64,000 nt of DNA from Streptomyces sp. I05A-00742 (GTDB lineage: Bacteria; Actinomycetota; Actinomycetes; Streptomycetales; Streptomycetaceae): assembly GCF_013055795.1 (NCBI RefSeq), contig NZ_JABETO010000010.1, positions 126,215 through 190,214 on the forward strand, read 5' to 3'. Every line of letters begins with the position of its first letter. Positions within the stretch are counted from its first letter, which is position 1. The notes below the pieces were generated by a model that did no database searches, was not told where the DNA came from, and saw only the letters and a program-made list of their open reading frames with translations. Positions 1 to 64,000 of this stretch are shown one piece after another. A program made the position numbers and the translations under genes.

Positions 1-10
1 GTCTCAGCCC

Positions 11-94
11 GTCCGGCGTTTGAGGACAACCGCGCGGAGCGCGGTTTCAAGGGGGTTGCGGGGGCACCCCCCGCAGAAACGGTGAAAGGGCGGG
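11..94 (+). repeat. Interspersed hairpin repeat
   Basis: This non-coding element carries two hairpins, one with arms at 28-35 and 39-46 and one with arms at 57-64 and 67-75, followed by a tail reading GAAACGGTGAAAGGGCGGG at 76-94. A related tail recurs at 14325-14345. From memory, such elements (a GTCCGGCGTTTGAGGAC start and a GAAACGGTGAAAGG end) are common between Streptomyces genes. It lies just past the stop of the leftward gene at 107-976, so it may also work as a terminator. That role is inferred. Confidence 0.6.
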
Positions 95-106
95 ACCGGG
101 GCACCC

Positions 107-976
107 TCACCGAAACACCGACGGCGGCGGCTCCGGCGAAGGCCGCGCACTCGCGTCCGTCACGGCCGCGGCCCCGCCGCAGAAGTCGTCCAAGGACGAG
201 CCGTGCTCAACACGCCCCTGCTGCGGATCCGTCGCACAGCGGCGCGTCAACTCGGCCACCGGAAGCGGAACATCCGACGCCACAAGAATCGCGTTGCCGA
301 ACCGCCGCCCCCGCAGAACAGCCGGCTCCGCCGCCAGGCACAGCTCGGGAAAGACCGTCCGCACGGTCGCCACCTGCGACTTGACGAAGGCGAGGGGCGA
401 ACCGTCGGCCAGATTGGCCGCGTAGCAGCCGCCGGGCCGCAAGACCCGCCGCACATCGGCGACGAACTCGGCGCTGGTGAGATGGGCGGGGGTGCGGGCG
501 CCGGCGAAGACGTCGGCGATGATGAGGTCGGCCCAGGCGTCGGGCACCTTGGCGAGTACCGAGCGCGCGTCGCCGCCGCGGACGCGGATCCGCCAGGCGG
601 GGTCGAGGGGCAGTTCGCGCCGGACGAAGGCGACGAGGGGTGCGTCGATCTCGACGACCTGCTGGGTGGAGCGCGGCCGGGTGGCGGCGACGTAGCGGGC
701 GAGGGTGAAGGCGCCGCCGCCGAGGTGGAGGGCGTGGACCGGGCGGCCGGGCGGGGCCACGAGGTCGGCGACGTGGCCGAGCCGCCGCTGGTAGGAGAAG
801 TCGAGGTGGGTGGGATCGTCGGGGTCCACGTGGGACTGGGGGGCGCCGTCGATCAGCAGGGTCCGGGCGCGCGGCCGGTCACGGTCCGGCTCCAGCTCCG
901 CGAGACCACCCGCCACCTGCGCGGTGACCGGTTCCGCGGCGCGTCCGCGCCCTGTTCTCTGCTTGCCCTTTGCCAC
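107..976 (-). CDS. Spermidine-synthase-like SAM-fold protein
   Basis: This 289-residue protein has the Rossmann fold of the spermidine synthase / class I methyltransferase group. The sequence shows a glycine-rich HLGGGAFTLARY loop near residue 85, an acidic VEIDAPLV strand end, a GGDAR turn and LIIADVFAGARTPAHL, which matches the catalytic-Asp region of polyamine synthases. The usual N-terminal membrane domain of fused actinobacterial homologues is absent. No polyamine genes are adjacent, so the substrate is unknown. A methyltransferase role is equally possible. The fold is clear and the reaction is not. Confidence 0.75.
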   Translation of the reverse strand: MAKGKQRTGRGRAAEPVTAQVAGGLAELEPDRDRPRARTLLIDGAPQSHVDPDDPTHLDFSYQRRLGHVADLVAPPGRPVHALHLGGGAFTLARYVAATRPRSTQQVVEIDAPLVAFVRRELPLDPAWRIRVRGGDARSVLAKVPDAWADLIIADVFAGARTPAHLTSAEFVADVRRVLRPGGCYAANLADGSPLAFVKSQVATVRTVFPELCLAAEPAVLRGRRFGNAILVASDVPLPVAELTRRCATDPQQGRVEHGSSLDDFCGGAAAVTDASARPSPEPPPSVFR

Positions 977-1010
977 CCGGCAAGTATCGCCCGACGGCCG
1001 GCAGCGGAGG

Positions 1011-1448
1011 TCAGCGGCAGCGGTCCACGGCCTCGATGGTGCGGGCCGCCTCCCCGAGCGCGGCCCGCAGCACGACCGGGTCGGTGGCCTCGGAGAGCGC
1101 CGCGTCCGGGGCGACGAGCCAGCCGCTGCCGGTGACGGGCGGTTCCTGGCGGCCGGCGCGCAGGCCGCGCCCGTACGTCTGGGTGCAGGCGCTGCCGGGG
1201 ACGTCCCAGCCGGCCGCGGTACCGGCGGGGACGAGGAAGCCGAGGGTGTGGCACTCGCCGTCGTGCAGCACGGGCCCGACGCCGTCGCGGAGCCGGAGGA
1301 TGTCGACCGCCTCCAGGCCCTGTCGGGCGGGCACGGTGACCAGGTCGCACGGGGTGACCTCGCCCGGCCCCCGGGCGGGGCGCGCGGCCGGGCCGTGTCC
1401 GGGGCGCGCCTGGTGCGGGGGCGCCGTCCGCGAGCCGCCGATGTTCAC
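1011..1448 (-). CDS. Small conserved-looking protein, prim-pol-like pattern
   Basis: The reading frame extends upstream to 1526. I prefer the GTG at 1448 because GGAAG and GGAG sequences lie just before it and the upstream part is low in complexity; this gives 145 residues. The core (CDLVTVPARQGLEAV, then GPVLHDGECHTLGFLVP, then GSGWLVAPD) has the same order of features as the protein at 10025-10597 (VLPCGRAFDVI, GPVAAQQGRLLLFAAPG, ARWVVAPD). The two may be distant paralogues. Streptomyces proteins with this pattern are often named bifunctional DNA primase/polymerase, but I see no catalytic acidic motif, so the function is unknown. Confidence 0.5.
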   Translation of the reverse strand: MNIGGSRTAPPHQARPGHGPAARPARGPGEVTPCDLVTVPARQGLEAVDILRLRDGVGPVLHDGECHTLGFLVPAGTAAGWDVPGSACTQTYGRGLRAGRQEPPVTGSGWLVAPDAALSEATDPVVLRAALGEAARTIEAVDRCR

Positions 1449-1770
1449 TCCGGCTTCCGCCAAGGGGAACGCCTCCTCCGCACGTTTCGCTGACCTGTCG
1501 CTGCCGCTCCGAGCCGGGTCGGCCACCGCCTGGCACGGTCGGCCGGCACACGCTCGTACTGTTCAACTCCCCTGGCCTGTCAACGGCTACGGCGCCACGC
1601 CGCCATAAAGGATGGCAGTTCATGGCGGATCGCGAGTGGGATATCCGTTTTGTAGGCAAACCGGACGTACCGGCTGTCGGGGAGCCGGTACGGTCATCTC
1701 CGCCGCACGGCAGCACCACCGTCCGTCCCGGGTGTCGGCGGGACGGTACTCGCCAGGAGAGGGCCCGGCC

Positions 1771-3189
1771 ATGGCGTCGCCCCACGCGTCCCCTTCACCT
1801 CGTCCCCCCCGCCCGAACACCGCCTTCCGGGAGCTGCGCGGACCGCGCTCACCTGGGGAGTTCGCGGCCGCGGTCCGGCGTGCGGCACGCGAGATCGGGG
1901 AACAAGTGGCGTGCGACGCCCGCTACATCGGACGCGTCGAATCCGGCGAGATCCGATGCCCCAACTACGCCTACGAGCGGGTATTCCGTCATATGTTCCC
2001 CGGTCTCGAACCGGCCGACATGGGCTTCCCGCCCCGCGAGACCGTGCGGGGACGGGGGGCGCGCAAGAAGGGCGGCGCGCCGTCCGCACACACCGAAAGC
2101 CCCGCCGACGCCTGTGACGACGCGGGTCCCGGCACGTCCGGCCCCGGGTACGTCGGCACCTCCGACACCGGCGGCATCAGCGACGAGGAGAGCGACGTGT
2201 TGCGTCGCGCGTTCATGACCCATGGCACGGCCGCGGTGGCCGTCGTCTCGCTGGGGGGCGTCGCGGGCGCCCGCCCGCAGCGCCACGCCGGGGAGGCGGA
2301 GGCCGCCGCGGTGGAACAGGCCGTCCGGCGGATCCGGCTGCTCGACGACCGGCACGGCGCGGACAGCCTCTACCGGCGCGCGGGACGGCCCCTGCGGGCG
2401 GCGTACGACCTGCTCGACGCCGAGACGCGGCGGCAGTCGGTCGCCGACCGGCTGCACACGGGCGCCGGTGAACTGGCGATCTCGGTGGGCTGGCTGGCGC
2501 ACGATTCCGGCCGCTTCTCCGACGCCCGCTCGCACTACGCGGAGGCCCTGGCGACCGCCCGGGTCGCCGGGGACCCGGCGCTGGAGGCGCACGCCTTCTG
2601 CAACACCGCGTTCCTGGCCCGGGACGCGGGCCGGCCCCGGGAGGCGGTACGGGCCGCGCAGGCCGCGCAGCACGCCGGCCGGCGGCTGGGCTCGGCGCGG
2701 CTGATGTCCCTGCTGGCCCTGCGGGAGGCGGGCGGCTGGGCCCGGCTGGGCGACCGGGCGGCGTGCGAGGGGGCCCTGCTGCGGGCCCGGACGCTCTTCG
2801 GGCGGGGTGCGGGCGACGCCGACCCCGAGTGGATGACGTTTTTCGGCGAGGCGGAGCTGGAGGGCCTGGAGGCCCAGTGCTGGTCCGCCCTCGGCGACCG
2901 GACCCGGGCGGCCGAGCACGGCGAGCGGGCCGTGGCCCTGGCAGATCCGCACTTCGCGCGGAACATCGCGCTCTACACCGCGCAGCTCGCGGACGACCTC
3001 GCGGGAGGCGGGGCACCGGACGCCGCCGCGGCGGCGGCGGGCCGGGTGCTGGACCTGCTGACCCAGGTCCAGTCCAGCCGTATCCGGGCGATGCTCGCCG
3101 CCACCGCCCGGACCCTCCGTCCGCGTACGGACGCCCCGGGGGTGGCGTCGTTCCTCGAACGGCACGACGCGGCGCGGCTGTCCGCCTGA
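1771..3189 (+). CDS. XRE-type regulator with TPR-like C-terminal region
   Basis: This is a 472-residue cytoplasmic regulator. The ATG at 1771 was chosen because the upstream extension is low-quality sequence. Residues about 25-75 (EFAAAVRRAAREIGEQV followed by DARYIGRVESGEIRCP) form an XRE-like helix-turn-helix. After a disordered acidic linker comes RRAFMTHGTAAVAVVSLGG, a short hydrophobic patch also common in Streptomyces NsdA-like regulators. The rest is alpha-helical with TPR-like repeats such as FSDARSHYAEALATARVAGDPALEAHAFCNTA. Proteins of this layout usually affect development or antibiotic production. The target here is unknown. Confidence 0.7.
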   Translation: MASPHASPSPRPPRPNTAFRELRGPRSPGEFAAAVRRAAREIGEQVACDARYIGRVESGEIRCPNYAYERVFRHMFPGLEPADMGFPPRETVRGRGARKKGGAPSAHTESPADACDDAGPGTSGPGYVGTSDTGGISDEESDVLRRAFMTHGTAAVAVVSLGGVAGARPQRHAGEAEAAAVEQAVRRIRLLDDRHGADSLYRRAGRPLRAAYDLLDAETRRQSVADRLHTGAGELAISVGWLAHDSGRFSDARSHYAEALATARVAGDPALEAHAFCNTAFLARDAGRPREAVRAAQAAQHAGRRLGSARLMSLLALREAGGWARLGDRAACEGALLRARTLFGRGAGDADPEWMTFFGEAELEGLEAQCWSALGDRTRAAEHGERAVALADPHFARNIALYTAQLADDLAGGGAPDAAAAAAGRVLDLLTQVQSSRIRAMLAATARTLRPRTDAPGVASFLERHDAARLSA

Positions 3190-3207
3190 CGGGTCCCGGG
3201 GGCCGCG

Positions 3208-3801
3208 TCAGCCCAGGTGGCCGGTGTCGTTCCACCGCTCGATCGCGGGCTCGCCGTACGCCCAGCCCAGGATCGACAGCGAGGTCGGCTCCAGCCGGAC
3301 GCGCGCCGCGAACGACGCGTCGTAGCCGAGCCAGCGGGCGCCGAGGACGCGCAGGATGTGGCCGTGGGCGAAGACCAGGACGTCGCGGTCGGCCGAGCGC
3401 GCCCAGGCGACGACCTCGTCGGCGCGGGCGGAGACCTCGGCGAGCGTCTCGCCCCCGGGGACGCCGTCGCGCCAGATCAGCCAGCCGGGGCGGCGCTCCT
3501 TGATCTCGGCGGGGGTCATGCCCTCGTAGGCGCCGTAGTCGAACTCCATGAGCGCGTCCCAGTCGGCGGCCCGCTCGCCGAAGCCCGCGAGCTCACAGGT
3601 CTCCCTGGCGCGGACGAGGGGACTGGTGCGGACCTCGACGTCCGGCAGTCCGTCCCAGGGCGCGCGGTGCAGGCGCTCGCCCAGGAGCTTCGCCCCGCGC
3701 CGGCCCTCGTCGAGGAGCGGGATGTCCGTGCGGCCGGTGTGCTTGCCGGACAGCGACCACTCGGTCTGTCCGTGCCGGGCCAGCAGGATGCGCGGTGCCA
3801 T
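3208..3801 (-). CDS. Histidine phosphatase (phosphoglycerate mutase family)
   Basis: This 197-residue enzyme is of the phosphoglycerate-mutase-like superfamily. The catalytic RHG motif sits at the N-terminus ([10 protein letters not shown]) with the expected TDIPL after it, the second catalytic acid is in [12 protein letters not shown], and the second histidine is in [11 protein letters not shown]. The ATG at 3801 follows GGGAG and directly precedes the RHG strand, as usual. It probably dephosphorylates a small phosphorylated metabolite rather than acting in glycolysis, because the length and the EFDYGAYEG signature fit the broad-specificity branch. It converges with the regulator gene at 1771-3189, with an 18-base gap. 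Confidence 0.85.
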
Positions 3802-4106
3802 GGAGCGGGCTCCCTCGGATGTCTCGGTGAATTGCGCCACAAAGGTGGCTTCGATCGGCGATTCCACGGCGTACACGGTGTATCGGCGTGGATCGTGCGG
3901 AGCCCTTTCGGACCCGACGGAACTATCATCACTCACTTGCGCCACAGGCAACCCAGGGCCCGGTGAGGACGTCTTCCTCCTCACGCGCCGGACCCCAGAA
4001 CCGAACACGGGATGACCGCGGTCTTTCCGGGGAGCCACGGGGCGGTGTGCGACACATGCGGCGTACACCGTACGGTTGCATGCGCGCTTGTTGGCCGCCT
4101 GAACAC
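3802..4106. other. Divergent intergenic region, no gene seen
   Basis: These 305 bases separate the leftward phosphatase gene from the rightward PAP2-type gene and must hold both promoters. I see no RNA gene, no convincing terminator and no strong operator. The upstream extensions of the flanking reading frames into it lack family similarity. Confidence 0.5.
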
Positions 4107-5144
4107 ATGGAGAGCGTCCGGATGTACCGCACCGCACCACTCGGTAAGCGGCCGCGCTGGTGGACCGAACTGCCGCTGATCGCCGCCGTCTACGCGATGT
4201 ACTCGGCAGGCCGCCTGCTCGTCCGGGGTGACGAGGCATCCGCAGTCGATCACGGTCTGTCCATACTCGACTTCGAGAAGCAGTTCCGAATAAATTTCGA
4301 GAGCCCGCTCAACCGGCTGTTCACGGAGCACGCGAGCCTCGGCGTCCCCGCGGACTTCGCGTACGCCTCCCTGCACTACATCCTCACCCCGGCCGTCCTC
4401 GTCTGGATGTTCCGGCGCCGCCCGGAGCACTACCGCCGGGTCAGGACCTGGCTGATGACCTCCACACTCATCGGCCTGGTGGGCTTCACCCTCCTGCCCA
4501 CCTGCCCGCCCCGCCTCCTCGACGACGTGTACGGCTTTCGCGACACCATGGAGCAGTACTCCGCGTACGGCTGGTGGGGCGGCGAGGCCAGCGCGCCGCG
4601 CGGCCTCGGCGGGCTCACCAACCAGTTCGCGGCCATGCCGAGCCTGCATGTCGGCTGGGCCCTGTGGTGCGGCGTCGTGCTGTGGCGGTACGGGCGCGGC
4701 CCGTTGTCGAAGATCATCGGCGTGGCGTACCCGCTCGCCATCACGCTCGTGGTCATGGGCACCGCCAACCACTACTTCCTGGACGCCGTCGCCGGTGTCG
4801 CCGTCATGGGCGTCGGCCTCCTGCTGACCCGGCCCGCGCTGCGGCTCGGCGAGCGGATCCGCGGCCGGTCCCCCCGGTCCCTGCCGTCCCTCGACACCGT
4901 CCGGCCGGCGGAATCGCCGGAGACCCCGGCGATTGTCAGTGGCGGATGCGAGACTTCGCCAGGTACTGCGCGCCCGCGCCGGACCGCTCCCGGCACGCCC
5001 GTCGGGGCCGGCCTGCCGGGTGCGCCGGAGAGACAGCGCGAGGCGGACGGCAGTGACCACATCCCTTCGGAACTCCCCCGGCAGGCGACCCGCGAAGGAG
5101 CCGGCGACAGCCGGCCCGACGGCGCTCCGGCAGCGGCTCACTGA
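4107..5144 (+). CDS. PAP2 / inositol phosphorylceramide synthase-like membrane protein
   Basis: This multi-pass membrane protein of about 345 residues belongs to the PAP2-like lipid phosphatase/transferase superfamily, in the branch related to inositol phosphorylceramide synthase. Visible motifs are [19 protein letters not shown] (motif with the SxH centre) and [14 protein letters not shown], which supplies the third-motif histidine and aspartate. The alternative ATG at 4122 ([14 protein letters not shown]) is also reasonable. The last 100 or so residues are hydrophilic and disordered, and the coding end overlaps the next gene by 92 bases. It probably moves or removes a phospholipid head group at the membrane. 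Confidence 0.8.
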
Positions 5145-6258
5145 GCTGCGCGGCCCGGCCGTCGCGGCGCGCCCGCTCGACGCGCGCGCCCTGGCGGCCC
5201 TGGCCGCCAACCCCGGCTGCCGCCGCCGCGCCCTGCTCGACGGCGCCGGGGTCGACAAGGCGGCGCTCGCCCAGGCCCTCGGCACGCCGGCCGCGTTCGG
5301 CCAGTCGCAGTTCGCCATCGCCCGCGGCAACGCCTTCGAGGCCCGCGTCAAGGCCGACGGCGGTGCCGAGCTCGTCCGGCTGCTGCGCGCGGCGCTCCCC
5401 GCCGAAGAGGCGGCCGAACCCCCGGAGTCCGTCGGCGCCCCCGACCTCTCCGCCGCCGGCCCCGAGGGCCGCACCGCCCGCACCGCCCTGGCCCTGCGCG
5501 ACGCCACGGCGGCCGGGCGCTGGACGGTGCTCGACCACCCCCTGCTGGCGCTCACCGTCGCCGGCACCCCGGCCTACCTGGAGCCGGACGCCGTCGTCGT
5601 CCACCCGGACGGCACCTGGACCGTGGTCGAGATCAAGTCCTTCGCCATGATCGACGGCTCGGCCGACGCCGCGAAGGCCGGGGCCGCGGCCCGCCAGGCG
5701 GCGGTCTACGCGCTCGCCCTGGAGACGGTCGCCGACCGGCTGCCGGGGCCCGCCCCCGAAGGCGGCCGGGTGCGCCACCGGGCGCTGCTCGTCTGCCCGA
5801 AGGACTTCTCCAACCTGCCGGCCGGCGCGCTCCTCGACCTCCGCAAGCAGCGGGCCACCACCCGCCGCCAGCTCGGCCGGCTGACCCGCGTCGAGGAGAT
5901 CGCCGCCGCCCTCCCGCCCGGCACCACGTTCGACCCGGACCGCCCCGCGGCGGAGCTGACCGCCGCCGTCGAGGCGGTCGACGCCGCGTACGCGCCGGAC
6001 TGCCTCGCCGCCTGCGAGCTTGCCTTCCACTGCCGCGACCGGGCCCGGGAGGCGGGCGAGGTCGGGCACCTGGGCCGGGCGGTCCGCTCCGGGCTGGGCG
6101 GGCTCACCACGGTCGGGGAGGTCCTCGCCGCGGCCCAAGGGCAGGACGCCTCCGACGACCCCGCCGTCGCCGCCCTCCGCCGGGCCGCCGCCCTGCGGGC
6201 CGAGGCCCTGGCGTGCGCGGGCGGGCAACGGCCCGGGAGCGGGGCGGCATGTCGCTGA
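5053..6258 (+). CDS. RecB/Cas4-like PD-(D/E)XK nuclease with four-cysteine Fe-S pattern
   Basis: The GTG start at 5053 gives 401 residues. The nuclease core is clear: ARGNAFEARVK (acidic helix near residue 92), LEPDAVVV with Asp179, and VVEIKSF with Glu193 and Lys195, together the PD-(D/E)XK triad. Four cysteines are placed as in Fe-S nucleases (Cas4, AddB, Dna2): Cys56 in NPGCRRRALL before the core, and Cys317, Cys321 and Cys327 in CLAACELAFHC after it. The family cleaves DNA ends or flaps and often partners a helicase. The helicase at 7814-9223 is in the same operon, and the stop overlaps the next start by 10 bases. The Fe-S cluster is inferred from spacing. Confidence 0.8.
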   Translation: MTTSLRNSPGRRPAKEPATAGPTALRQRLTELRGPAVAARPLDARALAALAANPGCRRRALLDGAGVDKAALAQALGTPAAFGQSQFAIARGNAFEARVKADGGAELVRLLRAALPAEEAAEPPESVGAPDLSAAGPEGRTARTALALRDATAAGRWTVLDHPLLALTVAGTPAYLEPDAVVVHPDGTWTVVEIKSFAMIDGSADAAKAGAAARQAAVYALALETVADRLPGPAPEGGRVRHRALLVCPKDFSNLPAGALLDLRKQRATTRRQLGRLTRVEEIAAALPPGTTFDPDRPAAELTAAVEAVDAAYAPDCLAACELAFHCRDRAREAGEVGHLGRAVRSGLGGLTTVGEVLAAAQGQDASDDPAVAALRRAAALRAEALACAGGQRPGSGAACR

Positions 6259-7817
6259 TCACCTCGCTCGCCCGGCTGGAGGCGCTGCACGCCGGCCGCG
6301 CCCGCCCCCTCGCCACCGTCCGCCACCGGCACCTCTCCGAGCGGCCGCTCGTCCTCGTCCCCCTGACCACCTCCGGCGAGACGGGCGCGCCGCTCGGCGC
6401 CCTCGTCGGCACCGACCGGGACGCGCCGCGCCTGCTGACCGTCCCCCAGCCGCGCGACCGCACCCTGCGGTTCACCTTCCTCGCGGAGCTCGCCGAGGCG
6501 GTGCTGCCGTATGTGGAGGGGTATGCGGACGACACGGTGACCGAGGAGCGCAAGGAGACCGACCCGGCGACCGGCCGCAGGACGACCGTCGAGGCCGAGC
6601 TGTGCGCGGACGCCCCGCAACTGCTCGTCCCCGGCCCGGCGGCGGTGGAGTACGTGCGGCTGCTCGGCCGGTCCATGCGCTTCCGGCGCACCGCCGAGGA
6701 GGACCCGTCCGCCGACTGGCCCGCGCCGCCCCGCGTCCCGCTGCTCGGCCGCTGGTTCACCCACTACGGGGAGCGGGCCCACATCCCCGGCACCTCCCTG
6801 CTGCTCCCCGTGACCCAGCTGCTGTCCCGGCACTGGGCCACCGGCCAGAGCCACCTGGAGGACCAGCACCTGGGTGCCCTGCTGGCCTGGATCGACCCGC
6901 CCGAGGGCAGCACCGGCCAGGAGGCGGCCCGGCAGGCCGAGACGGCGCGCGACACCGACGGGCTGCTGCTCCACCCTCCCGCCGGGCCCGCCACCGACCC
7001 GGCGTTCGACAACAAGCTGCTGGCACCCGCCATCGCCCGCTACGACCGCGCCCGCACCGCGGTACTGGAGACCGGTCGCGGAAACGCCGCGCTGCGCGCC
7101 GCCGACACCGGCATACGCGCCCTGCTCGAAGCGCAGCTGCGCCCGACCTGGGACGCCGTGTGGCGCGGCGTCGACCTGCTGCGCGCCCTCCCCGAGGCGG
7201 CCTCGGTCCCCGAGCGGTGGAAGCGCGACCGCTGGTCGTACACCGGCCACCGCGACCGGCTGCGGGCCGGCGAGCCGCCGCAGCCGCGCCGGGACGACGC
7301 GGTCACCGCTGCGCGCAAGCTCGCCGCCCGGGAGACCGCCCAGGCCCGGCTGGACGCGCGGGAGGCACTGGACGATCCGCTGGTCATGGCCGGGCGGCGG
7401 CTGGCGGGCGAGGCGTTCGCCGGGGAGGTCGCCGAGGTGGTCATGGCGTACTCGGAGGCGAAGGTCCCGCGCCCGCGCCCGCTCGTCACCGTCCGCACGG
7501 AGGACACGCCGCTGCTGGAGGACGGCGTCCGGGTGCACCGCGTACTGGCCGACGGCCGGGCGCAGACCGGTGAGTTCGTGGCGGCCGGTCCGGACGGGCT
7601 CACCGTCCGGCTGACCGGCGGCATGGGCCGCGGCAAGGTCCCCGACGAGGGGTCGGTGCCCGCGCCCGGTGATCATGTGTGCTGGACCCTGTTCGACCCC
7701 GTGCCCAGGGGCGGCCCGGAGCTGCCCGACCCCGAGCGGACGCCTTGGACCCACGGCGGCCCGCCGGGCGCCCCGGCCGAGGAGCCCGACCCGGTGACCG
7801 CGGAGGACTACCTGTGA
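6249..7817 (+). CDS. Unknown middle protein of nuclease-helicase operon
   Basis: The ATG at 6249 lies within the end of the nuclease gene and gives 522 residues; the stop TGA shares bases with the GTG of the helicase gene, so the three genes are surely co-translated. I recognise no domain. The N-terminal third is mixed alpha/beta, the middle (about residues 230-400) is helical and arginine-rich, and the last 100 residues (RPLVTVRTEDTPLLEDGVRV, then GEFVAAGPDGLTVRLTGG) look like a small beta-barrel. Position suggests a nucleic-acid-binding or bridging subunit between nuclease and helicase. That is inference from context only. Confidence 0.75.
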   Translation: MSLITSLARLEALHAGRARPLATVRHRHLSERPLVLVPLTTSGETGAPLGALVGTDRDAPRLLTVPQPRDRTLRFTFLAELAEAVLPYVEGYADDTVTEERKETDPATGRRTTVEAELCADAPQLLVPGPAAVEYVRLLGRSMRFRRTAEEDPSADWPAPPRVPLLGRWFTHYGERAHIPGTSLLLPVTQLLSRHWATGQSHLEDQHLGALLAWIDPPEGSTGQEAARQAETARDTDGLLLHPPAGPATDPAFDNKLLAPAIARYDRARTAVLETGRGNAALRAADTGIRALLEAQLRPTWDAVWRGVDLLRALPEAASVPERWKRDRWSYTGHRDRLRAGEPPQPRRDDAVTAARKLAARETAQARLDAREALDDPLVMAGRRLAGEAFAGEVAEVVMAYSEAKVPRPRPLVTVRTEDTPLLEDGVRVHRVLADGRAQTGEFVAAGPDGLTVRLTGGMGRGKVPDEGSVPAPGDHVCWTLFDPVPRGGPELPDPERTPWTHGGPPGAPAEEPDPVTAEDYL

Positions 7818-9223
7818 GCCAGGACATCGCCCCGCGCGGGCCGGCGCCGGAGCCGCCCGCCTTCGACCCGCCCTCGTTCGATCCGTCCGCCTTCGATCCG
7901 TCCGCCGCCGCGGCCGCCGCCACGGACGCGATCCTGCGCGACACCCTCGACGGCCGCCACCGCGGCGTCGTCGTCGACTCGCCGCCCGGCGCCGGCAAGT
8001 CGACGCTGGTCGTCCGGGCCGCCCTGGAGCTCGCCCGGGCCGGCCGCCCGCTGATGGTCGTCGCCCAGACCAACGCCCAGGTGGACGACCTGGTGCTGCG
8101 CCTCGCCGAGCAGGACCCCGAGCTCCCGGTCGGCCGGCTGCACAGCAGCGACCCGCAGCCGTACGACCCGGCGCTGGACGGCCTGGACCGGGTGATGACC
8201 TCCACGAAGGCCGCGGAGCTCGCCGGGCTGGACGTGGTGGTCTCCACCGCCGCGAAGTGGGCCCACACCAAGGTCGCCGAGCCCTGGGGCCAGGCGATCG
8301 TCGACGAGGCGTACCAAATGCGCTCGGACGCGCTGCTGGCCGTGGCGGGGCTGTTCGACCGGGCGCTGTTCGTCGGCGATCCGGGCCAGCTCGACCCGTT
8401 CAGCGTGGTGGGGGCCGAGGGGACGGCCCAGTGGGCCGGGCTGTCGTACGACCCGTCGGTGAGCGCGGTGAGCACGCTCCTCGCCCACAACCCCGGGCTG
8501 CCGCAGCACCGGCTGCCGGTCTCCTGGCGGCTCCCGGCGTCCGCCGCCCGGCTGGTCTCCGACGCGTTCTACCCGTACACGCGCTTCCGCAGCGGCACCG
8601 ACCACGGCGACCGACTGCTGGCCTTCGGCGTCCGACCGGACGGTTCCGCGGTGGACCGGGTGCTGGACGAGGCCGCCGCCTCGGGGTGGGGGCTGCTGGA
8701 GCTGCCCGAGCGGCACGTGCCGCGCACCGACCCGGAGGCGGTCGAGGCGGTGGCCCTGGTGGTGCGCCGGATGCTCGACCGGGGCGGTGCCGTGACCAGC
8801 GAGCGCTCCCCCGACGCCGTACCGCTCACCCCCGCCCGGATCGCCGTGGGCACCGCCCACCGGGACCAGGCGGCCGCCGTCCGGGCGGCCCTCGCGGGGC
8901 ACGGCGTGAGCGGCGTCACGGTGGACACCGCCAACCGGCTCCAGGGCCGCGAGTTCGACCTCACCGTGATCCTGCACCCGCTCTCCGGCCGCCCCGACGC
9001 GACCGCCTTCCACCTGGAGACGGGCCGGCTGTGCGTCCTGGCCTCCCGCCACCGGCACGCCTGCGTGGTGGTGTGCCGCGCGGGCGTGGACCGGCTGCTG
9101 GACGAGCACCCGTCGACGGAGCCGGTGCGGCTGGGGGTGGCGGTGAAGTTCCCGGATGGTTGGGAGGCGAACTTCGCGGTGCTCACCCACCTGAGCGAGC
9201 ACCGGGTGCGATGGCGACCCTGA
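7814..9223 (+). CDS. SF1 helicase, UPF1/Dna2-like
   Basis: This 469-residue protein has the superfamily 1B helicase motifs in order: Walker A DSPPGAGKSTL (Lys62), motif Ia VVAQTNAQVDDL, Walker B AIVDEAYQM (Asp164, Glu165), motif III FVGDPGQLDPF, motif V VDTANRLQGREFDLTV and motif VI LCVLASRHRHACVVV. The N-terminal 35 residues are a low-complexity FDP-rich segment. The GTG start overlaps the preceding stop as GTGA. With the Fe-S nuclease encoded upstream it reconstitutes the two activities of eukaryotic Dna2 in separate chains. Its C-terminal 24 codons are duplicated downstream. A role in DNA-end processing, repair or defence is inferred. Confidence 0.85.
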   Translation: MSQDIAPRGPAPEPPAFDPPSFDPSAFDPSAAAAAATDAILRDTLDGRHRGVVVDSPPGAGKSTLVVRAALELARAGRPLMVVAQTNAQVDDLVLRLAEQDPELPVGRLHSSDPQPYDPALDGLDRVMTSTKAAELAGLDVVVSTAAKWAHTKVAEPWGQAIVDEAYQMRSDALLAVAGLFDRALFVGDPGQLDPFSVVGAEGTAQWAGLSYDPSVSAVSTLLAHNPGLPQHRLPVSWRLPASAARLVSDAFYPYTRFRSGTDHGDRLLAFGVRPDGSAVDRVLDEAAASGWGLLELPERHVPRTDPEAVEAVALVVRRMLDRGGAVTSERSPDAVPLTPARIAVGTAHRDQAAAVRAALAGHGVSGVTVDTANRLQGREFDLTVILHPLSGRPDATAFHLETGRLCVLASRHRHACVVVCRAGVDRLLDEHPSTEPVRLGVAVKFPDGWEANFAVLTHLSEHRVRWRP

Positions 9224-9418
9224 CCAGCGGACGCCCGCCAAGCCGCCGCCCCGCCCGCCGGACGGAGTCCGGCACACCGCCGGAGGCGGCCGACGGATAC
9301 AGCCCGGATGGCTGGGAGGCGAACTTCGCGGTACTCACCCACCTGAGCGAGCACCGGGTGCGATGGCGACCCTGACCAGCACACGACCACCAACCCGCCA
9401 CCCCGCCCGCCGGAGGCG
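9151..9418 (+). repeat. Tandem duplication of helicase 3' end (period 152)
   Basis: Bases 9151 onward (coding for the helicase C-terminus DGWEANFAVLTHLSEHRVRW plus stop) recur 152 bases later from 9303, nearly unchanged through the stop codon and partly beyond it. Because 152 is not a multiple of three, the second copy is in another frame; a 54-codon frame starting ATG at 9211 reads into it and ends with the same peptide at 9375. The differences that I see inside the coding repeat are synonymous third-position changes (ggt/ggc, gtg/gta). Whether the second copy is translated is unknown. Confidence 0.85.
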
Positions 9419-9508
9419 GCCGTAATACGCCTGGCCCCCTCCCGCCCGTGCCCCCTTGCGCGCGGCGCGACAATGGATGGCGGCGCAGACGATCCTGGAG
9501 GTATGTAC

Positions 9509-9880
9509 ATGTGCGAGTGCGAGCCGACACAGGCTCCCGGCCCGGGCGGTGGCGCGACCCGCCGTCTGAAGCCCGCGCCGCTGCTCTTCGAGCCGCCCGA
9601 GGCCGTCTCGGAGGCCGAGCACTTCTTCGACCTCGAATCGATCGAGGACCCGCGCGAGCTGCTCGCGCGCTCGACCGAGCTCGCGCTGGCCTTCCGCGCG
9701 GCGGCGGACCGGGCGGTGGAGTTCCAGGCGGTGGCGGCGGCGCAGCTCGCCGATCCCCGGCGGTTCGACCGGCTGCCCATGGCGGTGATCGCGGAGCGCG
9801 CCGAGTGGAGCGAGGACTATGCCAAGAAGATGGTGGAGTTCGGCCGCGAACTGCTGCGCGGCAGCAGAACGGCCGACTGA
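9509..9880 (+). CDS. Small hypothetical cytoplasmic protein
   Basis: This encodes 123 residues from the ATG at 9509, which has GGAGGT six bases upstream; an ATG at 9503 is too close to that site. The protein starts MCECEP, continues with an acidic FFDLESIEDPRELL stretch and ends in two helices (LALAFRAAADRAVEFQAVAAAQL and EWSEDYAKKMVEFGRELL). The second looks like part of a helix-turn-helix (MAVIAERAEWSEDYAKKMVEF), so DNA binding is possible. No family is recognised. It stands alone downstream of the nuclease-helicase operon. Confidence 0.65.
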   Translation: MCECEPTQAPGPGGGATRRLKPAPLLFEPPEAVSEAEHFFDLESIEDPRELLARSTELALAFRAAADRAVEFQAVAAAQLADPRRFDRLPMAVIAERAEWSEDYAKKMVEFGRELLRGSRTAD

Positions 9881-10024
9881 CCGGCTCGTTCCCACGACGG
9901 CCCATGCCCCGGCTCATGGGCCGTTGGCATATGCGGCGCACAACCTAGCGCACCGCCGGCGCCGCTGTCCCGAGTTCGCCGAACTGCGGCCGCCGGCCCC
10001 CGGTCCGGAGCCGACCATGGGGGC

Positions 10025-10597
10025 ATGAACTCCAGGCCACGCGATCCGCACCCCACCCGCTCCCCGCAGCCGCCCGTCCAGGTCGCGCCCGCCGGTGCCG
10101 ACTGGCTCGCCTCGGCCAGTCCGTTCCCCCGCAGCGTCCTGGCACTGTGGTCGGACAACCCGCGGACGACCCTGGTGCTGCCCTGCGGGCGGGCGTTCGA
10201 CGTGATCGGCGTTCCGTCGCTGTTCGGCCGCCGGATGCTCGACCGGCTGTGGTCGGCCGGGCCCGGCTCCGGCCCGGTGGCCGCCCAGCAGGGCCGGCTC
10301 CTGCTGTTCGCCGCCCCCGGGACGGCGCAGCGGCTGCCGGCGCTGCTGCGCTGGGAGGAGTGGGCCCGGGCCATTCCTCCCCTGCTGTGTCTGGGGACGG
10401 GCGACGCCGTGACCGTCCCCCCGCTGTATCCGCCGGACGAGACCGAGCCGACACCGCCCACGGCGCGCTGGGTGGTCGCCCCGGACGTCCGCCATCCGTG
10501 GCTGCCGGGGCCCGACACCCTGCTCTGGGCCTGCGTCCGTACCGCCCGTTCCGGTCTCAAACATACGGATTTTCTTTCCACCGGATCAGGGTGCTAG
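10025..10597 (+). CDS. Prim-pol-like hypothetical protein
   Basis: This 190-residue protein resembles Streptomyces proteins usually named bifunctional DNA primase/polymerase, with the order LVLPCGRAFDVIGVPSLFG, GPVAAQQGRLLLFAAPGTA and ARWVVAPDVRHPWLPGPD. I see no DxD or other metal site expected of an active polymerase, so it is probably a non-catalytic relative or only fold-related. It shares its feature order with the protein at 1011-1448. The coding end runs into the promoter of the tRNA-Lys gene, whose -10 box lies at the last codons. Function unknown. Confidence 0.6.
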   Translation: MNSRPRDPHPTRSPQPPVQVAPAGADWLASASPFPRSVLALWSDNPRTTLVLPCGRAFDVIGVPSLFGRRMLDRLWSAGPGSGPVAAQQGRLLLFAAPGTAQRLPALLRWEEWARAIPPLLCLGTGDAVTVPPLYPPDETEPTPPTARWVVAPDVRHPWLPGPDTLLWACVRTARSGLKHTDFLSTGSGC

Positions 10598-10600
10598 AGT
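10572..10600 (+). promoter_or_regulatory. Promoter of first tRNA-Lys
   Basis: A TAGAGT -10 box lies at 10595-10600, with a weak TTCTTT -35 seventeen bases upstream. The same TAGAGT box and nearly the same leader (TTCTCCGTCAGCAG) precede the third tRNA-Lys at 21065-21085, and the second has TAGTAT at 16634-16639. Confidence 0.55.
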
Positions 10601-10614
10601 TTCTCCGTCAGCAG

Positions 10615-10688
10615 GCGCCGCTAGCTCAGTTGGTTAGAGCAGCTGACTCTTAATCAGCGGGTCCGGGGTTCGAGTCCCTGGCGGCGCA
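10615..10688 (+). tRNA. tRNA-Lys (anticodon CTT), copy 1
   Basis: The 74-base cloverleaf has a 7-bp acceptor stem GCGCCGC/GCGGCGC, an anticodon stem GCTGA/TCAGC and loop CTCTTAA with anticodon CTT, and a T loop TTCGAGT. It reads AAG codons. The CCA end is not encoded. Two copies that look identical lie at 16655 and 21086. Confidence 0.97.
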
Positions 10689-10697
10689 CAGACAGGG

Positions 10698-10729
10698 AAG
10701 ATCCCCTCACTTCGGTGAGGGGATCTTTT
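10698..10729 (+). terminator. Intrinsic terminator of tRNA-Lys copy 1
   Basis: The arms AAGATCCCCTCAC and GTGAGGGGATCTT close on a TTCG tetraloop and run into TTTTCG, a textbook rho-independent hairpin ten bases after the tRNA. Confidence 0.9.
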
Positions 10730-10783
10730 CGTTTGCCCGTATGCCGACATATGCCCGTATGCCCGGAGTACGTCCGGAGAAGG

Positions 10784-12022
10784 TCAGCCCCGGGTCACCC
10801 GGACCGTCCACGCCCCGTCCGCCGCGCGCCCCCGGACGTCCACCCGCACCCCGTTCGGCCCCACGGACAGGGACTCCCCCACCCCGAGCGGCGCGTCGGC
10901 CAGCGGTGGGTAGACGGCCTCGCCGGGGCAGGCCAGGCTGTCGGGATGGCCGTCCAGCACCTGGACGGGCCCGCCGCCGGAGGGCGTCTCGCTGTCCACC
11001 CGGTAGACCAGCACCCCTTCCGTGCAGGTGGCGGCGTCGTTGCCGGACGCGGTGCGCGCCTCGACGACGACGGCGCTCGTCGGCCCGGTCCTGGCCACCA
11101 CCAGCCGGGTACGGGTGTCCTGCCCCGGCCGCATCGGGGCCTCCAGCGGCTGGAGGGTGTGCACTCCGCTGCCCCGCCCGGCGACGCAGTCCACCTGCCG
11201 GGCGTCGAGCCAGCCCAGCTTCCACTTGTGCCAGCCGAAGGGGTCGGACGCCAGCCCGAACTGGCTGCCCATGAGGTCCCAGTCGCCGACATGGGTGTCC
11301 CAGTCGCCCTTGCCCTCGGACGGCCGGTGGTAGAGGTCGGGCAGGTCCAGGACGTGTCCGGTCTCGTGGGCGAGGACGTTGCGGTCGGGCGGGTGGTGTT
11401 CGAAGACGGTGACGACCCGGCGCAGCTCGGCGCCGTCCACGTCCAGCGGCCGGTCGAGGTTGACGACCTTGGTCGCGTCGGAGTCCACCCCGGGGGCGTC
11501 GGGGTCGGCGACCAGGTAGACCAGCCCGTAGCGGCCGAAGTCGACGGCTCCGCGCGCGGCGGTGATGGCGTCCCGCAGGTAGGCGGTGCGCAGCTCGCCG
11601 TCCCAGTCGCGCTGTATCCGGTACGCGGTGGAGGGCCGGGGCATCCGGAACCACCGGTCCACCGCGTGGGGGCGGACGGAGAACCGGCCGTAGGAGGCCC
11701 GCTCGAAGAAACGGGAGGTGCCGGGGAAGTGGTCCGCCGTGAGCTGGGCCGGGGTGGCGACGGGCCGGGAGTCGGGGAACGAGAGGAAGACCAGGACGGC
11801 GTCCAGCCGGCCCACGGCGCGCGGGTAGGACGGGTTCCAGGTGTCCAGTCCCTCGGAGTGGTGGGCGTCGCTGCGCGGCAGTGCGCAGGGGCCGCCCGGT
11901 CCCGCCGCCCGGGCGGGGCCCGCCACCAGGGTGGCGGCGATGGCGCACAGGCAGGTCAGCATGGCGCCCAGCCGGCGCAGCCCTGACCGTTCCACCCCCA
12001 TGGGTGTCTGCGGACGCACCAC
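10784..12022 (-). CDS. Secreted M6-like zinc metalloprotease
   Basis: This 412-residue protein starts at GTG 12022 with GGGAGG just upstream. A signal peptide spans about residues 15-40 (basic RSGLRRLG, hydrophobic core, cleavage near ARA). The zinc site is HETGHVLDLPD at residues 219-229 (HExxHxxxxxD), followed by GDWDLMGSQFG, the metzincin-style Met-turn seen in immune-inhibitor-A-like M6 enzymes. The C-terminal 120 residues are beta-rich (VHTLQPLEAP, VLVYRVD). It probably degrades extracellular protein during growth or differentiation. It is transcribed away from the c-di-GMP gene and shares that intergenic region. Confidence 0.85.
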   Translation of the reverse strand: MVRPQTPMGVERSGLRRLGAMLTCLCAIAATLVAGPARAAGPGGPCALPRSDAHHSEGLDTWNPSYPRAVGRLDAVLVFLSFPDSRPVATPAQLTADHFPGTSRFFERASYGRFSVRPHAVDRWFRMPRPSTAYRIQRDWDGELRTAYLRDAITAARGAVDFGRYGLVYLVADPDAPGVDSDATKVVNLDRPLDVDGAELRRVVTVFEHHPPDRNVLAHETGHVLDLPDLYHRPSEGKGDWDTHVGDWDLMGSQFGLASDPFGWHKWKLGWLDARQVDCVAGRGSGVHTLQPLEAPMRPGQDTRTRLVVARTGPTSAVVVEARTASGNDAATCTEGVLVYRVDSETPSGGGPVQVLDGHPDSLACPGEAVYPPLADAPLGVGESLSVGPNGVRVDVRGRAADGAWTVRVTRG

Positions 12023-12132
12023 GTCGACCTCCCGGGAAGGATTCGGGACACCTCTCCCACCCTCGGGCGATTTGTAGCGTTATGCCCTGTTCCGGTCCCC
12101 CGGTCGAGTGACGGGGCCGACTTCTGGGTACA

Positions 12133-12146
12133 TCACACTCAGTCAC
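12133..12146. promoter_or_regulatory. Possible BldD-type operator
   Basis: The sequence TCACACTCAGTCAC holds two TNAC/GTNA-type half-sites five bases apart, close to the BldD pseudopalindrome as I remember it. It lies in the 395-base region between the protease start (12022) and the c-di-GMP gene start (12418). cdgA is a known BldD target in S. coelicolor. I see no other element in this region. Confidence 0.35.
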
Positions 12147-12417
12147 GGACGGTCAATCGAGATGACATCGAGATGCACGCCCTTGCAGCCTCGGCCCAGA
12201 GCGGGCATGGACGTGCAGAAACGGTCGGATCCAGGACCGCGGCTCCCCTGATCGAGACCCGGCCGCTGGAACGGGCCCCGTACGAGCCCTATGATCGCCA
12301 CATTTGCAGCATGGATTGCCCCAACCGGCGGCCATATGCCGTCAATTCGACCACGCGTACGAGTCTCATGAAAGCCGCACGGCACTGTGCGGAACGATTG
12401 CCACGCGGGAGCGAGCG

Positions 12418-14211
12418 GTGAGCGGAACCCTCGACGGCCAGGGCGGCGTGCCGGGTGCGGCGGCGCCCGTCGTCACACAACGTCACGTCAACGCGGATGA
12501 TTTCCGCGCTGCCTTCCGGGCCGCGCATCTGGGGATGGCCGTCGTCGGGTCCGACGGCCTGGTGCGCGTCGCCAACGACGCCCTCGGAGCGCTGCTGGGC
12601 ACCGACCCGGCCCGGCTCCACGACTGTCCCGCCGCGGAGTTCACCGGACTGCGCGAGGACTCCCGGACCTGGAACGCGTACCGGGAAGTGCTGGCAGGAC
12701 GCAGGGCCAGGCTCAACTGCACGCGCCGTCTCCGGCGCCCCGGCGGACGGTCGGTCTGGGCCGAGGTCACCGTCACCCCGCTGCCCGGCACCCGTGACAC
12801 CCTGCTGTCGGTCGCCGACATCAGCGAACGCCGCGATCTGCGCGCCCGGCTGCGCCATCTGCGGATGCACGACCCGGTGACCCGGCTGCCCAACCGCAGC
12901 CTGTTCTTCGAGCGGCTGGCCGCGGCGCTGGCGGCGGCGTCCCTCGCGGAGGACGGCCGGGGCCGGATCGGCCTGTGCTACCTGGACCTCGACGGTTTCA
13001 AGGCCGTCAACGACACCCTCGGTCACCGCGCCGGCGACCGGCTGCTCGGCGCGGTGGCCCGGCGGCTGCGCGACTGCGCGGCCGAGGGCGGCCACCTGGT
13101 GGCGCGGCTGGGCGGCGACGAGTTCGCGCTGCTCGTCGAGGAGTCGGCCGGCACGGAGCAGTTGGTCGCCCTCGCCGGGGCCGTCCAGGCCGCGCTCCAG
13201 CGGCCGTTCGAGGTGGACGGGCAGCGGCTGGCGGTCTCGGCGAGCATCGGCGTCGTCGAGCGCGAGGCCGCAGGGACGCACGCCACCGAGCTGATGCAGG
13301 CCGCCGACACCACGCTGTACTGGGCGAAGGCGGACGGCAAGGCACGCTGGGCGCTCTTCGACCCGGAGCGCAACGCCCACCGGATGACCCGCCAGGCGCT
13401 CTCCAGCACCCTCCGGCCCGCCGTCGAGCGCGGCGAGTTCGTCCTCCAGTACCAGCCGCTGGTCGGGCTGGGCGACGGGGTGGTCCGCGGTGTGGAGGCC
13501 CTGGTGCGCTGGCACCACCCGCAGTTCGGCACCCTCTCGCCGAATCGGTTCATCGGACTGGCCGAGGAGACCGGCGCGATCGTGCCGCTCGGCCGCTGGG
13601 TGCTGGAGACCGCCTGCCGCCAGGCCCGCCGCTGGCAGCTCGACCGGCCGGACGAACCGCTCGTGGTGAGCGTGAACGTGGCGGTCCGTCAGGTCTGGGA
13701 CTCGGACCTGGTCGCGGACGTGGCGGCGATCCTCGCCGAGACCGGGCTGCCGCCGCGCCTGCTCCAACTGGAGCTGACCGAATCGGCGGTGATGGGCTCG
13801 GCGGGCCGGCCGCTCCAACAGCTGCGCCGGCTCAGCGACATGGGCGTCGCCATCGCCATCGACGACTTCGGCACCGGCTACTCCAACCTCTCCTACCTCA
13901 GCAGACTCCCGGTCTCCACGCTGAAGCTGGACGGCTCGTTCGTGCACGGCTTCCGCACCGACGAACCGCCGAACCCGGCCGACGAGACCATCGTCGAGGC
14001 CCTGGTGCAACTGGCGCACCGGCTGGGGCTGACCGTGACGGCGGAGTGCGTGGAGAACGCGGAACAGGCGGAGCGGCTGGGGCGGATCGGGTGCGACACG
14101 GGACAGGGCTGGTTCTACTCACGGCCGGTGGCGGCGGAGCGGATCTCCGCCCTGCTGGGAGCGGGGGCGGGTGCCCGGCCGCCCGCCCCTGCCCCTGCCC
14201 CCGTCCGCTAG
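12418..14211 (+). CDS. cdgA: PAS-GGDEF-EAL cyclic di-GMP enzyme (CdgA-like)
   Basis: The GTG at 12418 follows GGGAG and gives 597 residues. Order: a PAS domain (about 20-150, DFRAAFRAAHLGMAVVGSDG), a GGDEF domain with intact GGDEF at residues 232-236, and an EAL domain with Glu360 of EAL plus LTESAVM, IDDFGTGYS, KLDGSFV and ECVENAEQ, so both catalytic sites look complete. No membrane segment is present. It could both make and break c-di-GMP, the signal that controls the Streptomyces switch from vegetative growth to sporulation through BldD. The symbol rests on architecture and neighbourhood; RmdA has a similar architecture, so the assignment is moderate. Confidence 0.8.
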   Translation: MSGTLDGQGGVPGAAAPVVTQRHVNADDFRAAFRAAHLGMAVVGSDGLVRVANDALGALLGTDPARLHDCPAAEFTGLREDSRTWNAYREVLAGRRARLNCTRRLRRPGGRSVWAEVTVTPLPGTRDTLLSVADISERRDLRARLRHLRMHDPVTRLPNRSLFFERLAAALAAASLAEDGRGRIGLCYLDLDGFKAVNDTLGHRAGDRLLGAVARRLRDCAAEGGHLVARLGGDEFALLVEESAGTEQLVALAGAVQAALQRPFEVDGQRLAVSASIGVVEREAAGTHATELMQAADTTLYWAKADGKARWALFDPERNAHRMTRQALSSTLRPAVERGEFVLQYQPLVGLGDGVVRGVEALVRWHHPQFGTLSPNRFIGLAEETGAIVPLGRWVLETACRQARRWQLDRPDEPLVVSVNVAVRQVWDSDLVADVAAILAETGLPPRLLQLELTESAVMGSAGRPLQQLRRLSDMGVAIAIDDFGTGYSNLSYLSRLPVSTLKLDGSFVHGFRTDEPPNPADETIVEALVQLAHRLGLTVTAECVENAEQAERLGRIGCDTGQGWFYSRPVAAERISALLGAGAGARPPAPAPAPVR

Positions 14212-14228
14212 GGACGTATCACGCCGCG

Positions 14229-14345
14229 CGCGCTGTCCTCGGGCTCGGGGTTCGGGCCCCCGTCGCGGCTGGAGGACGCGTACCGCGCTGTCCTCGGGCT
14301 CGGGGGTTCGGGGGCGGAGCCCCCGAGAAACGGTGAAAGGGTGGG
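14229..14345 (+). repeat. Interspersed repeat with internal duplication
   Basis: A segment CGCTGTCCTCGGGCTCGGGG occurs twice, near 14230 and 14285, and is followed by a hairpin (TCGGGGGC / GCCCCCGA around 14308-14326) and the tail GAGAAACGGTGAAAGGGTGGG at 14325-14345. That tail matches the element at the start of the window. It lies between two convergent genes and could terminate both. Confidence 0.6.
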
Positions 14346-14400
14346 CCAGGGGCCAAGTCCCCCCACCCCCGACAGCGCGCCACCGACCCACCCCACCGGA

Positions 14401-15513
14401 CTAGCCCTGGGCCTCCGCGCCGCCCGGCATCCCGTACGCGTCCGCGATCAGGTCGTAGCTGCGCAGCCGGGCGTCCGCGCCGTGCACGTTCGCCGTGATC
14501 ATCAGCTCGTCGGCGCCCGTCCGGCGCACCAGGGCGTCCAGCCCCTCCCGGACCTCGTCCGGCGTGCCGTAGACGACGTTCCGCAGCCAGTCGTCGACGA
14601 AGTCCCGCTCCACGTCGGTGAATTCGTACGCCGCCGCCTCCTCGGGCGACGGCACCAGGCCCGGCCGTCCGCGGCGCAGCCGCAGCATGGACAGGGCCCC
14701 GGTGAGCACCTGCCGCCGTGCCTCCGCCGGGTCGTCCGCCGCGAGCGCCTGGACGCCGATCTTGGCGTAGGGGCGGTCGAGGACGGCCGACGGCCGGAAG
14801 GAGGAGCGGTAGAGGTCGAGGGCGGGCACGGTGTTCGCCGCCGAGAAGTGGTGGGCGAAGGAGAAGGGCAGCCCGAGCGCCCCGGCCAGCCGGGCGCTGA
14901 AGCCGGAGGAGCCGAGCAGCCAGACGGAGGGCCGGTCGGCCCGCTGGACCCCGCCGGGCACCCGGCCCTGGACCGGTCCCGGCACGGCGTGGATCCGTGC
15001 GTAGGGGTGCCCGTCCGGGAAGTCGTCGTCGAGGAAGCGGATCAGCTCGGAGAGCTGCTGCGGGAACTCGTCCGCCCCCTCCGCGAGCTGGTCCGCCCGG
15101 CGCAGGGCGGCGGCGGTGGCGCCGTCCGTGCCGGGTGCGCGCCCGAGGCCCAGATCGATCCGCCCCGGCGCGAACGCCTCCAGCGTGCCGAACTGCTCGG
15201 CGATCACCAGCGGCGCGTGGTTGGGCAGCATCACCCCGCCGGAACCGAGCCGGATCCGCTCCGTCCGGGCCGCCAGGTGGGCCAGGATCACGGCGGGCGA
15301 GGAACTGGCGACGCCCGGCATCGAGTGGTGCTCGGCGACCCAGTAGCGGTGGAATCCGCGCCGCTCGGTGCGGTGGGCGAGCTCGACGGTGGTCCCCAGC
15401 GCCTGCCGCGCGGTCCTGCCGCTGCCCACGGTGGCCAGGTCCAGCACGGACAGCGGTACGGGCGCCCGTCCCCGAGGGGTCGCCCGGATGATCTCGTCGT
15501 GCGCGTCGGCCAC
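14401..15513 (-). CDS. LLM-class flavin-dependent oxidoreductase
   Basis: This 370-residue protein belongs to the luciferase-like monooxygenase superfamily that uses FMNH2 or F420. The GTG at 15513 has GGAGG nine bases upstream. Typical features are [13 protein letters not shown] at the N-terminus, [63 protein letters not shown] and a [12 protein letters not shown] region near the end. These match the alkanal-monooxygenase-like (MsnO8/YvbT) group. The substrate cannot be told. It is divergent from the IclR regulator gene at 15808, which is a candidate controller. Confidence 0.85.
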
Positions 15514-15807
15514 GGTGGCCCGCCTCCCTGCTCGTGTCGCGCGGTGCGCGTCGCCCGCTGCCGGGTCCCCTGTTCCCTGCACCGGGCGCGCTGCTCCGCC
15601 GGTCTCGCGGAAGGCAACCGGAGAGAGACTCCGCTTTATTCCCGCCGCCCCGCCCGCCCGCTTCATGCTGTCGGCATATGCCGCCGACCAGCGCCACAGC
15701 CCAGAGCGGTAGGGTCCGCTTCCGTTCTCCGCAACACCCTCTCCGGACGGGCCCGTTCGTCCTATCGTGAGAAGCGGAACACCCGCGCGACCAGCCAAGG
15801 GGAGACC

Positions 15808-16569
15808 GTGGCGCTCAAGCCCGAGCCGATCACACCGTTCCACTCGGTGCAGCACGCCCTGCGCGTCCTGGAGACGGTCACCAAGTACACGGGAGGGGTG
15901 AGCGAGGCCCAGCTCGCCCGGGAGACCGGCCTGCCCCCGGGCCGCCTGGCCCACCTGCTGGCGATGCTCCACCGCGAGCGGTACGTGGTACGGGCCGGCG
16001 ACGACGCGTACGCCGCCGGACCGGCGCTCGCCCTGCTCGGCACGGGCGGCGACCGCGACGCGGCCCTCACCGACCGGCTCCAGCGGGCGCTCACCCGGCT
16101 GCGCGACACCATCGGGGCGGCCGTCTACCTCAGCGGGTACGTCGACGGCGAGGTCCGGATCACCCAGTACGCGGACGGGCCCGGCACGCCCCGCGTGAAC
16201 GAGTGGGTGGACTTCCGCACGGCCGCCCACGCGAGCGCCCTCGGCAAGTGCCTGCTCACCCAGCTCGACCACGACGACCGGCGCGACCACCTCTCCCGGC
16301 ACCGGACCGCCCGGTTCACCTCCCGGACGATCACCGACGAGAAGACGCTGCTCACCCGGCTCGCCGCCCAGCCCGCCAGCGTGCCCGTCCTCGACCTCCA
16401 GGAGTACGCGCTGGGCACGGTCTGCGCCGCCGTCCCGATCACCGCTGGCAAGCGGGTCGGCTCGCTCGCCCTCTCCCTCCCGCTCGCCCACGCCCACCGG
16501 CTGCGCCAGGCGGCGGACGCGCTGAACCGGCACGCCGCCCCGATGCTGCTCTCCCTCGCCCTGCACTGA
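15808..16569 (+). CDS. IclR-family transcriptional regulator
   Basis: The GTG at 15808 follows AAGGGGAG and gives 253 residues. The N-terminal winged helix-turn-helix (residues 12-70, [42 protein letters not shown] written in parts) is followed by the effector domain with [12 protein letters not shown] and the terminal [17 protein letters not shown]. The family binds small aromatic or central-metabolism effectors. The nearest gene, divergent, encodes the flavin oxidoreductase at 14401-15513. It is followed by the second tRNA-Lys. Confidence 0.85.
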
Positions 16570-16654
16570 AGGGGCCCACGGGGCTCGCGGGGCCCTGAGC
16601 AGCGGCTGGTGCGAAGCACCGCTCGGGACCAGGTAGTATTTATCCCGTCAGCGA

Positions 16655-16728
16655 GCGCCGCTAGCTCAGTTGGTTAGAGCAGCTGACTCTTAATCAGCGG
16701 GTCCGGGGTTCGAGTCCCTGGCGGCGCA
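16655..16728 (+). tRNA. tRNA-Lys (anticodon CTT), copy 2
   Basis: The sequence looks identical over 74 bases to the copies at 10615 and 21086, with a TAGTAT -10 box at 16634-16639. The three copies share the CTT anticodon and encode no CCA end. Confidence 0.97.
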
Positions 16729-16735
16729 CCGACAG

Positions 16736-16769
16736 CAGAAGGCCCCTCACTCAGGTGAGGGGCCTTCTG
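16736..16769 (+). terminator. Intrinsic terminator of tRNA-Lys copy 2
   Basis: The arms CAGAAGGCCCCTCAC and GTGAGGGGCCTTCTG form a 15-bp stem with a four-base loop directly after the tRNA. Confidence 0.85.
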
Positions 16770-16812
16770 CGTAGTGTGTGCGGGAACCGGTCATGGAGAA
16801 AGGAGCAGCCAC

Positions 16813-17229
16813 GTGCCCCAGCGGCGCCGCCCCTCGGCAGCCGGCCTGATGCTGCTGCTCCTCGTGGCCCTCTTCGGCTTCACGGGCCTCACCGGCGTCT
16901 CCGCCGCGGCCCCGGCCGCCTCCGACGGCACCATCCGGGCCGACGCGTCCCGGCCGCTCGCCGCGTCACGCACCCAGGACGGACCCGCCGTCCACGCCGC
17001 GCCCGGCGCGGTCGCCCACGACGGTGACGGCGGGAGTTGCCGCCCCCACGACGTGCCGCTGAAGGGCACGGAGGCCGTCGTCCCGCACGCCCCCACCGAC
17101 CCGCTCACCGCGTCCGCCACCGCGCGCACGCCGCTCCCCCGGACTCCGGCACCCCGGGCCCGCGCACCCCGGGCCCCGCCCGTACCGGTCGCCGGCTGCG
17201 CCGAGCTCCTCCCCGTCCTGCGGATCTAG
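16813..17229 (+). CDS. Small secreted or anchored hypothetical protein
   Basis: The GTG at 16813 has GAAAGGAG seven bases upstream and gives 138 residues. The N-terminus is a signal peptide or anchor (RRRPSAAGLMLLLLVALFGF, then GVSAAAPAAS). The mature part is proline- and alanine-rich and holds two cysteines, one in GGSCRPHDVPLKG and one in VAGCAELLPVL near the end. It precedes the DsbA-like and CcdA-like genes, so it may be an extracytoplasmic partner of that redox pair. No family recognised. Confidence 0.6.
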   Translation: MPQRRRPSAAGLMLLLLVALFGFTGLTGVSAAAPAASDGTIRADASRPLAASRTQDGPAVHAAPGAVAHDGDGGSCRPHDVPLKGTEAVVPHAPTDPLTASATARTPLPRTPAPRARAPRAPPVPVAGCAELLPVLRI

Positions 17230-17305
17230 ACCCGCCCGTACGGCCCGCGCCGGGCCGTACTCCGGCATGCCTGGATTCGCCGAGACCCACGGAGCTTTGA
17301 CCCTC

Positions 17306-18235
17306 ATGTCGCCTTCCCCCGAGCAGTTGTCCCCCAAGAAGCAGCCGGCTTCCCAGAAGAACCAGAAGAGTCAGAAGGACCAGCAGAACCAAAAGTCCCA
17401 GAAGGCCCAGAAGAGCACGAAGAACCAGAAGTCCCGAAAGGGCCCACAGCCCAAGAAGGGCCCGCAGACCCCCGGCACCACCACCCGCCGCCTCGCCGCC
17501 GCCGGCGCGGGCGTCGCCCTGGTCGTGGCCGCCGTCGCCGCGGGCATCGCCATCGCCGACGGCTCGGGCGACGGCAGCCGCAAACCGTCCGCCTCGGCGT
17601 CGTCCGGGCCCTCCGCCGACCCCCAGCAGCCCCTCTTCGACGAGGCCGAACAGGCCACCAGCCGGCGCGCCAAGGACGACCCGCTCGCCGTCGGCAGGCC
17701 CGACGCGCCCGTGGTGCTCGTCGAGTACGCGGACTACCAGTGCTCGTTCTGCGGCAAGTTCACCCGTGACAGCCAGCCGGAACTGATCAAGAAGTATGTG
17801 GACCAGGGCGTCCTGCGGATCGAGTTCCGCAACTTCCCGATCTTCGGCGATCCCTCGCAGCGCGCCGCCCGTGCCTCCTGGGCGGCCGGCCGGCAGGGCC
17901 GCTTCTGGCAGTTCCACGACGAGCTGTACGCCAAGACCCGCAAGGGGGACGCCCTCGCCGAGGGCAGGCTCGTCGACATGGCCCGGACGGCGGGCGTCCG
18001 CGACCTCGACCGTTTCCGCGCCGACATGAACAGCTCCGCGTCCGAAGACGCCGTCAAGAAGGACCAGTCGGAGGGCTACCGGCTCGGGGTCAGCAGCACC
18101 CCGTCCTTCCTCGTCGGGGGCCGGCCCCTCGCCGGCGCCCAGCCGCTGAAGGAGTTCGAGGCCGCCATCGCGCAGGCGAAGGCCGCGAAGGAAGCGAAGG
18201 ACGCCAAGAAGGCGAAGGGCCGGGCGGGCGAATGA
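17306..18235 (+). CDS. Membrane-anchored DsbA-like thiol oxidoreductase
   Basis: The ATG at 17306 lies behind GGAG; an in-frame ATG at 17267 is possible. The 309-residue protein begins with a cytoplasmic Lys/Gln-rich low-complexity stretch (about residues 8-60, repeated QK and SQK units), then one membrane anchor (AGAGVALVVAAVAAGIAIA), then a DsbA/thioredoxin-like domain with active site YQCSFCGKF and the cis-proline region VSSTPSFLVGG. It should form or reduce disulfides outside the membrane. Its stop overlaps the CcdA gene start as ATGA, which supports electron supply from that protein. The C-terminus is again Lys/Ala-rich. Confidence 0.85.
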   Translation: MSPSPEQLSPKKQPASQKNQKSQKDQQNQKSQKAQKSTKNQKSRKGPQPKKGPQTPGTTTRRLAAAGAGVALVVAAVAAGIAIADGSGDGSRKPSASASSGPSADPQQPLFDEAEQATSRRAKDDPLAVGRPDAPVVLVEYADYQCSFCGKFTRDSQPELIKKYVDQGVLRIEFRNFPIFGDPSQRAARASWAAGRQGRFWQFHDELYAKTRKGDALAEGRLVDMARTAGVRDLDRFRADMNSSASEDAVKKDQSEGYRLGVSSTPSFLVGGRPLAGAQPLKEFEAAIAQAKAAKEAKDAKKAKGRAGE

Positions 18236-19089
18236 CCGACATCGGCTACCTCGCCGCGTTCCTCGGCGGCGTCCTCGCCCTGGTCAGCCCGTGCAGCGCC
18301 CTGCTGCTGCCGGCGTTCTTCGCCTACTCGCTCGCGAGCCCGGGCCGGCTGCTGGCCCGGACCGGCGTCTTCTACCTCGGCCTGGCCACCACGCTCGTCC
18401 CGCTGGGCGCGGCCTCCTCCGCCGCCAGCCGGCTCTTCAACGGCCACCGGGAGGCGCTCGTGGCGGCCGGCGGGTGGATCGTCATCGCCCTGGGCGCCGC
18501 CCAGATCCTCGGCCTCGGCTTCGCGTCGCGGACGGCACAGGCGGCGGCCGGCCGCATCACCCCGCGCACCGCGGCCTCCACCTACCTGCTGGGCTGTGTG
18601 TACGGACTGGCCGGCTTCTGCGCGGGACCGATCCTCGGCTCGGTCCTGGCCATGACGGCCATGCGCGGCGAGGCGGTACAGGGAGCCGCCATGCTCGCCG
18701 TCTACGCCCTCGGCATGGCGCTGCCGCTGTTCGTCCTCGCCGTGTTCTGGGACCGCTTCCGGCTGGGCACCCGGCCCTGGCTGCGCGGCCGAGAGCTGCG
18801 GCTGGGACGGCTGCGCCTGCACACGACGTCCCTCCTGTCCGGCCTGTTCTTCATCGGGATCGGCGTCCTCTTCCTGTGCTACGACGGGACGACCGGCCTG
18901 TCCGGTCCGCTCGACGCCGACCAGGAGGCGAGCCTGGAGGAGACCGTCTCCCGCGTCGGCAACGCCGTGCCCGACCAGGTCCTGCTGATCGTGGTCGCGC
19001 TCGTCGTGGCGGGCGTGCTGGCCCGGATCGCGTTCCGGCGCCCCAAGGCCGGGGAGGAACCCGAAAAGGTCCGGGAGGAGTCGGCATGA
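18232..19089 (+). CDS. CcdA/DsbD-type transmembrane electron carrier
   Basis: This 285-residue integral membrane protein has about six or seven helices. Two cysteines occur at family positions: LALVSPCSALLLPAFF in the first helix and GLAGFCAGPILGSV in the fourth. The family carries reducing equivalents from cytoplasmic thioredoxin to outside thiol proteins, here very probably the DsbA-like protein encoded just upstream (overlap of four bases). The C-terminal helix and tail RRPKAGEEPEKV extend beyond the usual core. Cytochrome c maturation genes are not nearby, so general thiol redox is the more likely job. Confidence 0.85.
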   Translation: MTDIGYLAAFLGGVLALVSPCSALLLPAFFAYSLASPGRLLARTGVFYLGLATTLVPLGAASSAASRLFNGHREALVAAGGWIVIALGAAQILGLGFASRTAQAAAGRITPRTAASTYLLGCVYGLAGFCAGPILGSVLAMTAMRGEAVQGAAMLAVYALGMALPLFVLAVFWDRFRLGTRPWLRGRELRLGRLRLHTTSLLSGLFFIGIGVLFLCYDGTTGLSGPLDADQEASLEETVSRVGNAVPDQVLLIVVALVVAGVLARIAFRRPKAGEEPEKVREESA

Positions 19090-19114
19090 GCCCGCGGGGG
19101 TGGGGCCGCCCCCC

Positions 19115-19774
19115 TCACCCGCCGGACGGGCCGTGCTCCAGCGCGAAGTGCCCGATGACCCGGTCGCTGTTCCCCCGGGCCGCCTTCACCAGCTCCGCGT
19201 TGGGCTCGTCGTTGCCCCGCACCCACGCCCGCGCCCCCGCCACGTCCCGGCCGCCCGCCAGCTGCCGTTCCACCAGGCGCCCCGCGCGCAGCTCGTCGGC
19301 CGTCTCCAGGTACCAGACCGCGGCCAGCCACCGGCGGGCCTCCCGCCACCCCGGGATGTCGCAGGCCAGGTAGTTCCCCTCCGTCACGACCAGCCGCGCC
19401 GCGGGCCGCACGACGTGGCGCGCGGCGACCGGCTCGTGCAGCGTGCGGTCGTAGTCCGGTACGTAGACGTCGTGCCCGCGCTCCTCGGCGACCCGCCGGA
19501 GCAGCGCCGCGTAGCCCCGGACGTCGAAGCTCGGCGCGGAGCCCTTGCGGTCGGTCAGCCCGAGCCGGGCGAGCTGGGCGTTGGAGAGGTGGAAGCCGTC
19601 CAGCGGCAGGTAGGCGGCCGTGCCCGCGCCGTGGCGCCGCTCCAGCTCCGCGACGAGGGCGCGGGCGAACGTGGACTTCCCGGCGCCGGGCGGTCCCGCG
19701 ATGCCGAGGAGGGCGCGGCCGTCACCGTCACCGGTCAGCCGCCAGGCGTCGGCGGCGAGCTCGTCGAGTGCCAT
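19115..19774 (-). CDS. Uridine kinase-like P-loop sugar/nucleoside kinase
   Basis: The ATG at 19774 gives 219 residues. The P-loop is GIAGPPGAGKSTFARAL near residue 27, followed by YLPLDGFHLSNAQLARLGLTDRKGSAPSFDVRGY, the substrate region typical of the pantothenate kinase / uridine kinase / YggC fructose-kinase-like group, and VVTEGNYLACDIPGW. It phosphorylates a nucleoside or sugar; the exact substrate is not evident. It is leftward, following the NlpC/P60 gene. Confidence 0.8.
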   Translation of the reverse strand: MALDELAADAWRLTGDGDGRALLGIAGPPGAGKSTFARALVAELERRHGAGTAAYLPLDGFHLSNAQLARLGLTDRKGSAPSFDVRGYAALLRRVAEERGHDVYVPDYDRTLHEPVAARHVVRPAARLVVTEGNYLACDIPGWREARRWLAAVWYLETADELRAGRLVERQLAGGRDVAGARAWVRGNDEPNAELVKAARGNSDRVIGHFALEHGPSGG

Positions 19775-19820
19775 CCCGGCAGCGTACGGGCGGGGCGGAC
19801 GGGGCAGGGACCGGGGGCCG

Positions 19821-21044
19821 TCACTTCTTCGGCAGCCGCACCCGCCCGAACAGGTTCGGGTTGTAGCGCGAGAAGGTGGAGACCCTGACCTTGGTGCCCG
19901 GCCGGGCCGCCTCCAGGTACTGGCTGCCGCCCAGGTAGATCGCCACATGGTGGACCCCGGCCGCCTTGCCGTCCCGCGACCAGAAGACCAGGTCCCCCCG
20001 GCGCAGGGCGCTCCGCGGAATCCGTGCCGTGGCCCGGTACTGATCCGCGGCGATACGCGGCAGTCGTACGCCCGCCCGGCGGTACGCCTCCTGTACGAGT
20101 CCGGAGCAGTCCCAGCGGTGCGGCCCCTTCCCGCCCAGGGCGTACGGGTCGCCGACGTGCGCCAGCGCGTATGTGACGGCCGCCTCCAGGCCCTTGGCGG
20201 CGGCCGCGGCGTCCGCTTCTCCGGGAGCCGCCCAGGCCTCCGGGGCCGACGGCTCGTCCGGGAAGGCCTCCTGGCCGGGCAGGACCGGCTCGGCGGGAAC
20301 GGCCTCCGCGTCCGGCGCCGCCTCCGGGAACTCCGGGGAATCAGGCGCCTCCGGAAGCACCCCCGTCTCCCCCTCAGTCCCCTCCGCGCCCTCCACCTCT
20401 TCCGCCCCGGACTCCGGCAGGCCCACGGTCCCGTCCCCGGCGCGCTCCCCCTCCTCGACGCCCCCCTCGACGCCCTCCTCGACGCCCTCCTCGGCCCCGT
20501 CCCCGTCCGCCGCCGCGGCCGTCCCGTCCCCGAGCGTCCCGTCGTCCGGGGACGGGACGGCGATCGTCCCCCCGTAAACGCCCCGGGCCGGCGCCGACGC
20601 CCCGTGCGGGACCGCGTCCTGCGCGGCGGGGACGAGGCCCGGCGGACCGTCCGCCGGGGCGGGGGCCGGACCCGAGCCGGCTATCACGGCCGCGCCCACC
20701 GCCGCCACGACGGCACCCCGGACGCCGCGTTTCCGGAAGCTCCGCCCGCCGTCACTCTGTGCAGCGCTCCGGGCCGTGCGGGGCAGCCGCCCCGGCCGTG
20801 CGCACCCGTCGCGCGCACGGCCACCGGGTATCGGTTCACTCGCCCGTGTCCGCACCTTCCGCCGCCTTTCGCTCTCGCCCGGGGTCGCCGCCGGGCTCGC
20901 GTCCGAGGGCCCGGTGCGCCGTTCGGACAGCTTCTCAACGGTCCGCGCCCCCCGCACCTCGCGCCGCACCGCCGGGCCTCCGACCTGGGCGGGGACGGAA
21001 CCGCCGGCCGGCGGGCGGGCCCTGTACTCCGCCAGGGTGGTCAT
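19821..21044 (-). CDS. NlpC/P60 cell-wall hydrolase
   Basis: The ATG at 21044 has GAGGG just upstream; the protein is 407 residues. Residues about 115-135 (RGAVVAAVGAAVIAGSG) form the membrane or export segment after an unusually long arginine-rich N-terminus. A long Glu/Gly/Pro-rich linker follows, with a short internal codon repeat encoding EEGVEEGVEGGVEEG. The C-terminal NlpC/P60 domain has the catalytic Cys in RWDCSGLVQEAY and His in GVHHVAIYLGG. It should cut peptidoglycan stem peptides. Its promoter lies between it and the divergent tRNA-Lys. Confidence 0.85.
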   Translation of the reverse strand: MTTLAEYRARPPAGGSVPAQVGGPAVRREVRGARTVEKLSERRTGPSDASPAATPGESERRRKVRTRASEPIPGGRARDGCARPGRLPRTARSAAQSDGGRSFRKRGVRGAVVAAVGAAVIAGSGPAPAPADGPPGLVPAAQDAVPHGASAPARGVYGGTIAVPSPDDGTLGDGTAAAADGDGAEEGVEEGVEGGVEEGERAGDGTVGLPESGAEEVEGAEGTEGETGVLPEAPDSPEFPEAAPDAEAVPAEPVLPGQEAFPDEPSAPEAWAAPGEADAAAAAKGLEAAVTYALAHVGDPYALGGKGPHRWDCSGLVQEAYRRAGVRLPRIAADQYRATARIPRSALRRGDLVFWSRDGKAAGVHHVAIYLGGSQYLEAARPGTKVRVSTFSRYNPNLFGRVRLPKK

Positions 21045-21085
21045 CGGCACCCTCAGGAGTGAGGTAGAGTTTTCTCCGTCAGCAG

Positions 21086-21159
21086 GCGCCGCTAGCTCAG
21101 TTGGTTAGAGCAGCTGACTCTTAATCAGCGGGTCCGGGGTTCGAGTCCCTGGCGGCGCA
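21086..21159 (+). tRNA. tRNA-Lys (anticodon CTT), copy 3
   Basis: This is the third identical-looking 74-base tRNA-Lys, with a TAGAGT -10 box at 21065-21070 and the same 5' leader as copy 1. Confidence 0.97.
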
Positions 21160-21166
21160 CAGACAG

Positions 21167-21203
21167 CCGAGAGGCCCCTCACTCACCGTGAGGGGCCTCT
21201 CGG
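21167..21203 (+). terminator. Intrinsic terminator of tRNA-Lys copy 3
   Basis: The arms CCGAGAGGCCCCTCAC and GTGAGGGGCCTCTCGG flank a short loop; a 16-bp stem lies directly after the tRNA. Confidence 0.88.
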
Positions 21204-21261
21204 CATTCCCCAAGGCTTTCGTGTGCTGGCCAAGCGCCCTGCGGCAGGGCACTGTCTCCCA

Positions 21262-21948
21262 ATGGCCAGTGACCTTCTGGAACGGATCAAGAAGCTCATC
21301 ATCGACGGCCGGCTGCCCCCGGGAGCGCCCCTGCCCACCGAACGGGAGCTGACCGAGCTGCTGGGGACGGGCCGCACCTGTGTGCGCGAGGCGCTGAAGG
21401 CGCTCCAGGCGATGGGCATCGTGGAGATCCGGCACGGCTACGGCACCTACGTGGGCCCGATGACCATGGCCCCCGTGGTCGACGGGCTCGTGTTCCGCAC
21501 CGTCGCGGGCCACCACCGCGGCGAGGACAGCCTGCTCCAGCTGCTGGAGCTGCGGGAGGCGGTGGAGGCGGGGCTGGCCCCCCGGCTCGCCGGGCAGGTG
21601 CGCGAGGCGGACCTGGCCGAGCTCGACGCGATCGTCGCCCGGATGGAGGACGAGACCCTGGCGGGCCCGGTCCGCACGGAGACCGACCGGGCCTTCCACG
21701 CGGCCCTCTGCCGGGGGCTGGACAACCCCCTGCTCGACGCGGTGCCGGAGGCGTACTGGCACGCCTTCCGCCAGGTGCGGGCCGGACTGACCCAGCAGGC
21801 CGCCGACCCGCGGGCCGTCTGCGCCCGGCACCGGGAGATCGTCTCGGCGGTGCGGGCCGGTGACACCGCACGAACGGAAAAGGCCATCCGCGATCACTTC
21901 TGCGACATTCGTACGCGTCTCCGACTGGAGTACCGCTTTGCCCGGTAA
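21262..21948 (+). CDS. GntR-family regulator, FadR type
   Basis: The frame extends to a GTG at 21223, but ATG 21262 leaves room for a promoter after the tRNA terminator and starts at the first family helix; 228 residues result. The N-terminal winged helix is clear (LLERIKKLIIDGRLPPGAPLPTERELTELLG then CVREALKALQAMGIVEIRHGYGTYV). The all-helical FCD effector domain follows, with metal-type residues in ETDRAFHAALCRG and CARHREIVSAV. Such proteins sense organic acids or sugar acids. It precedes the csl cluster in the same direction, but a gap of about 200 bases and a separate hairpin argue against an operon. Confidence 0.85.
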   Translation: MASDLLERIKKLIIDGRLPPGAPLPTERELTELLGTGRTCVREALKALQAMGIVEIRHGYGTYVGPMTMAPVVDGLVFRTVAGHHRGEDSLLQLLELREAVEAGLAPRLAGQVREADLAELDAIVARMEDETLAGPVRTETDRAFHAALCRGLDNPLLDAVPEAYWHAFRQVRAGLTQQAADPRAVCARHREIVSAVRAGDTARTEKAIRDHFCDIRTRLRLEYRFAR

Positions 21949-22118
21949 ACACCTCGTTTAACCCTTGCGATCATGAAGTGGCGTCCGAGATCCTGAACGG
22001 CGGTTGTGATCCCGATCTCACTGCGCGAGCCGTGAGCCGGGAGGCACCGGAGGGAGCCGGTGCCGGAGCATCCGCGCCCGGCCGAGGGGGGTCGGCCCGG
22101 GTTCATGTACTGGCGTAC

Positions 22119-22137
22119 CACGCAGGGCTCCTGCGTG
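22119..22137 (+). promoter_or_regulatory. Hairpin in the cslA leader
   Basis: CACGCAGG and CCTGCGTG form a perfect 8-bp stem with a three-base loop, ending a few bases before the GGGGGGAA ribosome binding site and 15 bases before the cslA ATG. It could mark a transcript 5' end or modulate translation. Confidence 0.4.
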
Positions 22138-22152
22138 TGGGGGGAATGAATC

Positions 22153-24018
22153 ATGACGTCCACGCCTGCCGACGCGCGGCGGCAGATCCCGTACGATCCG
22201 CACGATCCGCCCCGCGATCCGGAGATCACCACCCGGCTGCGCATCCCCGCGCCGCCGGGCCCGGACGACGCGCGCCGGAGATCCCCGGCCGGGCCGCCCG
22301 GACGGCTCCGCCCGGCCCGGCCCGGCCACCCCCGGTACGACTACGAGCACTACAGCCGGCTGGCCGGCCCGCTCACCCGCCCGGGGGACGGTCCGTACAC
22401 CGTGCGCTACCGCAGCCTGCTGGCCGACGAGCCGCACCGCGTCCGGGCCGCGCTCCTGCTGGGCGCGGCCCCCGTCGTCTCCGTGGTCCTGCTGCTCTGG
22501 CTGATGCAGCCCGCCCACTGGACCCAGCGCGACCACGCCACCCCGCTGATGCGCGCCCTCGACCTGGTGATGCTGGTGTCCATCGGCCTCATCGAGCTCT
22601 TCCGCACCCTGAACGTCGTCTCCAACGCCCACGCCACCCTGGTCGCGCGCGACCCGATACCCGTCGTCCCCGAGACCGGGACCCGGGTCGCCTTCCTCAC
22701 CTCGTTCGTGCCGGGCAAGGAGCCGATCGGGATGGTCACCCGGACCCTGGAGGCCGCGGTCCGGGTCCGCCACCGCGGCCCCGTACACGTCTGGCTCCTC
22801 GACGAGGGCGACGACCCGGAGGTCAAGGCGGTGTGCGCCCGGCTGGGGGTGCGTCACTTCACCCGCAAGGGGGTGGAGAAGTGGAACCGGCCCAAGGGCC
22901 CGCACCGGGCCAGGACCAAGCACGGCAACTACAACGCCTGGCTGGACGCGCACGGCGACGACTACGACTTCTTCGCCTCCGTCGACACCGATCATGTGCC
23001 GCTGCCCAACTTCCTGGAGCGCATGCTCGGTTACTTCCGTGACCCTGATGTCGCCTTTGTCGTTGGACCACAGGTGTACGGGAACTACGACGGGGCGGTC
23101 ACCAAGGCCGCCGAGAGCCAGCAGTTCCTCTTCCATGCCCTCATCCAGCGCGCGGGCAACCGTTACGGCGCCCCCATGTTCGTCGGCACCAACAACGTGG
23201 TGCGCATCAGCGCTCTCAAGGGCATCGGCGGCCTCTACGACTCCATCACCGAGGACATGGCCACCGGCTTCGAGCTCCACCGCCACCGCAACCCGGCCAC
23301 CCGACGCAAATGGCGCTCCGTCTACACGCCCGACGTGCTGGCCGTCGGGGAGGGCCCGAACGCCTGGACCGACTTCTTCACCCAGCAGCTGCGCTGGTCC
23401 CGGGGCACCTACGAGACGATCATCAAGCAGTACTGGAAGGGCCCCTTCACCCTGTCGCCCGGCACCTTCCTCAACTACACCCTGATGGTCATCTACTACC
23501 CGATGACTGCGGTCAACTGGATGCTCGGCGCCCTCAGTTGCACGCTCTTCCTGGGCATGGGCGCCGCCGGCATCCAGATCGACTCCCAGATCTGGATGAT
23601 GCTCTACAGCGACGCCGCCGCCCTCCAGATCGGCCTCTACATCTGGAACCGCCGGCACAACGTCTCCCCGCACGAGCCCGAGGGCTCCGGCGGGGTCGCC
23701 GGAATGGTGATGTCCGCGCTCTCCGCCCCGATCTACGCCCGCTCGCTCCTGGACGCGGTGCTGCGTCGCAGGAGCAGGTTCGTGGTGACACCCAAGGGCG
23801 ACTCGGCCAGTCCGGACACCCTCTTCGGCACCTTCCGCATCCATCTGTTCTTTCTTCTGATCTTCGGCGGTTCACTGGTGGCCTCGGTCTTCCTCGGCCA
23901 CACCCATGTGGCGATGCGCACCTGGGCGGCCCTGGCCGTCGTCATCACGGTCGCGCCGGTCGTCGCCTGGTGGTGGACCGCGCGCCACGGCAAGCAGCCC
24001 GAGGGGGCCCAGACATGA
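22153..24018 (+). CDS. cslA: Cellulose synthase-like glycosyltransferase CslA
   Basis: This 621-residue membrane protein is a family 2 processive glycosyltransferase. Two helices (about 95-115 and 127-150) precede the catalytic domain, which has DEGDD, SVDTDHV (Asp278 and Asp280), SITED and QQLRW (residues 411-415); at least four helices follow. CslA makes a beta-glucan (or chitin-like polymer) at hyphal tips and is needed for aerial growth on solid medium. The start ATG has a GGGGGGAA site, and the stop overlaps glxA as ATGA. The cytoplasmic N-terminus is Pro/Arg-rich and probably disordered. Confidence 0.93.
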   Translation: MTSTPADARRQIPYDPHDPPRDPEITTRLRIPAPPGPDDARRRSPAGPPGRLRPARPGHPRYDYEHYSRLAGPLTRPGDGPYTVRYRSLLADEPHRVRAALLLGAAPVVSVVLLLWLMQPAHWTQRDHATPLMRALDLVMLVSIGLIELFRTLNVVSNAHATLVARDPIPVVPETGTRVAFLTSFVPGKEPIGMVTRTLEAAVRVRHRGPVHVWLLDEGDDPEVKAVCARLGVRHFTRKGVEKWNRPKGPHRARTKHGNYNAWLDAHGDDYDFFASVDTDHVPLPNFLERMLGYFRDPDVAFVVGPQVYGNYDGAVTKAAESQQFLFHALIQRAGNRYGAPMFVGTNNVVRISALKGIGGLYDSITEDMATGFELHRHRNPATRRKWRSVYTPDVLAVGEGPNAWTDFFTQQLRWSRGTYETIIKQYWKGPFTLSPGTFLNYTLMVIYYPMTAVNWMLGALSCTLFLGMGAAGIQIDSQIWMMLYSDAAALQIGLYIWNRRHNVSPHEPEGSGGVAGMVMSALSAPIYARSLLDAVLRRRSRFVVTPKGDSASPDTLFGTFRIHLFFLLIFGGSLVASVFLGHTHVAMRTWAALAVVITVAPVVAWWWTARHGKQPEGAQT

Positions 24019-26039
24019 GACTCCGGCACCTGTCCGACGGGCGGGCCAGGTTCGGCATCAGCCGCCGCACCCGCCGCACGGCGGTGGGCGCGGCGGTCGT
24101 CCTCGCCCTGGCGGGCATGAACGGGCCGGCCATCTGGGGCTACGCCTCGGACCAGTACTACGACTACAAGATCAACCAGCCGGAGTACAAGGAGAAGAAC
24201 GGCCACTGGGACGTCGTGGACGTCCCGGACGAGTACCGGATCAACACGATCCACGCGGCCCTGCTCCACACCGGCAAGGTGCTGCTGGTGGCCGGCTCGG
24301 GGAACAACGCGGCCAACTTCGCGGCGAAGACCTTCCGGACGGTCCTGTGGGACCCCGAGAAGAACACCTTCAAGGACGTCCCCACCCCCAAGGACCTGTT
24401 CTGCGCCGGCCACACCCAGCTGCCGGACGGAAAGCTGCTGGTGGCGGGCGGCACCCAGCGCTACGAGAAGCTGGAGGGCGATGTCACCCGGGCCGGCGGG
24501 CTGATGGTCGTCCACAACGAGAACCCCGACAAGCCCATGACCTTCCCGGCCGGCACCCGGTTCACCGGGAAGCAGAGCGGCAAGACCTTCGAGTCCAAGG
24601 ACAGCGTCCTCGTCCCGCGCGCCAAGAAGGAACAGGGCAAGGACGGCAAGGTCAAGGTCACCGTCAGCACCGCCCGGGTCTATGTGGAGGCGCTGCGACA
24701 GGGCCAGGAGTACGAGACCGGGCTCACCGACAACTACCGCATCGAGGGCCTCAAGGGCGACGACAGCCGCAACTTCTACGGCATCGCCAACAAGCTCTCG
24801 TTCGACAAGAAGGACTTCCAGGGCATCAAGGACGCCTTCGAGTTCGACCCGGTCGCCGAGCGCTACATCACCGTCGACCCGATGAACGAGGCCCGCTGGT
24901 ACCCGACGCTGACCACCCTTCAGGACGGCAAGGTCCTCTCCGTCTCGGGCCTGGACGAGATCGGGCAGGTCGTCCCGGGCAAGAACGAGGTCTACGACCC
25001 GAAGACCAAGAAGTGGACCTACCTCCCGCAGGAGCGGTTCTTCCCCACCTACCCGGCCCTCTTCCTCACCGACAAGGGGAAGATCTTCTACACCGGTTCC
25101 AACGCCGGGTACGGTCCGGCCGACAAGGGCCGCGACCCCGGCGTATGGGACCTGGGGAACAACTCCTTCATCCCGGTCCCCGGCATCAGCGACCCGGACG
25201 TGCTGGAGACCTCCATGTCCGTCCTGCTGCCGCCCGCCCAGGCCCAGCGCTACATGGTGCTGGGCGGCGGCGGGGTCGGCGAGGACAAGAAGTCCACGGC
25301 GAAGACCCGCATCGTCGACCTGCACACCGAGCGCCCCCGCTTCCGCGACGGCCCCGACCTCTACGCCAAGGCCCGCTACCCCAGCAGCGTCATCCTCCCC
25401 GACGACACGGTGCTCACCACCAATGGCTCGGGCGACTACCGGGGCCGCGGCAACTCCAACATCCTCAAGGCCGAGCTCTACGACCCCAGGGCCAACACGT
25501 CCCACCGGGTGGCCGATCCGCTGGTGGGCCGCAACTACCACTCCGGCGCGCTGCTGCTGCCCGACGGACGGGTGATGACCTTCGGCTCCGACTCGCTCTT
25601 CCGGGACAAGGACAACACCCAGCCCGGCGTCTTCCAGCAGCAGATCGACCTCTACACCCCGCCCTATCTGTTCCGTAAGGGCAGCCGTCCCGAGATCAAG
25701 GACACCGACCGGCGGACGGTGAAGCTCGGGGAGAAGACCACCTACCGGATCACCTCCGCGCACGGAGTCGCCAAGGCGCGGCTGCTCCGTCCGGGATCCT
25801 TCACCCACGTCACCAATATCGAGCAGCGGTCGATCGCGCTGGACCTCAAGAAGGAGGGGGCGGACCGCTACACCGTGACCCTCCCGAAGGACCCCTCCCT
25901 GGTGCCGCCCGGGTGGTACATGGTCATGGTGCTCGACGAGCGGGACACCCCGTCGGGGGCGGTGTGGGTGAAGGTGCCGACGGCGGAGAAGAAGGCCGAG
26001 GAGAAGGAAGAGAAGGAAGAGAAGAAGGAGAAGGAGTAG
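24015..26039 (+). CDS. glxA: Galactose-oxidase-like copper radical oxidase GlxA
   Basis: This 674-residue protein has one N-terminal membrane anchor or signal (RTAVGAAVVLALAGMNGPAIWGY) and a kelch-type propeller with a C-terminal immunoglobulin-like domain. Copper-radical features are visible: the DLFCAGHTQL cysteine, tyrosine in RWYPTLTTL, YHSGALLLPDGRVM and HVTNIEQR. GlxA oxidises the glycan made by CslA and acts outside the membrane at hyphal tips. Translational coupling with cslA supports joint action. The C-terminus ends in a run of Glu/Lys (residues about 650-674), which is not part of the catalytic fold. Confidence 0.93.
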   Translation: MRLRHLSDGRARFGISRRTRRTAVGAAVVLALAGMNGPAIWGYASDQYYDYKINQPEYKEKNGHWDVVDVPDEYRINTIHAALLHTGKVLLVAGSGNNAANFAAKTFRTVLWDPEKNTFKDVPTPKDLFCAGHTQLPDGKLLVAGGTQRYEKLEGDVTRAGGLMVVHNENPDKPMTFPAGTRFTGKQSGKTFESKDSVLVPRAKKEQGKDGKVKVTVSTARVYVEALRQGQEYETGLTDNYRIEGLKGDDSRNFYGIANKLSFDKKDFQGIKDAFEFDPVAERYITVDPMNEARWYPTLTTLQDGKVLSVSGLDEIGQVVPGKNEVYDPKTKKWTYLPQERFFPTYPALFLTDKGKIFYTGSNAGYGPADKGRDPGVWDLGNNSFIPVPGISDPDVLETSMSVLLPPAQAQRYMVLGGGGVGEDKKSTAKTRIVDLHTERPRFRDGPDLYAKARYPSSVILPDDTVLTTNGSGDYRGRGNSNILKAELYDPRANTSHRVADPLVGRNYHSGALLLPDGRVMTFGSDSLFRDKDNTQPGVFQQQIDLYTPPYLFRKGSRPEIKDTDRRTVKLGEKTTYRITSAHGVAKARLLRPGSFTHVTNIEQRSIALDLKKEGADRYTVTLPKDPSLVPPGWYMVMVLDERDTPSGAVWVKVPTAEKKAEEKEEKEEKKEKE

Positions 26040-26051
26040 GAGCCCCGGGGC

Positions 26052-27101
26052 TCAGGAGCGCGCGTTGCGGGCCAGCTCCAGGGCGTAGGTCTCCCACCAC
26101 TCCCCCGCGTCGGGGCCGCCCTTGCAGGCGCCGTCCGACTCACCGGGCCGCTTGACCCACAGATAGGCGTCCACCAGCTTGTCGCCGGTGCGGGTGGTCG
26201 GCGGCTCCCCGAGCGCCCGCCCGGAGGGGTTGCACCAGGCCTTCTCGTGGTCGCCGTCGGAGAGCGGCCCGTTCCCGTTGCGGCTGGTGTCGATGACGAA
26301 GTGCTTGTAGCCCACCAGCGCCGAGAGCGTATGCCCGTACTCCTTGCTGGCCCGGGTGGTCTGGAAGTTGGAGACGTTGAGCGCGAAGCCGTCCGCCCGG
26401 TCGATGCCCGCGCGGCGCAGCGGTTCCGCCATCCGGTCGGCCGGGGTGACCCAGCTGGGGTTGCCCGCGTCCAGGTAGACCTTGGTCCGCGGCAGCGCCT
26501 TCAGCTTGTGGACGGCCTCCTTGAGCAGCGCGTACCGCTCCTCGTGGAATTGCTGGGGCGTACAGCCGTCCTCCATGTGCGGCAGCGCGTCGGGCTCCAG
26601 GATCACGGTGGCGCTGCGGTCGCCGATGCCGCTCGCCGCCCGGTCCAGCCAGGCCCGGTAGGAGTCGCCGTCGGCGGCACCGCCCTGCGAGTACTGGCCG
26701 CAGTCGCGGTGCGGGATGTTGTAGAGCACCAGCAGCGCGTCCCGGTCGGCCCGGTCGGCCGCCTCGGTGAAGCCGCGGGTCTGGCTCTCGGGGTCGTCCA
26801 CGCCGATCCACTCGGCGACCGGCTGCTGGGCGATCCGCCCGATCAGCCGGGCGTCCTGCTCCTTGCCGTCCTTGCGGAGCCGGGACACCTGCTGGGCGGC
26901 GGTGCCGTTGGGGTTCACCCAGAACGGGGACTGCGCCCGGGGGATCTGCGAGGGGGAGGCCGCGGAGGGTTCCGGGCGGGGGGCCGCCTCGTCGTCGGAG
27001 GAGGAGCAGCCGGCCAGGAGCGTCAGCGCGCCCACCGCGGTGGCCGTACGGATCAGGGCCGTACGGGCTCGGCGGGTGTGGCCGGTGTGACTGCCGTACA
27101 T
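26052..27101 (-). CDS. cslZ: Secreted GH6 endoglucanase-like lipoprotein CslZ
   Basis: The ATG at 27101 has GGGGGAG upstream; 349 residues. A lipoprotein signal ends in LTLLAGC. The glycoside hydrolase 6 fold is shown by LVLYNIPHRDCGQYSQGGA, ATVILEPDALPH with the catalytic acid Asp, VYLDAGNPSWV, LNVSNFQTT and VIDTSRNGNGP. It should trim beta-1,4-glucan at the cell surface, the polymer associated with CslA. Here it is convergent with glxA, with only 12 bases between stops and a GAGCCCCGGGGCTC palindrome that may act as a bidirectional terminator. Confidence 0.9.
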   Translation of the reverse strand: MYGSHTGHTRRARTALIRTATAVGALTLLAGCSSSDDEAAPRPEPSAASPSQIPRAQSPFWVNPNGTAAQQVSRLRKDGKEQDARLIGRIAQQPVAEWIGVDDPESQTRGFTEAADRADRDALLVLYNIPHRDCGQYSQGGAADGDSYRAWLDRAASGIGDRSATVILEPDALPHMEDGCTPQQFHEERYALLKEAVHKLKALPRTKVYLDAGNPSWVTPADRMAEPLRRAGIDRADGFALNVSNFQTTRASKEYGHTLSALVGYKHFVIDTSRNGNGPLSDGDHEKAWCNPSGRALGEPPTTRTGDKLVDAYLWVKRPGESDGACKGGPDAGEWWETYALELARNARS

Positions 27102-27264
27102 CCACTCCCCCTTGGAAGTACTTCCGGGAGACGCCTCGGGTCCCCTCGGGACAATGAACCGGTCGTCCCCATGCTGGCACAGCGTGTCCACGATCGTGGG
27201 CAGTCATCTCATGACATGACGACAGATCGCTCTGTCGGAGCACAATTGCCGGTTCCCGTCCGGT

Positions 27265-27927
27265 TCAGGCCCGTCCGCTTCCGGTCAGGTAGGCGGAGAC
27301 GACCACATTGGCGCTGTACTCGCGCCGGGTCCGGTCGTAGTCGCCGCCGCAGGTGATCAGCCGGAGTTCGGCCCGGGTGGCGTCACGGGGGCCGTAGACC
27401 TTCGCCGCGTCGAACCGGTCCTTGGTGAAGACGGTGACGTCCTCGACGGTGAAGTCGGCGGTGGAGCCGTCCACCCGGGTGACGGTGACCGTCTCGCCGC
27501 GCTGGAGGCCGGCGAGGTCGTAGAAGACGGCGGGCGACCGTTCGGTGTCCACGTGTCCGACGAGCACGGCCGCGCCGAGGCTGCCGGGCTGCGGGCCGCC
27601 CCGGTACCAGGCGACGGTGCCGGCCCGGTCGTACGCCGGGGGCTCCACGGCCCCCTGCGGCGTCAGGCCGTGGCCCTCGATCGGGGCGCTCAGCCCCATG
27701 GCCCGGACGGCCAGCCGCTCCGGCTGGGCGCCGGGCAGCGGGGCGTGCGGCGGGGGCAGCTCCCGCACGGGCGGGCGGCCGGCGGCGGCCACATCGCCGG
27801 TGGCGGGCCAGGTCGTGGCGGGCACCTCGGTGGCCTCGCGGCCCCACAGCCACAGGGCGAGCAGCAGGGCGGCCCAGGCCAGGCCCGTCAACAGGCGGCC
27901 GTGGCCGCTGGCACGTGGTTCGGACAT
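27265..27927 (-). CDS. Class F sortase
   Basis: This 220-residue transpeptidase has one N-terminal membrane helix (LLTGLAWAALLLALWLW) and a sortase beta-barrel. Catalytic residues: His in AAVLVGHVDTERSPAVF, Cys in AELRLITCGGDYD and Arg in RTRREYSANVVV. Class F enzymes attach exported proteins to the actinobacterial wall; their sorting signals are poorly defined. The next gene upstream in the same direction (27947-28588) encodes an exported protein with a C-terminal LAASG and membrane anchor, a good candidate substrate. The spacing is 19 bases, so they form an operon. Confidence 0.9.
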   Translation of the reverse strand: MSEPRASGHGRLLTGLAWAALLLALWLWGREATEVPATTWPATGDVAAAGRPPVRELPPPHAPLPGAQPERLAVRAMGLSAPIEGHGLTPQGAVEPPAYDRAGTVAWYRGGPQPGSLGAAVLVGHVDTERSPAVFYDLAGLQRGETVTVTRVDGSTADFTVEDVTVFTKDRFDAAKVYGPRDATRAELRLITCGGDYDRTRREYSANVVVSAYLTGSGRA

Positions 27928-27946
27928 GGCACCCGGTCGCTTCCGC

Positions 27947-28588
27947 TCACCGCCTGCCCGCTTCGGTACGTCGGCGGTACCAGATCAGACCGCCGGCGAT
28001 CGCCACGCCGACACCGCCGACCACGAGGCCCGGGGTGCCGGGCGAGCCGGAGGCGGCGAGGGGCGCGGTGCCACCGCCCCCGGCCGGGACCGGTGCGACG
28101 GGGACGCCGTGGTCGTGGTCGTGGTCCGCCCCGGCGAGCGTGCCGTGGCCGTCCAGGCCCTCGTGGCCCCGCCCGTCATGGCCGTCGTGACCGTCGCGCC
28201 CGTCACGGCCCTCGGTGAGGGAGGCGGCGCCGGCGTCCGGGACGATGATCAGCTGCCCTTCGGCGACGCCGTCCCGCCCGTCGCAGCTGATCTTGACCGG
28301 GTAGGTCCCGGCGGTGGTGGTGGAGCGGACCGTGGCCTCGGCGACGTGGCCGGTGGTGTCCCTGGTGAGCTTGGCATCGGTCACGAACGCCTCCGAGACG
28401 GCCGTGGCGCGATCGCCGGTGCACCCGGCGACGCGCACTCGCACGTCGGCCCCGGGCTTGGTGGTGACGGGGATGATTTCGACCGTTCCGGTCCTGGCGG
28501 TCACGGGATCATCGAGGGCATGGGCGGGAGCGGCACCGACGGCGACCGCCGCCAGCGCACCACAGAGTGCGGAGCGGACTGAAACCAT
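27947..28588 (-). CDS. Exported His/Asp-rich protein with sortase-like anchor
   Basis: This encodes 213 residues with a signal peptide (SALCGALAAVAVGAAPAHA). The mature part has an Ig-like beta domain (about 30-120), then a repeat-rich segment RDGRDGHDGHDGRGHEG and DHDHDHG that could bind metal ions, then a Pro/Gly linker, LAASGSPG, a membrane helix (LVVGGVGVAIAGGLIWY) and RRRTEAGRR. The last three parts have the layout of a sortase signal, with LAASG resembling the actinobacterial LAxTG motif. It lies directly upstream of the class F sortase gene. Function otherwise unknown. Confidence 0.75.
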   Translation of the reverse strand: MVSVRSALCGALAAVAVGAAPAHALDDPVTARTGTVEIIPVTTKPGADVRVRVAGCTGDRATAVSEAFVTDAKLTRDTTGHVAEATVRSTTTAGTYPVKISCDGRDGVAEGQLIIVPDAGAASLTEGRDGRDGHDGHDGRGHEGLDGHGTLAGADHDHDHGVPVAPVPAGGGGTAPLAASGSPGTPGLVVGGVGVAIAGGLIWYRRRTEAGRR

Positions 28589-28708
28589 GATGAACCTCCT
28601 GATACCTCAGAAGTTCACCTGTCGGGGACGCGCTCCGCATCCGCTCCGTGCACCCGTTACTCCAATCGGTGACGAACCGGATGTCCGTACCGCCCGGACG
28701 GCGGGCAT

Positions 28709-28743
28709 CCGGTCCCCCCGGCCGGAGCAACGGGGGGGACCGG
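28709..28743 (-). terminator. Terminator hairpin after HAD gene
   Basis: The arms CCGGTCCCCCCG (28709-28720) and CGGGGGGGACCGG (28731-28743) form a strong stem ten bases past the stop of the leftward gene at 28754. Confidence 0.65.
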
Positions 28744-28753
28744 CTCGGGAGCC

Positions 28754-29533
28754 TCAGATCAGCTCGGTGAGGTCCGCGATCGAGTCGACGACCCGGGACG
28801 GCCGGAACGGGTACCGGTCGATCTCGTCCGGCCGGGTCAGCCCGGTGAGCACCAGGAACGTCTCCATGCCGGCTTCCAGGCCGGCGAGCACGTCGGTGTC
28901 CATCCGGTCGCCGATCATGGCGCTGGTCTCCGAGTGGGCGCCGATCACATTGAGCCCGGCGCGCATCATCAGCGAGTTCGGCTTGCCGACGAAGTAGGGC
29001 TCGCGCCCGGTCGCCTTGGTGATCAGCGCGGCGACGGATCCGGTGGCGGGCAGGGCGCCCTCGGCGGACGGGCCGGTCTCGTCGGGGTTGGTGGCGATGA
29101 ACCGGGCGCCCGCGTTGATCAGACGGATGGCCTTGGTGAGCGCTTCGAACGAGTACGTCCGGGTCTCCCCCAGGACGACGTAGTCGGGGTCGGCGTCGGT
29201 GAGGACGTAGCCGATGTCGTGCAGGGCGGTGGTCAGCCCGGCCTCGCCGATGACGTACGCGGAGCCGCCCGGGCGCTGGTCGTCCAGGAACTGGGCGGTG
29301 GCCAGGGCGGAGGTCCAGATGTTGCCGACGGGCACGTCCAGGCCGATCCGCTGGAGGCGGGCGTGCAGGTCGCGCGGGGTGTAGATGGAGTTGTTGGTCA
29401 GCACGAGGAAGGGCTTCCCGGAGTCCCGGAGCCGGGCGATGAAGGCGTCCGCCCCCGGCACCGGGATGCCTTCGTGCATCAGCACACCGTCCATGTCGGT
29501 GAGCCAGGACTCGATGGGCTTGCGCTCTGCCAC
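28754..29533 (-). CDS. HAD-IIA hydrolase, NagD-like
   Basis: The GTG at 29533 has AGGAG eight bases upstream; 259 residues. HAD motif I is WLTDMDGVLMHEG, motif II LVLTNNS, motif III lysine in YFVGKPN, and motif IV IGDRMDTDVLAG; the cap is of the C2 (NagD/PNPase) type. The family dephosphorylates nucleotides or sugar phosphates. It reads in the same direction as the phosphonate operon, but a 113-base gap separates them. E. coli NagD sits among GlcNAc genes, yet GlcNAc genes are 33 kb away here, so no such link is claimed. Confidence 0.85.
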   Translation of the reverse strand: MAERKPIESWLTDMDGVLMHEGIPVPGADAFIARLRDSGKPFLVLTNNSIYTPRDLHARLQRIGLDVPVGNIWTSALATAQFLDDQRPGGSAYVIGEAGLTTALHDIGYVLTDADPDYVVLGETRTYSFEALTKAIRLINAGARFIATNPDETGPSAEGALPATGSVAALITKATGREPYFVGKPNSLMMRAGLNVIGAHSETSAMIGDRMDTDVLAGLEAGMETFLVLTGLTRPDEIDRYPFRPSRVVDSIADLTELI

Positions 29534-29646
29534 TGCGGAACTCCTGCCGTGCTGGGCCCGCCGCCGGGCCCGCGGGCCCTCGCCGGATGTCGGGGACGAA
29601 CCGGAACCGGCGGGGCTCGCCCGCCGGACCGGCACCTCCAGCCTAG

Positions 29647-30696
29647 TCAGCCCGTGGTGGCGGCCTTCCAGGCGTCGACGTAGGAGGTGAGGTTGCGGTC
29701 GATGTCCGCCCAGTCCGGGCGGAAGATCTCGGTTCCCTTCATGATCTCCGCGAGCGCCGCCGCGTTCCTGTCGGTCGCCTTCACATCCGTACGGGCCGCG
29801 AAGCCGCCCGCCGCCGAGGAGACCTGCCGCTGCACGTCCTCGGAGAGCAGGAAGTCGAGGAACTTCTTGGCGTTCCCGCTGTGCGGTGCCTTCCGCACCA
29901 GCCCGGCGGCGTACGGGAGGGAGAACGTGGTGGGCTTCCCGGCAGCGCCCGCGGGGAAGAAGATGCCCTGGTCGCGCAGGGTCGTCATCCGGGCGAAGTT
30001 CATCTGGACGTCGCCGTTGGCGACCAGGAGTTCGCCCTTGTCCGTCTTGGGGGCGAGCTGGCCGGTGGAGGAGGACGGGCCGACGTTGTTCTTCTGGAGC
30101 TTCCCGAGGAAGTCCATCGCCGCGTCCTTGCCGCCGAAGTCGTGCATCGCCTTGACCAGCACGGCCGTTCCGTCGCCCGCGACGCCGGGGGTGGAGTACT
30201 GGAGCTTGCCCTTGAACTTCGCGTCCAGCAGGTCGTTCCAGGTCTTCGGCGGGGACTTCAGCTGCTTCGTGTTGTAGATGAAGCAGAAGTAGTTGTTGAC
30301 GACCGACGTCCACTTCCCCGCGGGGTCCTTGTCCCCTGCGGCGACCTTGTCGGACCCCTGGGGCCGGTACTCCTGGAGGAGTCCCTTGCCGTCGGCCTGC
30401 TGGATGAACGGCGGGAGCGTGACGATCACGTCGGCCTTGGTGTTGCTCCGCTCCCGGGCCAGGCGCTGCACCATCTCGCCCGAGCCGCCCTCGACGTACT
30501 TCACCTTGACGCCGGTCCTCTTCTCGAAGTCCCGGAACACCCGGTCGTAGAACCCGGATCCGTCCTCGGCCCGCAGGCCGTCCGCGCTGTAGACGGTGAT
30601 CTCCTTGGCGTCGGGGTCCGTGCCGCCGCCGCAGGCGGTGAGGGAGGCGCCCAGGGCAAGGACGACGGCGATCGGTCCGGGGGATCTGCGAGGCAT
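29647..30696 (-). CDS. ABC substrate-binding lipoprotein, 2-aminoethylphosphonate type
   Basis: The ATG at 30696 follows AGGAG; 349 residues with a lipoprotein signal ending SLTACGGG. The body is an iron/phosphonate-type periplasmic-binding fold (EITVYSADGLRAE, KVKYVEGGSGEMVQRL). The region KLQKNNVGPSSSTGQLAP with ANGDVQMNFARM closely resembles PhnS proteins for 2-aminoethylphosphonate. It captures the substrate for the two permeases and the ATPase encoded upstream in the same transcript. Iron binding is less likely because the tyrosine ligands of Fe proteins are not apparent. Confidence 0.85.
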   Translation of the reverse strand: MPRRSPGPIAVVLALGASLTACGGGTDPDAKEITVYSADGLRAEDGSGFYDRVFRDFEKRTGVKVKYVEGGSGEMVQRLARERSNTKADVIVTLPPFIQQADGKGLLQEYRPQGSDKVAAGDKDPAGKWTSVVNNYFCFIYNTKQLKSPPKTWNDLLDAKFKGKLQYSTPGVAGDGTAVLVKAMHDFGGKDAAMDFLGKLQKNNVGPSSSTGQLAPKTDKGELLVANGDVQMNFARMTTLRDQGIFFPAGAAGKPTTFSLPYAAGLVRKAPHSGNAKKFLDFLLSEDVQRQVSSAAGGFAARTDVKATDRNAAALAEIMKGTEIFRPDWADIDRNLTSYVDAWKAATTG

Positions 30697-30737
30697 GGCG
30701 GAACTCCTGTTGCGGGAGGGCACGGTGGGGTCGGGGT

Positions 30738-31535
30738 TCAGCGGTACGAGGCCCGGGTGCGGATCCGGCCGACGGCGAGCAGCGCCAGCAGCGTCGTGCC
30801 CGTGAGGACGACGGCGAGGGCCGCGCCGGGGAAGAGCGCGCCGCGGTCGGTGAAGGCGAAGATCTTCACGGGGAGGGGCAGCCAGTCGGGCGGGTAGAGC
30901 ATCATGGTGGCGCTCAACTCGCCCATGGACAGGGCGAAGCAGAGCCCGCCGGCGGCGGTCAGGGACGGCAGCAGCAAAGGCAGTTTCACCCACAGCAGGA
31001 CGTACGCCGGGGAGGCGCCGAGGCTCGCGGCGGCCTGTTCGTACGCCGGGTCGAGGCGGGCGAGCGCCGCCGTCACCGACTGGTACGCGAAGGCCGTCAC
31101 CAGGACGGTGTGCGCGACGACGACGATCTGCGGCGTCCCGTTGAGCAGCAGGGGCGGCTCGGAGAAGGCGACCAGCAGCGACAGCCCGACGACGACGGAC
31201 GGGACGGCCACGGGCAGCAGGAACAGCCCGTCGACCACCCGCCGCCCGCGCGCCCGCAGGCCGCCGGCCGCGAGGGCCGCCCAGGTGCCCAGGACGAGCG
31301 CGAGCGCGCTCGCGGCGAGGGCGGTGAGCAGGCTGGTGGTGAGGGCGTCGAGGGCGTCGCCCCGGAGGGCGGCCCGGTAGTGCGCCGTCGTCGCGCCGGA
31401 GGGCAGGGCGCCGCTCCAGCGCGTCGCGAACGAGGCGGCGACGATCACCAGGAAGGGCAGTGCGAAGACCGGCAGGAAGAGCACGAAGAAGACGGCCCAC
31501 GCCAGGCAGCGGGCGGCGCGGCTATGCACGAGCAC
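30738..31535 (-). CDS. ABC permease (phosphonate uptake), second subunit
   Basis: This 265-residue inner-membrane permease has about six helices and the EAA loop YEQAAASLGASPAYVLLWVKLPLLLP, which contacts the ATPase. It overlaps the upstream permease gene by 14 bases and pairs with it as a heterodimer. The gene order binding protein, permease, permease, ATPase (read from the far end) is that of 2-aminoethylphosphonate transporters. Confidence 0.85.
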   Translation of the reverse strand: MLVHSRAARCLAWAVFFVLFLPVFALPFLVIVAASFATRWSGALPSGATTAHYRAALRGDALDALTTSLLTALAASALALVLGTWAALAAGGLRARGRRVVDGLFLLPVAVPSVVVGLSLLVAFSEPPLLLNGTPQIVVVAHTVLVTAFAYQSVTAALARLDPAYEQAAASLGASPAYVLLWVKLPLLLPSLTAAGGLCFALSMGELSATMMLYPPDWLPLPVKIFAFTDRGALFPGAALAVVLTGTTLLALLAVGRIRTRASYR

Positions 31536-32496
31536 GGCGGATGCCTCCTGGTTCTGCGGCGCCCCGGCGGGCGTTCCCGCGGAGCACGAGGGCGCGGTAG
31601 AGGGAATAGAGGGCCACGGAGAGGGCGATGTTGACGACCGCGACGACGCACGCGCCGGTCCAGTCGCCGTCGAGGATCGCCTTGCCGTAGACGAGCATCG
31701 GGAGCGTGGTGACGTCCTTGGCGCCCGTGAACAGCACGATCCCGAACTCGTTCAGGCACATCACCAGCACCAGCGAGCCGCCGGCGGCCAGGGAGGGCAG
31801 CGCCTCGGGCAGGATCACCTGCCGCACGATGCGCGGCGCCCGCGCGCCGAGCGAGGCCGCCGCCTCCACCTGTGCCGTCTCCACCTGGGAGAAGGCAGCC
31901 AGCAGCGGCCTCATGACGAACGGTGTGAAGTAGGTGACCTCGGCGAGCAGGACGCCCCACGGCGTGTGGAGGAAGGCGAACGGCCCGGTGGCGGCGCCGG
32001 TGACGTCGGTCCAGAGGCCGTTGGCCATGCCGACGGTGCCGTAGATGAAGAGCAGGGCGAGAGTGATGAGGAAGGAGGGGAAGGAGAGGAAGACATCGAT
32101 GAACCGGCTGACCGCCCTGCTCCCGGGGAAGGGCACGAACGCGACCACCAGCGCCAGCACGAAGCCGGCCAACAGGGCCCCGGCGGTGGCCCCGAGAGCG
32201 ATGAGCACGGTGGTGACGAGGGCGTCGAGGAACGCCGGCTGGGCGAGGACGTCCCGGTAGGCGGCCACGGACAGGCCGTCGGAGCCGTCGGGGGTGAGGG
32301 ACTGCCGGACGAGCAGGGCGAGCGGGTAGAGGAAGAACAGCCCGAGGACGGCGAGGGGCGGCAGCAGCGGCGCGAGCCGGAGCAGCCGTCTCCCGGAGGG
32401 TGCGGAACCGGTCGTCCGGGGCGCGGGAACCGCCCGTTCCCCGGTGTGCTCCCGCCCCGGACCACCGGTTCCGGTCTCCACGCGGACGCTACTCAT
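31522..32496 (-). CDS. ABC permease (phosphonate uptake), first subunit
   Basis: This 324-residue membrane protein has a Pro/Gly-rich cytoplasmic N-terminus of about 40 residues, about six helices and the EAA loop VEAAASLGARAPRIVRQVILPEALP. It overlaps the ATPase gene by 8 bases and the second permease gene by 14 bases, so all are translationally coupled. It forms the membrane channel for the phosphonate importer. Confidence 0.85.
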   Translation of the reverse strand: MSSVRVETGTGGPGREHTGERAVPAPRTTGSAPSGRRLLRLAPLLPPLAVLGLFFLYPLALLVRQSLTPDGSDGLSVAAYRDVLAQPAFLDALVTTVLIALGATAGALLAGFVLALVVAFVPFPGSRAVSRFIDVFLSFPSFLITLALLFIYGTVGMANGLWTDVTGAATGPFAFLHTPWGVLLAEVTYFTPFVMRPLLAAFSQVETAQVEAAASLGARAPRIVRQVILPEALPSLAAGGSLVLVMCLNEFGIVLFTGAKDVTTLPMLVYGKAILDGDWTGACVVAVVNIALSVALYSLYRALVLRGNARRGAAEPGGIRRARA

Positions 32497-33571
32497 GCCG
32501 TGTCCCCGGAGGGAGGAGCGCCGCGTCCTCGGAGGCGAAGTGCAGGGTCACCGAGGCGCCAGGCCGCGGCGCCTCCCGCAGTTCCCTTACGTCGGCGGTC
32601 ACTTGGTGGCCGGCCGCGTCCACGGTCAGCCGGTGGTGGGTGCCCCGCCACTGGGCCTCGACGAGCGTGCCCGGCAGCGCGTTCGGCCCGTCGCCGAGCC
32701 CGACGAGGTGGGGCCGCAGGCACAGGGTGGCCGTGTCGCCGGGGGACGCTGCGCCGGCCGGTACGTCCGGCAGCGCGACGCCGCCGAGCCGCACCCCCCG
32801 TTCGGCCACCGTCACCGGCAGGAGGTTCGCGCCGCCGACGAAGGCGGCCGTGAAGGCGGTGCGCGGGCGGCGGTAGAGGTCCTGCGGGGTGCCGCAGTCC
32901 CGCAGCCGGGCACGGTCCATGATCGCGATGCGGTCGGCGAGGGTGAGGGCCTCGGTCTGGTCGTGGGTGACGTAGAGCATCGAGACGCCGGGCATCTCGC
33001 GGTGCAGCCGGGCCAGTTCGGCGAGCATGCCGGAGCGCAGCTGCGCGTCGAGCGCGGACAGCGGTTCGTCGAGCAGCAGGACGTCCGGACGGACGGCCAG
33101 CGCCCGGGCGATGGCGACGCGCTGCTGCTGGCCGCCGGACAGTTCGCGCGGGTAGCGGCGGGCGTAGGCGGTCATCCCGGTCATCTCCAGCGCCTCGGCG
33201 ACCCGCCGGGCGATATCGGCGCGCGAGGTCTTCGGGCCCTGGGGGCGGGTCCGTTGTGCCTTCGGTCCGAAGGCGACGTTGGCGTCGACGCGCAGGTGCG
33301 GGAAGAGGGCGTACTGCTGCACGACCATCCCCACCCCGCGCCGGTGCGGTGCCAGCCCGGTCACGTCGCGGTCGCCGATGAACACCCGCCCGGCGGACGG
33401 CCGGACGAAGCCGGCGACGGCCCGCAGGGCAGTGGTCTTGCCCGAGCCGGAGGGGCCGAGGAGGGCCATGACCTCGCCGGGTTCGACGGTGAGGTCGAGG
33501 CCGTCGAGGACGGTCGTGCGGCCGTAGGCGACGGAGACGCCGTCGAAGCGGATGCCGCTGCCGCCGCTCAC
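32489..33571 (-). CDS. ABC transporter ATPase (phosphonate uptake)
   Basis: This encodes 360 residues with Walker A LLGPSGSGKTTALRAV, the Q-loop region VVQQYALFPHL, signature LSGGQQQRVAIARALAV, Walker B LLLDEPLSALD and the H-loop YVTHDQTEAL. A C-terminal TOBE domain (about residues 270-345) is present as in spermidine, iron and phosphonate importers. It powers the permease pair encoded just downstream. The start overlaps the phosphonatase-like gene by four bases. Confidence 0.9.
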   Translation of the reverse strand: MSGGSGIRFDGVSVAYGRTTVLDGLDLTVEPGEVMALLGPSGSGKTTALRAVAGFVRPSAGRVFIGDRDVTGLAPHRRGVGMVVQQYALFPHLRVDANVAFGPKAQRTRPQGPKTSRADIARRVAEALEMTGMTAYARRYPRELSGGQQQRVAIARALAVRPDVLLLDEPLSALDAQLRSGMLAELARLHREMPGVSMLYVTHDQTEALTLADRIAIMDRARLRDCGTPQDLYRRPRTAFTAAFVGGANLLPVTVAERGVRLGGVALPDVPAGAASPGDTATLCLRPHLVGLGDGPNALPGTLVEAQWRGTHHRLTVDAAGHQVTADVRELREAPRPGASVTLHFASEDAALLPPGTRHE

Positions 33572-34320
33572 GTGACGGCTCCCGTCGCGGTCGGGCGCTC
33601 GAACGCGGCGATGGCGGCCGGCAGTTCGGCGACCGAGCCGAGCACATGCGTCGCACCCGCCCCGCGCAGCGCGTCGGCACCGTGCGCACCGGTCAGCACG
33701 CCCGCCACCAGCGAGGCTCCGGCGCGGCGGCCGCTCAGCACGTCGTACGCGGTGTCGCCGGCCACCGCGACGTCCGCCACCGCCTCCGCGCCACGGGTGC
33801 GCAGCAGCGCCGTGAGGACGAGGTCGGGGTACGGGCGGCCGCGGCCGCCGGCGTCGGCCGGGCAGAGGGTGAGGTCGGCGAGGCCGTCCCAGCCCAGGGC
33901 GGAGAGCAGGGCGTCCTGGGTGCCCCGAGCGAATCCGGTGGTCAGCACCACCGTCCGGCCCTCGGCGCGCAGCCGTTCGACGGCCTGCCGGGCGCCGGGG
34001 ACGGGTGCGCAGTGGCCGTCGGCCACCAGCCGCCCGTACGCCTCCTCGAACACCGCGTTGGCGTGCCGGGCCCGGGCCTCGTCGCCCCCGCAGAGGTGAC
34101 GGAAGACGGAGATCTTCGACTCGCCCATCGTGGCGCGGACATGGGCGAGGTGGCCGGCGTACGCCGCCGAACCGGGCCCGGCGCCGAGCGCGCGGGCCGA
34201 CGCCTCGCCGAAGACCCGTTCCACGAGGCCGTCGTCGGCGACGGTGGTCCCGGCCATGTCCAGGACGACCAGGGTGATACGCCTGTTCCCGGCTTCTTCC
34301 GGTGCCCTCTGCTCGTTCAC
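33568..34320 (-). CDS. Phosphonatase-like HAD hydrolase
   Basis: This encodes 250 residues. HAD motif I is VVLDMAGTTVADDG, the AGT form typical of phosphonatases rather than ordinary HAD phosphatases. The segment HVRATMGESKISVFRHL places a lysine where phosphonoacetaldehyde hydrolase keeps its Schiff-base lysine, though PhnX itself has a different flanking sequence. Motifs II (VLTTGFARG) and IV (VAGDTAYDVLSG) are present. It probably splits the C-P bond of phosphonoacetaldehyde or a close relative. It overlaps the ATPase gene and is followed upstream by the FAD oxidase gene, forming one catabolic operon. Confidence 0.85.
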   Translation of the reverse strand: MNEQRAPEEAGNRRITLVVLDMAGTTVADDGLVERVFGEASARALGAGPGSAAYAGHLAHVRATMGESKISVFRHLCGGDEARARHANAVFEEAYGRLVADGHCAPVPGARQAVERLRAEGRTVVLTTGFARGTQDALLSALGWDGLADLTLCPADAGGRGRPYPDLVLTALLRTRGAEAVADVAVAGDTAYDVLSGRRAGASLVAGVLTGAHGADALRGAGATHVLGSVAELPAAIAAFERPTATGAVT

Positions 34321-34327
34321 TCCCGCC

Positions 34328-35449
34328 TCACCAGCCCAACTCGTCCGCGGTCGCCTCGGCGATCGCGGGGGAACAGGTCATACCGCGCCCGCCGGGCCCG
34401 GTCACCAGCCACACGCCGTCGCGCACCCGCTGCCGGTGCACGACCCGTCCGGCGTCCAGGCACTGCGCGTACACCCCGGCCCAGCGGCGCCGGACCGCCG
34501 GGAGCGGGCGGCCGAGGAGCGCGGTGGCGACGGCCGTCAGGTGCTCGTACGGCTCCTCGTCCACGTCGAACGCGAAGGGCGCCGCGTACTCGTGGGTGTC
34601 GCCGATGGTCAGCCCGCCGTCCGCGCGCTGGACCATCAGCAGCTGCATCGCGTGCGCGGCGGCGACGGGCGGCTGCCGCCGCGCGGCGGTCAGCGCGTCC
34701 AGGGCCGGGGAGCGGTAGGCGGGGTAGTAGCGGAAGCTGTCGGCGTCCGCGACGGAGGTGGTCAGCCGTTCGCCGAGCGGCGCGGTCTGCATCATCTGCA
34801 GCCGCACCCTGCGTACGGGCAGGTCGGGGGCCAGCTCGCGGACGAGGCCGCCGAGCCATGCCCCGGTGGCGAGGACGACGGCGTCCCCGGTGTGGACGGT
34901 GCCGTGGTCGTCGCGCACGCCGCGCTCGCCGACGACCTCGCGGACCTCGCGTCCGCCGAGGAAGGTGTAGCGGCCGGTGGTGAGGAGCGCGTCCCGCAAC
35001 GCCCGCTGGGCGGGCCGGGGTTCGACCGCGGCGTCCCGTGCGCACCACAGGGCGCCCAGGTAACTGCCGCGCAGGGCCGGGTTGCGGCGGCGCGTCTCGT
35101 CCGCGTCGAGGAGCGCGTAGCCGCGGGCCGCCGCGTCCGGGCGGGCCACGGCGGCGCGGGCGACGGCGAGTTCGTCCTCGTTCGTGACGACCGTCAGCGA
35201 TCCGTTGGCCCGGAACCCGAGGGCGGGGACACGGGCGCCCAGCTCCTCCCAGAGTTCGCGGGCCCGTAGGGCGGTCTCCAGTTCGGCACCGGCGGCCCGG
35301 CCTCCGACCCAGACCAGACCGAAGTTGCGGACGGAGGCGCCCCGGGCCTCGGTCTCGCGCTCGATGTGGACGACCTCGTGGCCGCGTTGGACTGCGTGCC
35401 AGGCGTGCAGGGTTCCCAGCACGCCGGCTCCGACGACGATGACTCGCAT
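34328..35449 (-). CDS. FAD-dependent amino-phosphonate oxidase-like enzyme
   Basis: The ATG at 35449 starts the FAD-binding motif directly (MRVIVVGAGVLGTLHAWHAV), giving 373 residues of the D-amino-acid-oxidase / glycine-oxidase fold, with VLATGAWLGGLV and the end motif LVTGPGGRGMTCSPAIAE. Members beside phosphonate genes (the TIGR03364 type) are thought to oxidise N-substituted or plain 2-aminoethylphosphonate to phosphonoacetaldehyde. No phnW-type transaminase is present in the cluster, so this oxidase is the likely first step. First gene of the leftward operon; the assignment of substrate is inferred. Confidence 0.8.
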   Translation of the reverse strand: MRVIVVGAGVLGTLHAWHAVQRGHEVVHIERETEARGASVRNFGLVWVGGRAAGAELETALRARELWEELGARVPALGFRANGSLTVVTNEDELAVARAAVARPDAAARGYALLDADETRRRNPALRGSYLGALWCARDAAVEPRPAQRALRDALLTTGRYTFLGGREVREVVGERGVRDDHGTVHTGDAVVLATGAWLGGLVRELAPDLPVRRVRLQMMQTAPLGERLTTSVADADSFRYYPAYRSPALDALTAARRQPPVAAAHAMQLLMVQRADGGLTIGDTHEYAAPFAFDVDEEPYEHLTAVATALLGRPLPAVRRRWAGVYAQCLDAGRVVHRQRVRDGVWLVTGPGGRGMTCSPAIAEATADELGW

Positions 35450-35524
35450 GGCCCGAACGGTCCTCGGGGCGGGTGGCGCCGGGGAGGACGGACGGCGACG
35501 GGGTGGTGAACCGGGCCTCAATCT

Positions 35525-35536
35525 TGGACCAGACCC
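35525..35536. promoter_or_regulatory. Possible GntR/HutC operator
   Basis: TGGACCAGACCC lies in the 135-base gap before the phosphonate operon. It differs at three positions from TGGTCTAGACCA, the core of HutC/DasR-class operators. The GntR regulator encoded next door is the likely ligand. Evidence is similarity and position only. Confidence 0.35.
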
Positions 35537-35584
35537 GTTATCTTTCTGTTACTTGAGCTGATTCGGTCCGGCCCGTCGACGGAC

Positions 35585-36364
35585 TCAGCCGCGCAAGTGC
35601 GCGGTGAAGGAGAAGCGGTCACCCCGGTACAGCGACCGGACGCGCTCCAGCGGCCTGCCCCCGGCGTCCCGGGAGACCCGGTGGATCAGCAGCATCGGCA
35701 GCGCGGGCGGCGTCCCGACGAGCAACGCCTCGCGGGGCGTGGCCAGTACGGTCTCCAGCCGCTCGTCCGCGTCCCCGAACACGATGCCCAGGCGCTCGCG
35801 CAGATAGCCGTAGAAGGACGTGTCCGGCTCGAAGTCCGCGTCCAGGCGCGGCGCGCGCCCGACCGCCACGTACGTGCTCTCCAGCCCGACCCGCTCGTCG
35901 TCCGCGCACAGCACCCGCTCCATGTGCCAGACGGGCTCACCGGCCCGGACCCCCAGGTCGGGGGCGAGCGCCTCCGGGCAGGGGAAGCGTTCGAGCCCGA
36001 CCAGGGCACGCCCGGGCCGCCGCCCCTGACGGCGGACGCCCTCCGTGTAACTGGCCAGGGACAGCGGCTGCTCCAGCTTCGGCCCCGCCACGATCGTGCC
36101 GCGCCCCGACCGCCGCAGCCGTCCCTCCAGCAGCAGGTCGCGCAGCGCCTGCCGTACGGTCTCCCGCGCCACCCCGAACCGGACGGCGAGGTCGCGTTCG
36201 GCCGGCAGCGCCCGCCCCTCACCCAAGTCGTCGAGCAGCTCGGACACTTGGGCCTTGACGGCGTAGTACTTGGGGACGCGGCCGTGCTCGGGGATTCCGT
36301 CCCTCACGGGTGCGCCGGGCGCCCGGCCCATGGCCGCGCGGCCGGTGCAGTGCGTGTAGTCCAC
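35585..36364 (-). CDS. GntR/HutC-family regulator of phosphonate operon
   Basis: This encodes 259 residues from ATG 36364 (the ATG at 36331 is an alternative). The winged helix (about 30-95) reads YYAVKAQVSELLDDLGEGRALPAERDLAVRFGVARETVRQALRD in parts; the UTRA effector domain follows (SLASYTEGVRRQGRRPG, LESTYVAVGR, LLIHRVSRDAGGRPLERVRSLYRGDRFSF). UTRA domains often sense phosphorylated or phosphonate ligands. It lies upstream of the oxidase and transport genes in the same direction, so it probably represses them in the absence of aminoethylphosphonate. Confidence 0.85.
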   Translation of the reverse strand: MDYTHCTGRAAMGRAPGAPVRDGIPEHGRVPKYYAVKAQVSELLDDLGEGRALPAERDLAVRFGVARETVRQALRDLLLEGRLRRSGRGTIVAGPKLEQPLSLASYTEGVRRQGRRPGRALVGLERFPCPEALAPDLGVRAGEPVWHMERVLCADDERVGLESTYVAVGRAPRLDADFEPDTSFYGYLRERLGIVFGDADERLETVLATPREALLVGTPPALPMLLIHRVSRDAGGRPLERVRSLYRGDRFSFTAHLRG

Positions 36365-36424
36365 GGGGTGATCCTCGCACCCGGGGGGAGTGGTCGATCG
36401 GGGTGGGGCCGCCGTCTCCGCGGG

Positions 36425-37279
36425 TCACCGCTTCATCCGCCGGGCCCACAGCATCAGGCCCACGCCTCCCCCGAGACAGACACAGGCGAGGGCGCCGAGC
36501 ACGGGCACGGCGTACGAGCCGCCGGTGGCGGCGAGGACGGGCGGCCCGGGGTCCTGCCCGGGCGCCGGCACGGCGGGCGGGGTCGGACCCGGGGTGACGG
36601 GGGCGGGGGCGGGGACCGCGGCGGGGCCGACGGCGAACGTGTAGTCGCCGGACTCCCCGACCCATGCGCCGTCCGCGCCGCGCCGCTGCACCGCCGTGAC
36701 GTTGGCGGTGACGGGCCCTTCCGGGGCCGCCTCGGTGAAGCCGAGGCGCAGCGGGACGACGACCGTGCGGTGGGCGGGGACTGCGAAGCCCCGGAAGCCG
36801 GGGGAAGCCTTCCCCTTCCCGCCCGGGGCCTTGCCCGCGGGACCGCCCGGGCCGCCGTCCGCGTCCCCGCCGAGGACGCCCACGTTCTCCGCCTCCTCCG
36901 TCCGCTCGAACCGCACCGGCCGCCAGCGGGCCCCGTCCTTGTCGTAGAACTCCAGACGGATGTGCTCCGGCCTGAGCGCCCGGTTCCGGTCGGACAGGAC
37001 CGCGACGGGGTGCACGTCCCGGCACTCGGCGCCCGTGACGTTGCGCAACTCCAGCTCCCACGCCGGTCCGTCGGCCCCGCGCTCGTACACGTCGGAACCG
37101 CCGCTGAGCCGCGAGGCGATCGGGAACTCGGGCCCTGCCACGTCCGCGCACCCCGCGGGGGCGGCGGCACCGGCGGGCGCGGCCGGGCCGAGGAGGAGGG
37201 CGGACAGGACGAGCGCCCCTACGGCTACGGCGTGAACCGGGAGCGCACGGAACTGCGGCATCGTGGGACCTTTACGCAT
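36425..37279 (-). CDS. Exported LAxTG-type wall-anchored protein
   Basis: The ATG at 37279 has AGGAG just upstream; 284 residues. A signal peptide (VHAVAVGALVLSALLLGPAAPAGAAA) is followed by a beta-rich domain with two cysteines (PAGCADVAG and GAECRDVHP) and a Gly/Lys-rich insert, then a Pro-rich spacer, PVLAATGGS, a membrane helix (VPVLGALACVCLGGGVGLML) and ARRMKR. LAATG fits the LAxTG signal of class E sortases. The ligand or role is unknown. Confidence 0.8.
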   Translation of the reverse strand: MRKGPTMPQFRALPVHAVAVGALVLSALLLGPAAPAGAAAPAGCADVAGPEFPIASRLSGGSDVYERGADGPAWELELRNVTGAECRDVHPVAVLSDRNRALRPEHIRLEFYDKDGARWRPVRFERTEEAENVGVLGGDADGGPGGPAGKAPGGKGKASPGFRGFAVPAHRTVVVPLRLGFTEAAPEGPVTANVTAVQRRGADGAWVGESGDYTFAVGPAAVPAPAPVTPGPTPPAVPAPGQDPGPPVLAATGGSYAVPVLGALACVCLGGGVGLMLWARRMKR

Positions 37280-37429
37280 GGGAACTCCTGTCGGCCGGGA
37301 GCATCCCCGCCGCGCGCCCGACGGCGACGGACACGACGGACATGTCCCCCGGCCGGCGGCAGACTTCCGCCCGTTGGGCGGAGTACGGCTCCTCCGGACG
37401 GGTTGCGCGGGGCCGACGGGCTCCGCCCG

Positions 37430-37738
37430 TCAGGCGCAGAGGACGTAGAGCGTGACCGTCCTGCCCTGCTTGTTGCCCGGCAGCGGCTCGGTCGTGATCG
37501 TCCACCCGCGACGGTCGCCCGTGGGGTGCGAGTCCACGATGTAGTTGTGAGGCTCATGCACCTGCACCCCGCCGCTGTGCGCATGCTCCTTCGTCGGGCA
37601 GTACAGCGTGTGCGTGGCCGCCTTCCCCGCCGGGTCCTTGAACGTCCTGCTGATGCCGTGCGGCGCGGCGCCGGCGGGAGCGGCGGCGGTGAGGAGCAGG
37701 GCCGCGGCGAGGGCGGAGACGAGGGCGGCTGTTCTCAT
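37430..37738 (-). CDS. Small secreted protein
   Basis: This encodes 102 residues from ATG 37738, preceded by AAGGGGAA. A signal peptide is clear (MRTAALVSALAAALLLTAAAPAGAA). The mature protein of about 75 residues has two cysteines (LYCPTKE and the last-but-one residue), likely a disulfide, and a beta-rich pattern (KAATHTLYCPTKEHAH, NYIVDSHPTGDRRGWTITTE). No family recognised. It lies alone between the wall protein gene and the CRISPR array. Confidence 0.65.
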   Translation of the reverse strand: MRTAALVSALAAALLLTAAAPAGAAPHGISRTFKDPAGKAATHTLYCPTKEHAHSGGVQVHEPHNYIVDSHPTGDRRGWTITTEPLPGNKQGRTVTLYVLCA

Positions 37739-37888
37739 GGGGTTCCCCTTCACAGTGGGCCGAAAAGTCGTCATCACATGAGAAACAACGTAGTTCGGCG
37801 AGAAGGGTGCAATTCGTTCCCTCGGAAGAGTGAGCACGGGGGCGCGCGGACGGCTCTTCGTGGGGCGCGGTGTCGTGCGGGGTCCGGG

Positions 37889-38402
37889 CAGCCGACCCCG
37901 CGTGCGCGGGGACTGCACCACGATCGAGCCGTTCGGCTCCATGCGGGTGGGGCCATCCCCGCGCGCGGGGACCATGACGAGGACGGCAACGTCCCACAGG
38001 TCGGCCAGGGATCACCCCGGCTTGCGCGGGGACCTCGTCCGGACCACACGGCTCGAACTGGCCGGCCAGGGACCATCCACGCGCACGTGGGGACCACACG
38101 GATGTGCCCTCGTTGGAGACCGCCAGCATGGGGCCACCCCCGCACACGCGGGGACCACCGACCCGTCTGTGGCGAGGACAACGGGTTCGTCGGGCCACCC
38201 CGGCGCACGCGGGGACCGCTCGAGGAACGGGCCAGGCTCGAATTTAGCGTTCGGACCATCCCCGCACACGCGGGGACCACGTCACCGTCGGCACCTTCGT
38301 CTCGTTCGTGACCGGACCATCCCCGCACACGCGGGGACCACTCCAGGCACTTGTGCGGCCGGTCGCTGGCTTCGGGACCATCCCCGCACACGCGGGGACC
38401 AC
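37889..38402 (-). CRISPR. Orphan, decaying type I-E-like CRISPR array (9 repeats)
   Basis: Nine 28-base repeats (one of 26) alternate with eight 33-base spacers at a 61-base period. Repeat starts are 37889, 37950, 38009, 38070, 38131, 38192, 38253, 38314 and 38375. On the minus strand the repeat begins GTGGTCCCCGCG and ends GGGATGGTCC, the form of Streptomyces type I-E repeats. The three repeats at the high-coordinate end are identical and decay grows toward low coordinates, so the leader end is at about 38402. No cas gene is in the window, and only 44 bases separate the array from the ROK gene, so any leader is short or lost. Confidence 0.9.
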
Positions 38403-38446
38403 AGTCCGCCACCTGGCCAACTGTCCTGCCGAAGCGGCAATTTTAC

Positions 38447-39508
38447 TCACTTGCCGAAGAGGGGCGCGAGCACCAGCTCCGCCGCGCCCCCCACCACGAG
38501 CCGCGCACCCCCCGGAGCGACGTCCACCGGCGTCGTGGGGCCGAGCACGGCGCGGACGCCGTCCGCGTAGGGGCCGGGGCGGGCGAGGATCGTGCCGCCG
38601 CCGAGCAGGACGTGGTCGATGTCCAGGAGGCGTACGAGGTTGAGGGCGCCGATGCCGAGGAGGCGGGCGGCGCGGGGGGTGTCGCCGTCGGCGACGGCGG
38701 CGAGGCAGAGTGCTTCGAGGCAGCCGCGGTCGCCGCAGGCGCACAGGGGGCCGTCGACGAGGACGACCTGGTGGCCGAATTCTCCGGCGCCCGTGCGGGG
38801 GCCCCGGTGGACGCCGCCGTCGAGGACGAGTCCGGCGCCGAGGCCGGTCCCGAGGTGCAGGTAGGCGAAGGAACCGGTGGCGCGGGGGGTGCGGAGGGCG
38901 AGGCCGAGGGCGGCGGCGCTGGTGTCCTTGTCGACGACGACGGGCAGGCCGAGCCGGTCGCTCAGCGCGTCGCGCAGCGGGAAGCCGTCCCACTGCGGGA
39001 AGCCGGTGACCCGGTGCAGGACGCCGCTGCGGTGGTCGAGCGGGCCGGGGACGGCGACGCCGGCGCCGAGCACACCGCCGGTGGCGTGGTCGGCGAGCAG
39101 CGCGGTCACCGCGTCGGCGACGGCGTCCAGTACGGCCTCCGCGCCCGCCCCGAAGGCGAGGGGCGCGGTACGGGTGGCGGCCTCGGTACCCGTGAGGTCG
39201 ACGAGGGTGACGGTCAGCGCGTCCCGGTCGAGGTGGAGTCCGACGGCGTGGGCCGCGCCGGGGACGAGCCGCAGGGCCGTGGCCGGCTTGCCGCCCGTGG
39301 AGAGGCGGCGGCCCGCCTCGGCGGCCAGCCCGGACTCCCGCAGCCGACCCGTGATCTTGCTGACGGCCTGCGGCGTCAGCCCGGCGCGGGCGGCCAGCTC
39401 CGCCCGGCTGGCACCGGCCGGTCCGGCGCCGCGCAGCAGGCCGAGGACGACGGCGGTGTTGTGGTCGCGCAACGCGGCCAGGTTGACTCCTGGATCGGTC
39501 CTGTTCAC
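38447..39508 (-). CDS. ROK-family transcriptional regulator
   Basis: The GTG at 39508 gives 353 residues. An N-terminal winged helix (about 10-75, TPQAVSKITGRLRESGLAAE) precedes the ROK domain with GAGVAVPGPLD, LHLGTGLGAGLVLDG, and the zinc-type signature EFGHQVVLVDGPLCACGDRGCLEAL. ROK repressors respond to sugars. It is divergent from the Gfo/Idh gene, with a 27-base palindrome in the 56-base gap; the likely reading is self- and neighbour-repression released by a sugar or polyol. Confidence 0.88.
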   Translation of the reverse strand: MNRTDPGVNLAALRDHNTAVVLGLLRGAGPAGASRAELAARAGLTPQAVSKITGRLRESGLAAEAGRRLSTGGKPATALRLVPGAAHAVGLHLDRDALTVTLVDLTGTEAATRTAPLAFGAGAEAVLDAVADAVTALLADHATGGVLGAGVAVPGPLDHRSGVLHRVTGFPQWDGFPLRDALSDRLGLPVVVDKDTSAAALGLALRTPRATGSFAYLHLGTGLGAGLVLDGGVHRGPRTGAGEFGHQVVLVDGPLCACGDRGCLEALCLAAVADGDTPRAARLLGIGALNLVRLLDIDHVLLGGGTILARPGPYADGVRAVLGPTTPVDVAPGGARLVVGGAAELVLAPLFGK

Positions 39509-39531
39509 GGGACCATTGTCGTGGCCGCTTG

Positions 39532-39558
39532 CACTTTTGCAACACTGTTGCCAAAGTG
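39532..39558. promoter_or_regulatory. 27-base palindromic operator between ROK and Gfo/Idh genes
   Basis: Arms CACTTTTGCAACA (39532-39544) and TGTTGCCAAAGTG (39546-39558) are complementary except for one base, with a single-base centre. The site ends six bases before the Gfo/Idh ATG and starts 23 bases before the ROK start, so binding there could block both genes. Confidence 0.7.
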
Positions 39559-39564
39559 GCGGCC

Positions 39565-40665
39565 ATGGATGGCTCCCCCGACACCTCCGGCACCTCCGGC
39601 CCCCCTCTCCGCGTCGGCCTGATCGGCTACGGCGTCGCGGGGTCGTTCTTCCACGCTCCACTGATCGCCGCTTCCGAGGACCTGGCCCTCGACACGGTCG
39701 TCACCGCCGACCCGGAACGGCAGCGGAAGGTCCTCGCCGAGCACCCCGGCGCCCGGACCGTCCCCGGCACGGACGAACTGTTCGCCCGTGCCGACGAGCT
39801 CGACCTGATCGTCGTCGCGTCCCCGAACCGCACCCACGTCCCGCTCGCCCGGCGTGCCCTGGAGGCCGGGCTGCCCGTGGTCGTCGACAAGCCCCTCGCC
39901 GCGACCGCCGCCGAGGCGGAGGAGCTGGGCGCGCTCGCCGAGGAGCGCGGGCTGCTGCTGAGCGTCTTCCAGAACCGCCGCTGGGACAACGACTTCCGCA
40001 CGGTCCAGGACATCGTCGCCGACGGGACCCTCGGCCGCGTCCTGCGCTTCGAGTCCCGCTTCGAACGGTGGCGCCCCCAGCCCAAGGGCGGCTGGCGCGA
40101 GTCCGGCGACCCCGCCGAACTCGGCGGGCTGCTCTACGACTTGGGGAGCCACCTGGTCGACCAGGCGCTGACCCTCTTCGGCCCGGCCGTCACCGTCTAC
40201 GCCGAGGCGGACGTGCGCCGCCCGGGCGCCGAGACGGACGACGACACCTTCATCGCCCTGCGCCACGCCAACGGCGTCCGCTCCCACCTCTGGATGAGCG
40301 CCACCGCGGCCCAACTCGGCCCCCGCTTCCGGGTGCTGGGCAGCGACGGCGGCTACGTCAAGTACGGCCTCGACCCGCAGGAGGGCGCCCTCCGGGAGGG
40401 CCTGCGGCCCGATACCGACACCCCCTGGGGCGTCGAGCCGCGGTCGATCTGGGGCCGGCTCGGCGAGGGCGAGTCCCCGCTGACCGGTGGCGGCGAACCA
40501 CTGCCCACCCTCCCCGGCGACTACCCCGCCTACTACGCGGCGGTCGCCGCGGCCCTGCGCGACGGCGGACGTCCGCCGGTCACCGCCACCGAGGCCGCGG
40601 CCGCGCTCCGCGTCCTGGAGGCGGCGCGGACGTCGGCGGCGGAGGACCGGACGATCACCCTCTGA
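39565..40665 (+). CDS. Gfo/Idh/MocA-family NAD(P)-dependent dehydrogenase
   Basis: The ATG at 39565 gives 366 residues. The Rossmann start is LRVGLIGYGVAGSFFHAPLI, followed by LIVVASPNRTHVPLARRAL and the signature VVVDKPLAAT (EKP/DKP lysine). The C-terminal domain has GGLLYDLGSHLVDQAL with the catalytic histidine. The family oxidises or reduces sugars, inositols or related polyols. Control by the divergent ROK gene through the shared palindrome is likely. The ribosome binding site is weak, so translation may be leaderless or inefficient. Confidence 0.88.
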   Translation: MDGSPDTSGTSGPPLRVGLIGYGVAGSFFHAPLIAASEDLALDTVVTADPERQRKVLAEHPGARTVPGTDELFARADELDLIVVASPNRTHVPLARRALEAGLPVVVDKPLAATAAEAEELGALAEERGLLLSVFQNRRWDNDFRTVQDIVADGTLGRVLRFESRFERWRPQPKGGWRESGDPAELGGLLYDLGSHLVDQALTLFGPAVTVYAEADVRRPGAETDDDTFIALRHANGVRSHLWMSATAAQLGPRFRVLGSDGGYVKYGLDPQEGALREGLRPDTDTPWGVEPRSIWGRLGEGESPLTGGGEPLPTLPGDYPAYYAAVAAALRDGGRPPVTATEAAAALRVLEAARTSAAEDRTITL

Positions 40666-40817
40666 CGTTCACCGGCCGCCGGTCGTGCGCGACGCCCGCT
40701 CCGACCGCCGGCACGACGTCAGCTTCCGTTCCCGGCGGGGCCGGAGAGGGCGGCCACGTTCCCCACCTGTCCCGTCGGTTTTCCGATCAGTACCGCCGAG
40801 GACGGTGACATGCTGGA

Positions 40818-41366
40818 ATGGCGGCCATGAGCCAACAGGACCTCCCCACCGTGGAGATCATGGATGGCCCGGCCGCGGCCCGCGCCGAGGACGCGTTCCG
40901 CCTGGTCTACGCCGAGACGTTCGCCGAACCGCCCTACGGCGAGACGGAAGCCGACGTCGACGTCACCTTCGACCGCTTCCGCACCGAAACCCGGCACCCG
41001 GCCTTCCGCGCCGCCCTCGCCCGCACCCCCTCCGGCGAGCCCGTCGGCATGGCCCTCGGCAGAACGCTCGACGCTCTTCCGGGCCGGTGGGACGCCTGCG
41101 TCGCCCCCGCCGACCGGTCCCGCACCTTCTTCCTGATGGAACTGGCGGTGCGCGCCGGCCACCGACGGCACGGCCTCGCCCGGCGACTGCACGGCACACT
41201 CCTCGACAGCACGACCACCGAGCGGGTCATCCTCGCCGTCCAACTCGCCGCGACCCCCGCCCTCACGGCCTACCACGCCTGGGGCTACCGGAAGCTCGCC
41301 GAGACCGACCCCTGGGGCAACGGCACCCACGCCGTGATGCTGCTGGACCGGCGCGGCGGTCACTGA
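40818..41366 (+). CDS. GNAT-family acetyltransferase
   Basis: This encodes 182 residues from ATG 40818 (the ATG at 40827 is an alternative). The GNAT acetyl-CoA site is FFLMELAVRAGHRRHGLARRLHGTLL, with a Q/RxxGxG/A-type loop in the GHRRHGLA segment, and the C-terminal AYHAWGYRKLAETDPWG fits the family. The substrate is not evident. It is a single gene with no obvious partner. Confidence 0.8.
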   Translation: MAAMSQQDLPTVEIMDGPAAARAEDAFRLVYAETFAEPPYGETEADVDVTFDRFRTETRHPAFRAALARTPSGEPVGMALGRTLDALPGRWDACVAPADRSRTFFLMELAVRAGHRRHGLARRLHGTLLDSTTTERVILAVQLAATPALTAYHAWGYRKLAETDPWGNGTHAVMLLDRRGGH

Positions 41367-41853
41367 CCTCGGCTGCCTCCGGGCCCGGCGGACGGCACCG
41401 CCGACCGTGCCGGTGGGCGGGCGGGGCGGCATCGGTGGGCGATTTACATGGCGGGTGCTCGGCCGACCGTCCGCTTCGTCGTTGCGCGCGTCGAAAGGCG
41501 GCGGCTACGGGGGAGGGGGCGCCACGGCTCCGCGCAGGTCCGCGTGGGATGGGCTGGCGGGGGCCGTGGAGCCGGCAGTGCGGGTGGGGTGGTTCGGCCT
41601 TCAAGAGTGGTGGAATGGGGCGGGGAAATAGGGCAAATCGCCGTCTGGGGCGCCCACTTCCACCAATTGCGGCCGGACGCCGACGGACCGCCTTCCGGCC
41701 GCGCGCTCAGGCCCTCCCGCCCGCACCCGAGGGACGGGCCCCGCTCCGCGTAGCCCGCCGCCTTGGGCCCGCAGGGCCCGAGACGATACCGGCAGCCGGA
41801 CGAGCAGCATGCCGCCCCACCCGCCCCAACGCCCCCTGTCGGCAAGCGTCGGC
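41367..41853. other. 487-base region without a supportable gene
   Basis: Reading frames here are arginine/proline-rich and lack family motifs, ribosome binding sites and consistent codon bias. The stretch around 41600-41660 is less GC-rich than its surroundings (GGGGCGGGGAAATAGGGCAAATCG). I see no RNA gene or clear terminator. Confidence 0.45.
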
Positions 41854-42345
41854 TCAGCCCTCCGCCCGGGAGCGGTACAGGACGCCCAGGGCCAGGCCCG
41901 AGCCGAGGAGGACGAGGCTGCCGCCAAAGACCATGTCGCCGCTCATGGGCGGTCCGCTGTGGCCCTGTTCGTGGGCGTCGCCGGTGGTGCGGGCGGCGGC
42001 GAGGGGTGCGACGGTGATGGGGAGGCGGGCTCGGAGGGCCGGGTCGGTGGGGAGGGCGGTGGGGGTTGCCGAGCGGAAGGACCAGGAGGAGAGGCCGTCC
42101 TCCTGGACCTGGTCCGCGCCGGTGAGGGGCGCACCGCCGACGCAGGCGCCCGGGGCGCCGGCCGCGCAGAGGGCGGCGGAGTCCGGTTCCGGTGCGCCGG
42201 GGGTGGTGAAGGCGCAGAGGAGCAGGGCGCCGCTGATCGTCGTCGCCACGACCGTCGCGGTCGCGGCGACGGTGGCCCTGGCGGTGGGGCGGGCGCGCAG
42301 ACGAGCCCGCTGCTTTCTGTGCCGCATATCCGAAAATAAGCACAT
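41854..42345 (-). CDS. Hypothetical membrane-anchored protein
   Basis: This encodes 163 residues from ATG 42345, which has GAGGGGG about eleven bases upstream; an ATG at 42327 is an alternative. A basic N-terminus (RHRKQRARLRARP) is followed by a helix (VAATATVVATTISGALLLCAF), an outside segment with two cysteines (ALCAAGAPGACVGG) and a C-terminal helix (VFGGSLVLLGSGLALGVLY). The outside loop is mostly Pro/Ala-rich. No family recognised. It follows the FAH gene in the same region but has its own spacing. Confidence 0.55.
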   Translation of the reverse strand: MCLFSDMRHRKQRARLRARPTARATVAATATVVATTISGALLLCAFTTPGAPEPDSAALCAAGAPGACVGGAPLTGADQVQEDGLSSWSFRSATPTALPTDPALRARLPITVAPLAAARTTGDAHEQGHSGPPMSGDMVFGGSLVLLGSGLALGVLYRSRAEG

Positions 42346-42461
42346 CGGAACCGACCCCCTCGGGCAGCACACGCGCCCGTTCCCCCGAACGCACCGTCCC
42401 ACCGGACCGGTCGGCCGGTCGGCCCATCGGCCTCAGCGCCACGAGGCCGGGCGCCGCCCCC

Positions 42462-43319
42462 TCACCCGTCCTTGATGTGCTGCCGCTGACGGCCCAGTCC
42501 GTCGATCGCGAGCTCGACGACATCTCCGGAGCGGAGGTACGGCTTGGGCTCGGGCCTGCCGAGGGCGACGCCCGCCGGTGTGCCGGTGTTGATGACGTCT
42601 CCAGGGTAGAGCGTCATGAACTCGCTCACGTAGCGCACGACATGAGCGACGGGAAAGATCTGGTCCGCCGTGCCGCCGTGCTGCATCAGCTCGCCGTTGA
42701 CCCAGGTGCGGATCGTCAGCGCCTGGGGGTCGGGCACCTCGTCGGCGGTGACGAGCCAGGGGCCGAGGGGGTTGAACGTCTCGCAGTTCTTGCCCTTGTC
42801 CCACTGGCCGCCGCGTTCGAGCTGGTACGCGCGTTCGGAGACGTCGTTGCTGATGGTGTAGCCGGCGACGACGTCCCTCGCATCCTCGTCGGTGCCCAGG
42901 CGGCGGGCGGTGCGGCCGATGACGACGGCGAGCTCGGCCTCCCAGTCGGTCTTGAGACTGCCGGGCGGGACGAGCACGGGGTCGTCGGGGCCGACGACCG
43001 TGTCGGGGGCCTTGAGGAAGAGGGCCGGCTCGGCGGGGGTGCGGGCCCCGATCTCGGCGATGTGGGCACGGTAGTTGAGGCCCACACAGACGATCTTGCC
43101 GATCCGGGCCACCGGCGGTCCGACGCGCAGGCCCGCCGGGTCCAGGGCGGCGAGGACACGGGCGCCGACGGCGGCCCGCACGCGGTCCAGCAGGGACGCG
43201 TCACCGAGGAGGGCGCCGTCCACGTCGGGGACGAGCGCGGAGAGGTCGCGCAGCGTCCCCTCCTCGTCCAGCAGCGCGGGGCGTTCCGCCCCCGCCGGGC
43301 CGACCCGGAGCAGTTTCAT
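42462..43319 (-). CDS. Fumarylacetoacetate hydrolase-family enzyme
   Basis: This encodes 285 residues. The FAH domain runs from about residue 70: KIVCVGLNYRAHIAEIG, EPALFLKAPDTVVGPDDPV, WEAELAVVIGRTARRL with the metal-binding Glu pair, and GYTISNDVSERAYQLERGGQWDKGKNCETFNPLGPWLV, with the end GDVINTGTPAGVALG. This subgroup includes 2-keto-4-pentenoate hydratase, acylpyruvase and ureidoglycolate lyase. No aromatic-degradation genes surround it, so the substrate is open. Confidence 0.9.
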   Translation of the reverse strand: MKLLRVGPAGAERPALLDEEGTLRDLSALVPDVDGALLGDASLLDRVRAAVGARVLAALDPAGLRVGPPVARIGKIVCVGLNYRAHIAEIGARTPAEPALFLKAPDTVVGPDDPVLVPPGSLKTDWEAELAVVIGRTARRLGTDEDARDVVAGYTISNDVSERAYQLERGGQWDKGKNCETFNPLGPWLVTADEVPDPQALTIRTWVNGELMQHGGTADQIFPVAHVVRYVSEFMTLYPGDVINTGTPAGVALGRPEPKPYLRSGDVVELAIDGLGRQRQHIKDG

Positions 43320-43462
43320 CGGTACAACCCCCCGTGTGTCGGCGGACTCGGTGCGTAATGCGCGACCGGTCGATCGTCCAAGATCCGGGGGCCGGTCGGC
43401 AAGGGGCGTTTCGGCCTGCGGACGGCGCTGACCAGCCTTCGAACACCCCTACGCCCCCGTCG

Positions 43463-44491
43463 TCACCTGCCCTGCTTGCGCCCTCCCCCGCCGCTCTTCC
43501 CACCGCTCCGGCTCGCGTGGCCGCTCCGGCTCGCACCCGCGTTCCGGCTCCGCGCACCGGTCCGCTTCCTCCCGGCGTTCCGGTTCTTCCCGCCGCCCTG
43601 GTTCCGTCCGGCGTTCCCGTTCCCGTTCCCGTTTCTGGCGACGGGGGACGGCGACGTGTGGTCGGCCACCGGGGACGGCGCCGGCGCCGCCGGAGCATCC
43701 GAGGCTGCCGAAGCTGCCGGAGCTGCCGGAGCGACCGCCGTTTCACCCGCTGCTTCCGCCACCGACCGCTGCAAGTACGCCCGTTCCGCCGCCGACCACA
43801 GCGTCGTCGTCACCACGTACAGGGCCGCCGCGAGCGGCACGACAGCGACCGTGATCAGCGTGGCGAAGGACAGGAACGGCGAGATCCTGGCCACCACGGC
43901 CATCGCCTCCGCCCCCGGCGCCCCCGCCCCCGGTGCCCCCGCTCCGCCGGCGAGCGCCGGTGTCGTGGCGGCCAGTCTGCGGGTGCGCCGGAACGTCCAG
44001 GTGGCGACGGCCGCCACCACGGCGAACAGCGCCAGGTAGACGAGACCGTGGGGGCCGAACGGGCCCCCGTCGCCGAGTGCGCCGGTCCACCGGCCGCCGA
44101 GCGGGGCGCCGAGCAGTGTGTGGTCGAGGAGGTCACCTCCGGAGCCGGTGGAGAACAGGTGGTACATCAGGTAGAAGACGGGCAGTTGGACGAGCATGGG
44201 CAGGCAGCCCGCCATCGGGGACACGCCCGCCTTCTCGTGCAGCTCGGCGGTCGCACGGTGCAGCCGTTCCGGGTTCTTCGCGTGCTTGCGCCTCAGCTCC
44301 GCCAGTTGCGGGGCCAGCGCCGCCTTGGCCCGCTCGCCCCGGGCGGCGGAGCGGGCCAGCGGGTGCAGGCCGAGCTTGACGCACAGGGTGAGCAGCACGA
44401 TCGTCGCGGCCGTCGCGGATGCCCCGAAGACGGGTTCTATCGCGTCGGCGACATGGGTCAGGAGCGCACCGAGGGGCGCGAAAAAGGACAT
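43463..44491 (-). CDS. YidC/Oxa1-family membrane insertase (accessory paralogue)
   Basis: The ATG at 44491 follows AAAAAGGA; 342 residues. The YidC core has ATIVLLTLCVKLGLHPLARSAARGE, MAGCLPMLVQLPVFYLMYHLF and further helices; the conserved arginine in the first groove helix appears replaced by Lys in LCVKLGLHPL. The C-terminal 100 residues are a low-complexity Ala, then Gly/Arg/Asn-rich basic tail that could bind ribosomes. A main yidC normally sits near the replication origin with rnpA, so this is probably a second copy. Its neighbour upstream encodes a DUF6412 protein. Confidence 0.88.
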   Translation of the reverse strand: MSFFAPLGALLTHVADAIEPVFGASATAATIVLLTLCVKLGLHPLARSAARGERAKAALAPQLAELRRKHAKNPERLHRATAELHEKAGVSPMAGCLPMLVQLPVFYLMYHLFSTGSGGDLLDHTLLGAPLGGRWTGALGDGGPFGPHGLVYLALFAVVAAVATWTFRRTRRLAATTPALAGGAGAPGAGAPGAEAMAVVARISPFLSFATLITVAVVPLAAALYVVTTTLWSAAERAYLQRSVAEAAGETAVAPAAPAASAASDAPAAPAPSPVADHTSPSPVARNGNGNGNAGRNQGGGKNRNAGRKRTGARSRNAGASRSGHASRSGGKSGGGGRKQGR

Positions 44492-44714
44492 GGTCGATCC
44501 CTCCACGGGGACTCGTCTGCCGGAAGTCGGTGCGGCGAACCGGGCAGTGAGCCGGTTCGGCGCATTCGGCGTGACGAGCCGCGCGGCTCCACGACGCGCG
44601 TCGGAGGCCATGCGAACGGTTCTCGGAGGGCCCGTTCAGGGCCCGGACGCATGGATCGGACAAGGGCGCACGCGCCCGTAACGGGCCGTGCGTCACCAGG
44701 GCGACGAGGAGTGC

Positions 44715-45029
44715 CTACGCGGCCGTCGGGAGGAGACGGCCGGGGGCTCGGGGCCGGCGACGGCCCCGCGCGTCGGGATCGCGTTGGGCGAGGAAGGCGG
44801 TGCGCAGCTCCCTGTCCCGGATCGCGGTGCGTATTCGGGTCGGCGTGAGCGGGCCCGTACGGACGGCGGCGACGAGGACGGCGCAGAGGGACAGGGCCAC
44901 CGCGACGGCCGTCGTCGAGGCGACGGCGACCGCGCTCATGAGGACGCTGAGCAGTCCGCACTGCGCGAGCAGGAGTTCGGCGCACAGGACGAGGAGCACG
45001 CTGATGTGCGTGCGAACGGCGTTGCTCAT
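44715..45029 (-). CDS. DUF6412-like small membrane protein
   Basis: This encodes 104 residues with two predicted membrane helices (HISVLLVLCAELLLAQCGLLSVLM and AVAVASTTAVAVALSLCAVLVAAV) and a basic C-terminal tail. Such proteins commonly lie beside the accessory YidC gene in Streptomyces, as here (223 bases, same direction), which suggests a shared membrane-protein assembly role. That link is by context. Confidence 0.65.
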   Translation of the reverse strand: MSNAVRTHISVLLVLCAELLLAQCGLLSVLMSAVAVASTTAVAVALSLCAVLVAAVRTGPLTPTRIRTAIRDRELRTAFLAQRDPDARGRRRPRAPGRLLPTAA

Positions 45030-45128
45030 CGTGCCCCCCTTCCCCGGCGGACGGAGTCCCGGATTCCCCTCGGAACCCCGCCCATTCGACCATTCGGCTA
45101 TTCGACCGTTCGTTCAGTCGTTCCGATA

Positions 45129-46682
45129 CTAGACGCCCCCACTGACAGCGGCACCACCCGGGCGCTCGGGGCGCTCGGGAAGCGCAGGGCGCGCCTCCGC
45201 CTCCGGCCCCGGATCCGAGGCCAGGACCTCCGCGTCCGGCCGGTCGTCCGCCGGTGTGGGGCCCAGCCATGAGACGGCCAGCGCGACGACCAGATTGGCG
45301 CCCAGCGCCAGGGCGCCCGCGTTCACCCCGCCCACCGGGTCGTGCTCGGTGAAGACGAGCGCGCAGACCAGCGCACCGCCGACGACGAGCCCGCTCAGCG
45401 CACCCCACAGCGTCAGCTTCCGCCACACCAGGCCGATGAGGATCATGGGCACCAGCTGGGCCATGCCCTCGTAGGAGATGAGCGAGAGCCGGACGAGGGT
45501 GTTGGGGGCGGCGTAGGTGAGGGCGAGCGCCAGCACTCCCGCCGCGACGACGACGGTCTGCGCGGCGAACCGCTGCCGCCGCGGCCGGCCGGCGAGCGCG
45601 GGGACCGTCCCCAGTACGCTCCGTCCCCACATCGTCCCGATGACCAGCATGAACACCGCCATGGGCACGATCGACGAGAGCGCCGCGGCCACCCCGATCA
45701 CCCCGACCAGCCAGGCCGGCAGCGAGTCCACGATCAGCTTGAACAGGGCCAGGTTGGACCCCGCCCCGGTGAGCCCGGGCACGACGAAGATCGCGGCCAT
45801 GCCCAGCAGCATGGGGACGAACAGCAGCACGTTGTAGAACGGCAGCAGGATGGCGTTGCGCCGCAGGGCGTCGGCGCTCCGGGCGCCGAGGTAACCCGCC
45901 ACCGTGGTGGGGAAGATGACGACGGTGAGGGAGTTGAGGAAGCTGGTGGTCGCGAACCAGGTCGCGCCCAGCCCGCTGCCGCCGTGCCCGCTGAGCGTCA
46001 GCCACTCCGGCTTCTCGGCCACGAGCCGGTCGAGGAACGGGCCGTAGCCGTCGAAGTGGTGCAGCGGGACGTACACCGCGAGGAAGGCCAGGGTGGCGAT
46101 GACGAGGATGTCCTTGAGCACCGAGACCCAAGCGCTGCCGCGCAGCCCGCTGACCACGACGAAGGCGGTGGTGACGGCGAAGGCGATGAAGTAGGCCCAG
46201 TCGAGGCTGATGGCGCCGTAGGAGATCGTCGAGACGACGACGCCCATGCCGGTGATCTGGAGCTGGATGTACGGCAGCAGACAGACGGTCGCGAGGACGG
46301 CGACCAGGGCGCCCAGCCAGGGCCGGTTGTAGCGGTGGGCGACCATGTCGGTGATCGAGACGAGCCCGTGCGTCCGGGCGTACGACCAGAGCGTCGGGCC
46401 GACGACGTAGCCGATCGCGTAGCCGCAGGACAGGTAGGCGATGACGTAGAGGACGGGCGAGCCGAAGTTGTAGCCCCAGCCGGCGGCGCCGAGGTAGCTG
46501 AAGCTGGTGTAGCCCTCGCCGGCCATCAGCACCCAGATCATCACCGTGCCGAGGCTGCGCCCGCCCACCGACCACTCGGCGATGCCGCCGCCCCCGCCGC
46601 GGCCGCGGACGGCCAGCAGGCCCAGGGCGACCGTGAGGACCATGAAGACGCCGAAGACGGACGTCGCGACAGTGGCGTTCAC
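45129..46682 (-). CDS. Sodium:solute symporter (SSS family)
   Basis: This 517-residue carrier has about 13 helices; the GTG at 46682 starts it. Family features include VLMAGEGYTSFSYLGAAGWGY, the sodium-site region PYIQLQITGMGVVVSTISYG and FATTSFLNSLTVVIFPTTVAGYLGA. It resembles the monocarboxylate/solute carriers (MctP-type) that are paired with small DUF3311 proteins, and a DUF3311 gene is immediately upstream. Candidate substrates are short organic acids. The last 50 residues are a Pro/Arg-rich cytoplasmic tail. Confidence 0.88.
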   Translation of the reverse strand: MNATVATSVFGVFMVLTVALGLLAVRGRGGGGGIAEWSVGGRSLGTVMIWVLMAGEGYTSFSYLGAAGWGYNFGSPVLYVIAYLSCGYAIGYVVGPTLWSYARTHGLVSITDMVAHRYNRPWLGALVAVLATVCLLPYIQLQITGMGVVVSTISYGAISLDWAYFIAFAVTTAFVVVSGLRGSAWVSVLKDILVIATLAFLAVYVPLHHFDGYGPFLDRLVAEKPEWLTLSGHGGSGLGATWFATTSFLNSLTVVIFPTTVAGYLGARSADALRRNAILLPFYNVLLFVPMLLGMAAIFVVPGLTGAGSNLALFKLIVDSLPAWLVGVIGVAAALSSIVPMAVFMLVIGTMWGRSVLGTVPALAGRPRRQRFAAQTVVVAAGVLALALTYAAPNTLVRLSLISYEGMAQLVPMILIGLVWRKLTLWGALSGLVVGGALVCALVFTEHDPVGGVNAGALALGANLVVALAVSWLGPTPADDRPDAEVLASDPGPEAEARPALPERPERPGGAAVSGGV

Positions 46683-46686
46683 GCGC

Positions 46687-46887
46687 TCACACCCGTCCGC
46701 GCCGGCGGTCGCCGCGCCAGGCGAGCCAGACGCCCACCGGGGTGAGGAGCGTCGCCAGGAGCAGCCAGAAGAAGAGGAAGGGCAGGCCCAGGACGGTGGG
46801 CCGGACGCGGTTCACCAGCGGGAGGACGGCCAGGTAGAGCACGTAGGGGACCAGCAGCCACAGCAGGGCGGGACGTTTCTTCAGCAC
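46687..46887 (-). CDS. DUF3311 small membrane protein
   Basis: The GTG at 46887 gives 66 residues with two helices (PALLWLLVPYVLYLAVLPLV and LGLPFLFFWLLLATLLTPVG) and a basic end. DUF3311 proteins precede SSS symporters and are thought to be accessory subunits. The stop lies four bases before the symporter start, so they are co-translated. Confidence 0.8.
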   Translation of the reverse strand: MLKKRPALLWLLVPYVLYLAVLPLVNRVRPTVLGLPFLFFWLLLATLLTPVGVWLAWRGDRRRGRV

Positions 46888-47116
46888 GCCGCCGACCCTA
46901 GGCGCTCCCACCCGCGGCGCGCCCCCGCCCCTCCCTGCGCGGAGCACCCGGCCCTCCCCGGCGCCGGAGGACGCCCGGCCCTCCCCCGGCGCCGGACGCC
47001 CGGCCGTCCTCCGGCGCGGAGCACTCAGCCGAGCACCCGGCGGAGCACTCACCGGAGCGCCCAGCCACCCCAGCCGCCCCGGCCAGTCCAGCCGCCCCAG
47101 CCGCCCCGGCCGCCCC

Positions 47117-48505
47117 TCAAGCCCCCAGCAGCCGCGACGCCGAGTAGATCAGCAGCCCCGCCAGCGCCCCCACCACCGTGCCGTTGATGCGGATGAACTG
47201 GAGGTCCCGCCCGATGTGGGCCTCGATCTTGCGGGAGGTCTGTTCCGCGTCCCAGCCCGCCACCGTCTCCGTGATCAGTGAGGTGATCTCGTCCCGGTAG
47301 GTCGTCACCACGTGCACGGCCGCGTCCTCCAGCCAGCCGTCCACCTTCGCGCGCAGCCGCTCGTCCGACGTCATCCGGGCGCCGAGCGACAGGATCGCCG
47401 CCCGGGCGCGCAGCCGCAGTTCGCTGCGCTCGTCCTCGGCGGCGGCGACCACCATCGCCCGCACGGAGCTCCAGGCCGAGGCGATCAGGTCCTGCACCTC
47501 GCTCCGGCCCAGGACCTCCGACTTCAGCCGCTCGACCCGGGCCCGGGTGTCCGGGTCGTTCTGGAGGTCGCCCGCGAAGTCGGCGAGGAAGCGGTCGACC
47601 GCACCGCGGGCCGGGTGGTCGGGCATGTCGCGCATCTCGGTGACGAAGCGCAGGAGTTCCTTGTAGACGCGCTCGCCGACCTTGCGGTCGACGAAGCGCG
47701 GCGTCCAGCCGGGCGCGCCGCCGGTGACGGCCTGCATCACCGAGTCCCCGTGCGTGACCAGCCAGTCGTGGGCGCGCCCGCACACCAGGTCCACCACCTT
47801 GTGGTGGCCGCCGTCGGCGACGACGCGCTCCAGCATCCTGCCGACGCCGGGCGCGACCTCCTGGGCGTCGGCGCGCCGGGTGACGGCCTCGCCGACCACG
47901 GCCTGGACGTCCGAGTCACGGAGGACGCGCAGGGCGCCGCGCAGGGCCGTCGCCAGTTCGGCGGTCACCCGGTCGGCGTGTTCGGGGGCGGCGAGCCAGG
48001 TGGCGAGGCGGGAGCCGATGCCGACGGCGCGCAGCCGGCGGCGCACGACGTCGCCGGAGAGGAAGTTCTCGCCGACGAACTCGCCGAGGCTCTGGCCCAG
48101 CTGGTCCTTCTTGGTCGGGATGATCGCCGTGTGCGGGATCGGCAGGCCCAGCGGCCGGCGGAACAGCGCGGTGACGGCGAACCAGTCGGCGAGCGCGCCG
48201 ACCATGCCCGCCTCCGCGGCGGCGGCCACATAGCCCGCCCAGGCCCCCGCGCCGGAGGACTTGGCCCAGGTGGCGAGCGCGTAGACGAGGGCGACGACGA
48301 GCAGCATCCCGGTGGCGAAGGCCTTCATCCGGAGGACACCGCGCCGTTTGAGTTCGTCCGCCTCGCTGTAGGTGAATCCGACCGGCGGGCCGGGCATCAC
48401 TCCGTCGGAGGGCGGCGCACCGGCTCCGCCGGAAGCGTCTCCCCCGGATTTCATCCCTTCGGCGGCAGTCGCCGCGTCCTCTTGGGACCGATTCATCCGC
48501 ACCAC
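47117..48505 (-). CDS. DUF445 membrane protein
   Basis: This encodes 462 residues from GTG 48505 (ATG 48496 is an alternative). A hydrophilic N-terminus of about 50 residues precedes a helix (AFATGMLLVVALVYALATWAK), then AGMVGALADWFAVTALFRRPLGLPIPHTAIIPTKKDQLGQSLGEFV, the DUF445/YheB signature. A long amphipathic helical middle with regular charged repeats follows, and a final helix (INGTVVGALAGLLIYSASRLL) closes it. The family is widespread and of unknown function, with a probable role in membrane or envelope organisation. Confidence 0.9.
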   Translation of the reverse strand: MVRMNRSQEDAATAAEGMKSGGDASGGAGAPPSDGVMPGPPVGFTYSEADELKRRGVLRMKAFATGMLLVVALVYALATWAKSSGAGAWAGYVAAAAEAGMVGALADWFAVTALFRRPLGLPIPHTAIIPTKKDQLGQSLGEFVGENFLSGDVVRRRLRAVGIGSRLATWLAAPEHADRVTAELATALRGALRVLRDSDVQAVVGEAVTRRADAQEVAPGVGRMLERVVADGGHHKVVDLVCGRAHDWLVTHGDSVMQAVTGGAPGWTPRFVDRKVGERVYKELLRFVTEMRDMPDHPARGAVDRFLADFAGDLQNDPDTRARVERLKSEVLGRSEVQDLIASAWSSVRAMVVAAAEDERSELRLRARAAILSLGARMTSDERLRAKVDGWLEDAAVHVVTTYRDEITSLITETVAGWDAEQTSRKIEAHIGRDLQFIRINGTVVGALAGLLIYSASRLLGA

Positions 48506-48776
48506 CCGTCCCCATTTCCTCTGGAGTCTTCCCGTCTCACTCGGGAAAGCTCATTCTCTCTACCCGGTCGACTCGGGGAACGGGCCGGGAGTTCCCGTCG
48601 TCTGACACGTCGCGGCCGGTCCGTCCCGGCGTCCCGGCCGCCCGGAGCTTCCGCGACCCCGTGGGATCATGGACCCGGCGATCGGGCCCATGACGGCACC
48701 CGTACGGGCGCCGTTCCCACGGCGGCCCGCCCGGATCCGGCTCCGTCCGCCCCGCCGTCCCAGGAGACTTCCCGCG

Positions 48777-50102
48777 ATGACCAGGCCCTCTCTGTCCCGC
48801 GGCACCGCCAGTGCCCTGCTCGCCGCGCTGGTGGCCGTTGTGACGCTGGTCTCCGCGGCGATCTTCCTGGGCGCCTCGGGCCAGGACGGGGGCGGCGAGG
48901 AACCACCCCGCAGGCGGCAGGACGCCGCGCCGGCCGCCGTGAGCGGCTGGACCGGCTCGTGGTCGGCCGCGCCGGCCGCGGCCGAGCCGCGCACCGGGTC
49001 CGGGCTCGCCGGAACGTCCATCCGCAACGTGGTCCATACGAGCATCGGCGGCACCGGCGCCCGCATCCACCTCTCCAACCTCTTCGGCAACCGGCCGCTG
49101 CAGATCACCCACGCCTCGCTCGCGGTCGCCGCGGGGCCGGGCACGGCCGCCGCCGCGCAGGGGACGATGCGGCGGCTGTCCTTCGGCGGCCGGACCGCCG
49201 TGGCCGTGCCCGCGGGGCGGGCCGTCGTCAGCGACCCGGTGCCGCTCACCGTCGCGCCCGCGTCCGACCTGCTCGTCACCGTCTACTCGGCCGTCCCGTC
49301 GGGCCCGGTGACGATGCATCCGCACGCCCGTCAGTTCTCCTGGCTCGCGCGCGGGGACCGGACGGAGGACCTGGACGGCGCCCGGTACACCACCCGGACG
49401 CCCTACTGGCGGTACGTCACCGGCGTCGACGTCTGGGGCACCCAGGCGACGGGTTCCGTCGTCGCCATCGGCGACTCCATCACCGACGGCGTGAACTCCA
49501 CCATGGGCGGCAACCAGCGCTGGACGGACCACCTGGCCGCCCGGCTGCGCACCGAGCCGGGCGCGCCGCGCTACGGCGTGCTCAACGAGGGCGTCAGCGG
49601 CAACCGCGTCCTGCTGAGCAACCGGGGGCACGCGCCCCAGAACAACCCCCGAGCGCTCGACCGCTTCGACCGCGACGTGCTGAGCCGGACGGGCGTACGG
49701 GCCGTCGTGATCGAGCTCGGCGTCAACGACATCCTGCGCCGCCCGCAGCAGCTCGACCCGCACCGCATCGTCGACGGGCTGCGGCAGCTGGTGGCCCGCG
49801 CCCACGCGCGGGGGCTGGTGATCGTCGGATCCACGCTGACGCCCTTCGCGGGGCACGTGGGGGCCGTGCCGCGGCAGGAGACCGTACGGCTGGCCGTCAA
49901 CGCGGAGATCCGGGCCGGACGGGTGTTCGACTCCGTCGTGGACTTCGACCGGGCGCTGCGGGACCCCGCGGCCCCGCAGCGGCTCCTGCCCGCCTACGAC
50001 AGCGGGGACCGGCTGCACCCGAACGACGCGGGGTACCGCCGGATGGCGGAGGTCCTGGACCTCGGGGCGCTGACGGGACGCCAGGCGGCGGCGGTGCTCT
50101 GA
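48777..50102 (+). CDS. Secreted SGNH/GDSL hydrolase
   Basis: The ATG at 48777 follows AGGAG; 441 residues. The N-terminal segment ASALLAALVAVVTLVSAAIFLGAS is a signal or anchor. A beta-rich domain of about 160 residues precedes the catalytic SGNH domain with block I SVVAIGDSITDG, block II GVSGNRVLLS, block III VIELGVNDILR and block V DRLHPNDAGYRRMAE, so Ser, Gly, Asn, Asp and His are all present. It probably deacylates a surface glycan or lipid. It stands between leftward genes with its own promoter. Confidence 0.88.
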   Translation: MTRPSLSRGTASALLAALVAVVTLVSAAIFLGASGQDGGGEEPPRRRQDAAPAAVSGWTGSWSAAPAAAEPRTGSGLAGTSIRNVVHTSIGGTGARIHLSNLFGNRPLQITHASLAVAAGPGTAAAAQGTMRRLSFGGRTAVAVPAGRAVVSDPVPLTVAPASDLLVTVYSAVPSGPVTMHPHARQFSWLARGDRTEDLDGARYTTRTPYWRYVTGVDVWGTQATGSVVAIGDSITDGVNSTMGGNQRWTDHLAARLRTEPGAPRYGVLNEGVSGNRVLLSNRGHAPQNNPRALDRFDRDVLSRTGVRAVVIELGVNDILRRPQQLDPHRIVDGLRQLVARAHARGLVIVGSTLTPFAGHVGAVPRQETVRLAVNAEIRAGRVFDSVVDFDRALRDPAAPQRLLPAYDSGDRLHPNDAGYRRMAEVLDLGALTGRQAAAVL

Positions 50103-50129
50103 GAGAAATCCGAGAGGAAACGGAGGGGC

Positions 50130-50798
50130 CTACTCCAGCGACTTCCGCCGCTCCTCCTCCCGCAGCCGCTTCCGCTCCTCCCGCTGCTGCTTCCGCACCT
50201 CCCGGCGCTCCTTGCGCGTGACGCCCACGCCGCCCCAGAAGGCAAACCCGGTGATGCGCACCCGGGGCGAGCCGGGAGAACCCGCGCCCGCGCCCGCCGA
50301 GTCGAAGCCGCCCATGATGCCGATGCCGCCGACGTGCACGTCCAGGTCCGGCGGGACGACGACCTCCATGCCGCCCATGATGGCGATGCAGCGGATCGTC
50401 ACCTCGCGGTCCTCGAAGTCCGCCTCGCGGAGGTCGATCTGGCCGCCGCCCCAGAAGGCGAAGCCGGTGAAGGTCCGGGGCACGGTCCACCGGCCGTGCC
50501 GCTGGAAGCCGCCCATGACGCCGATCCCGCCCCTGGACGACGCCGTTCCGCCGATGCGGCCCTCCCAGCCCTCCAGGGCACCGGGGGCGGCGGCCGGGAC
50601 GACTGACGTGCCTGCGGCGGGCAGGTCCCGGACGAGGGGTTCGAGTTCGGCGTGGGTCCGCGCCTTGTAGGCCGCGTCCAGGCGCTCGCCGAACTCCTCC
50701 ATGTCCAGCCGCCCCTCGGCGACCGCCGTGCGCAGTGCTTCGGCGACGCGCTCGCGCTCGGCGTCGGAGGCCCGCATCTCAGGACGATCACTTGTCAT
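50130..50798 (-). CDS. DUF1707 and LiaF-like domain protein
   Basis: This encodes 222 residues (ATG 50798; GTG 50804 possible). The N-terminal DUF1707 domain reads MRASDAERERVAEALRTAVAEGRLDMEEFGERLDAAYKARTHAEL in parts. The second half has beta repeats (GIGVMGGFQRHGRW, ITGFAFWGGVGV and IAIMGGMEVVVPPDL) like the LiaF/cell-wall-active-antibiotic-response fold. The C-terminus is a basic charged helix. Such proteins are linked to envelope-stress sensing. No stress two-component system adjoins it. Confidence 0.8.
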   Translation of the reverse strand: MTSDRPEMRASDAERERVAEALRTAVAEGRLDMEEFGERLDAAYKARTHAELEPLVRDLPAAGTSVVPAAAPGALEGWEGRIGGTASSRGGIGVMGGFQRHGRWTVPRTFTGFAFWGGGQIDLREADFEDREVTIRCIAIMGGMEVVVPPDLDVHVGGIGIMGGFDSAGAGAGSPGSPRVRITGFAFWGGVGVTRKERREVRKQQREERKRLREEERRKSLE

Positions 50799-50816
50799 GA
50801 CCACCAGGGTAGGGCC

Positions 50817-51794
50817 TCACAGGCCGGGCCGGTCGGCATAGAGCCGGGCGATGACCTGCTCGATGTCGGGCTCCCTGACGGAGAGGTCGACCAGCGGGTA
50901 CCGCTCCGCGACGGTGGCCACGATCGGGGCGGCGCTGTGGGCGGCCGGGAAGGCCAGCCACTGGCGCGGGCCCTCCACCCGGACGACCCGCGCGCCGGGC
51001 ACGTCCTCGATGGGCGGCAGTTCGCGCTCCAGGTCCACGACGAGCATCCGCTCGCTCTCCCCGACGGTGTGGAGCCCGTCCAGCGCGCCGTCGTAGACCA
51101 GCCGGCCGTGGTCGATGACCATCACCCGCTTGCACAGCTGCTCGATGTCCGTCAGATCGTGCGTGGTGAGGAGGACGGTGGTACCGCGTTCGGCGTTGAG
51201 GTCCCGCAGGAAGCCCCGGACCTTGGCCTTGCTCACCACGTCGAGGCCGATGGTCGGCTCGTCCAGGTAGAGCACCTCGGGGTCGTGCAGGAGTGCCGCC
51301 GCGATGTCGCCGCGCATCCGCTGGCCGAGCGAGAGCTGGCGCACGGGGACGTCCAGCAGGTCGCCGAGGTCGAGGAGTTCGACGCAGCGGTCGAGGTTGG
51401 CGCGGTAACGGTCGTCGGGGATCCGGTACATCCGGCGGACCAGGCCGTACGAGTCGCGCAGCGGCAGGTCCCACCAGAGCGTGGTGCGCTGCCCGAAGAC
51501 GACGCCGATACGGCGGGCCAGCCTCGTACGGTCGCGGGACGGGTCGATGCCGGCGACGCGCAGTCGGCCGCCGCTGGGCACGAGGATGCCGGTGAGCATC
51601 TTGATCGTCGTGGACTTCCCGGCGCCGTTGGGGCCGATGTAGCCGACGATCTCGCCGCGCGGCACCCGGAAGGAGATGCCGTCGACGGCCCGGACCTCCC
51701 GCTTCTCCCGGCGCAGCAGGCCGGCGCGGCGGCGCACCTCGAAAACCTTTTCCACGCCGTCGAGTTCGATGAATGTCGCGTCCTCGCCGGTCAC
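50817..51794 (-). CDS. ABC exporter ATPase
   Basis: The GTG at 51794 follows GGAGGG; 325 residues. Walker A is GYIGPNGAGKSTTIKML, signature LSLGQRMRGDIAAALLHDPE, Walker B VLYLDEPTIGLD and H-loop LLTTHDLTDIEQL. It is of the drug/antibiotic-export (DrrA / COG4586) branch paired with two ABC-2 permeases, both encoded just upstream. The substrate is unknown; homologous trios occur throughout bacteria with no firm role. Confidence 0.9.
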   Translation of the reverse strand: MTGEDATFIELDGVEKVFEVRRRAGLLRREKREVRAVDGISFRVPRGEIVGYIGPNGAGKSTTIKMLTGILVPSGGRLRVAGIDPSRDRTRLARRIGVVFGQRTTLWWDLPLRDSYGLVRRMYRIPDDRYRANLDRCVELLDLGDLLDVPVRQLSLGQRMRGDIAAALLHDPEVLYLDEPTIGLDVVSKAKVRGFLRDLNAERGTTVLLTTHDLTDIEQLCKRVMVIDHGRLVYDGALDGLHTVGESERMLVVDLERELPPIEDVPGARVVRVEGPRQWLAFPAAHSAAPIVATVAERYPLVDLSVREPDIEQVIARLYADRPGL

Positions 51795-51814
51795 CTCTCC
51801 ACCCTCCTTCACGC

Positions 51815-52630
51815 TCAACTCCCCGTACTCCGATAGCTCCTCAGCCCCGCCCGCCACACCAGCCCCGTGAGGGCGAGCAGCAGCACGGCGACCAGCGGCC
51901 CGCAGTACGCCACCCACCCGGGCAGGCCCAGGGGGTCGTCCCGGCCCAGCAGCCGGAGGACGGGCAGCCAGTTGACGAAGGCGAGCGGGATGACGAAGGT
52001 CACCCCGCGCACCAGGTCCCGGGCGAAGACCGTCGGCGGGTACTGGAGCAGGGTGACGCCGCCGTAGGTGAAGGAGTTGGCCACCTCCGAGGCGTCGGAG
52101 GCCCAGAACTGGAACGCCGCCCCCGCCAGGAAGACGGCGGAGAAGATCGCCGCTCCGGCCACCACCGTCACCGCCAGGAACAGCGCCTTCGGCAGCGTCC
52201 AGGAGACGTCCACGGACGCCACGCCCCAGCCCAGCACCGCCAGCCCCTGGCTGATCCGGCCCAGCCTGCGCAGGGCGAACCGGTCGGCGGCCACCTGGGC
52301 CAGGACCGGCACCGGGCGTACCAGCAGGGTGTCGAACGTACCGTCGCGCACCCGCTGCCCGACGCGTTCCGTGTTGCCCAGGATCAGGTCGGCCAGGCCG
52401 AACGAGGTGCAGGTCGACCCGTACAGCAGCGCGATCTCGGGGAGGCCGAACCCGCCCAGGGCGTCGATGTGCGAGAACATCAGCATGATCGCGACGAAGT
52501 CCAGCCCGCTGGCCACGAAGTTGCCCACGGTCATCAGGGCGAACGACGTCCGGTACGCCATCGTCGACCGCACCCACATCCCGGCGATCAGGAAGTACGT
52601 ACGGACGCCGTGCATCCAGCGCTCAACCAC
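51815..52630 (-). CDS. ABC-2 type permease (DUF990-like), subunit 2
   Basis: This 271-residue membrane protein has about six helices (MTVGNFVASGLDFVAIMLMF, LAVTVVAGAAIFSAVFLAG, LVAVLLLALTGLVWRAGL). The gene follows the first permease gene with an 8-base overlap and precedes the ATPase gene by 20 bases. The arrangement ATPase plus two DUF990/COG4587-COG3694-like permeases defines an uncharacterised ABC export family. Confidence 0.85.
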   Translation of the reverse strand: MVERWMHGVRTYFLIAGMWVRSTMAYRTSFALMTVGNFVASGLDFVAIMLMFSHIDALGGFGLPEIALLYGSTCTSFGLADLILGNTERVGQRVRDGTFDTLLVRPVPVLAQVAADRFALRRLGRISQGLAVLGWGVASVDVSWTLPKALFLAVTVVAGAAIFSAVFLAGAAFQFWASDASEVANSFTYGGVTLLQYPPTVFARDLVRGVTFVIPLAFVNWLPVLRLLGRDDPLGLPGWVAYCGPLVAVLLLALTGLVWRAGLRSYRSTGS

Positions 52631-53426
52631 CCTGGACCACCACCTTCCGTGTGGCTCGCGACTGCATCAGCCGTCCCACGGCCAGCAGCAGCACCGCCCA
52701 CCCCAGTTGGAAGCCCAGCGCCCCCGCCGTCCCCGCGGCCCCCGGGTGCCGGCCCACCAGCACGTCCACCGGGACCTGGAGCATCGCCGACCACGGCAGC
52801 GCCTGGGCCACCTGGCCGAAGGTGCCGGGGAAGACGGTGAGCGGCAGCAGCGTGCCCGAGAAGAACATGCACATCAGCTGGCTGACCATGGTCACACCGG
52901 CGCCGTCGAGCAGCCAGAAGGCACAGAGCGCCACCAGGTAGCGCAGGGCGAAGCCGACCACGACGGCCAGCAGGACCGAGATCAGGAACAGGAGCCAGCG
53001 CAACGGATCGGACGGGAGCGTGAGTTCGAAGAACAGGGCGCCCGCCGTCAGCGGCGCCACCCCGCGGGCCAGCAGGTGGAAGCCCGCCCGGCCGAGGTCG
53101 GCCGCGAGCCACCACGCCTGGAGGTCGGCGGGCCGGTAGAGGTCGACCGCGATGTCGCCCTTGCGGATGCGCTCCTGCAACTCCTGCTCGAAACCACCGC
53201 CGAGCAGGGACACCGCCGCCAGCAGGGCCTGGCCGACCCAGACGAAGGTCAGGGCCTGCCCCTGGTCGTAGCCGCCCAGATGCGGACGCTCGTCCCAGAG
53301 GGCGATGAACGTGTAGGCGAGGATGAATCCGAAGACGGTGTTGGTGAAGACACCGGCCGCCGTGGCCACCCGGTACGTCGCGTGCCGCCGGAAGCCGCTC
53401 ACCGCGACGGCGGCGTACAGCCGCAT
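52623..53426 (-). CDS. ABC-2 type permease (DUF990-like), subunit 1
   Basis: This 267-residue membrane protein has about six helices (TAAGVFTNTVFGFILAYTFIAL, LLFLISVLLAVVVGFALRYLVAL and LMCMFFSGTLLPLTVFPG). The first gene of the leftward export operon starts at 53426. The motif GGYDQGQALTFVWVGQALL near residue 55 is typical of the COG4587 group. Confidence 0.85.
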   Translation of the reverse strand: MRLYAAVAVSGFRRHATYRVATAAGVFTNTVFGFILAYTFIALWDERPHLGGYDQGQALTFVWVGQALLAAVSLLGGGFEQELQERIRKGDIAVDLYRPADLQAWWLAADLGRAGFHLLARGVAPLTAGALFFELTLPSDPLRWLLFLISVLLAVVVGFALRYLVALCAFWLLDGAGVTMVSQLMCMFFSGTLLPLTVFPGTFGQVAQALPWSAMLQVPVDVLVGRHPGAAGTAGALGFQLGWAVLLLAVGRLMQSRATRKVVVQGG

Positions 53427-53732
53427 CCCACGCCCCCTCTTCTCGTTGAACCTTGTCAGTCCGCCGACCGGCCGGGCCGAACCCGAAGCGCAGGAGCGTA
53501 GCCGTACCCCTCAGTCCCGGACCAAGGATTATTCACCCCTCGGAGTGGTGGGCCGCACCCGAACGGTCCTGACCACCCGGTGAGGTGGCGCTGGATCCCT
53601 CCGGCCGGGACCGGTGGTGCGACAGTGCTTCCGGGCGCACGGCAGCGTTGCCGGGTCGTGCGGCACCGCCTGACCGACACCGTCCGCCGTGGCCGCACAA
53701 CCACACGGACGGGCCGAGGAGTTCCGGGAAAG
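53427..53732. other. Divergent intergenic region, no gene seen
   Basis: These 306 bases lie between the leftward ABC operon and the rightward penicillin-binding protein gene. They must contain promoters for both. I see no RNA gene or operator that I could support. The AT-richer patch AAGGATTATTCACC near 53523-53536 is a possible promoter element. Confidence 0.4.
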
Positions 53733-56015
53733 ATGAGCGACGAGCAGTCACAGCAACGCACCCGCGGCAGGGGTGCCGGCCCGCCGGGCTGGGCCCCCAG
53801 AGGCGATGCCGCCCGTCCCCGCAAGCGCACCGGCTGGCGTCGGCTGTTGCCCACCTGGCGCATGGTGCTCGGCGCATTCCTGCTGGTCGTCCTCCTCCTC
53901 GCGGGTGGTCTGATCGCCGGGTACACCCTGGTCGACATCCCGGCCGCCAACAAGGCGGCGACCGCCGAGAGCAACGTCTTCCTCTACGCGGACGGCAGCC
54001 AGCTCGCCCGCGACGGCGAGGTCAACCGGGAGAGCGTGCCGCTCAGCCGGATCCCCAAGGACGTCCAGCACGCGGTGCTCGCCGCCGAGGACCGCGACTT
54101 CTACGGGGAGTCCGCCGTGAACCCCGAGGCGATGGTCCGCGCGGCGTGGAACACCGTCACCGGCAAGGGCAAGCAATCCGGTTCCACAATCACCCAGCAG
54201 TATGTCAAAAACTATTACTTGGGCCAGGAACAGACCATCAGCCGCAAGGTGAAGGAGTTCTTCATCGCCATCAAGCTGGACCGCGAGTCCAGCAAGGACG
54301 ACATCCTTGAGGGCTACCTCAACACCAGCTACTTCGGCCGCAACGCCTACGGCATCCAGGCCGCCGCGCAGGCGTACTACGGCAAGGACTCCGACAAGCT
54401 CGACGTCGCCCAGGGCGCCTACCTCGCCACCCTGCTCAACGCGCCCAGCGCCTACGACGTCGGGGCCCACCCGGAGAACAGGCCGCGCGCCACGGCCCGC
54501 TGGAACTACGTCCTCGACGGCATGGTCAAGAAGAAGTGGCTCACCCCCGCCGAGCGCGCCGAGGTCCGGTTCCCGGCGCCCGGCAAGAGCAAGCCGCGGC
54601 TCGGCATGTCCGGCCAGCGCGGCTACCTCGTCGAGGCGGTCAAGGACTACCTCACCGGCAACAAGATCGTCGACGAGCAGACGCTGGCCGCCGGCGGCTA
54701 CCGGATCACCACCACCATCGACCGCGAGAAGCAGGACGCCTTCGTCGACGCGGTGAAGTCCGAGCTGATGGACCAGCTCAGCGACGACCGGAAGACGGAC
54801 TCCTACGTCCGGGCCGGAGGCGCCTCCGTCGACCCGAAGACCGGCAAGGTGGTCGCCCTCTACGGCGGCATCGACTACACCAAGCAGTACGTCAACAACG
54901 CCACGCGCCGCGACTACCAGGTGGGTTCCACCTTCAAGCCGTTCGTCTTCACCTCGGCCGTGCAGAACGACTCCACCACCCAGCAGGGCCGGCCCATCAC
55001 CCCGTTCACGGTCTACGACGGCACCGACAAGCGGCCCGTCCAGGGCCCCGACGGGCCCGTCGGCTACGCGCCCTCCAACGAGGACGACCGCAGCTACGGG
55101 CCCATCACCGTCACCAAGGCCACCGACCTGTCGGTCAACGCCGTCTACGCGCAGATGGCCGAGGACGTCGGCCCCTCACGGGTCAAGGCCACCGCCGTGG
55201 CGCTCGGCGTCCCCGCGAAGACCCCCGACCTGACCGCCTCCCCCTCGATCGCCCTCGGCCCGGCCACCGCCAGCGTCCTGGACATGGCCCAGGCGTACGC
55301 CACCCTCGCCAATCACGGGCGGCACGGCCCCTACACGCTCGTCGAGAAGGCCACCAAGGGCGCCGAGACCCTCCAGCTGCCCGACCGTGAGGACCGCAAG
55401 CAGGCCGTCCCGCGGGAGGCGGCCGACACCACCACGTCCGTCCTGCAGAGCGTGGTCGAGAGCCCGGGCGGCACGGGCGCCGCCGCCCGCGGCTCGGGCC
55501 GGCCGTCGGCCGGCAAGACCGGCACCGCCGAGGAGGACAAGGCCGCCTGGTTCGCGGGGTACACCCCCGACCTGGCCACCGTCGTCGCCGTCATGGGCCA
55601 GGACTCCGACAGCGGCGAGCAGAAGCCGCTGTACGGGGCCACGGGGCTGCCCCGCATCAACGGTGGCGGGTACCCCGCCCAGATCTGGGCCACGTACACC
55701 GCGGAAGCCCTGGAGGGCACCCCGGTCCGGGACTTCGACCTCGAACTCCAGCAGGGCGCGAACAGCCCGCCCCCGGAGCCGCCGGCCACCTCCGCGCCCC
55801 CCGAGCCGCCCACCAGCGCCCCGCCGGCCACCTCCGCGCCGCCGCGCACGCCCCCGACGACGGCGCCGCCGTCCCGGCCCGTACGGCCGTCGTTCCCGCC
55901 GGAGCCCCCGACCCCGTCGGGCCCGCCCTCACTGCCGATCATCACGCTGGGGCCCAACCCCGGACGTGAGGGGCGGACGGGGGAGCACCACGATCTGCTG
56001 GGCTACGACTACTAG
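53733..56015 (+). CDS. Class A penicillin-binding protein
   Basis: The ATG at 53733 gives 760 residues. A basic cytoplasmic tail precedes one membrane helix (MVLGAFLLVVLLLAGGLIAGY). The GT51 transglycosylase domain has AAEDRDFYGE, GKQSGSTITQQYVKNYYLG and YLNTSYFGRNAYGIQAAAQAYYGK. The transpeptidase domain has SxxK in VGSTFKPFVF, SxN in LSVNAVYAQ and KTGT in SAGKTGTAEEDKAAWFAGY. It polymerises and cross-links peptidoglycan. The C-terminal 90 residues are a Pro/Thr/Ala-rich tail with repeated PPATSAPP units, probably spanning the wall. Confidence 0.95.
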   Translation: MSDEQSQQRTRGRGAGPPGWAPRGDAARPRKRTGWRRLLPTWRMVLGAFLLVVLLLAGGLIAGYTLVDIPAANKAATAESNVFLYADGSQLARDGEVNRESVPLSRIPKDVQHAVLAAEDRDFYGESAVNPEAMVRAAWNTVTGKGKQSGSTITQQYVKNYYLGQEQTISRKVKEFFIAIKLDRESSKDDILEGYLNTSYFGRNAYGIQAAAQAYYGKDSDKLDVAQGAYLATLLNAPSAYDVGAHPENRPRATARWNYVLDGMVKKKWLTPAERAEVRFPAPGKSKPRLGMSGQRGYLVEAVKDYLTGNKIVDEQTLAAGGYRITTTIDREKQDAFVDAVKSELMDQLSDDRKTDSYVRAGGASVDPKTGKVVALYGGIDYTKQYVNNATRRDYQVGSTFKPFVFTSAVQNDSTTQQGRPITPFTVYDGTDKRPVQGPDGPVGYAPSNEDDRSYGPITVTKATDLSVNAVYAQMAEDVGPSRVKATAVALGVPAKTPDLTASPSIALGPATASVLDMAQAYATLANHGRHGPYTLVEKATKGAETLQLPDREDRKQAVPREAADTTTSVLQSVVESPGGTGAAARGSGRPSAGKTGTAEEDKAAWFAGYTPDLATVVAVMGQDSDSGEQKPLYGATGLPRINGGGYPAQIWATYTAEALEGTPVRDFDLELQQGANSPPPEPPATSAPPEPPTSAPPATSAPPRTPPTTAPPSRPVRPSFPPEPPTPSGPPSLPIITLGPNPGREGRTGEHHDLLGYDY

Positions 56016-56029
56016 CGCCATCGGTGCGA

Positions 56030-56064
56030 GAGCGCCCCGGCCCCGGGAAGGGGCCGGGGCGCTC
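56030..56064 (+). terminator. Intrinsic terminator after penicillin-binding protein gene
   Basis: GAGCGCCCCGGCCCC and GGGGCCGGGGCGCTC form a 15-bp stem with a short loop 14 bases after the stop. Its symmetry would also serve the convergent gdx gene. Confidence 0.8.
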
Positions 56065-56088
56065 CCGCATCCCGTATGTCTCAGTGCC

Positions 56089-56409
56089 TCAGTGCCCGGA
56101 CGTCGCCTTCAGGCCGACCACGGCCACCAGCAGCAGCGCGACGAAGAAGATCCGGGCCGCGGTGGCCGGCTCGTCCAGCACCACCATCCCGAGCACGGCC
56201 GCGCCCGCCGCCCCGATGCCGACCCACACCCCGTAGGCGGTGCCGATCGGCAGCGTCCTGGCGGCCCGCGAGAGCAGGACCATGCTGGCCACGATGCCCA
56301 CGACCGTGAAGACGCTCGGCCAGAGCCGGGTGAAGCCGTCGGTGTACTTCATACCGACGGACCAGCCGACCTCCAGCAGGCCGGCGACGACGAGCAGGAT
56401 CCATGCCAT
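56089..56409 (-). CDS. gdx: Guanidinium exporter Gdx (SugE-type SMR)
   Basis: This 106-residue small multidrug resistance protein has four helices and the essential Glu in AGLLEVGWSVGMKYTDGFTRLWPS. The WSVGMKYTDGFT stretch is the mark of the SugE/Gdx branch, which exports guanidinium rather than bulky cations. It is headed by a guanidine-III riboswitch at 56444-56484, a very strong functional link. The ribosome binding site GGAGG lies just before the ATG. It probably acts as an antiparallel homodimer. Confidence 0.93.
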   Translation of the reverse strand: MAWILLVVAGLLEVGWSVGMKYTDGFTRLWPSVFTVVGIVASMVLLSRAARTLPIGTAYGVWVGIGAAGAAVLGMVVLDEPATAARIFFVALLLVAVVGLKATSGH

Positions 56410-56443
56410 GACGGCACCTCCGTGGAATCGCTTCTCCAGGGGT

Positions 56444-56484
56444 GCGTCGTCTTGTCCTGACCCGGTACGGCGCGTCTCGTCGGG
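56444..56484 (-). promoter_or_regulatory. Guanidine-III riboswitch upstream of gdx
   Basis: On the minus strand, CCCGACGAGACGCGCCGTAC followed by CGGGTCAGGACAAGACGACGC matches the guanidine-III (mini-ykkC / ykkC-III) aptamer nearly base for base as I know it, including CAGGACAAGACG and the pseudoknot partners GCGCCGT / GACGACGC. The 5' strand CCCGACG can instead pair with CGTCGGG at 56491-56497, and GCACC at the 3' edge (56441-56445) can pair with GGTGC in the ribosome binding region. Both suggest a switch of translation by guanidinium. Confidence 0.9.
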
Positions 56485-56509
56485 TTCCCTCCCGACGGTA
56501 GCAAACGGG

Positions 56510-56851
56510 CTAGAGGTAGAGCCCCGTGGAGTCGTCCGACCCCTCCAGCCGCTCCGCCGCCACCGCGTGCAGGTCCCGCTCGCGCATCAGGACGTAGGCC
56601 ACGCCGCGGACCTCGACCTCCGCGCGGTCCTCGGGGTCGTAGAGCACCCGGTCACCGGGCTCCACGGTGCGTACGCTCTGCCCGACGGCCACGACCTCCG
56701 CCCAGGCCAGCCTGCGGCCCACCGCCGCCGTCGCCGGGATGACGATGCCGCCGGTGGACCGGCGCTCGCCCTCGGGAATGTCGGTCCGCACCAGCACCCG
56801 GTCGTGCAGCATCCGGATGGGCAGCTTGTCGTGGGTCGTGTTCGTACGCAC
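56510..56851 (-). CDS. GroES-like (Cpn10) co-chaperone domain protein
   Basis: The GTG at 56851 gives 113 residues. The Cpn10 fold is indicated by IRMLHDRVLVRTDIPEGERRSTGGIVIPATA, AEVVAVGQSVRTVEPGDRVLYDPEDRAEVEVRGVAYVLMRERDLHAV. The mobile loop region (ERRSTGGIVIP) is present. A main groES-groEL pair should be elsewhere; this lone protein is a divergent paralogue and may not serve GroEL. It lies directly upstream of the gdx riboswitch, in the same direction. Confidence 0.85.
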   Translation of the reverse strand: MRTNTTHDKLPIRMLHDRVLVRTDIPEGERRSTGGIVIPATAAVGRRLAWAEVVAVGQSVRTVEPGDRVLYDPEDRAEVEVRGVAYVLMRERDLHAVAAERLEGSDDSTGLYL

Positions 56852-56982
56852 GCCACGACCGTACCCGCCCCGGCGCGCCCGTGAGACCACACCGGCAGAA
56901 GCCCGGTCACCGGGCCCGGCACCGCCCCCGTACCACCACCCGCCATGCACCGCCCGTCACTGTTCGCGACGGGCGGTGGGCG

Positions 56983-57303
56983 CTACGCCTTGCGGCGGCG
57001 CGAGGAGACCGTCAGCAGCCCGACCACGCCGACGGCCACCATCGCCGCCGGAACGATCCGCTCCAGGCGGGGCACCCCCTCGTCCGTCATGAACTGCGAC
57101 CGCACGTCGGAGACGACGCGATTCGCGATCGCACAGGCCCGCCCGAGGGTGTGATCCACCTTCGAGGCCGCCTTCGCCTTCACGTCGCCGATGATCGTGC
57201 TCGGGTGCATCCGCACACCGATCTCGTCGAGGGTCACGGCGAGCTCACTGCGCCTGCGGGCGATGTCCGCCTCGATCTGCGCAGGGGTCCTGGCTTCCGG
57301 CAC
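56983..57303 (-). CDS. DUF3618 membrane protein
   Basis: This encodes 106 residues. The DUF3618 start reads ARTPAQIEADIARRRSELAVTLDEIGVRMHP, followed by an amphipathic helix and one C-terminal membrane helix (IVPAAMVAVGVVGLLTV) ending in SSRRRKA. The family is an actinobacterial membrane accessory of unknown role. It is divergent from the bcp gene. Confidence 0.85.
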   Translation of the reverse strand: MPEARTPAQIEADIARRRSELAVTLDEIGVRMHPSTIIGDVKAKAASKVDHTLGRACAIANRVVSDVRSQFMTDEGVPRLERIVPAAMVAVGVVGLLTVSSRRRKA

Positions 57304-57464
57304 CGCGCTGCCTCCGTAGTCTCATAAGAGTGATGACGAGTGATGACAACAGTCTGTCAGTTCACTCGGCGGGGCGCCCCATGGCACCCCCGGTGGGGCC
57401 CGCTCCCCGGTCGTTAGGCTCGGGGACCGGCAGACCCGCCCACCACCACGAACGCAGGAGAACC

Positions 57465-57932
57465 ATGAGCGAGCGACTCCAGCCCGGCGACACCGCGCCC
57501 GCCTTCACCCTCCCCGACGCCGACGGCCGGCCCGTCTCCCTCGCCGACCACAAGGGCCGCAAGGTCATCGTCTACTTCTACCCGGCCGCCCTCACCCCCG
57601 GCTGCACCAAGCAGGCGTGCGACTTCACCGACAACCTCGAATTCCTCGCCGGGCACGGCTACGAGGTCATCGGCGTCTCCCCGGACAAGCCGGAGAAGCT
57701 CGCGAAGTTCCGCGAGCAGGAGGAGCTGAAGGTCACCCTCGTCGGCGACCCCGAGAAGAAGGTCCTGGAGGCGTACGGCGCCTTCGGCGAGAAGAAGCTC
57801 TACGGCAAGACGGTGACCGGCGTCATCCGCTCCACCGTCGTCGTCGACGAGGACGGCAAGGTCGAGCGCGCCCTCTACAACGTCAAGGCCACCGGCCATG
57901 TCGCGAAGATCATCAAGGACCTGGGGCTCTGA
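57465..57932 (+). CDS. bcp: Thioredoxin-dependent thiol peroxidase Bcp
   Basis: The ATG at 57465 follows GCAGGAG; 155 residues, the usual length. The peroxidatic Cys lies in YFYPAALTPGCTKQACDFTD, with a resolving Cys five residues on (1-Cys pair TPGCTKQAC), and IRSTVVVDEDGKVERALYNVKATGHV closes the fold. It reduces hydroperoxides using thioredoxin in the cytoplasm. Its end overlaps the convergent histidine kinase gene by 20 bases. Confidence 0.94.
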   Translation: MSERLQPGDTAPAFTLPDADGRPVSLADHKGRKVIVYFYPAALTPGCTKQACDFTDNLEFLAGHGYEVIGVSPDKPEKLAKFREQEELKVTLVGDPEKKVLEAYGAFGEKKLYGKTVTGVIRSTVVVDEDGKVERALYNVKATGHVAKIIKDLGL

Positions 57933-59196
57933 CGGACCCCTCGCCCCGCACCACGAGGCGGTCCTCCAGTACGTCCTCGGCCTCCGGCAGGTCGAGGACG
58001 GCCTGCGCCCCGCCGCCCTCCGCCGAGCCGAACTCCAGCCGGGCGCCCAGCACCGCCGCCTGGCCCACCGCGATCGTCAGCCCGAGCCCGTGGCCCGTGC
58101 CCCGCTCCGGCGCCGCCGTGCGGAACCGCCGCGGCCCCTGGCTCACCAGCTCCGGCGGATAGCCGCTGCCGTGGTCCCGGACCACGATCCGGGTGCCCTC
58201 CACCCGCACCTCGATCGGCGGCTTCCCGTGCTTCGCGGCATTGGCCAGGATGTTCACCAGGATCCGCTCCACCCGGCGCGCGTCCGTCGCCACGATCCGG
58301 CCGTCGCCGGCCACCTCGACCGCCACGTCGTCCACCCCGCGCTGCCCGCGCGCCCGCTTCACGACGCCCCGGACCAGCGACGGCAGCTCCACCGCGTCCA
58401 GCTGGGCGCTCTCCACCCCGGCGTCCAGCCGTGACACCTCCAGCAGGTCCTCCACCAGGGCCCGCAGCGTCTGCGCCCGCTCCTGCACCATCTCCACGGC
58501 GCGCGGGTGCGGCAGCAGTTCCGCCGAGGCCACCAGGCCCGCCACCGGCGTCCGCAGCTCGTGCGCCACGTCCGCCGTGAACTCCCGTTCCGCCTCCACC
58601 CGGGCCGCCAGCGCCGTCGCCATCGCCCGTACCGAACGCTCCAGTTCGGCCACCTCGTCACCGCCGGACGGCCCGGAGCCGCCCGCGGCGGGCGCCTCGC
58701 CCGCCGCTATCCGGCGCGCCTCGGCCGCGCTCAGCCGCAGGCGCCGCGACAGGCTCTGCGCCACGAACCACCCCACGACGGCCATCAGCACCACGGTCAC
58801 CGCGCCCGCCACCAACAGCGCCCAGTCCAGCGCCCGCTGGAACGGGTCCCGCCTGGGGTACGACGCCGACACCGACAGCACCTTGCCGGCGCCGACCCCG
58901 GTCGCCGCCCACACCCGGGGGTCCTCCCCGCCGCTGATGTACGTCCCCGAGCGCCCGCTCGCCACGGCCTTGGCCAGCGGCGCCGGCAGCCCGGCGTCGT
59001 CCAGCTGCGCGTTCAGCGTCACCTGCCCGTCCCGCTGGTACAGCTGGAGGGCGGAGCTCAGCAGCTCGTCCTGCTGCGTCCGCGCCTGCCGGTCCCGCTC
59101 CAGGCCCGAGATGTGGTGCACGGCCACCCCGAGCAGGACGACCGCCAACGCGGTGACGGAGGAGATCGCCAGCGCGATCCGGCCACGGATGCCCAT
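57913..59196 (-). CDS. Sensor histidine kinase, no cognate regulator nearby
   Basis: This encodes 427 residues from ATG 59196, whose A is shared with the stop TGA of the gene before it. Two membrane helices (IALAISSVTALAVVLLGVAV and LLVAGAVTVVLMAVVGWFVA) bracket a sensor domain of about 90 residues. A HAMP-like region, the H-box FTADVAHELRTPVAGL, the N-box VNILANAAKHG and GTGHGLGLTIAVGQA follow. No response regulator gene lies on either side. The coupled upstream gene encodes a secreted or anchored protein that may be a ligand-binding partner. Confidence 0.88.
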   Translation of the reverse strand: MGIRGRIALAISSVTALAVVLLGVAVHHISGLERDRQARTQQDELLSSALQLYQRDGQVTLNAQLDDAGLPAPLAKAVASGRSGTYISGGEDPRVWAATGVGAGKVLSVSASYPRRDPFQRALDWALLVAGAVTVVLMAVVGWFVAQSLSRRLRLSAAEARRIAAGEAPAAGGSGPSGGDEVAELERSVRAMATALAARVEAEREFTADVAHELRTPVAGLVASAELLPHPRAVEMVQERAQTLRALVEDLLEVSRLDAGVESAQLDAVELPSLVRGVVKRARGQRGVDDVAVEVAGDGRIVATDARRVERILVNILANAAKHGKPPIEVRVEGTRIVVRDHGSGYPPELVSQGPRRFRTAAPERGTGHGLGLTIAVGQAAVLGARLEFGSAEGGGAQAVLDLPEAEDVLEDRLVVRGEGSVRAPGP

Positions 59197-59729
59197 CACG
59201 CGATCGAGTACGTTTCCGTGGTCTTCCCGGCCGGGGTGAGACCGGTGTAGATGACGTCGACCGACGTGAACGCCAGCATCCCGTCGACCTTGCGCGGCCG
59301 CGACAGGACCAGCCGCGCCGGGAACGAGGTGCGCGCCGACCCGTTCGCCCCGCTCGACACCTGCACCACTCCCTGCCCCTCGGCCGTGTCCCCCCGGTAC
59401 TCGTCCCACTCGATGTCGCTGGCCACCGCACCGCCGTTGGCGCAGCTCAGCGTGATGATCTTCGGCTCCAGCAGCAGCTCGCCGTACCCGCAGTCCCGTA
59501 CGCCGGGCAGCTCGGACGTCCGCTTCGGCGACACCACGGCCGGGGCGGTCGTCCGGTCCTGCTGCGCCTTCTGCGCCTCCGCCGTCCTCGGCGCCTCGGA
59601 CACGGCGCTCGCCCGGTCCGCCCCCCGTCCCAGCCACACGCCCCCGAGCGTCAGCAGCGCCACCCCGGCGAGGAAGGCCACCAGGGTGCGCACGCTGACC
59701 CGCCGACGGGGCACGGCACGGTCGGTCAT
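59196..59729 (-). CDS. Membrane-anchored protein coupled to histidine kinase
   Basis: The ATG at 59729 gives 177 residues. After a basic start (RAVPRRRVSVRT) one helix (LVAFLAGVALLTLGGVWLGRGA) anchors the protein, and the outside domain has two cysteines (VRDCGYGELLLEPKIITLSCANGGA) probably bridged, with beta strands (RTSFPARLVLSRPRKVDGMLAF). TGATG overlap with the kinase gene suggests equal amounts and physical partnership. No family recognised. Confidence 0.75.
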   Translation of the reverse strand: MTDRAVPRRRVSVRTLVAFLAGVALLTLGGVWLGRGADRASAVSEAPRTAEAQKAQQDRTTAPAVVSPKRTSELPGVRDCGYGELLLEPKIITLSCANGGAVASDIEWDEYRGDTAEGQGVVQVSSGANGSARTSFPARLVLSRPRKVDGMLAFTSVDVIYTGLTPAGKTTETYSIA

Positions 59730-59758
59730 CGGACTCTCTTCCTCGGTCGGACCTCGAC

Positions 59759-59803
59759 GGCGGTCGGTCGAGGGCGGTCGGTCGGTCGAAGGCGGTCGGT
59801 CTT
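59759..59803 (+). repeat. GGCGGTCGGTCG short tandem repeats
   Basis: Three imperfect units of GGCGGTCGGTCGA type lie within the 391-base region 59730-60120, just upstream of the leftward gene at 59729. The rest of that region holds the tRNA-Leu promoter (TACAGT at 60102-60107) and otherwise nothing I can name. An alternative function as a regulator-binding array is possible. Confidence 0.5.
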
Positions 59804-60120
59804 CGCACGGGCGGCGGCGCGGGTGCGCCTGGCTCTCCCCCGGTGTGAGGGACGGGGAAATCGGAGGTCGCGTTCCCTCCGGCGGACGCCCGGTTCGTGA
59901 CGGAGCGCCGGAAGTGACGCGCCGCACAGCGGCTCGGCCACGGGTGTGCCGCTGTCGCACAGAGGGCCGACGAAGAGGGCGTGGGCCGGGCTGTCGCACC
60001 GTCACCCGGGACCGGTGCCGGGGCCCGCGGCGGGCCGGCGGCGGGCCGGCGGCCGGTGCGGGACGGCCGGACTCCCCTCTCCCCCGCGCCGCTTCGCCCA
60101 GTACAGTAGGCGCGGTACGC

Positions 60121-60193
60121 GCGTCCGTACGCCAAGGGCTGAGCGGCGATCTTTAGGTGGTCGTGTTTGTCGGTTCGAATCCGACCGGGCGCA
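60121..60193 (+). tRNA. tRNA-Leu (anticodon TAG) with short variable loop
   Basis: A 73-base cloverleaf folds by hand: acceptor GCGTCCG/CGGGCGC (one G-T pair), D stem CGC/GCG, anticodon stem CGATC/GGTCG with loop TTTAGGT and anticodon TAG, a five-base variable loop TGTTT, and T stem GTCGG/CCGAC with loop TTCGAAT. Leu tRNAs normally have a long variable arm; this one does not. It reads CTA, a very rare codon in this genome type. The identity as Leu rests on the anticodon alone. Confidence 0.8.
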
Positions 60194-60199
60194 CCGGAA

Positions 60200-60240
60200 A
60201 CGACGGCCCGGCTCGCAGCATCCGCGAGCCGGGCCGTCGT
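60200..60240 (+). terminator. Terminator after tRNA-Leu
   Basis: ACGACGGCCCGGCTCGC and GCGAGCCGGGCCGTCGT form a long stem of about 17 bp with a seven-base loop right after the tRNA. It may also end the convergent rdgB gene. Confidence 0.8.
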
Positions 60241-60256
60241 CGTACGTCCCCCTGGT

Positions 60257-60859
60257 TCAGCCCAGCAGCTCCCGCACCACGGGCACCAGGGCGCGGAACG
60301 CCTGGCCGCGGTGGCTGATCGCGTTCTTCTCGTCGGCGGACAGTTCGGCGCAGGTCCTGGCCTCGCCGTCCGGCTGGAGGATGGGGTCGTAGCCGAAGCC
60401 GCCGGTGCCGGCGGGCTCGTGGCGGAGGGTGCCGCGGAGCCGGCCCTCGACCACCCGCTCGGTGCCGTCCGGGAGGGCCAGGGCGGCAGCGCAGGCGAAG
60501 TGGGCCGCGCGGTGGGGCTCGGCGATGTCGGAGAGCTGGGCGAGGAGGAGGTCGAGGTTGGCCTTGTCGTCGCCGTGGCGGCCCGCCCAGCGGGCCGAGA
60601 AGATGCCGGGGGCGCCGCCGAGGACGTCCACGCAGAGGCCGGAGTCGTCGGCCACGGCGGGCAGGCCGGTGGCGCGGGCCAGGGCGTGCGCCTTGAGGAG
60701 GGCGTTCTCGGCGAAGGTGACGCCGGTCTCCTTGACGTCGGGGATCTCCGGGTAGGCGTCGGCCCCGACGAGTTCGACGTCGAGGCCGGCTCCGGTGAGG
60801 ATCGAGCGCAGCTCGGTGACCTTGTGGGCGTTGCGGGTGGCGAGGATCAGGCGCTTCAT
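60257..60859 (-). CDS. rdgB: Non-canonical purine NTP pyrophosphatase (RdgB/HAM1)
   Basis: This encodes 200 residues, the normal length. The N-terminus LILATRNAHKVTELRSIL and the motif LPAVADDSGLCVDVLGGAPGIFSARWAG are diagnostic, with GTGGFGYDPILQPDGEARTCAELSADEKNAISHRGQAFRAL at the end. It removes dITP and XTP from the nucleotide pool. It is part of a leftward group with a lipoprotein gene and rph, an order often seen in actinomycetes. Confidence 0.95.
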   Translation of the reverse strand: MKRLILATRNAHKVTELRSILTGAGLDVELVGADAYPEIPDVKETGVTFAENALLKAHALARATGLPAVADDSGLCVDVLGGAPGIFSARWAGRHGDDKANLDLLLAQLSDIAEPHRAAHFACAAALALPDGTERVVEGRLRGTLRHEPAGTGGFGYDPILQPDGEARTCAELSADEKNAISHRGQAFRALVPVVRELLG

Positions 60860-60907
60860 GAGGCCCGATTATTCACGCCGCCTCTTCCGCCCTCCGCCCC
60901 GGTTCGC

Positions 60908-61324
60908 TCAGCTCTTCGCGCAGGCCGTGGTCAGGGAGCCCACCGCCTTGGTGAGGGAGCCGACGTCGGGGCGTTCCCCGTCGCCGACGCTGTCCTGGAT
61001 GTCGTCGACGGAGGCGGTGATCTCGCCGATGGCGTCCTTGAGGTCCGAGTCGCCCGGGGAGTCGTCGTCGGTCCGCTTGGTGAGCTTGCCGAGGTCCCGG
61101 TTGATGTTGTCGATGAACTCCTGGGCGCTCTGCGGGTCCTTGGAGTCGTCGTCGATGTTGCGCCGCAGATCCTCGACGTCCTTGGTGAGGTTCTTCGCGA
61201 GGGCGGCGCAGTCCGCGGCCGCCCGGGCCTTGGAGCAGGCGCCGAGGGCGGGTACGACGAGTGCCGCCGCGGCGAGGGCCGCGACGGCGGTGGCGCGGCG
61301 CGGGCGGTGGTGGCGCGAGGCCAT
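60908..61324 (-). CDS. Small lipoprotein
   Basis: This encodes 138 residues with a lipoprotein signal ending VVPALGACSK. The mature protein is acidic and helical (LAKNLTKDVEDLRRNIDDDSKDP and LKDAIGEITASVDDIQDSV, coiled-coil-like) with two further cysteines (AADCAALA and TACAKS) likely forming a disulfide. Function unknown. It lies between rdgB and rph in the same direction. Confidence 0.75.
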   Translation of the reverse strand: MASRHHRPRRATAVAALAAAALVVPALGACSKARAAADCAALAKNLTKDVEDLRRNIDDDSKDPQSAQEFIDNINRDLGKLTKRTDDDSPGDSDLKDAIGEITASVDDIQDSVGDGERPDVGSLTKAVGSLTTACAKS

Positions 61325-61404
61325 GGGACGGTTCCCCTCCGGTGGGCGTGGTGCCCGGTGGTCACAGGGGTACGGACCCCTCGCCGTACCCCCCTGAATG
61401 GTAG

Positions 61405-62136
<732 letters not shown>

Positions 62137-62156
62137 GGTGATGAGCCTATCGGGAT

Positions 62157-62222
62157 CACGAAGGGCCCTGTTCCGGTTCGCGCGCGGTCGCCGCGCCACT
62201 GACCGGAACAGGGCCCTTCGTG
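62157..62222 (-). terminator. Terminator after nagF
   Basis: CACGAAGGGCCCTGTTCCGGT (62157-62177) and its exact complement (62202-62222) form a 21-bp stem with a 24-base loop, 27 bases past the nagF stop and before the rph start region. Confidence 0.7.
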
Positions 62223-62249
62223 GGAGCTCAGCGGCTCACTTCACGCTTC

Positions 62250-62483
62250 TCACATCATGTCTTCGATCTCGGCGGCGATCGGGTCCGCGTCGGTGCCGAT
62301 GACGACCTGGATGGCGTTGCCCATCTTCACGACGCCGTGCGCGCCGGCGGCCTTGAGTGCGGCCTCGTCGACCAGCGCCGGGTCGTTCACCTCGGTGCGG
62401 AGCCGGGTGATGCAGCCCTCGATCTCCTCGATGTTGTCGAGCCCGCCGAGACCGGCGACGATCTTCTCTGCCTTGCTGGCCAT
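62250..62483 (-). CDS. nagF: GlcNAc-specific PTS enzyme IIB (NagF-like)
   Basis: This encodes 77 residues from ATG 62483, the size of a lone IIB domain of the glucose family. The phosphorylated cysteine lies in IEEIEGCITRLRTEVNDP, followed by GVVKMGNAIQVVIGTDADPIAAEIEDMM. It passes phosphate from IIA (Crr, encoded elsewhere) to incoming GlcNAc through the IIC protein encoded divergently at 62676. Both are expected to be under DasR control through the dre site between them. Confidence 0.92.
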   Translation of the reverse strand: MASKAEKIVAGLGGLDNIEEIEGCITRLRTEVNDPALVDEAALKAAGAHGVVKMGNAIQVVIGTDADPIAAEIEDMM

Positions 62484-62638
62484 GTGCACTCCTGTTGTCT
62501 CGGCCCTCGGCTGTCCCGCCGACCGGCTTTCCCACGGTAACCCACGTTCAGACCAATTACGTGGGCGTATGTCCGTCATCTGGCGAATGATGGCGGCCAC
62601 CGGGCGCCGCCTTCCGGATGCCCGGAATCGCACCCCTA

Positions 62639-62654
62639 AGTGGTCTACACCAGT
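62639..62654. promoter_or_regulatory. dre site (DasR operator)
   Basis: AGTGGTCTACACCAGT matches the 16-base DasR consensus A(C/G)TGGTCTAGACCA(C/G)T with one mismatch (C for G at position 10). It lies 21 bases before the nagE ATG. DasR is the GlcN6P-sensitive repressor of GlcNAc uptake and development genes. Confidence 0.85.
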
Positions 62655-62675
62655 ATGCCAGCCGGGAGGACGCAG

Positions 62676-63986
62676 ATGAGTGCGGAGGCCACCTCACCGC
62701 CCCGGCGGAAGCCGTGGCACGGCTTCCTCCAGGGCCTGCAGAAGATGGGGCGCAGCCTCCAGCTGCCGATCGCGGTGCTCCCGGCCGCCGGCATCCTCAA
62801 CCGGCTGGGACAGCCGGACGTCTTCGGCGCGGACGGCCTGGGCTGGACCGACGTCGCCAAGGTCTTCGCGGGGGCGGGCGGCGCGCTGCTCGACTCGGCC
62901 CTCGGGCTGCCGCTGCTGTTCTGCGTGGGCGTGGCCATCGGCATGGCCAAGAAGGCGGACGGCTCAACGGCGCTCGCCGCGGTCGTGGCCTTCCTCGTCT
63001 ACTTCTCCGTGCTGCACCAGTTCCCCGAGGACTGCCCGCAGACGGCGAAGTTCTCCGGGGCGGGGCTGTGGAGCGGGGTCTGTGTCTCGGGCTCCGGCGC
63101 CACGGCGCTCGCCTCCTTCCAGAACCCCGGGGTCTTCGGCGGCATCGTGATCGGCCTGCTGAGCGCCTGGTTCTGGGTCCGCTTCCACCGGGTGCGGCTG
63201 GTGGACTGGCTCGGCTTCTTCAACGGCCGCCGGCTCGTCCCGATCATGATGTCCTTCGTCGCGCTCCTCTTCGCCGTGGTCTGCCTGTGGGTCTGGCCGC
63301 CGGTCGGCCGCGCCCTCACGGACTTCAGCCAGTGGCTCTCCGACCTCGGCGAGACCGGCGCGGGCGTCTTCGGGGTGGCCAACCGGGCGCTGCTGGTCGT
63401 CGGGCTGCACCAGTTCCTGAACACCTTCATGTGGTTCCAGTTCGGCGACTTCACCAAGCCGGACGGGACCGTCGTGCACGGCGACATCAACCGCTTCCTC
63501 GCCGGCGACCCCTCCGCCGGCCAGTTCACCACCGGCTTCTTCCCCATCATGATGTTCGCCCTCCCGGCGGCCGCCCTGGCCATCACCCACACCGCCCGCC
63601 CCGAGAACCGGAAAATGGTCGGCGGCATGATGCTCTCGGTGGCCCTGACCTCCTTCGTCACCGGCGTGACGGAGCCGATCGAGTACTCGTTCCTCTTCAT
63701 CGCCCCCGCCCTCTACGCGCTCCACGCCGTGCTCACCGGTGTATCGATGGCCGTGTCCTGGGCCTTCGGCGTCCACGACGGCTTCAGCTTCTCGGCCGGC
63801 CTCATCGACTACGTCATCAACTGGGGGCTGGCGACCCGGCCGTGGCTGATCATCCCGATCGGGCTCGGGTTCGCCGTCGTCTACTACGTGGTGTTCCGCT
63901 TCGCGATCACGCGGTTCGACCTGCCGACGCCGGGGCGGGAGCCGCCGGAGGTGTCGCGGGAGATGGAGCGCGAGAAGGTGGAGTAG
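62676..63986 (+). CDS. nagE: GlcNAc PTS permease enzyme IIC (NagE-type)
   Basis: The ATG at 62676 follows GGGAGG; 436 residues. This glucose-family IIC protein has about ten helices, with FLQGLQKMGRSLQLPIAVLPAAGILNRLG, AIGMAKKADGSTALAAVVAF and the sugar-binding signature VTEPIEYSFLFIAPALYALHAVLTG. In S. coelicolor two IIC genes, nagE1 and nagE2, follow nagF; I cannot tell which this is, and a second could lie past the window. It transports and phosphorylates GlcNAc with NagF. Confidence 0.92.
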   Translation: MSAEATSPPRRKPWHGFLQGLQKMGRSLQLPIAVLPAAGILNRLGQPDVFGADGLGWTDVAKVFAGAGGALLDSALGLPLLFCVGVAIGMAKKADGSTALAAVVAFLVYFSVLHQFPEDCPQTAKFSGAGLWSGVCVSGSGATALASFQNPGVFGGIVIGLLSAWFWVRFHRVRLVDWLGFFNGRRLVPIMMSFVALLFAVVCLWVWPPVGRALTDFSQWLSDLGETGAGVFGVANRALLVVGLHQFLNTFMWFQFGDFTKPDGTVVHGDINRFLAGDPSAGQFTTGFFPIMMFALPAAALAITHTARPENRKMVGGMMLSVALTSFVTGVTEPIEYSFLFIAPALYALHAVLTGVSMAVSWAFGVHDGFSFSAGLIDYVINWGLATRPWLIIPIGLGFAVVYYVVFRFAITRFDLPTPGREPPEVSREMEREKVE

Positions 63987-64000
63987 GGCGGGGCGGCTCC

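Follow-up and report, generated by a model that had tools for sequence, protein, structure and literature searches.

The window (the 64,000-nt stretch of Streptomyces DNA analyzed here) carries three overlapping genes, nuc, mid and hel, at positions 5053-9223 of the forward strand. The features of the locus are listed in Table 1. The coordinates, the reading frames and the overlaps of 10 and 4 bases given in a preliminary description of this DNA were correct on re-check. The public annotation of the three products is "hypothetical protein", "hypothetical protein" and "AAA ATPase".

Table 1. Features of the nuc-mid-hel locus. Coordinates are positions in the 64,000-nt window, not positions within the operon.
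Feature	Position	Strand	Basis or remark
RecA-NDp/PafBC-type promoter element TTGTCAGTG-N8-GAGACT	4933..4955	+	~100 nt upstream of first start codon
Gene 1 (nuc), 401 aa, predicted PD-(D/E)XK nuclease of the Fe-S (Cas4/AddB/Dna2) kind	5053..6258	+	predicted fold and cysteines
nuc Cys56, first cysteine of presumed Fe-S staple	5218..5220	+	invariant in 32/32
nuc catalytic core D179 ... E193-x-K195	5587..5637	+	kept outside B clade
nuc C317-x3-C321-x5-C327, remaining three cysteines	6001..6033	+	invariant in 32/32
Gene 2 (mid), 522-aa protein bridging nuclease and helicase	6249..7817	+	kept with nuc and hel wherever examined
mid residues 31-330, putative DEDD (DnaQ-like) 3'-5' exonuclease-like fold without canonical DxE	6339..7238	+	structural matches
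mid residues 349-495, predicted stalk and 1B beta-barrel as in UPF1/Dna2-type helicases	7293..7733	+	structural matches
Gene 3 (hel), SF1B helicase core, RecA domains 1A and 2A, without own barrel	7814..9223	+	motifs, profiles
Tandem copy of last ~70 bp of helicase gene plus trailer	9303..9414	+	original at 9151-9262

The gene order nuc-mid-hel was found at each of the Streptomyces loci inspected first, and the three genes also remain linked in relatives at 20-34% identity from deeply diverged actinobacteria. This linkage is far beyond chance, and the expectation that the genes stay together in other genomes was borne out. A mid homologue was present in 378 of 393 Streptomyces sampled, and nine genomes without mid likewise lacked nuc and any full hel, indicating joint loss. 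The mid-based search of genome contigs gave 80 loci, nearly all from Streptomyces and one from Streptosporangium; Nonomuraea and other classes also possess the genes. The window copy sits megabases inside the chromosome and no defence genes were seen as its neighbours. It belongs to the Streptomyces core, being near-universal in the genus, and does not lie in a defence island.

Predicted folds of the three proteins

The AlphaFold2 model of nuc (pLDDT 88) gave structural matches to Cas4 (Z 10.9), RecE (9.1), EXO5 (9.0), AdnA (8.4), AddB (7.8) and Dna2 (7.3), and the majority of rows in the match list are PD-(D/E)XK proteins. The core residues Asp179, Glu193 and Lys195 named in the preliminary description are present and the predicted fold agrees with them. 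They are kept in 30, 27 and 25 of 32 homologues, respectively; all losses fall in one paralogous clade (B clade), in which R invariably replaces K195. Cys56, Cys317, Cys321 and Cys327 are invariant in all 32 homologues, down to 25% identity. Nuc therefore combines a RecB-family-decorated fold with cysteines on both sides of the core, one N-terminal and three C-terminal, which is the Cas4/AddB/Dna2 Fe-S nuclease pattern proposed earlier. Judged from these residues and the model, nuc is predicted to hold an Fe-S cluster and to act as a nuclease. Nuc had no match in NCBIfam, including TIGR03491 (TM0106). Among PDB sequences, its profile weakly matched sortases and designed repeat proteins; these matches were set aside as composition-driven.

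The complete UPF1/Dna2-type SF1B motif set claimed for hel was confirmed: the motifs are invariant (Walker A at residue 57), Pfam AAA_11/AAA_12 matched above cut-off, and the profile comparison with the PDB gave Dna2 as the best match (E 9e-15), followed by Upf1 (6e-11) and Ighmbp2 (7e-11). Only ~56 residues lie ahead of Walker A, which leaves no stalk or 1B barrel on the same polypeptide.

None of the profile libraries Pfam, NCBIfam, PADLOC and PHROGs gave a significant match to mid. No significant match was found by alignment to PDB sequences, and Foldseek with the mid model gave none at E <= 0.001. The AlphaFold2 model has a pLDDT of 77 and a pTM of 0.62. Its C-terminal part matched Ighmbp2 (4b3f, Z 9.9; 4b3g, Z 9.2, 2.3 Å over 87 residues) and residues 461-568 of Dna2 (Z 7.3), with Sen1 and Upf1 barrels also among the matches; the barrel match thus stands at Z 9-10 over 87-126 residues for a model built from 9 sequences. 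The N-terminal part gave a consistent list of DnaQ-like matches, namely the PolB exonuclease domain (Z 8.0, 168 residues, 3.5 Å) and, with Z 7.0-7.8, Pol delta, T7 polymerase and RNase T, all at a level that chance arrangements also reach. The catalytic DxE is absent from the first strand of this domain, which reads LVLVPLT and has no conserved acidic pair. The earlier statement that mid has no recognisable domain thus holds for the profile libraries but not for the predicted fold, whose C-terminal stalk/barrel is of the Dna2/Ighmbp2 type. Mid did not turn out to be a known unrelated enzyme.

The part missing from hel is exactly the part matched by the C-terminus of mid. With the nuclease fold in nuc, the stalk/barrel in mid and domains 1A-2A in hel, the gene order equals the domain order of Dna2, i.e., nuclease, stalk/barrel, 1A, 2A (PMC4716839). 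The parallel drawn previously with the fused nuclease and helicase of Dna2 is supported by the hel profile and by the mid and nuc folds, all of which match Dna2.

A damage-type motif upstream of the core copies

The element at 4933 is an exact match to TTGTCRGTG-N9-ANNNT. Compared with the consensus TTGTCRGTG-N8-TANNNT, TTGTCAGTG is exact and the spacing is correct, and the -10 half GAGACT is off at the first base; across loci this half departs from TAnnnT (GAGACT/CAGACT). TGTCRGTG was found upstream of nuc in 78 of 83 core loci vs. 0 of 28 accessory or non-core loci. Genome-wide, the motif had 62 matches vs. 2 for the reversed control, and recA, uvrB, radA and a gene for a UvrD-type helicase lie behind it in this genome. 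In actinomycetes, promoters of the RecA-NDp type lie ahead of DNA-damage genes; one such promoter belongs to SCO6735, a UV-inducible gene (PMC5087735). One study reported the mycobacterial PafBC motif as not conserved in S. venezuelae (PMC9380542). The motif upstream of the trio is a new observation here.

The TTG at 4933 was considered as the true nuc start (MSVADARL... recurs in relatives) and rejected on three grounds: the stretch coincides with the promoter motif, a codon reading would need rare TCA, AGA and CTT, and an identical "LSV" read-through precedes recA and radA in this genome. Given the rare codons, the element is conserved as DNA.

The motif suggests that the core trio is induced by DNA damage, which favors repair over defence for the window copy. 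A defence context is limited to the accessory copies described below. We consider it probable that the trio is a damage-inducible, three-subunit, Dna2-like end-processing helicase-nuclease and a core repair system in Streptomyces. Nuc, mid and hel would be subunits of one helicase-nuclease split at the Dna2 domain borders, in which mid would hold an inactive exonuclease-like domain that bears the stalk and beta-barrel, and hel would supply the RecA motor 1A-2A. The motor would pull a single strand 5'-to-3' through the mid barrel; the strand would then enter the tunnel of the Fe-S nuclease and be degraded, so that a broken or blocked DNA end would be resected or trimmed. DNA damage would switch this core system on via the RecA-NDp/PafBC-type promoter. 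Streptomyces linear chromosomes are unstable, and current knowledge accounts for only part of how their breaks are repaired. A helicase-nuclease that is near-universal and apparently under damage control would supply a component of Streptomyces repair that has so far been missing. Nuclease, barrel and motor could also be studied separately in a Dna2 that is divided along its domain borders.

Accessory copies and competing explanations

Accessory copies carry a fourth gene, and one clade of them adjoins SbcCD (Mre11-Rad50), often with Wadjet, near linear replicon ends. SbcCD adjoins 11 of 11 type-A accessory loci fetched (in one, L138, only the start of SbcD is visible), as well as the two plasmid copies and the diverged copy L039. 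Wadjet type I (PADLOC JetA-D) lies beside several type-A copies, on plasmids and chromosomes, and is absent beside others. Other accessory copies adjoin DUF1156 and SNF2/NOV_C genes. The survey of neighbourhoods suggested in the preliminary description therefore found the linkage conserved, but defence neighbours at accessory copies only. The SbcCD-paired clade probably acts on foreign or unprotected ends, and the linkage of SbcCD and Wadjet in these cassettes suggests shared parts between DNA-end processing and defence at replicon ends. More tentatively, the whole may correspond in bacteria to the Mre11-Rad50/Dna2 resection pathway of eukaryotes, built of separate subunits: the damage-inducible core trio would be accompanied by six-gene accessory cassettes (SbcC, SbcD, adaptor, nuclease, barrel protein and helicase) that lie at linear-replicon ends and process or police DNA ends.

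The Wadjet, DUF1156 and SNF2/NOV_C neighbours could also indicate that the trio is primarily an anti-phage or anti-plasmid defence fixed in Streptomyces, with the nuclease-helicase degrading invading DNA, and the PADLOC matches of hel (weak, generic helicase matches only) include the Mokosh proteins MkoA and MkoC. We regard this as unlikely, given that the window copy is near-universal, lacks neighbouring defence genes and has a damage-type promoter that is conserved. Neither nuc nor mid matched the anti-phage systems of PADLOC-DB 2.0, and mid and hel had no match in viral contigs or the phage collection, a result on which a viral origin of the genes was also rejected. Wadjet (JetABCD) is a separate system and is not next to the window copy.

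It appears quite unlikely that the trio serves the ends of linear replicons, i.e., telomere replication, trimming or exchange, or linear plasmid transfer. In the four finished replicons with a type-A copy, the copy is no more than ~15 kb from an end, and in one case both terminal repeats hold it. In L039 and L136, a TtrA-like helicase is encoded beside the accessory copy or close to it; TtrA is a marker of replicon ends, and SLP2 conjugation requires it (PMC8743542). However, accessory genes gather at chromosome ends generally, with Wadjet enriched at them (PMC10482375). Although a genus with linear chromosomes has the core copy almost universally, this copy lies far from the chromosome ends, and Nonomuraea and other classes have the genes too.

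UPF1-type helicases also act on RNA, and because the relatives UPF1, Ighmbp2 and Sen1 do so, an RNA- or R-loop-directed machine with a structural nuclease was considered; the Ighmbp2 and Sen1 matches of the mid barrel and the lost catalytic residues of the B clade nucleases fit it, but it is very improbable, as the fold neighbours of nuc are DNA exonucleases, hel matches Dna2 first, the promoter set consists of DNA repair genes, and the accessory-copy partners are SbcCD and Wadjet.

Relation to known systems and a 3' repeat

The Dna2-like end-processing machine proposed here shares with Dna2, Ighmbp2 and Upf1 a stalk plus beta-barrel and an SF1B RecA core, and with Dna2 also the Fe-S-type PD-(D/E)XK nuclease, in the same order. 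Unlike Dna2, the trio consists of three polypeptides, has a putative extra DEDD-like domain ahead of the stalk, and has no recognised N-terminal OB domain. With nuclease and helicase on separate genes, it is Dna2-like in architecture and is not classed as Dna2.

In the set of papers searched, no system of this composition is described, in line with the preliminary description. However, the TM0106 (TIGR03491) fusions of other actinobacteria are single proteins of 1,100-1,200 aa with the same domain order: nuclease (most with CxxCx5C), RNase_H_2, ~200 aa, and AAA_11/AAA_12. The composition is therefore a split variant and not without parallel. The helicase parts are homologous (99% hhalign match of hel to the helicase half), whereas hhalign of nuc and mid against the fusions gave no profile similarity. 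Homology of mid to the RNase_H_2-plus-barrel part was accordingly not accepted, and the shared order is kept as an analogy. TIGR03491 above cut-off was absent from the Streptomyces sampled, including this genome.

AdnAB, AddAB and RecBCD also combine a helicase with a RecB-family nuclease on DNA ends, and the nuclease domains of AdnA and AddB are structural neighbours of nuc. These enzymes have SF1A motors and a fused nuclease, whereas the trio has an SF1B (UPF1/Dna2-like) motor and separate subunits. Archaeal Mre11-Rad50-HerA-NurA operons resemble the type-A accessory cassette in that Mre11-Rad50 is encoded together with a nuclease and a motor, but their nuclease and motor families are unrelated to those of the cassette.

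Downstream of hel, the tandem copy of its 3' end has 93% identity over 112 nt with a period of 152, and comparable extra 3' copies occur in 11 of 81 core loci. An integration site was rejected as the cause of these repeats, as no integrase is found downstream in the loci listed; the downstream copy is probably a local duplication.

Conservation of the three-gene locus

The genome carrying the window (7.1 Mb, genus Streptomyces) encodes the nuclease (nuc), the middle protein (mid) and the SF1B helicase (hel) in three consecutive genes. Their coordinates bear out the overlaps of 10 and 4 bases given in the preliminary description, and every residue listed there was found in the proteins. Trio genes elsewhere usually overlap by 4-11 bases. 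The closest mid homologue found (90% identity) was that of Streptomyces huiliensis. The trio is flanked on the 5' side by a histidine-phosphatase-like gene (read from sequence) and a PAP2 phosphatase gene, and on the 3' side by genes for a 135-aa protein, a 190-aa Prim-Pol-domain protein and tRNA-Lys; no defence genes were present among these listed neighbours on either side.

Features of the trio locus in the window
Feature	Position	Strand
RecA-NDp-type promoter motif, 5' of nuc	4933-4955	
nuc	5053-6258	+
mid	6249-7817	+
hel	7814-9223	+
Tandem repeat, end of hel and trailer	9151-9262 and 9303-9414	
Prim-Pol-domain protein	10025-10597	
tRNA-Lys(ctt)	10615, 16655, 21086	

Within the order, 187 of 198 genomes have a mid homologue, and among the sampled Streptomyces the count is 378 of 393; across the phylum homologues were found in only 15/296 and 22/396 genomes (two samples). 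All Streptomyces loci first fetched had the full ordered trio. Within the class it was also present in Nonomuraea and one further family and, more distantly, in two relatives that belong to other families of the phylum (loci L040 and L129, 20-34% identity). Nine genomes without mid also lacked nuc and gave at most a short and weak helicase match. In two genomes hel was displaced by about 36-50 kb yet kept. The expectation that the genes stay together was thus confirmed by the same order down to 20-34% identity and by joint loss in nine genomes, and we concluded that nuc-mid-hel is a co-inherited system.

Predicted folds and comparison with Dna2

The AlphaFold2 model of nuc (30 sequences, pLDDT 88) had as structural neighbours Cas4 (Z 10.9), type I-C Cas4, RecE, EXO5, AdnA, AddB and Dna2 (Z 7.3 over 215 residues). 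Cys56, 317, 321 and 327 were invariant in 32/32 homologues, which, together with the Cas4/AddB/Dna2 fold neighbours, upholds the Fe-S-type nuclease pattern first read from the sequence. The residues D179, E193 and K195 were retained everywhere but in one clade of accessory (extra, non-core) copies, clade B; all members of this clade have Arg in place of K195, together with a change at E193 or D179. Since clade B keeps the cysteines despite the lost catalytic residues, the predicted Fe-S domain of nuc may be structural. The clade B cassette is a horizontally spread paralogue; loci L038, L145 and L147-L151 all carry K195R plus E193L or D179Q, with the four cysteines intact.

None of the profile libraries searched recognises mid, as anticipated by the earlier statement that it has no recognisable domain. 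Its model (pLDDT 77, pTM 0.62) consists of two parts. By structure comparison, residues 349-495 resembled the stalk and beta-barrel of Ighmbp2 (Z 9.9; 2.3 Å over 87 residues for a second Ighmbp2 entry), and the Dna2, Sen1 and Upf1 barrels occupied lower rows of the match list. We regard this modelled stalk/beta-barrel match as reasonably strong. Residues 31-330 resembled 3'-5' exonuclease domains (family B polymerases, T7 polymerase, RNase T; Z 7-8); the catalytic DxE is not present in this part, and the exonuclease-like fold is suggestive only. Foldseek alone returned no match for mid with an E value of 0.001 or lower.

The hel protein has an SF1B core, with Dna2 as the first profile match (E 9e-15) followed by Upf1 and Ighmbp2. 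Only about 56 residues precede its Walker A, leaving no space for the stalk and barrel of its relatives; the domain absent from hel is located in mid, and the gene order equals the domain order of Dna2. In the Dna2 crystal structure that order is nuclease, stalk/barrel, 1A and 2A, and one single strand passes through the helicase, the barrel region and the nuclease tunnel (PMC4716839). The divergent locus L130 (phage- or plasmid-like by gene content) contains mid-like and hel genes with no recognised nuclease, consistent with mid and hel forming a motor unit. Fold, order, co-inheritance and the damage-type promoter support the reading of the trio as a split Dna2-like nuclease-helicase, for which complex, chemistry and phenotype are predicted.

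The architecture is like that of eukaryotic Dna2, but the trio is split and lacks a recognised OB domain; it is Dna2-like in architecture, not Dna2. The TM0106/TIGR03491 fusions, single-chain nuclease-helicase proteins of other actinobacteria, have the same order (nuclease, RNase_H_2, a ~200-aa linker region, helicase). Their helicase halves are homologous to hel, whereas nuc and mid show no detectable homology to them. The gene after hel in L040 (5759-7453) encodes a RecB-like nuclease plus RNase_H_2 with its own CxxCx5C, i.e., TM0106-like halves without the helicase. The literature searched contained no account of the trio; on plasmids its members are annotated as hypothetical proteins and AAA ATPase.

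Promoter motif and accessory copies

The motif 5' of nuc reads TTGTCAGTG-N8-GAGACT. TGTCRGTG was found 5' of nuc in 78/83 core loci (the near-universal Streptomyces type, as in the window) vs. 0/28 accessory or non-core loci. A relaxed promoter pattern gave 62 matches in the window's genome vs. 2 for the reversed control, and these 62 were taken as regulon sites (loci L186-L215). The genes behind other sites include recA, uvrB, radA and those for a UvrD-type helicase, a DnaQ-like exonuclease, type II topoisomerase subunit A and DNA polymerase III delta' (holB). By its sequence, the motif is a predicted RecA-NDp promoter of the actinobacterial LexA-independent damage response, which is PafBC in mycobacteria (PMC6789036); such promoters are present at S. 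coelicolor recA and at SCO6735, which is UV-inducible (PMC5087735). Induction of the trio itself through this damage-type promoter is predicted. The mycobacterial PafBC motif was reported not to be conserved in S. venezuelae (PMC9380542), in contrast to the clear RecA-NDp-type regulon visible here. Given this regulon, we suggest that conservation of the PafBC-type motif in Streptomyces may merit reopening.

Core copies, clade A and clade B were separate in the mid tree. Every non-core copy of the class tested, leaving aside the two displaced-hel genomes, has a fourth gene 5' of nuc, whose product (240-325 aa) combines a coiled-coil N-terminus with a conserved domain. This gene was found neither next to core copies nor anywhere in the window's genome. 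SbcD adjoins the clade A cassette in 11/11 fetched loci, as does SbcC except in L138, where it was not seen; both adjoin two plasmid clade A copies, and SbcCD is likewise present at the diverged L039. Wadjet type I (JetABCD) comes next after the cassette in six of these clade A/L039 copies. The four finished replicons with a clade A cassette all have it no further than about 15 kb from an end, and one of them has it in each of its terminal repeats. In other organisms, blocked ends are opened by Mre11-Rad50 so that Dna2-type resection can follow. For this reason SbcCD, the counterpart of Mre11-Rad50 and a fixed neighbour even though Wadjet is optional, is the more telling hint of function. Wadjet is enriched toward Streptomyces chromosome ends (PMC10482375), and position by itself is thus no proof of a telomere role. 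L126, L127, L134 and L136 share a recurrent island of SbcCD and the four-gene cassette, with Wadjet in 3/4, at no more than about 15 kb from replicon ends; the extreme end of the L136 replicon carries a TtrA-like helicase.

Sequence features at the hel 3' end and downstream

The hel tail ...PDGWEANHAVLAHLAEHRV... is generally conserved. L045, L053 and L055 carry another, mutually similar tail instead (...PDGWEAMMST[WL]D[HQ]WS[EG]HRV...), which suggests that a segment was exchanged at the end of the gene. In the window, the final ~70 bp of hel plus trailer are tandemly repeated downstream. Such repeats (period 115-170 bp, 1-3 extra copies) occur in 11/81 core Streptomyces loci, namely the window and L043, L049, L054, L072, L081, L098, L103, L106, L108 and L118. 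The copies are mostly 90-99% alike inside one genome and different between genomes, and thus look as if they had arisen repeatedly. An IS110-like transposase gene (L054:9650-11005, S. olivoreticuli) separates mid from hel, which looks intact. The Prim-Pol-domain protein 3' of the window trio is small and stand-alone (PF09250, E 6e-8), and Prim-Pol-like genes, judged by eye, also lie 3' of the trio in other core loci. Three tRNA-Lys(ctt) genes are scattered across a 10-kb stretch inside the window.
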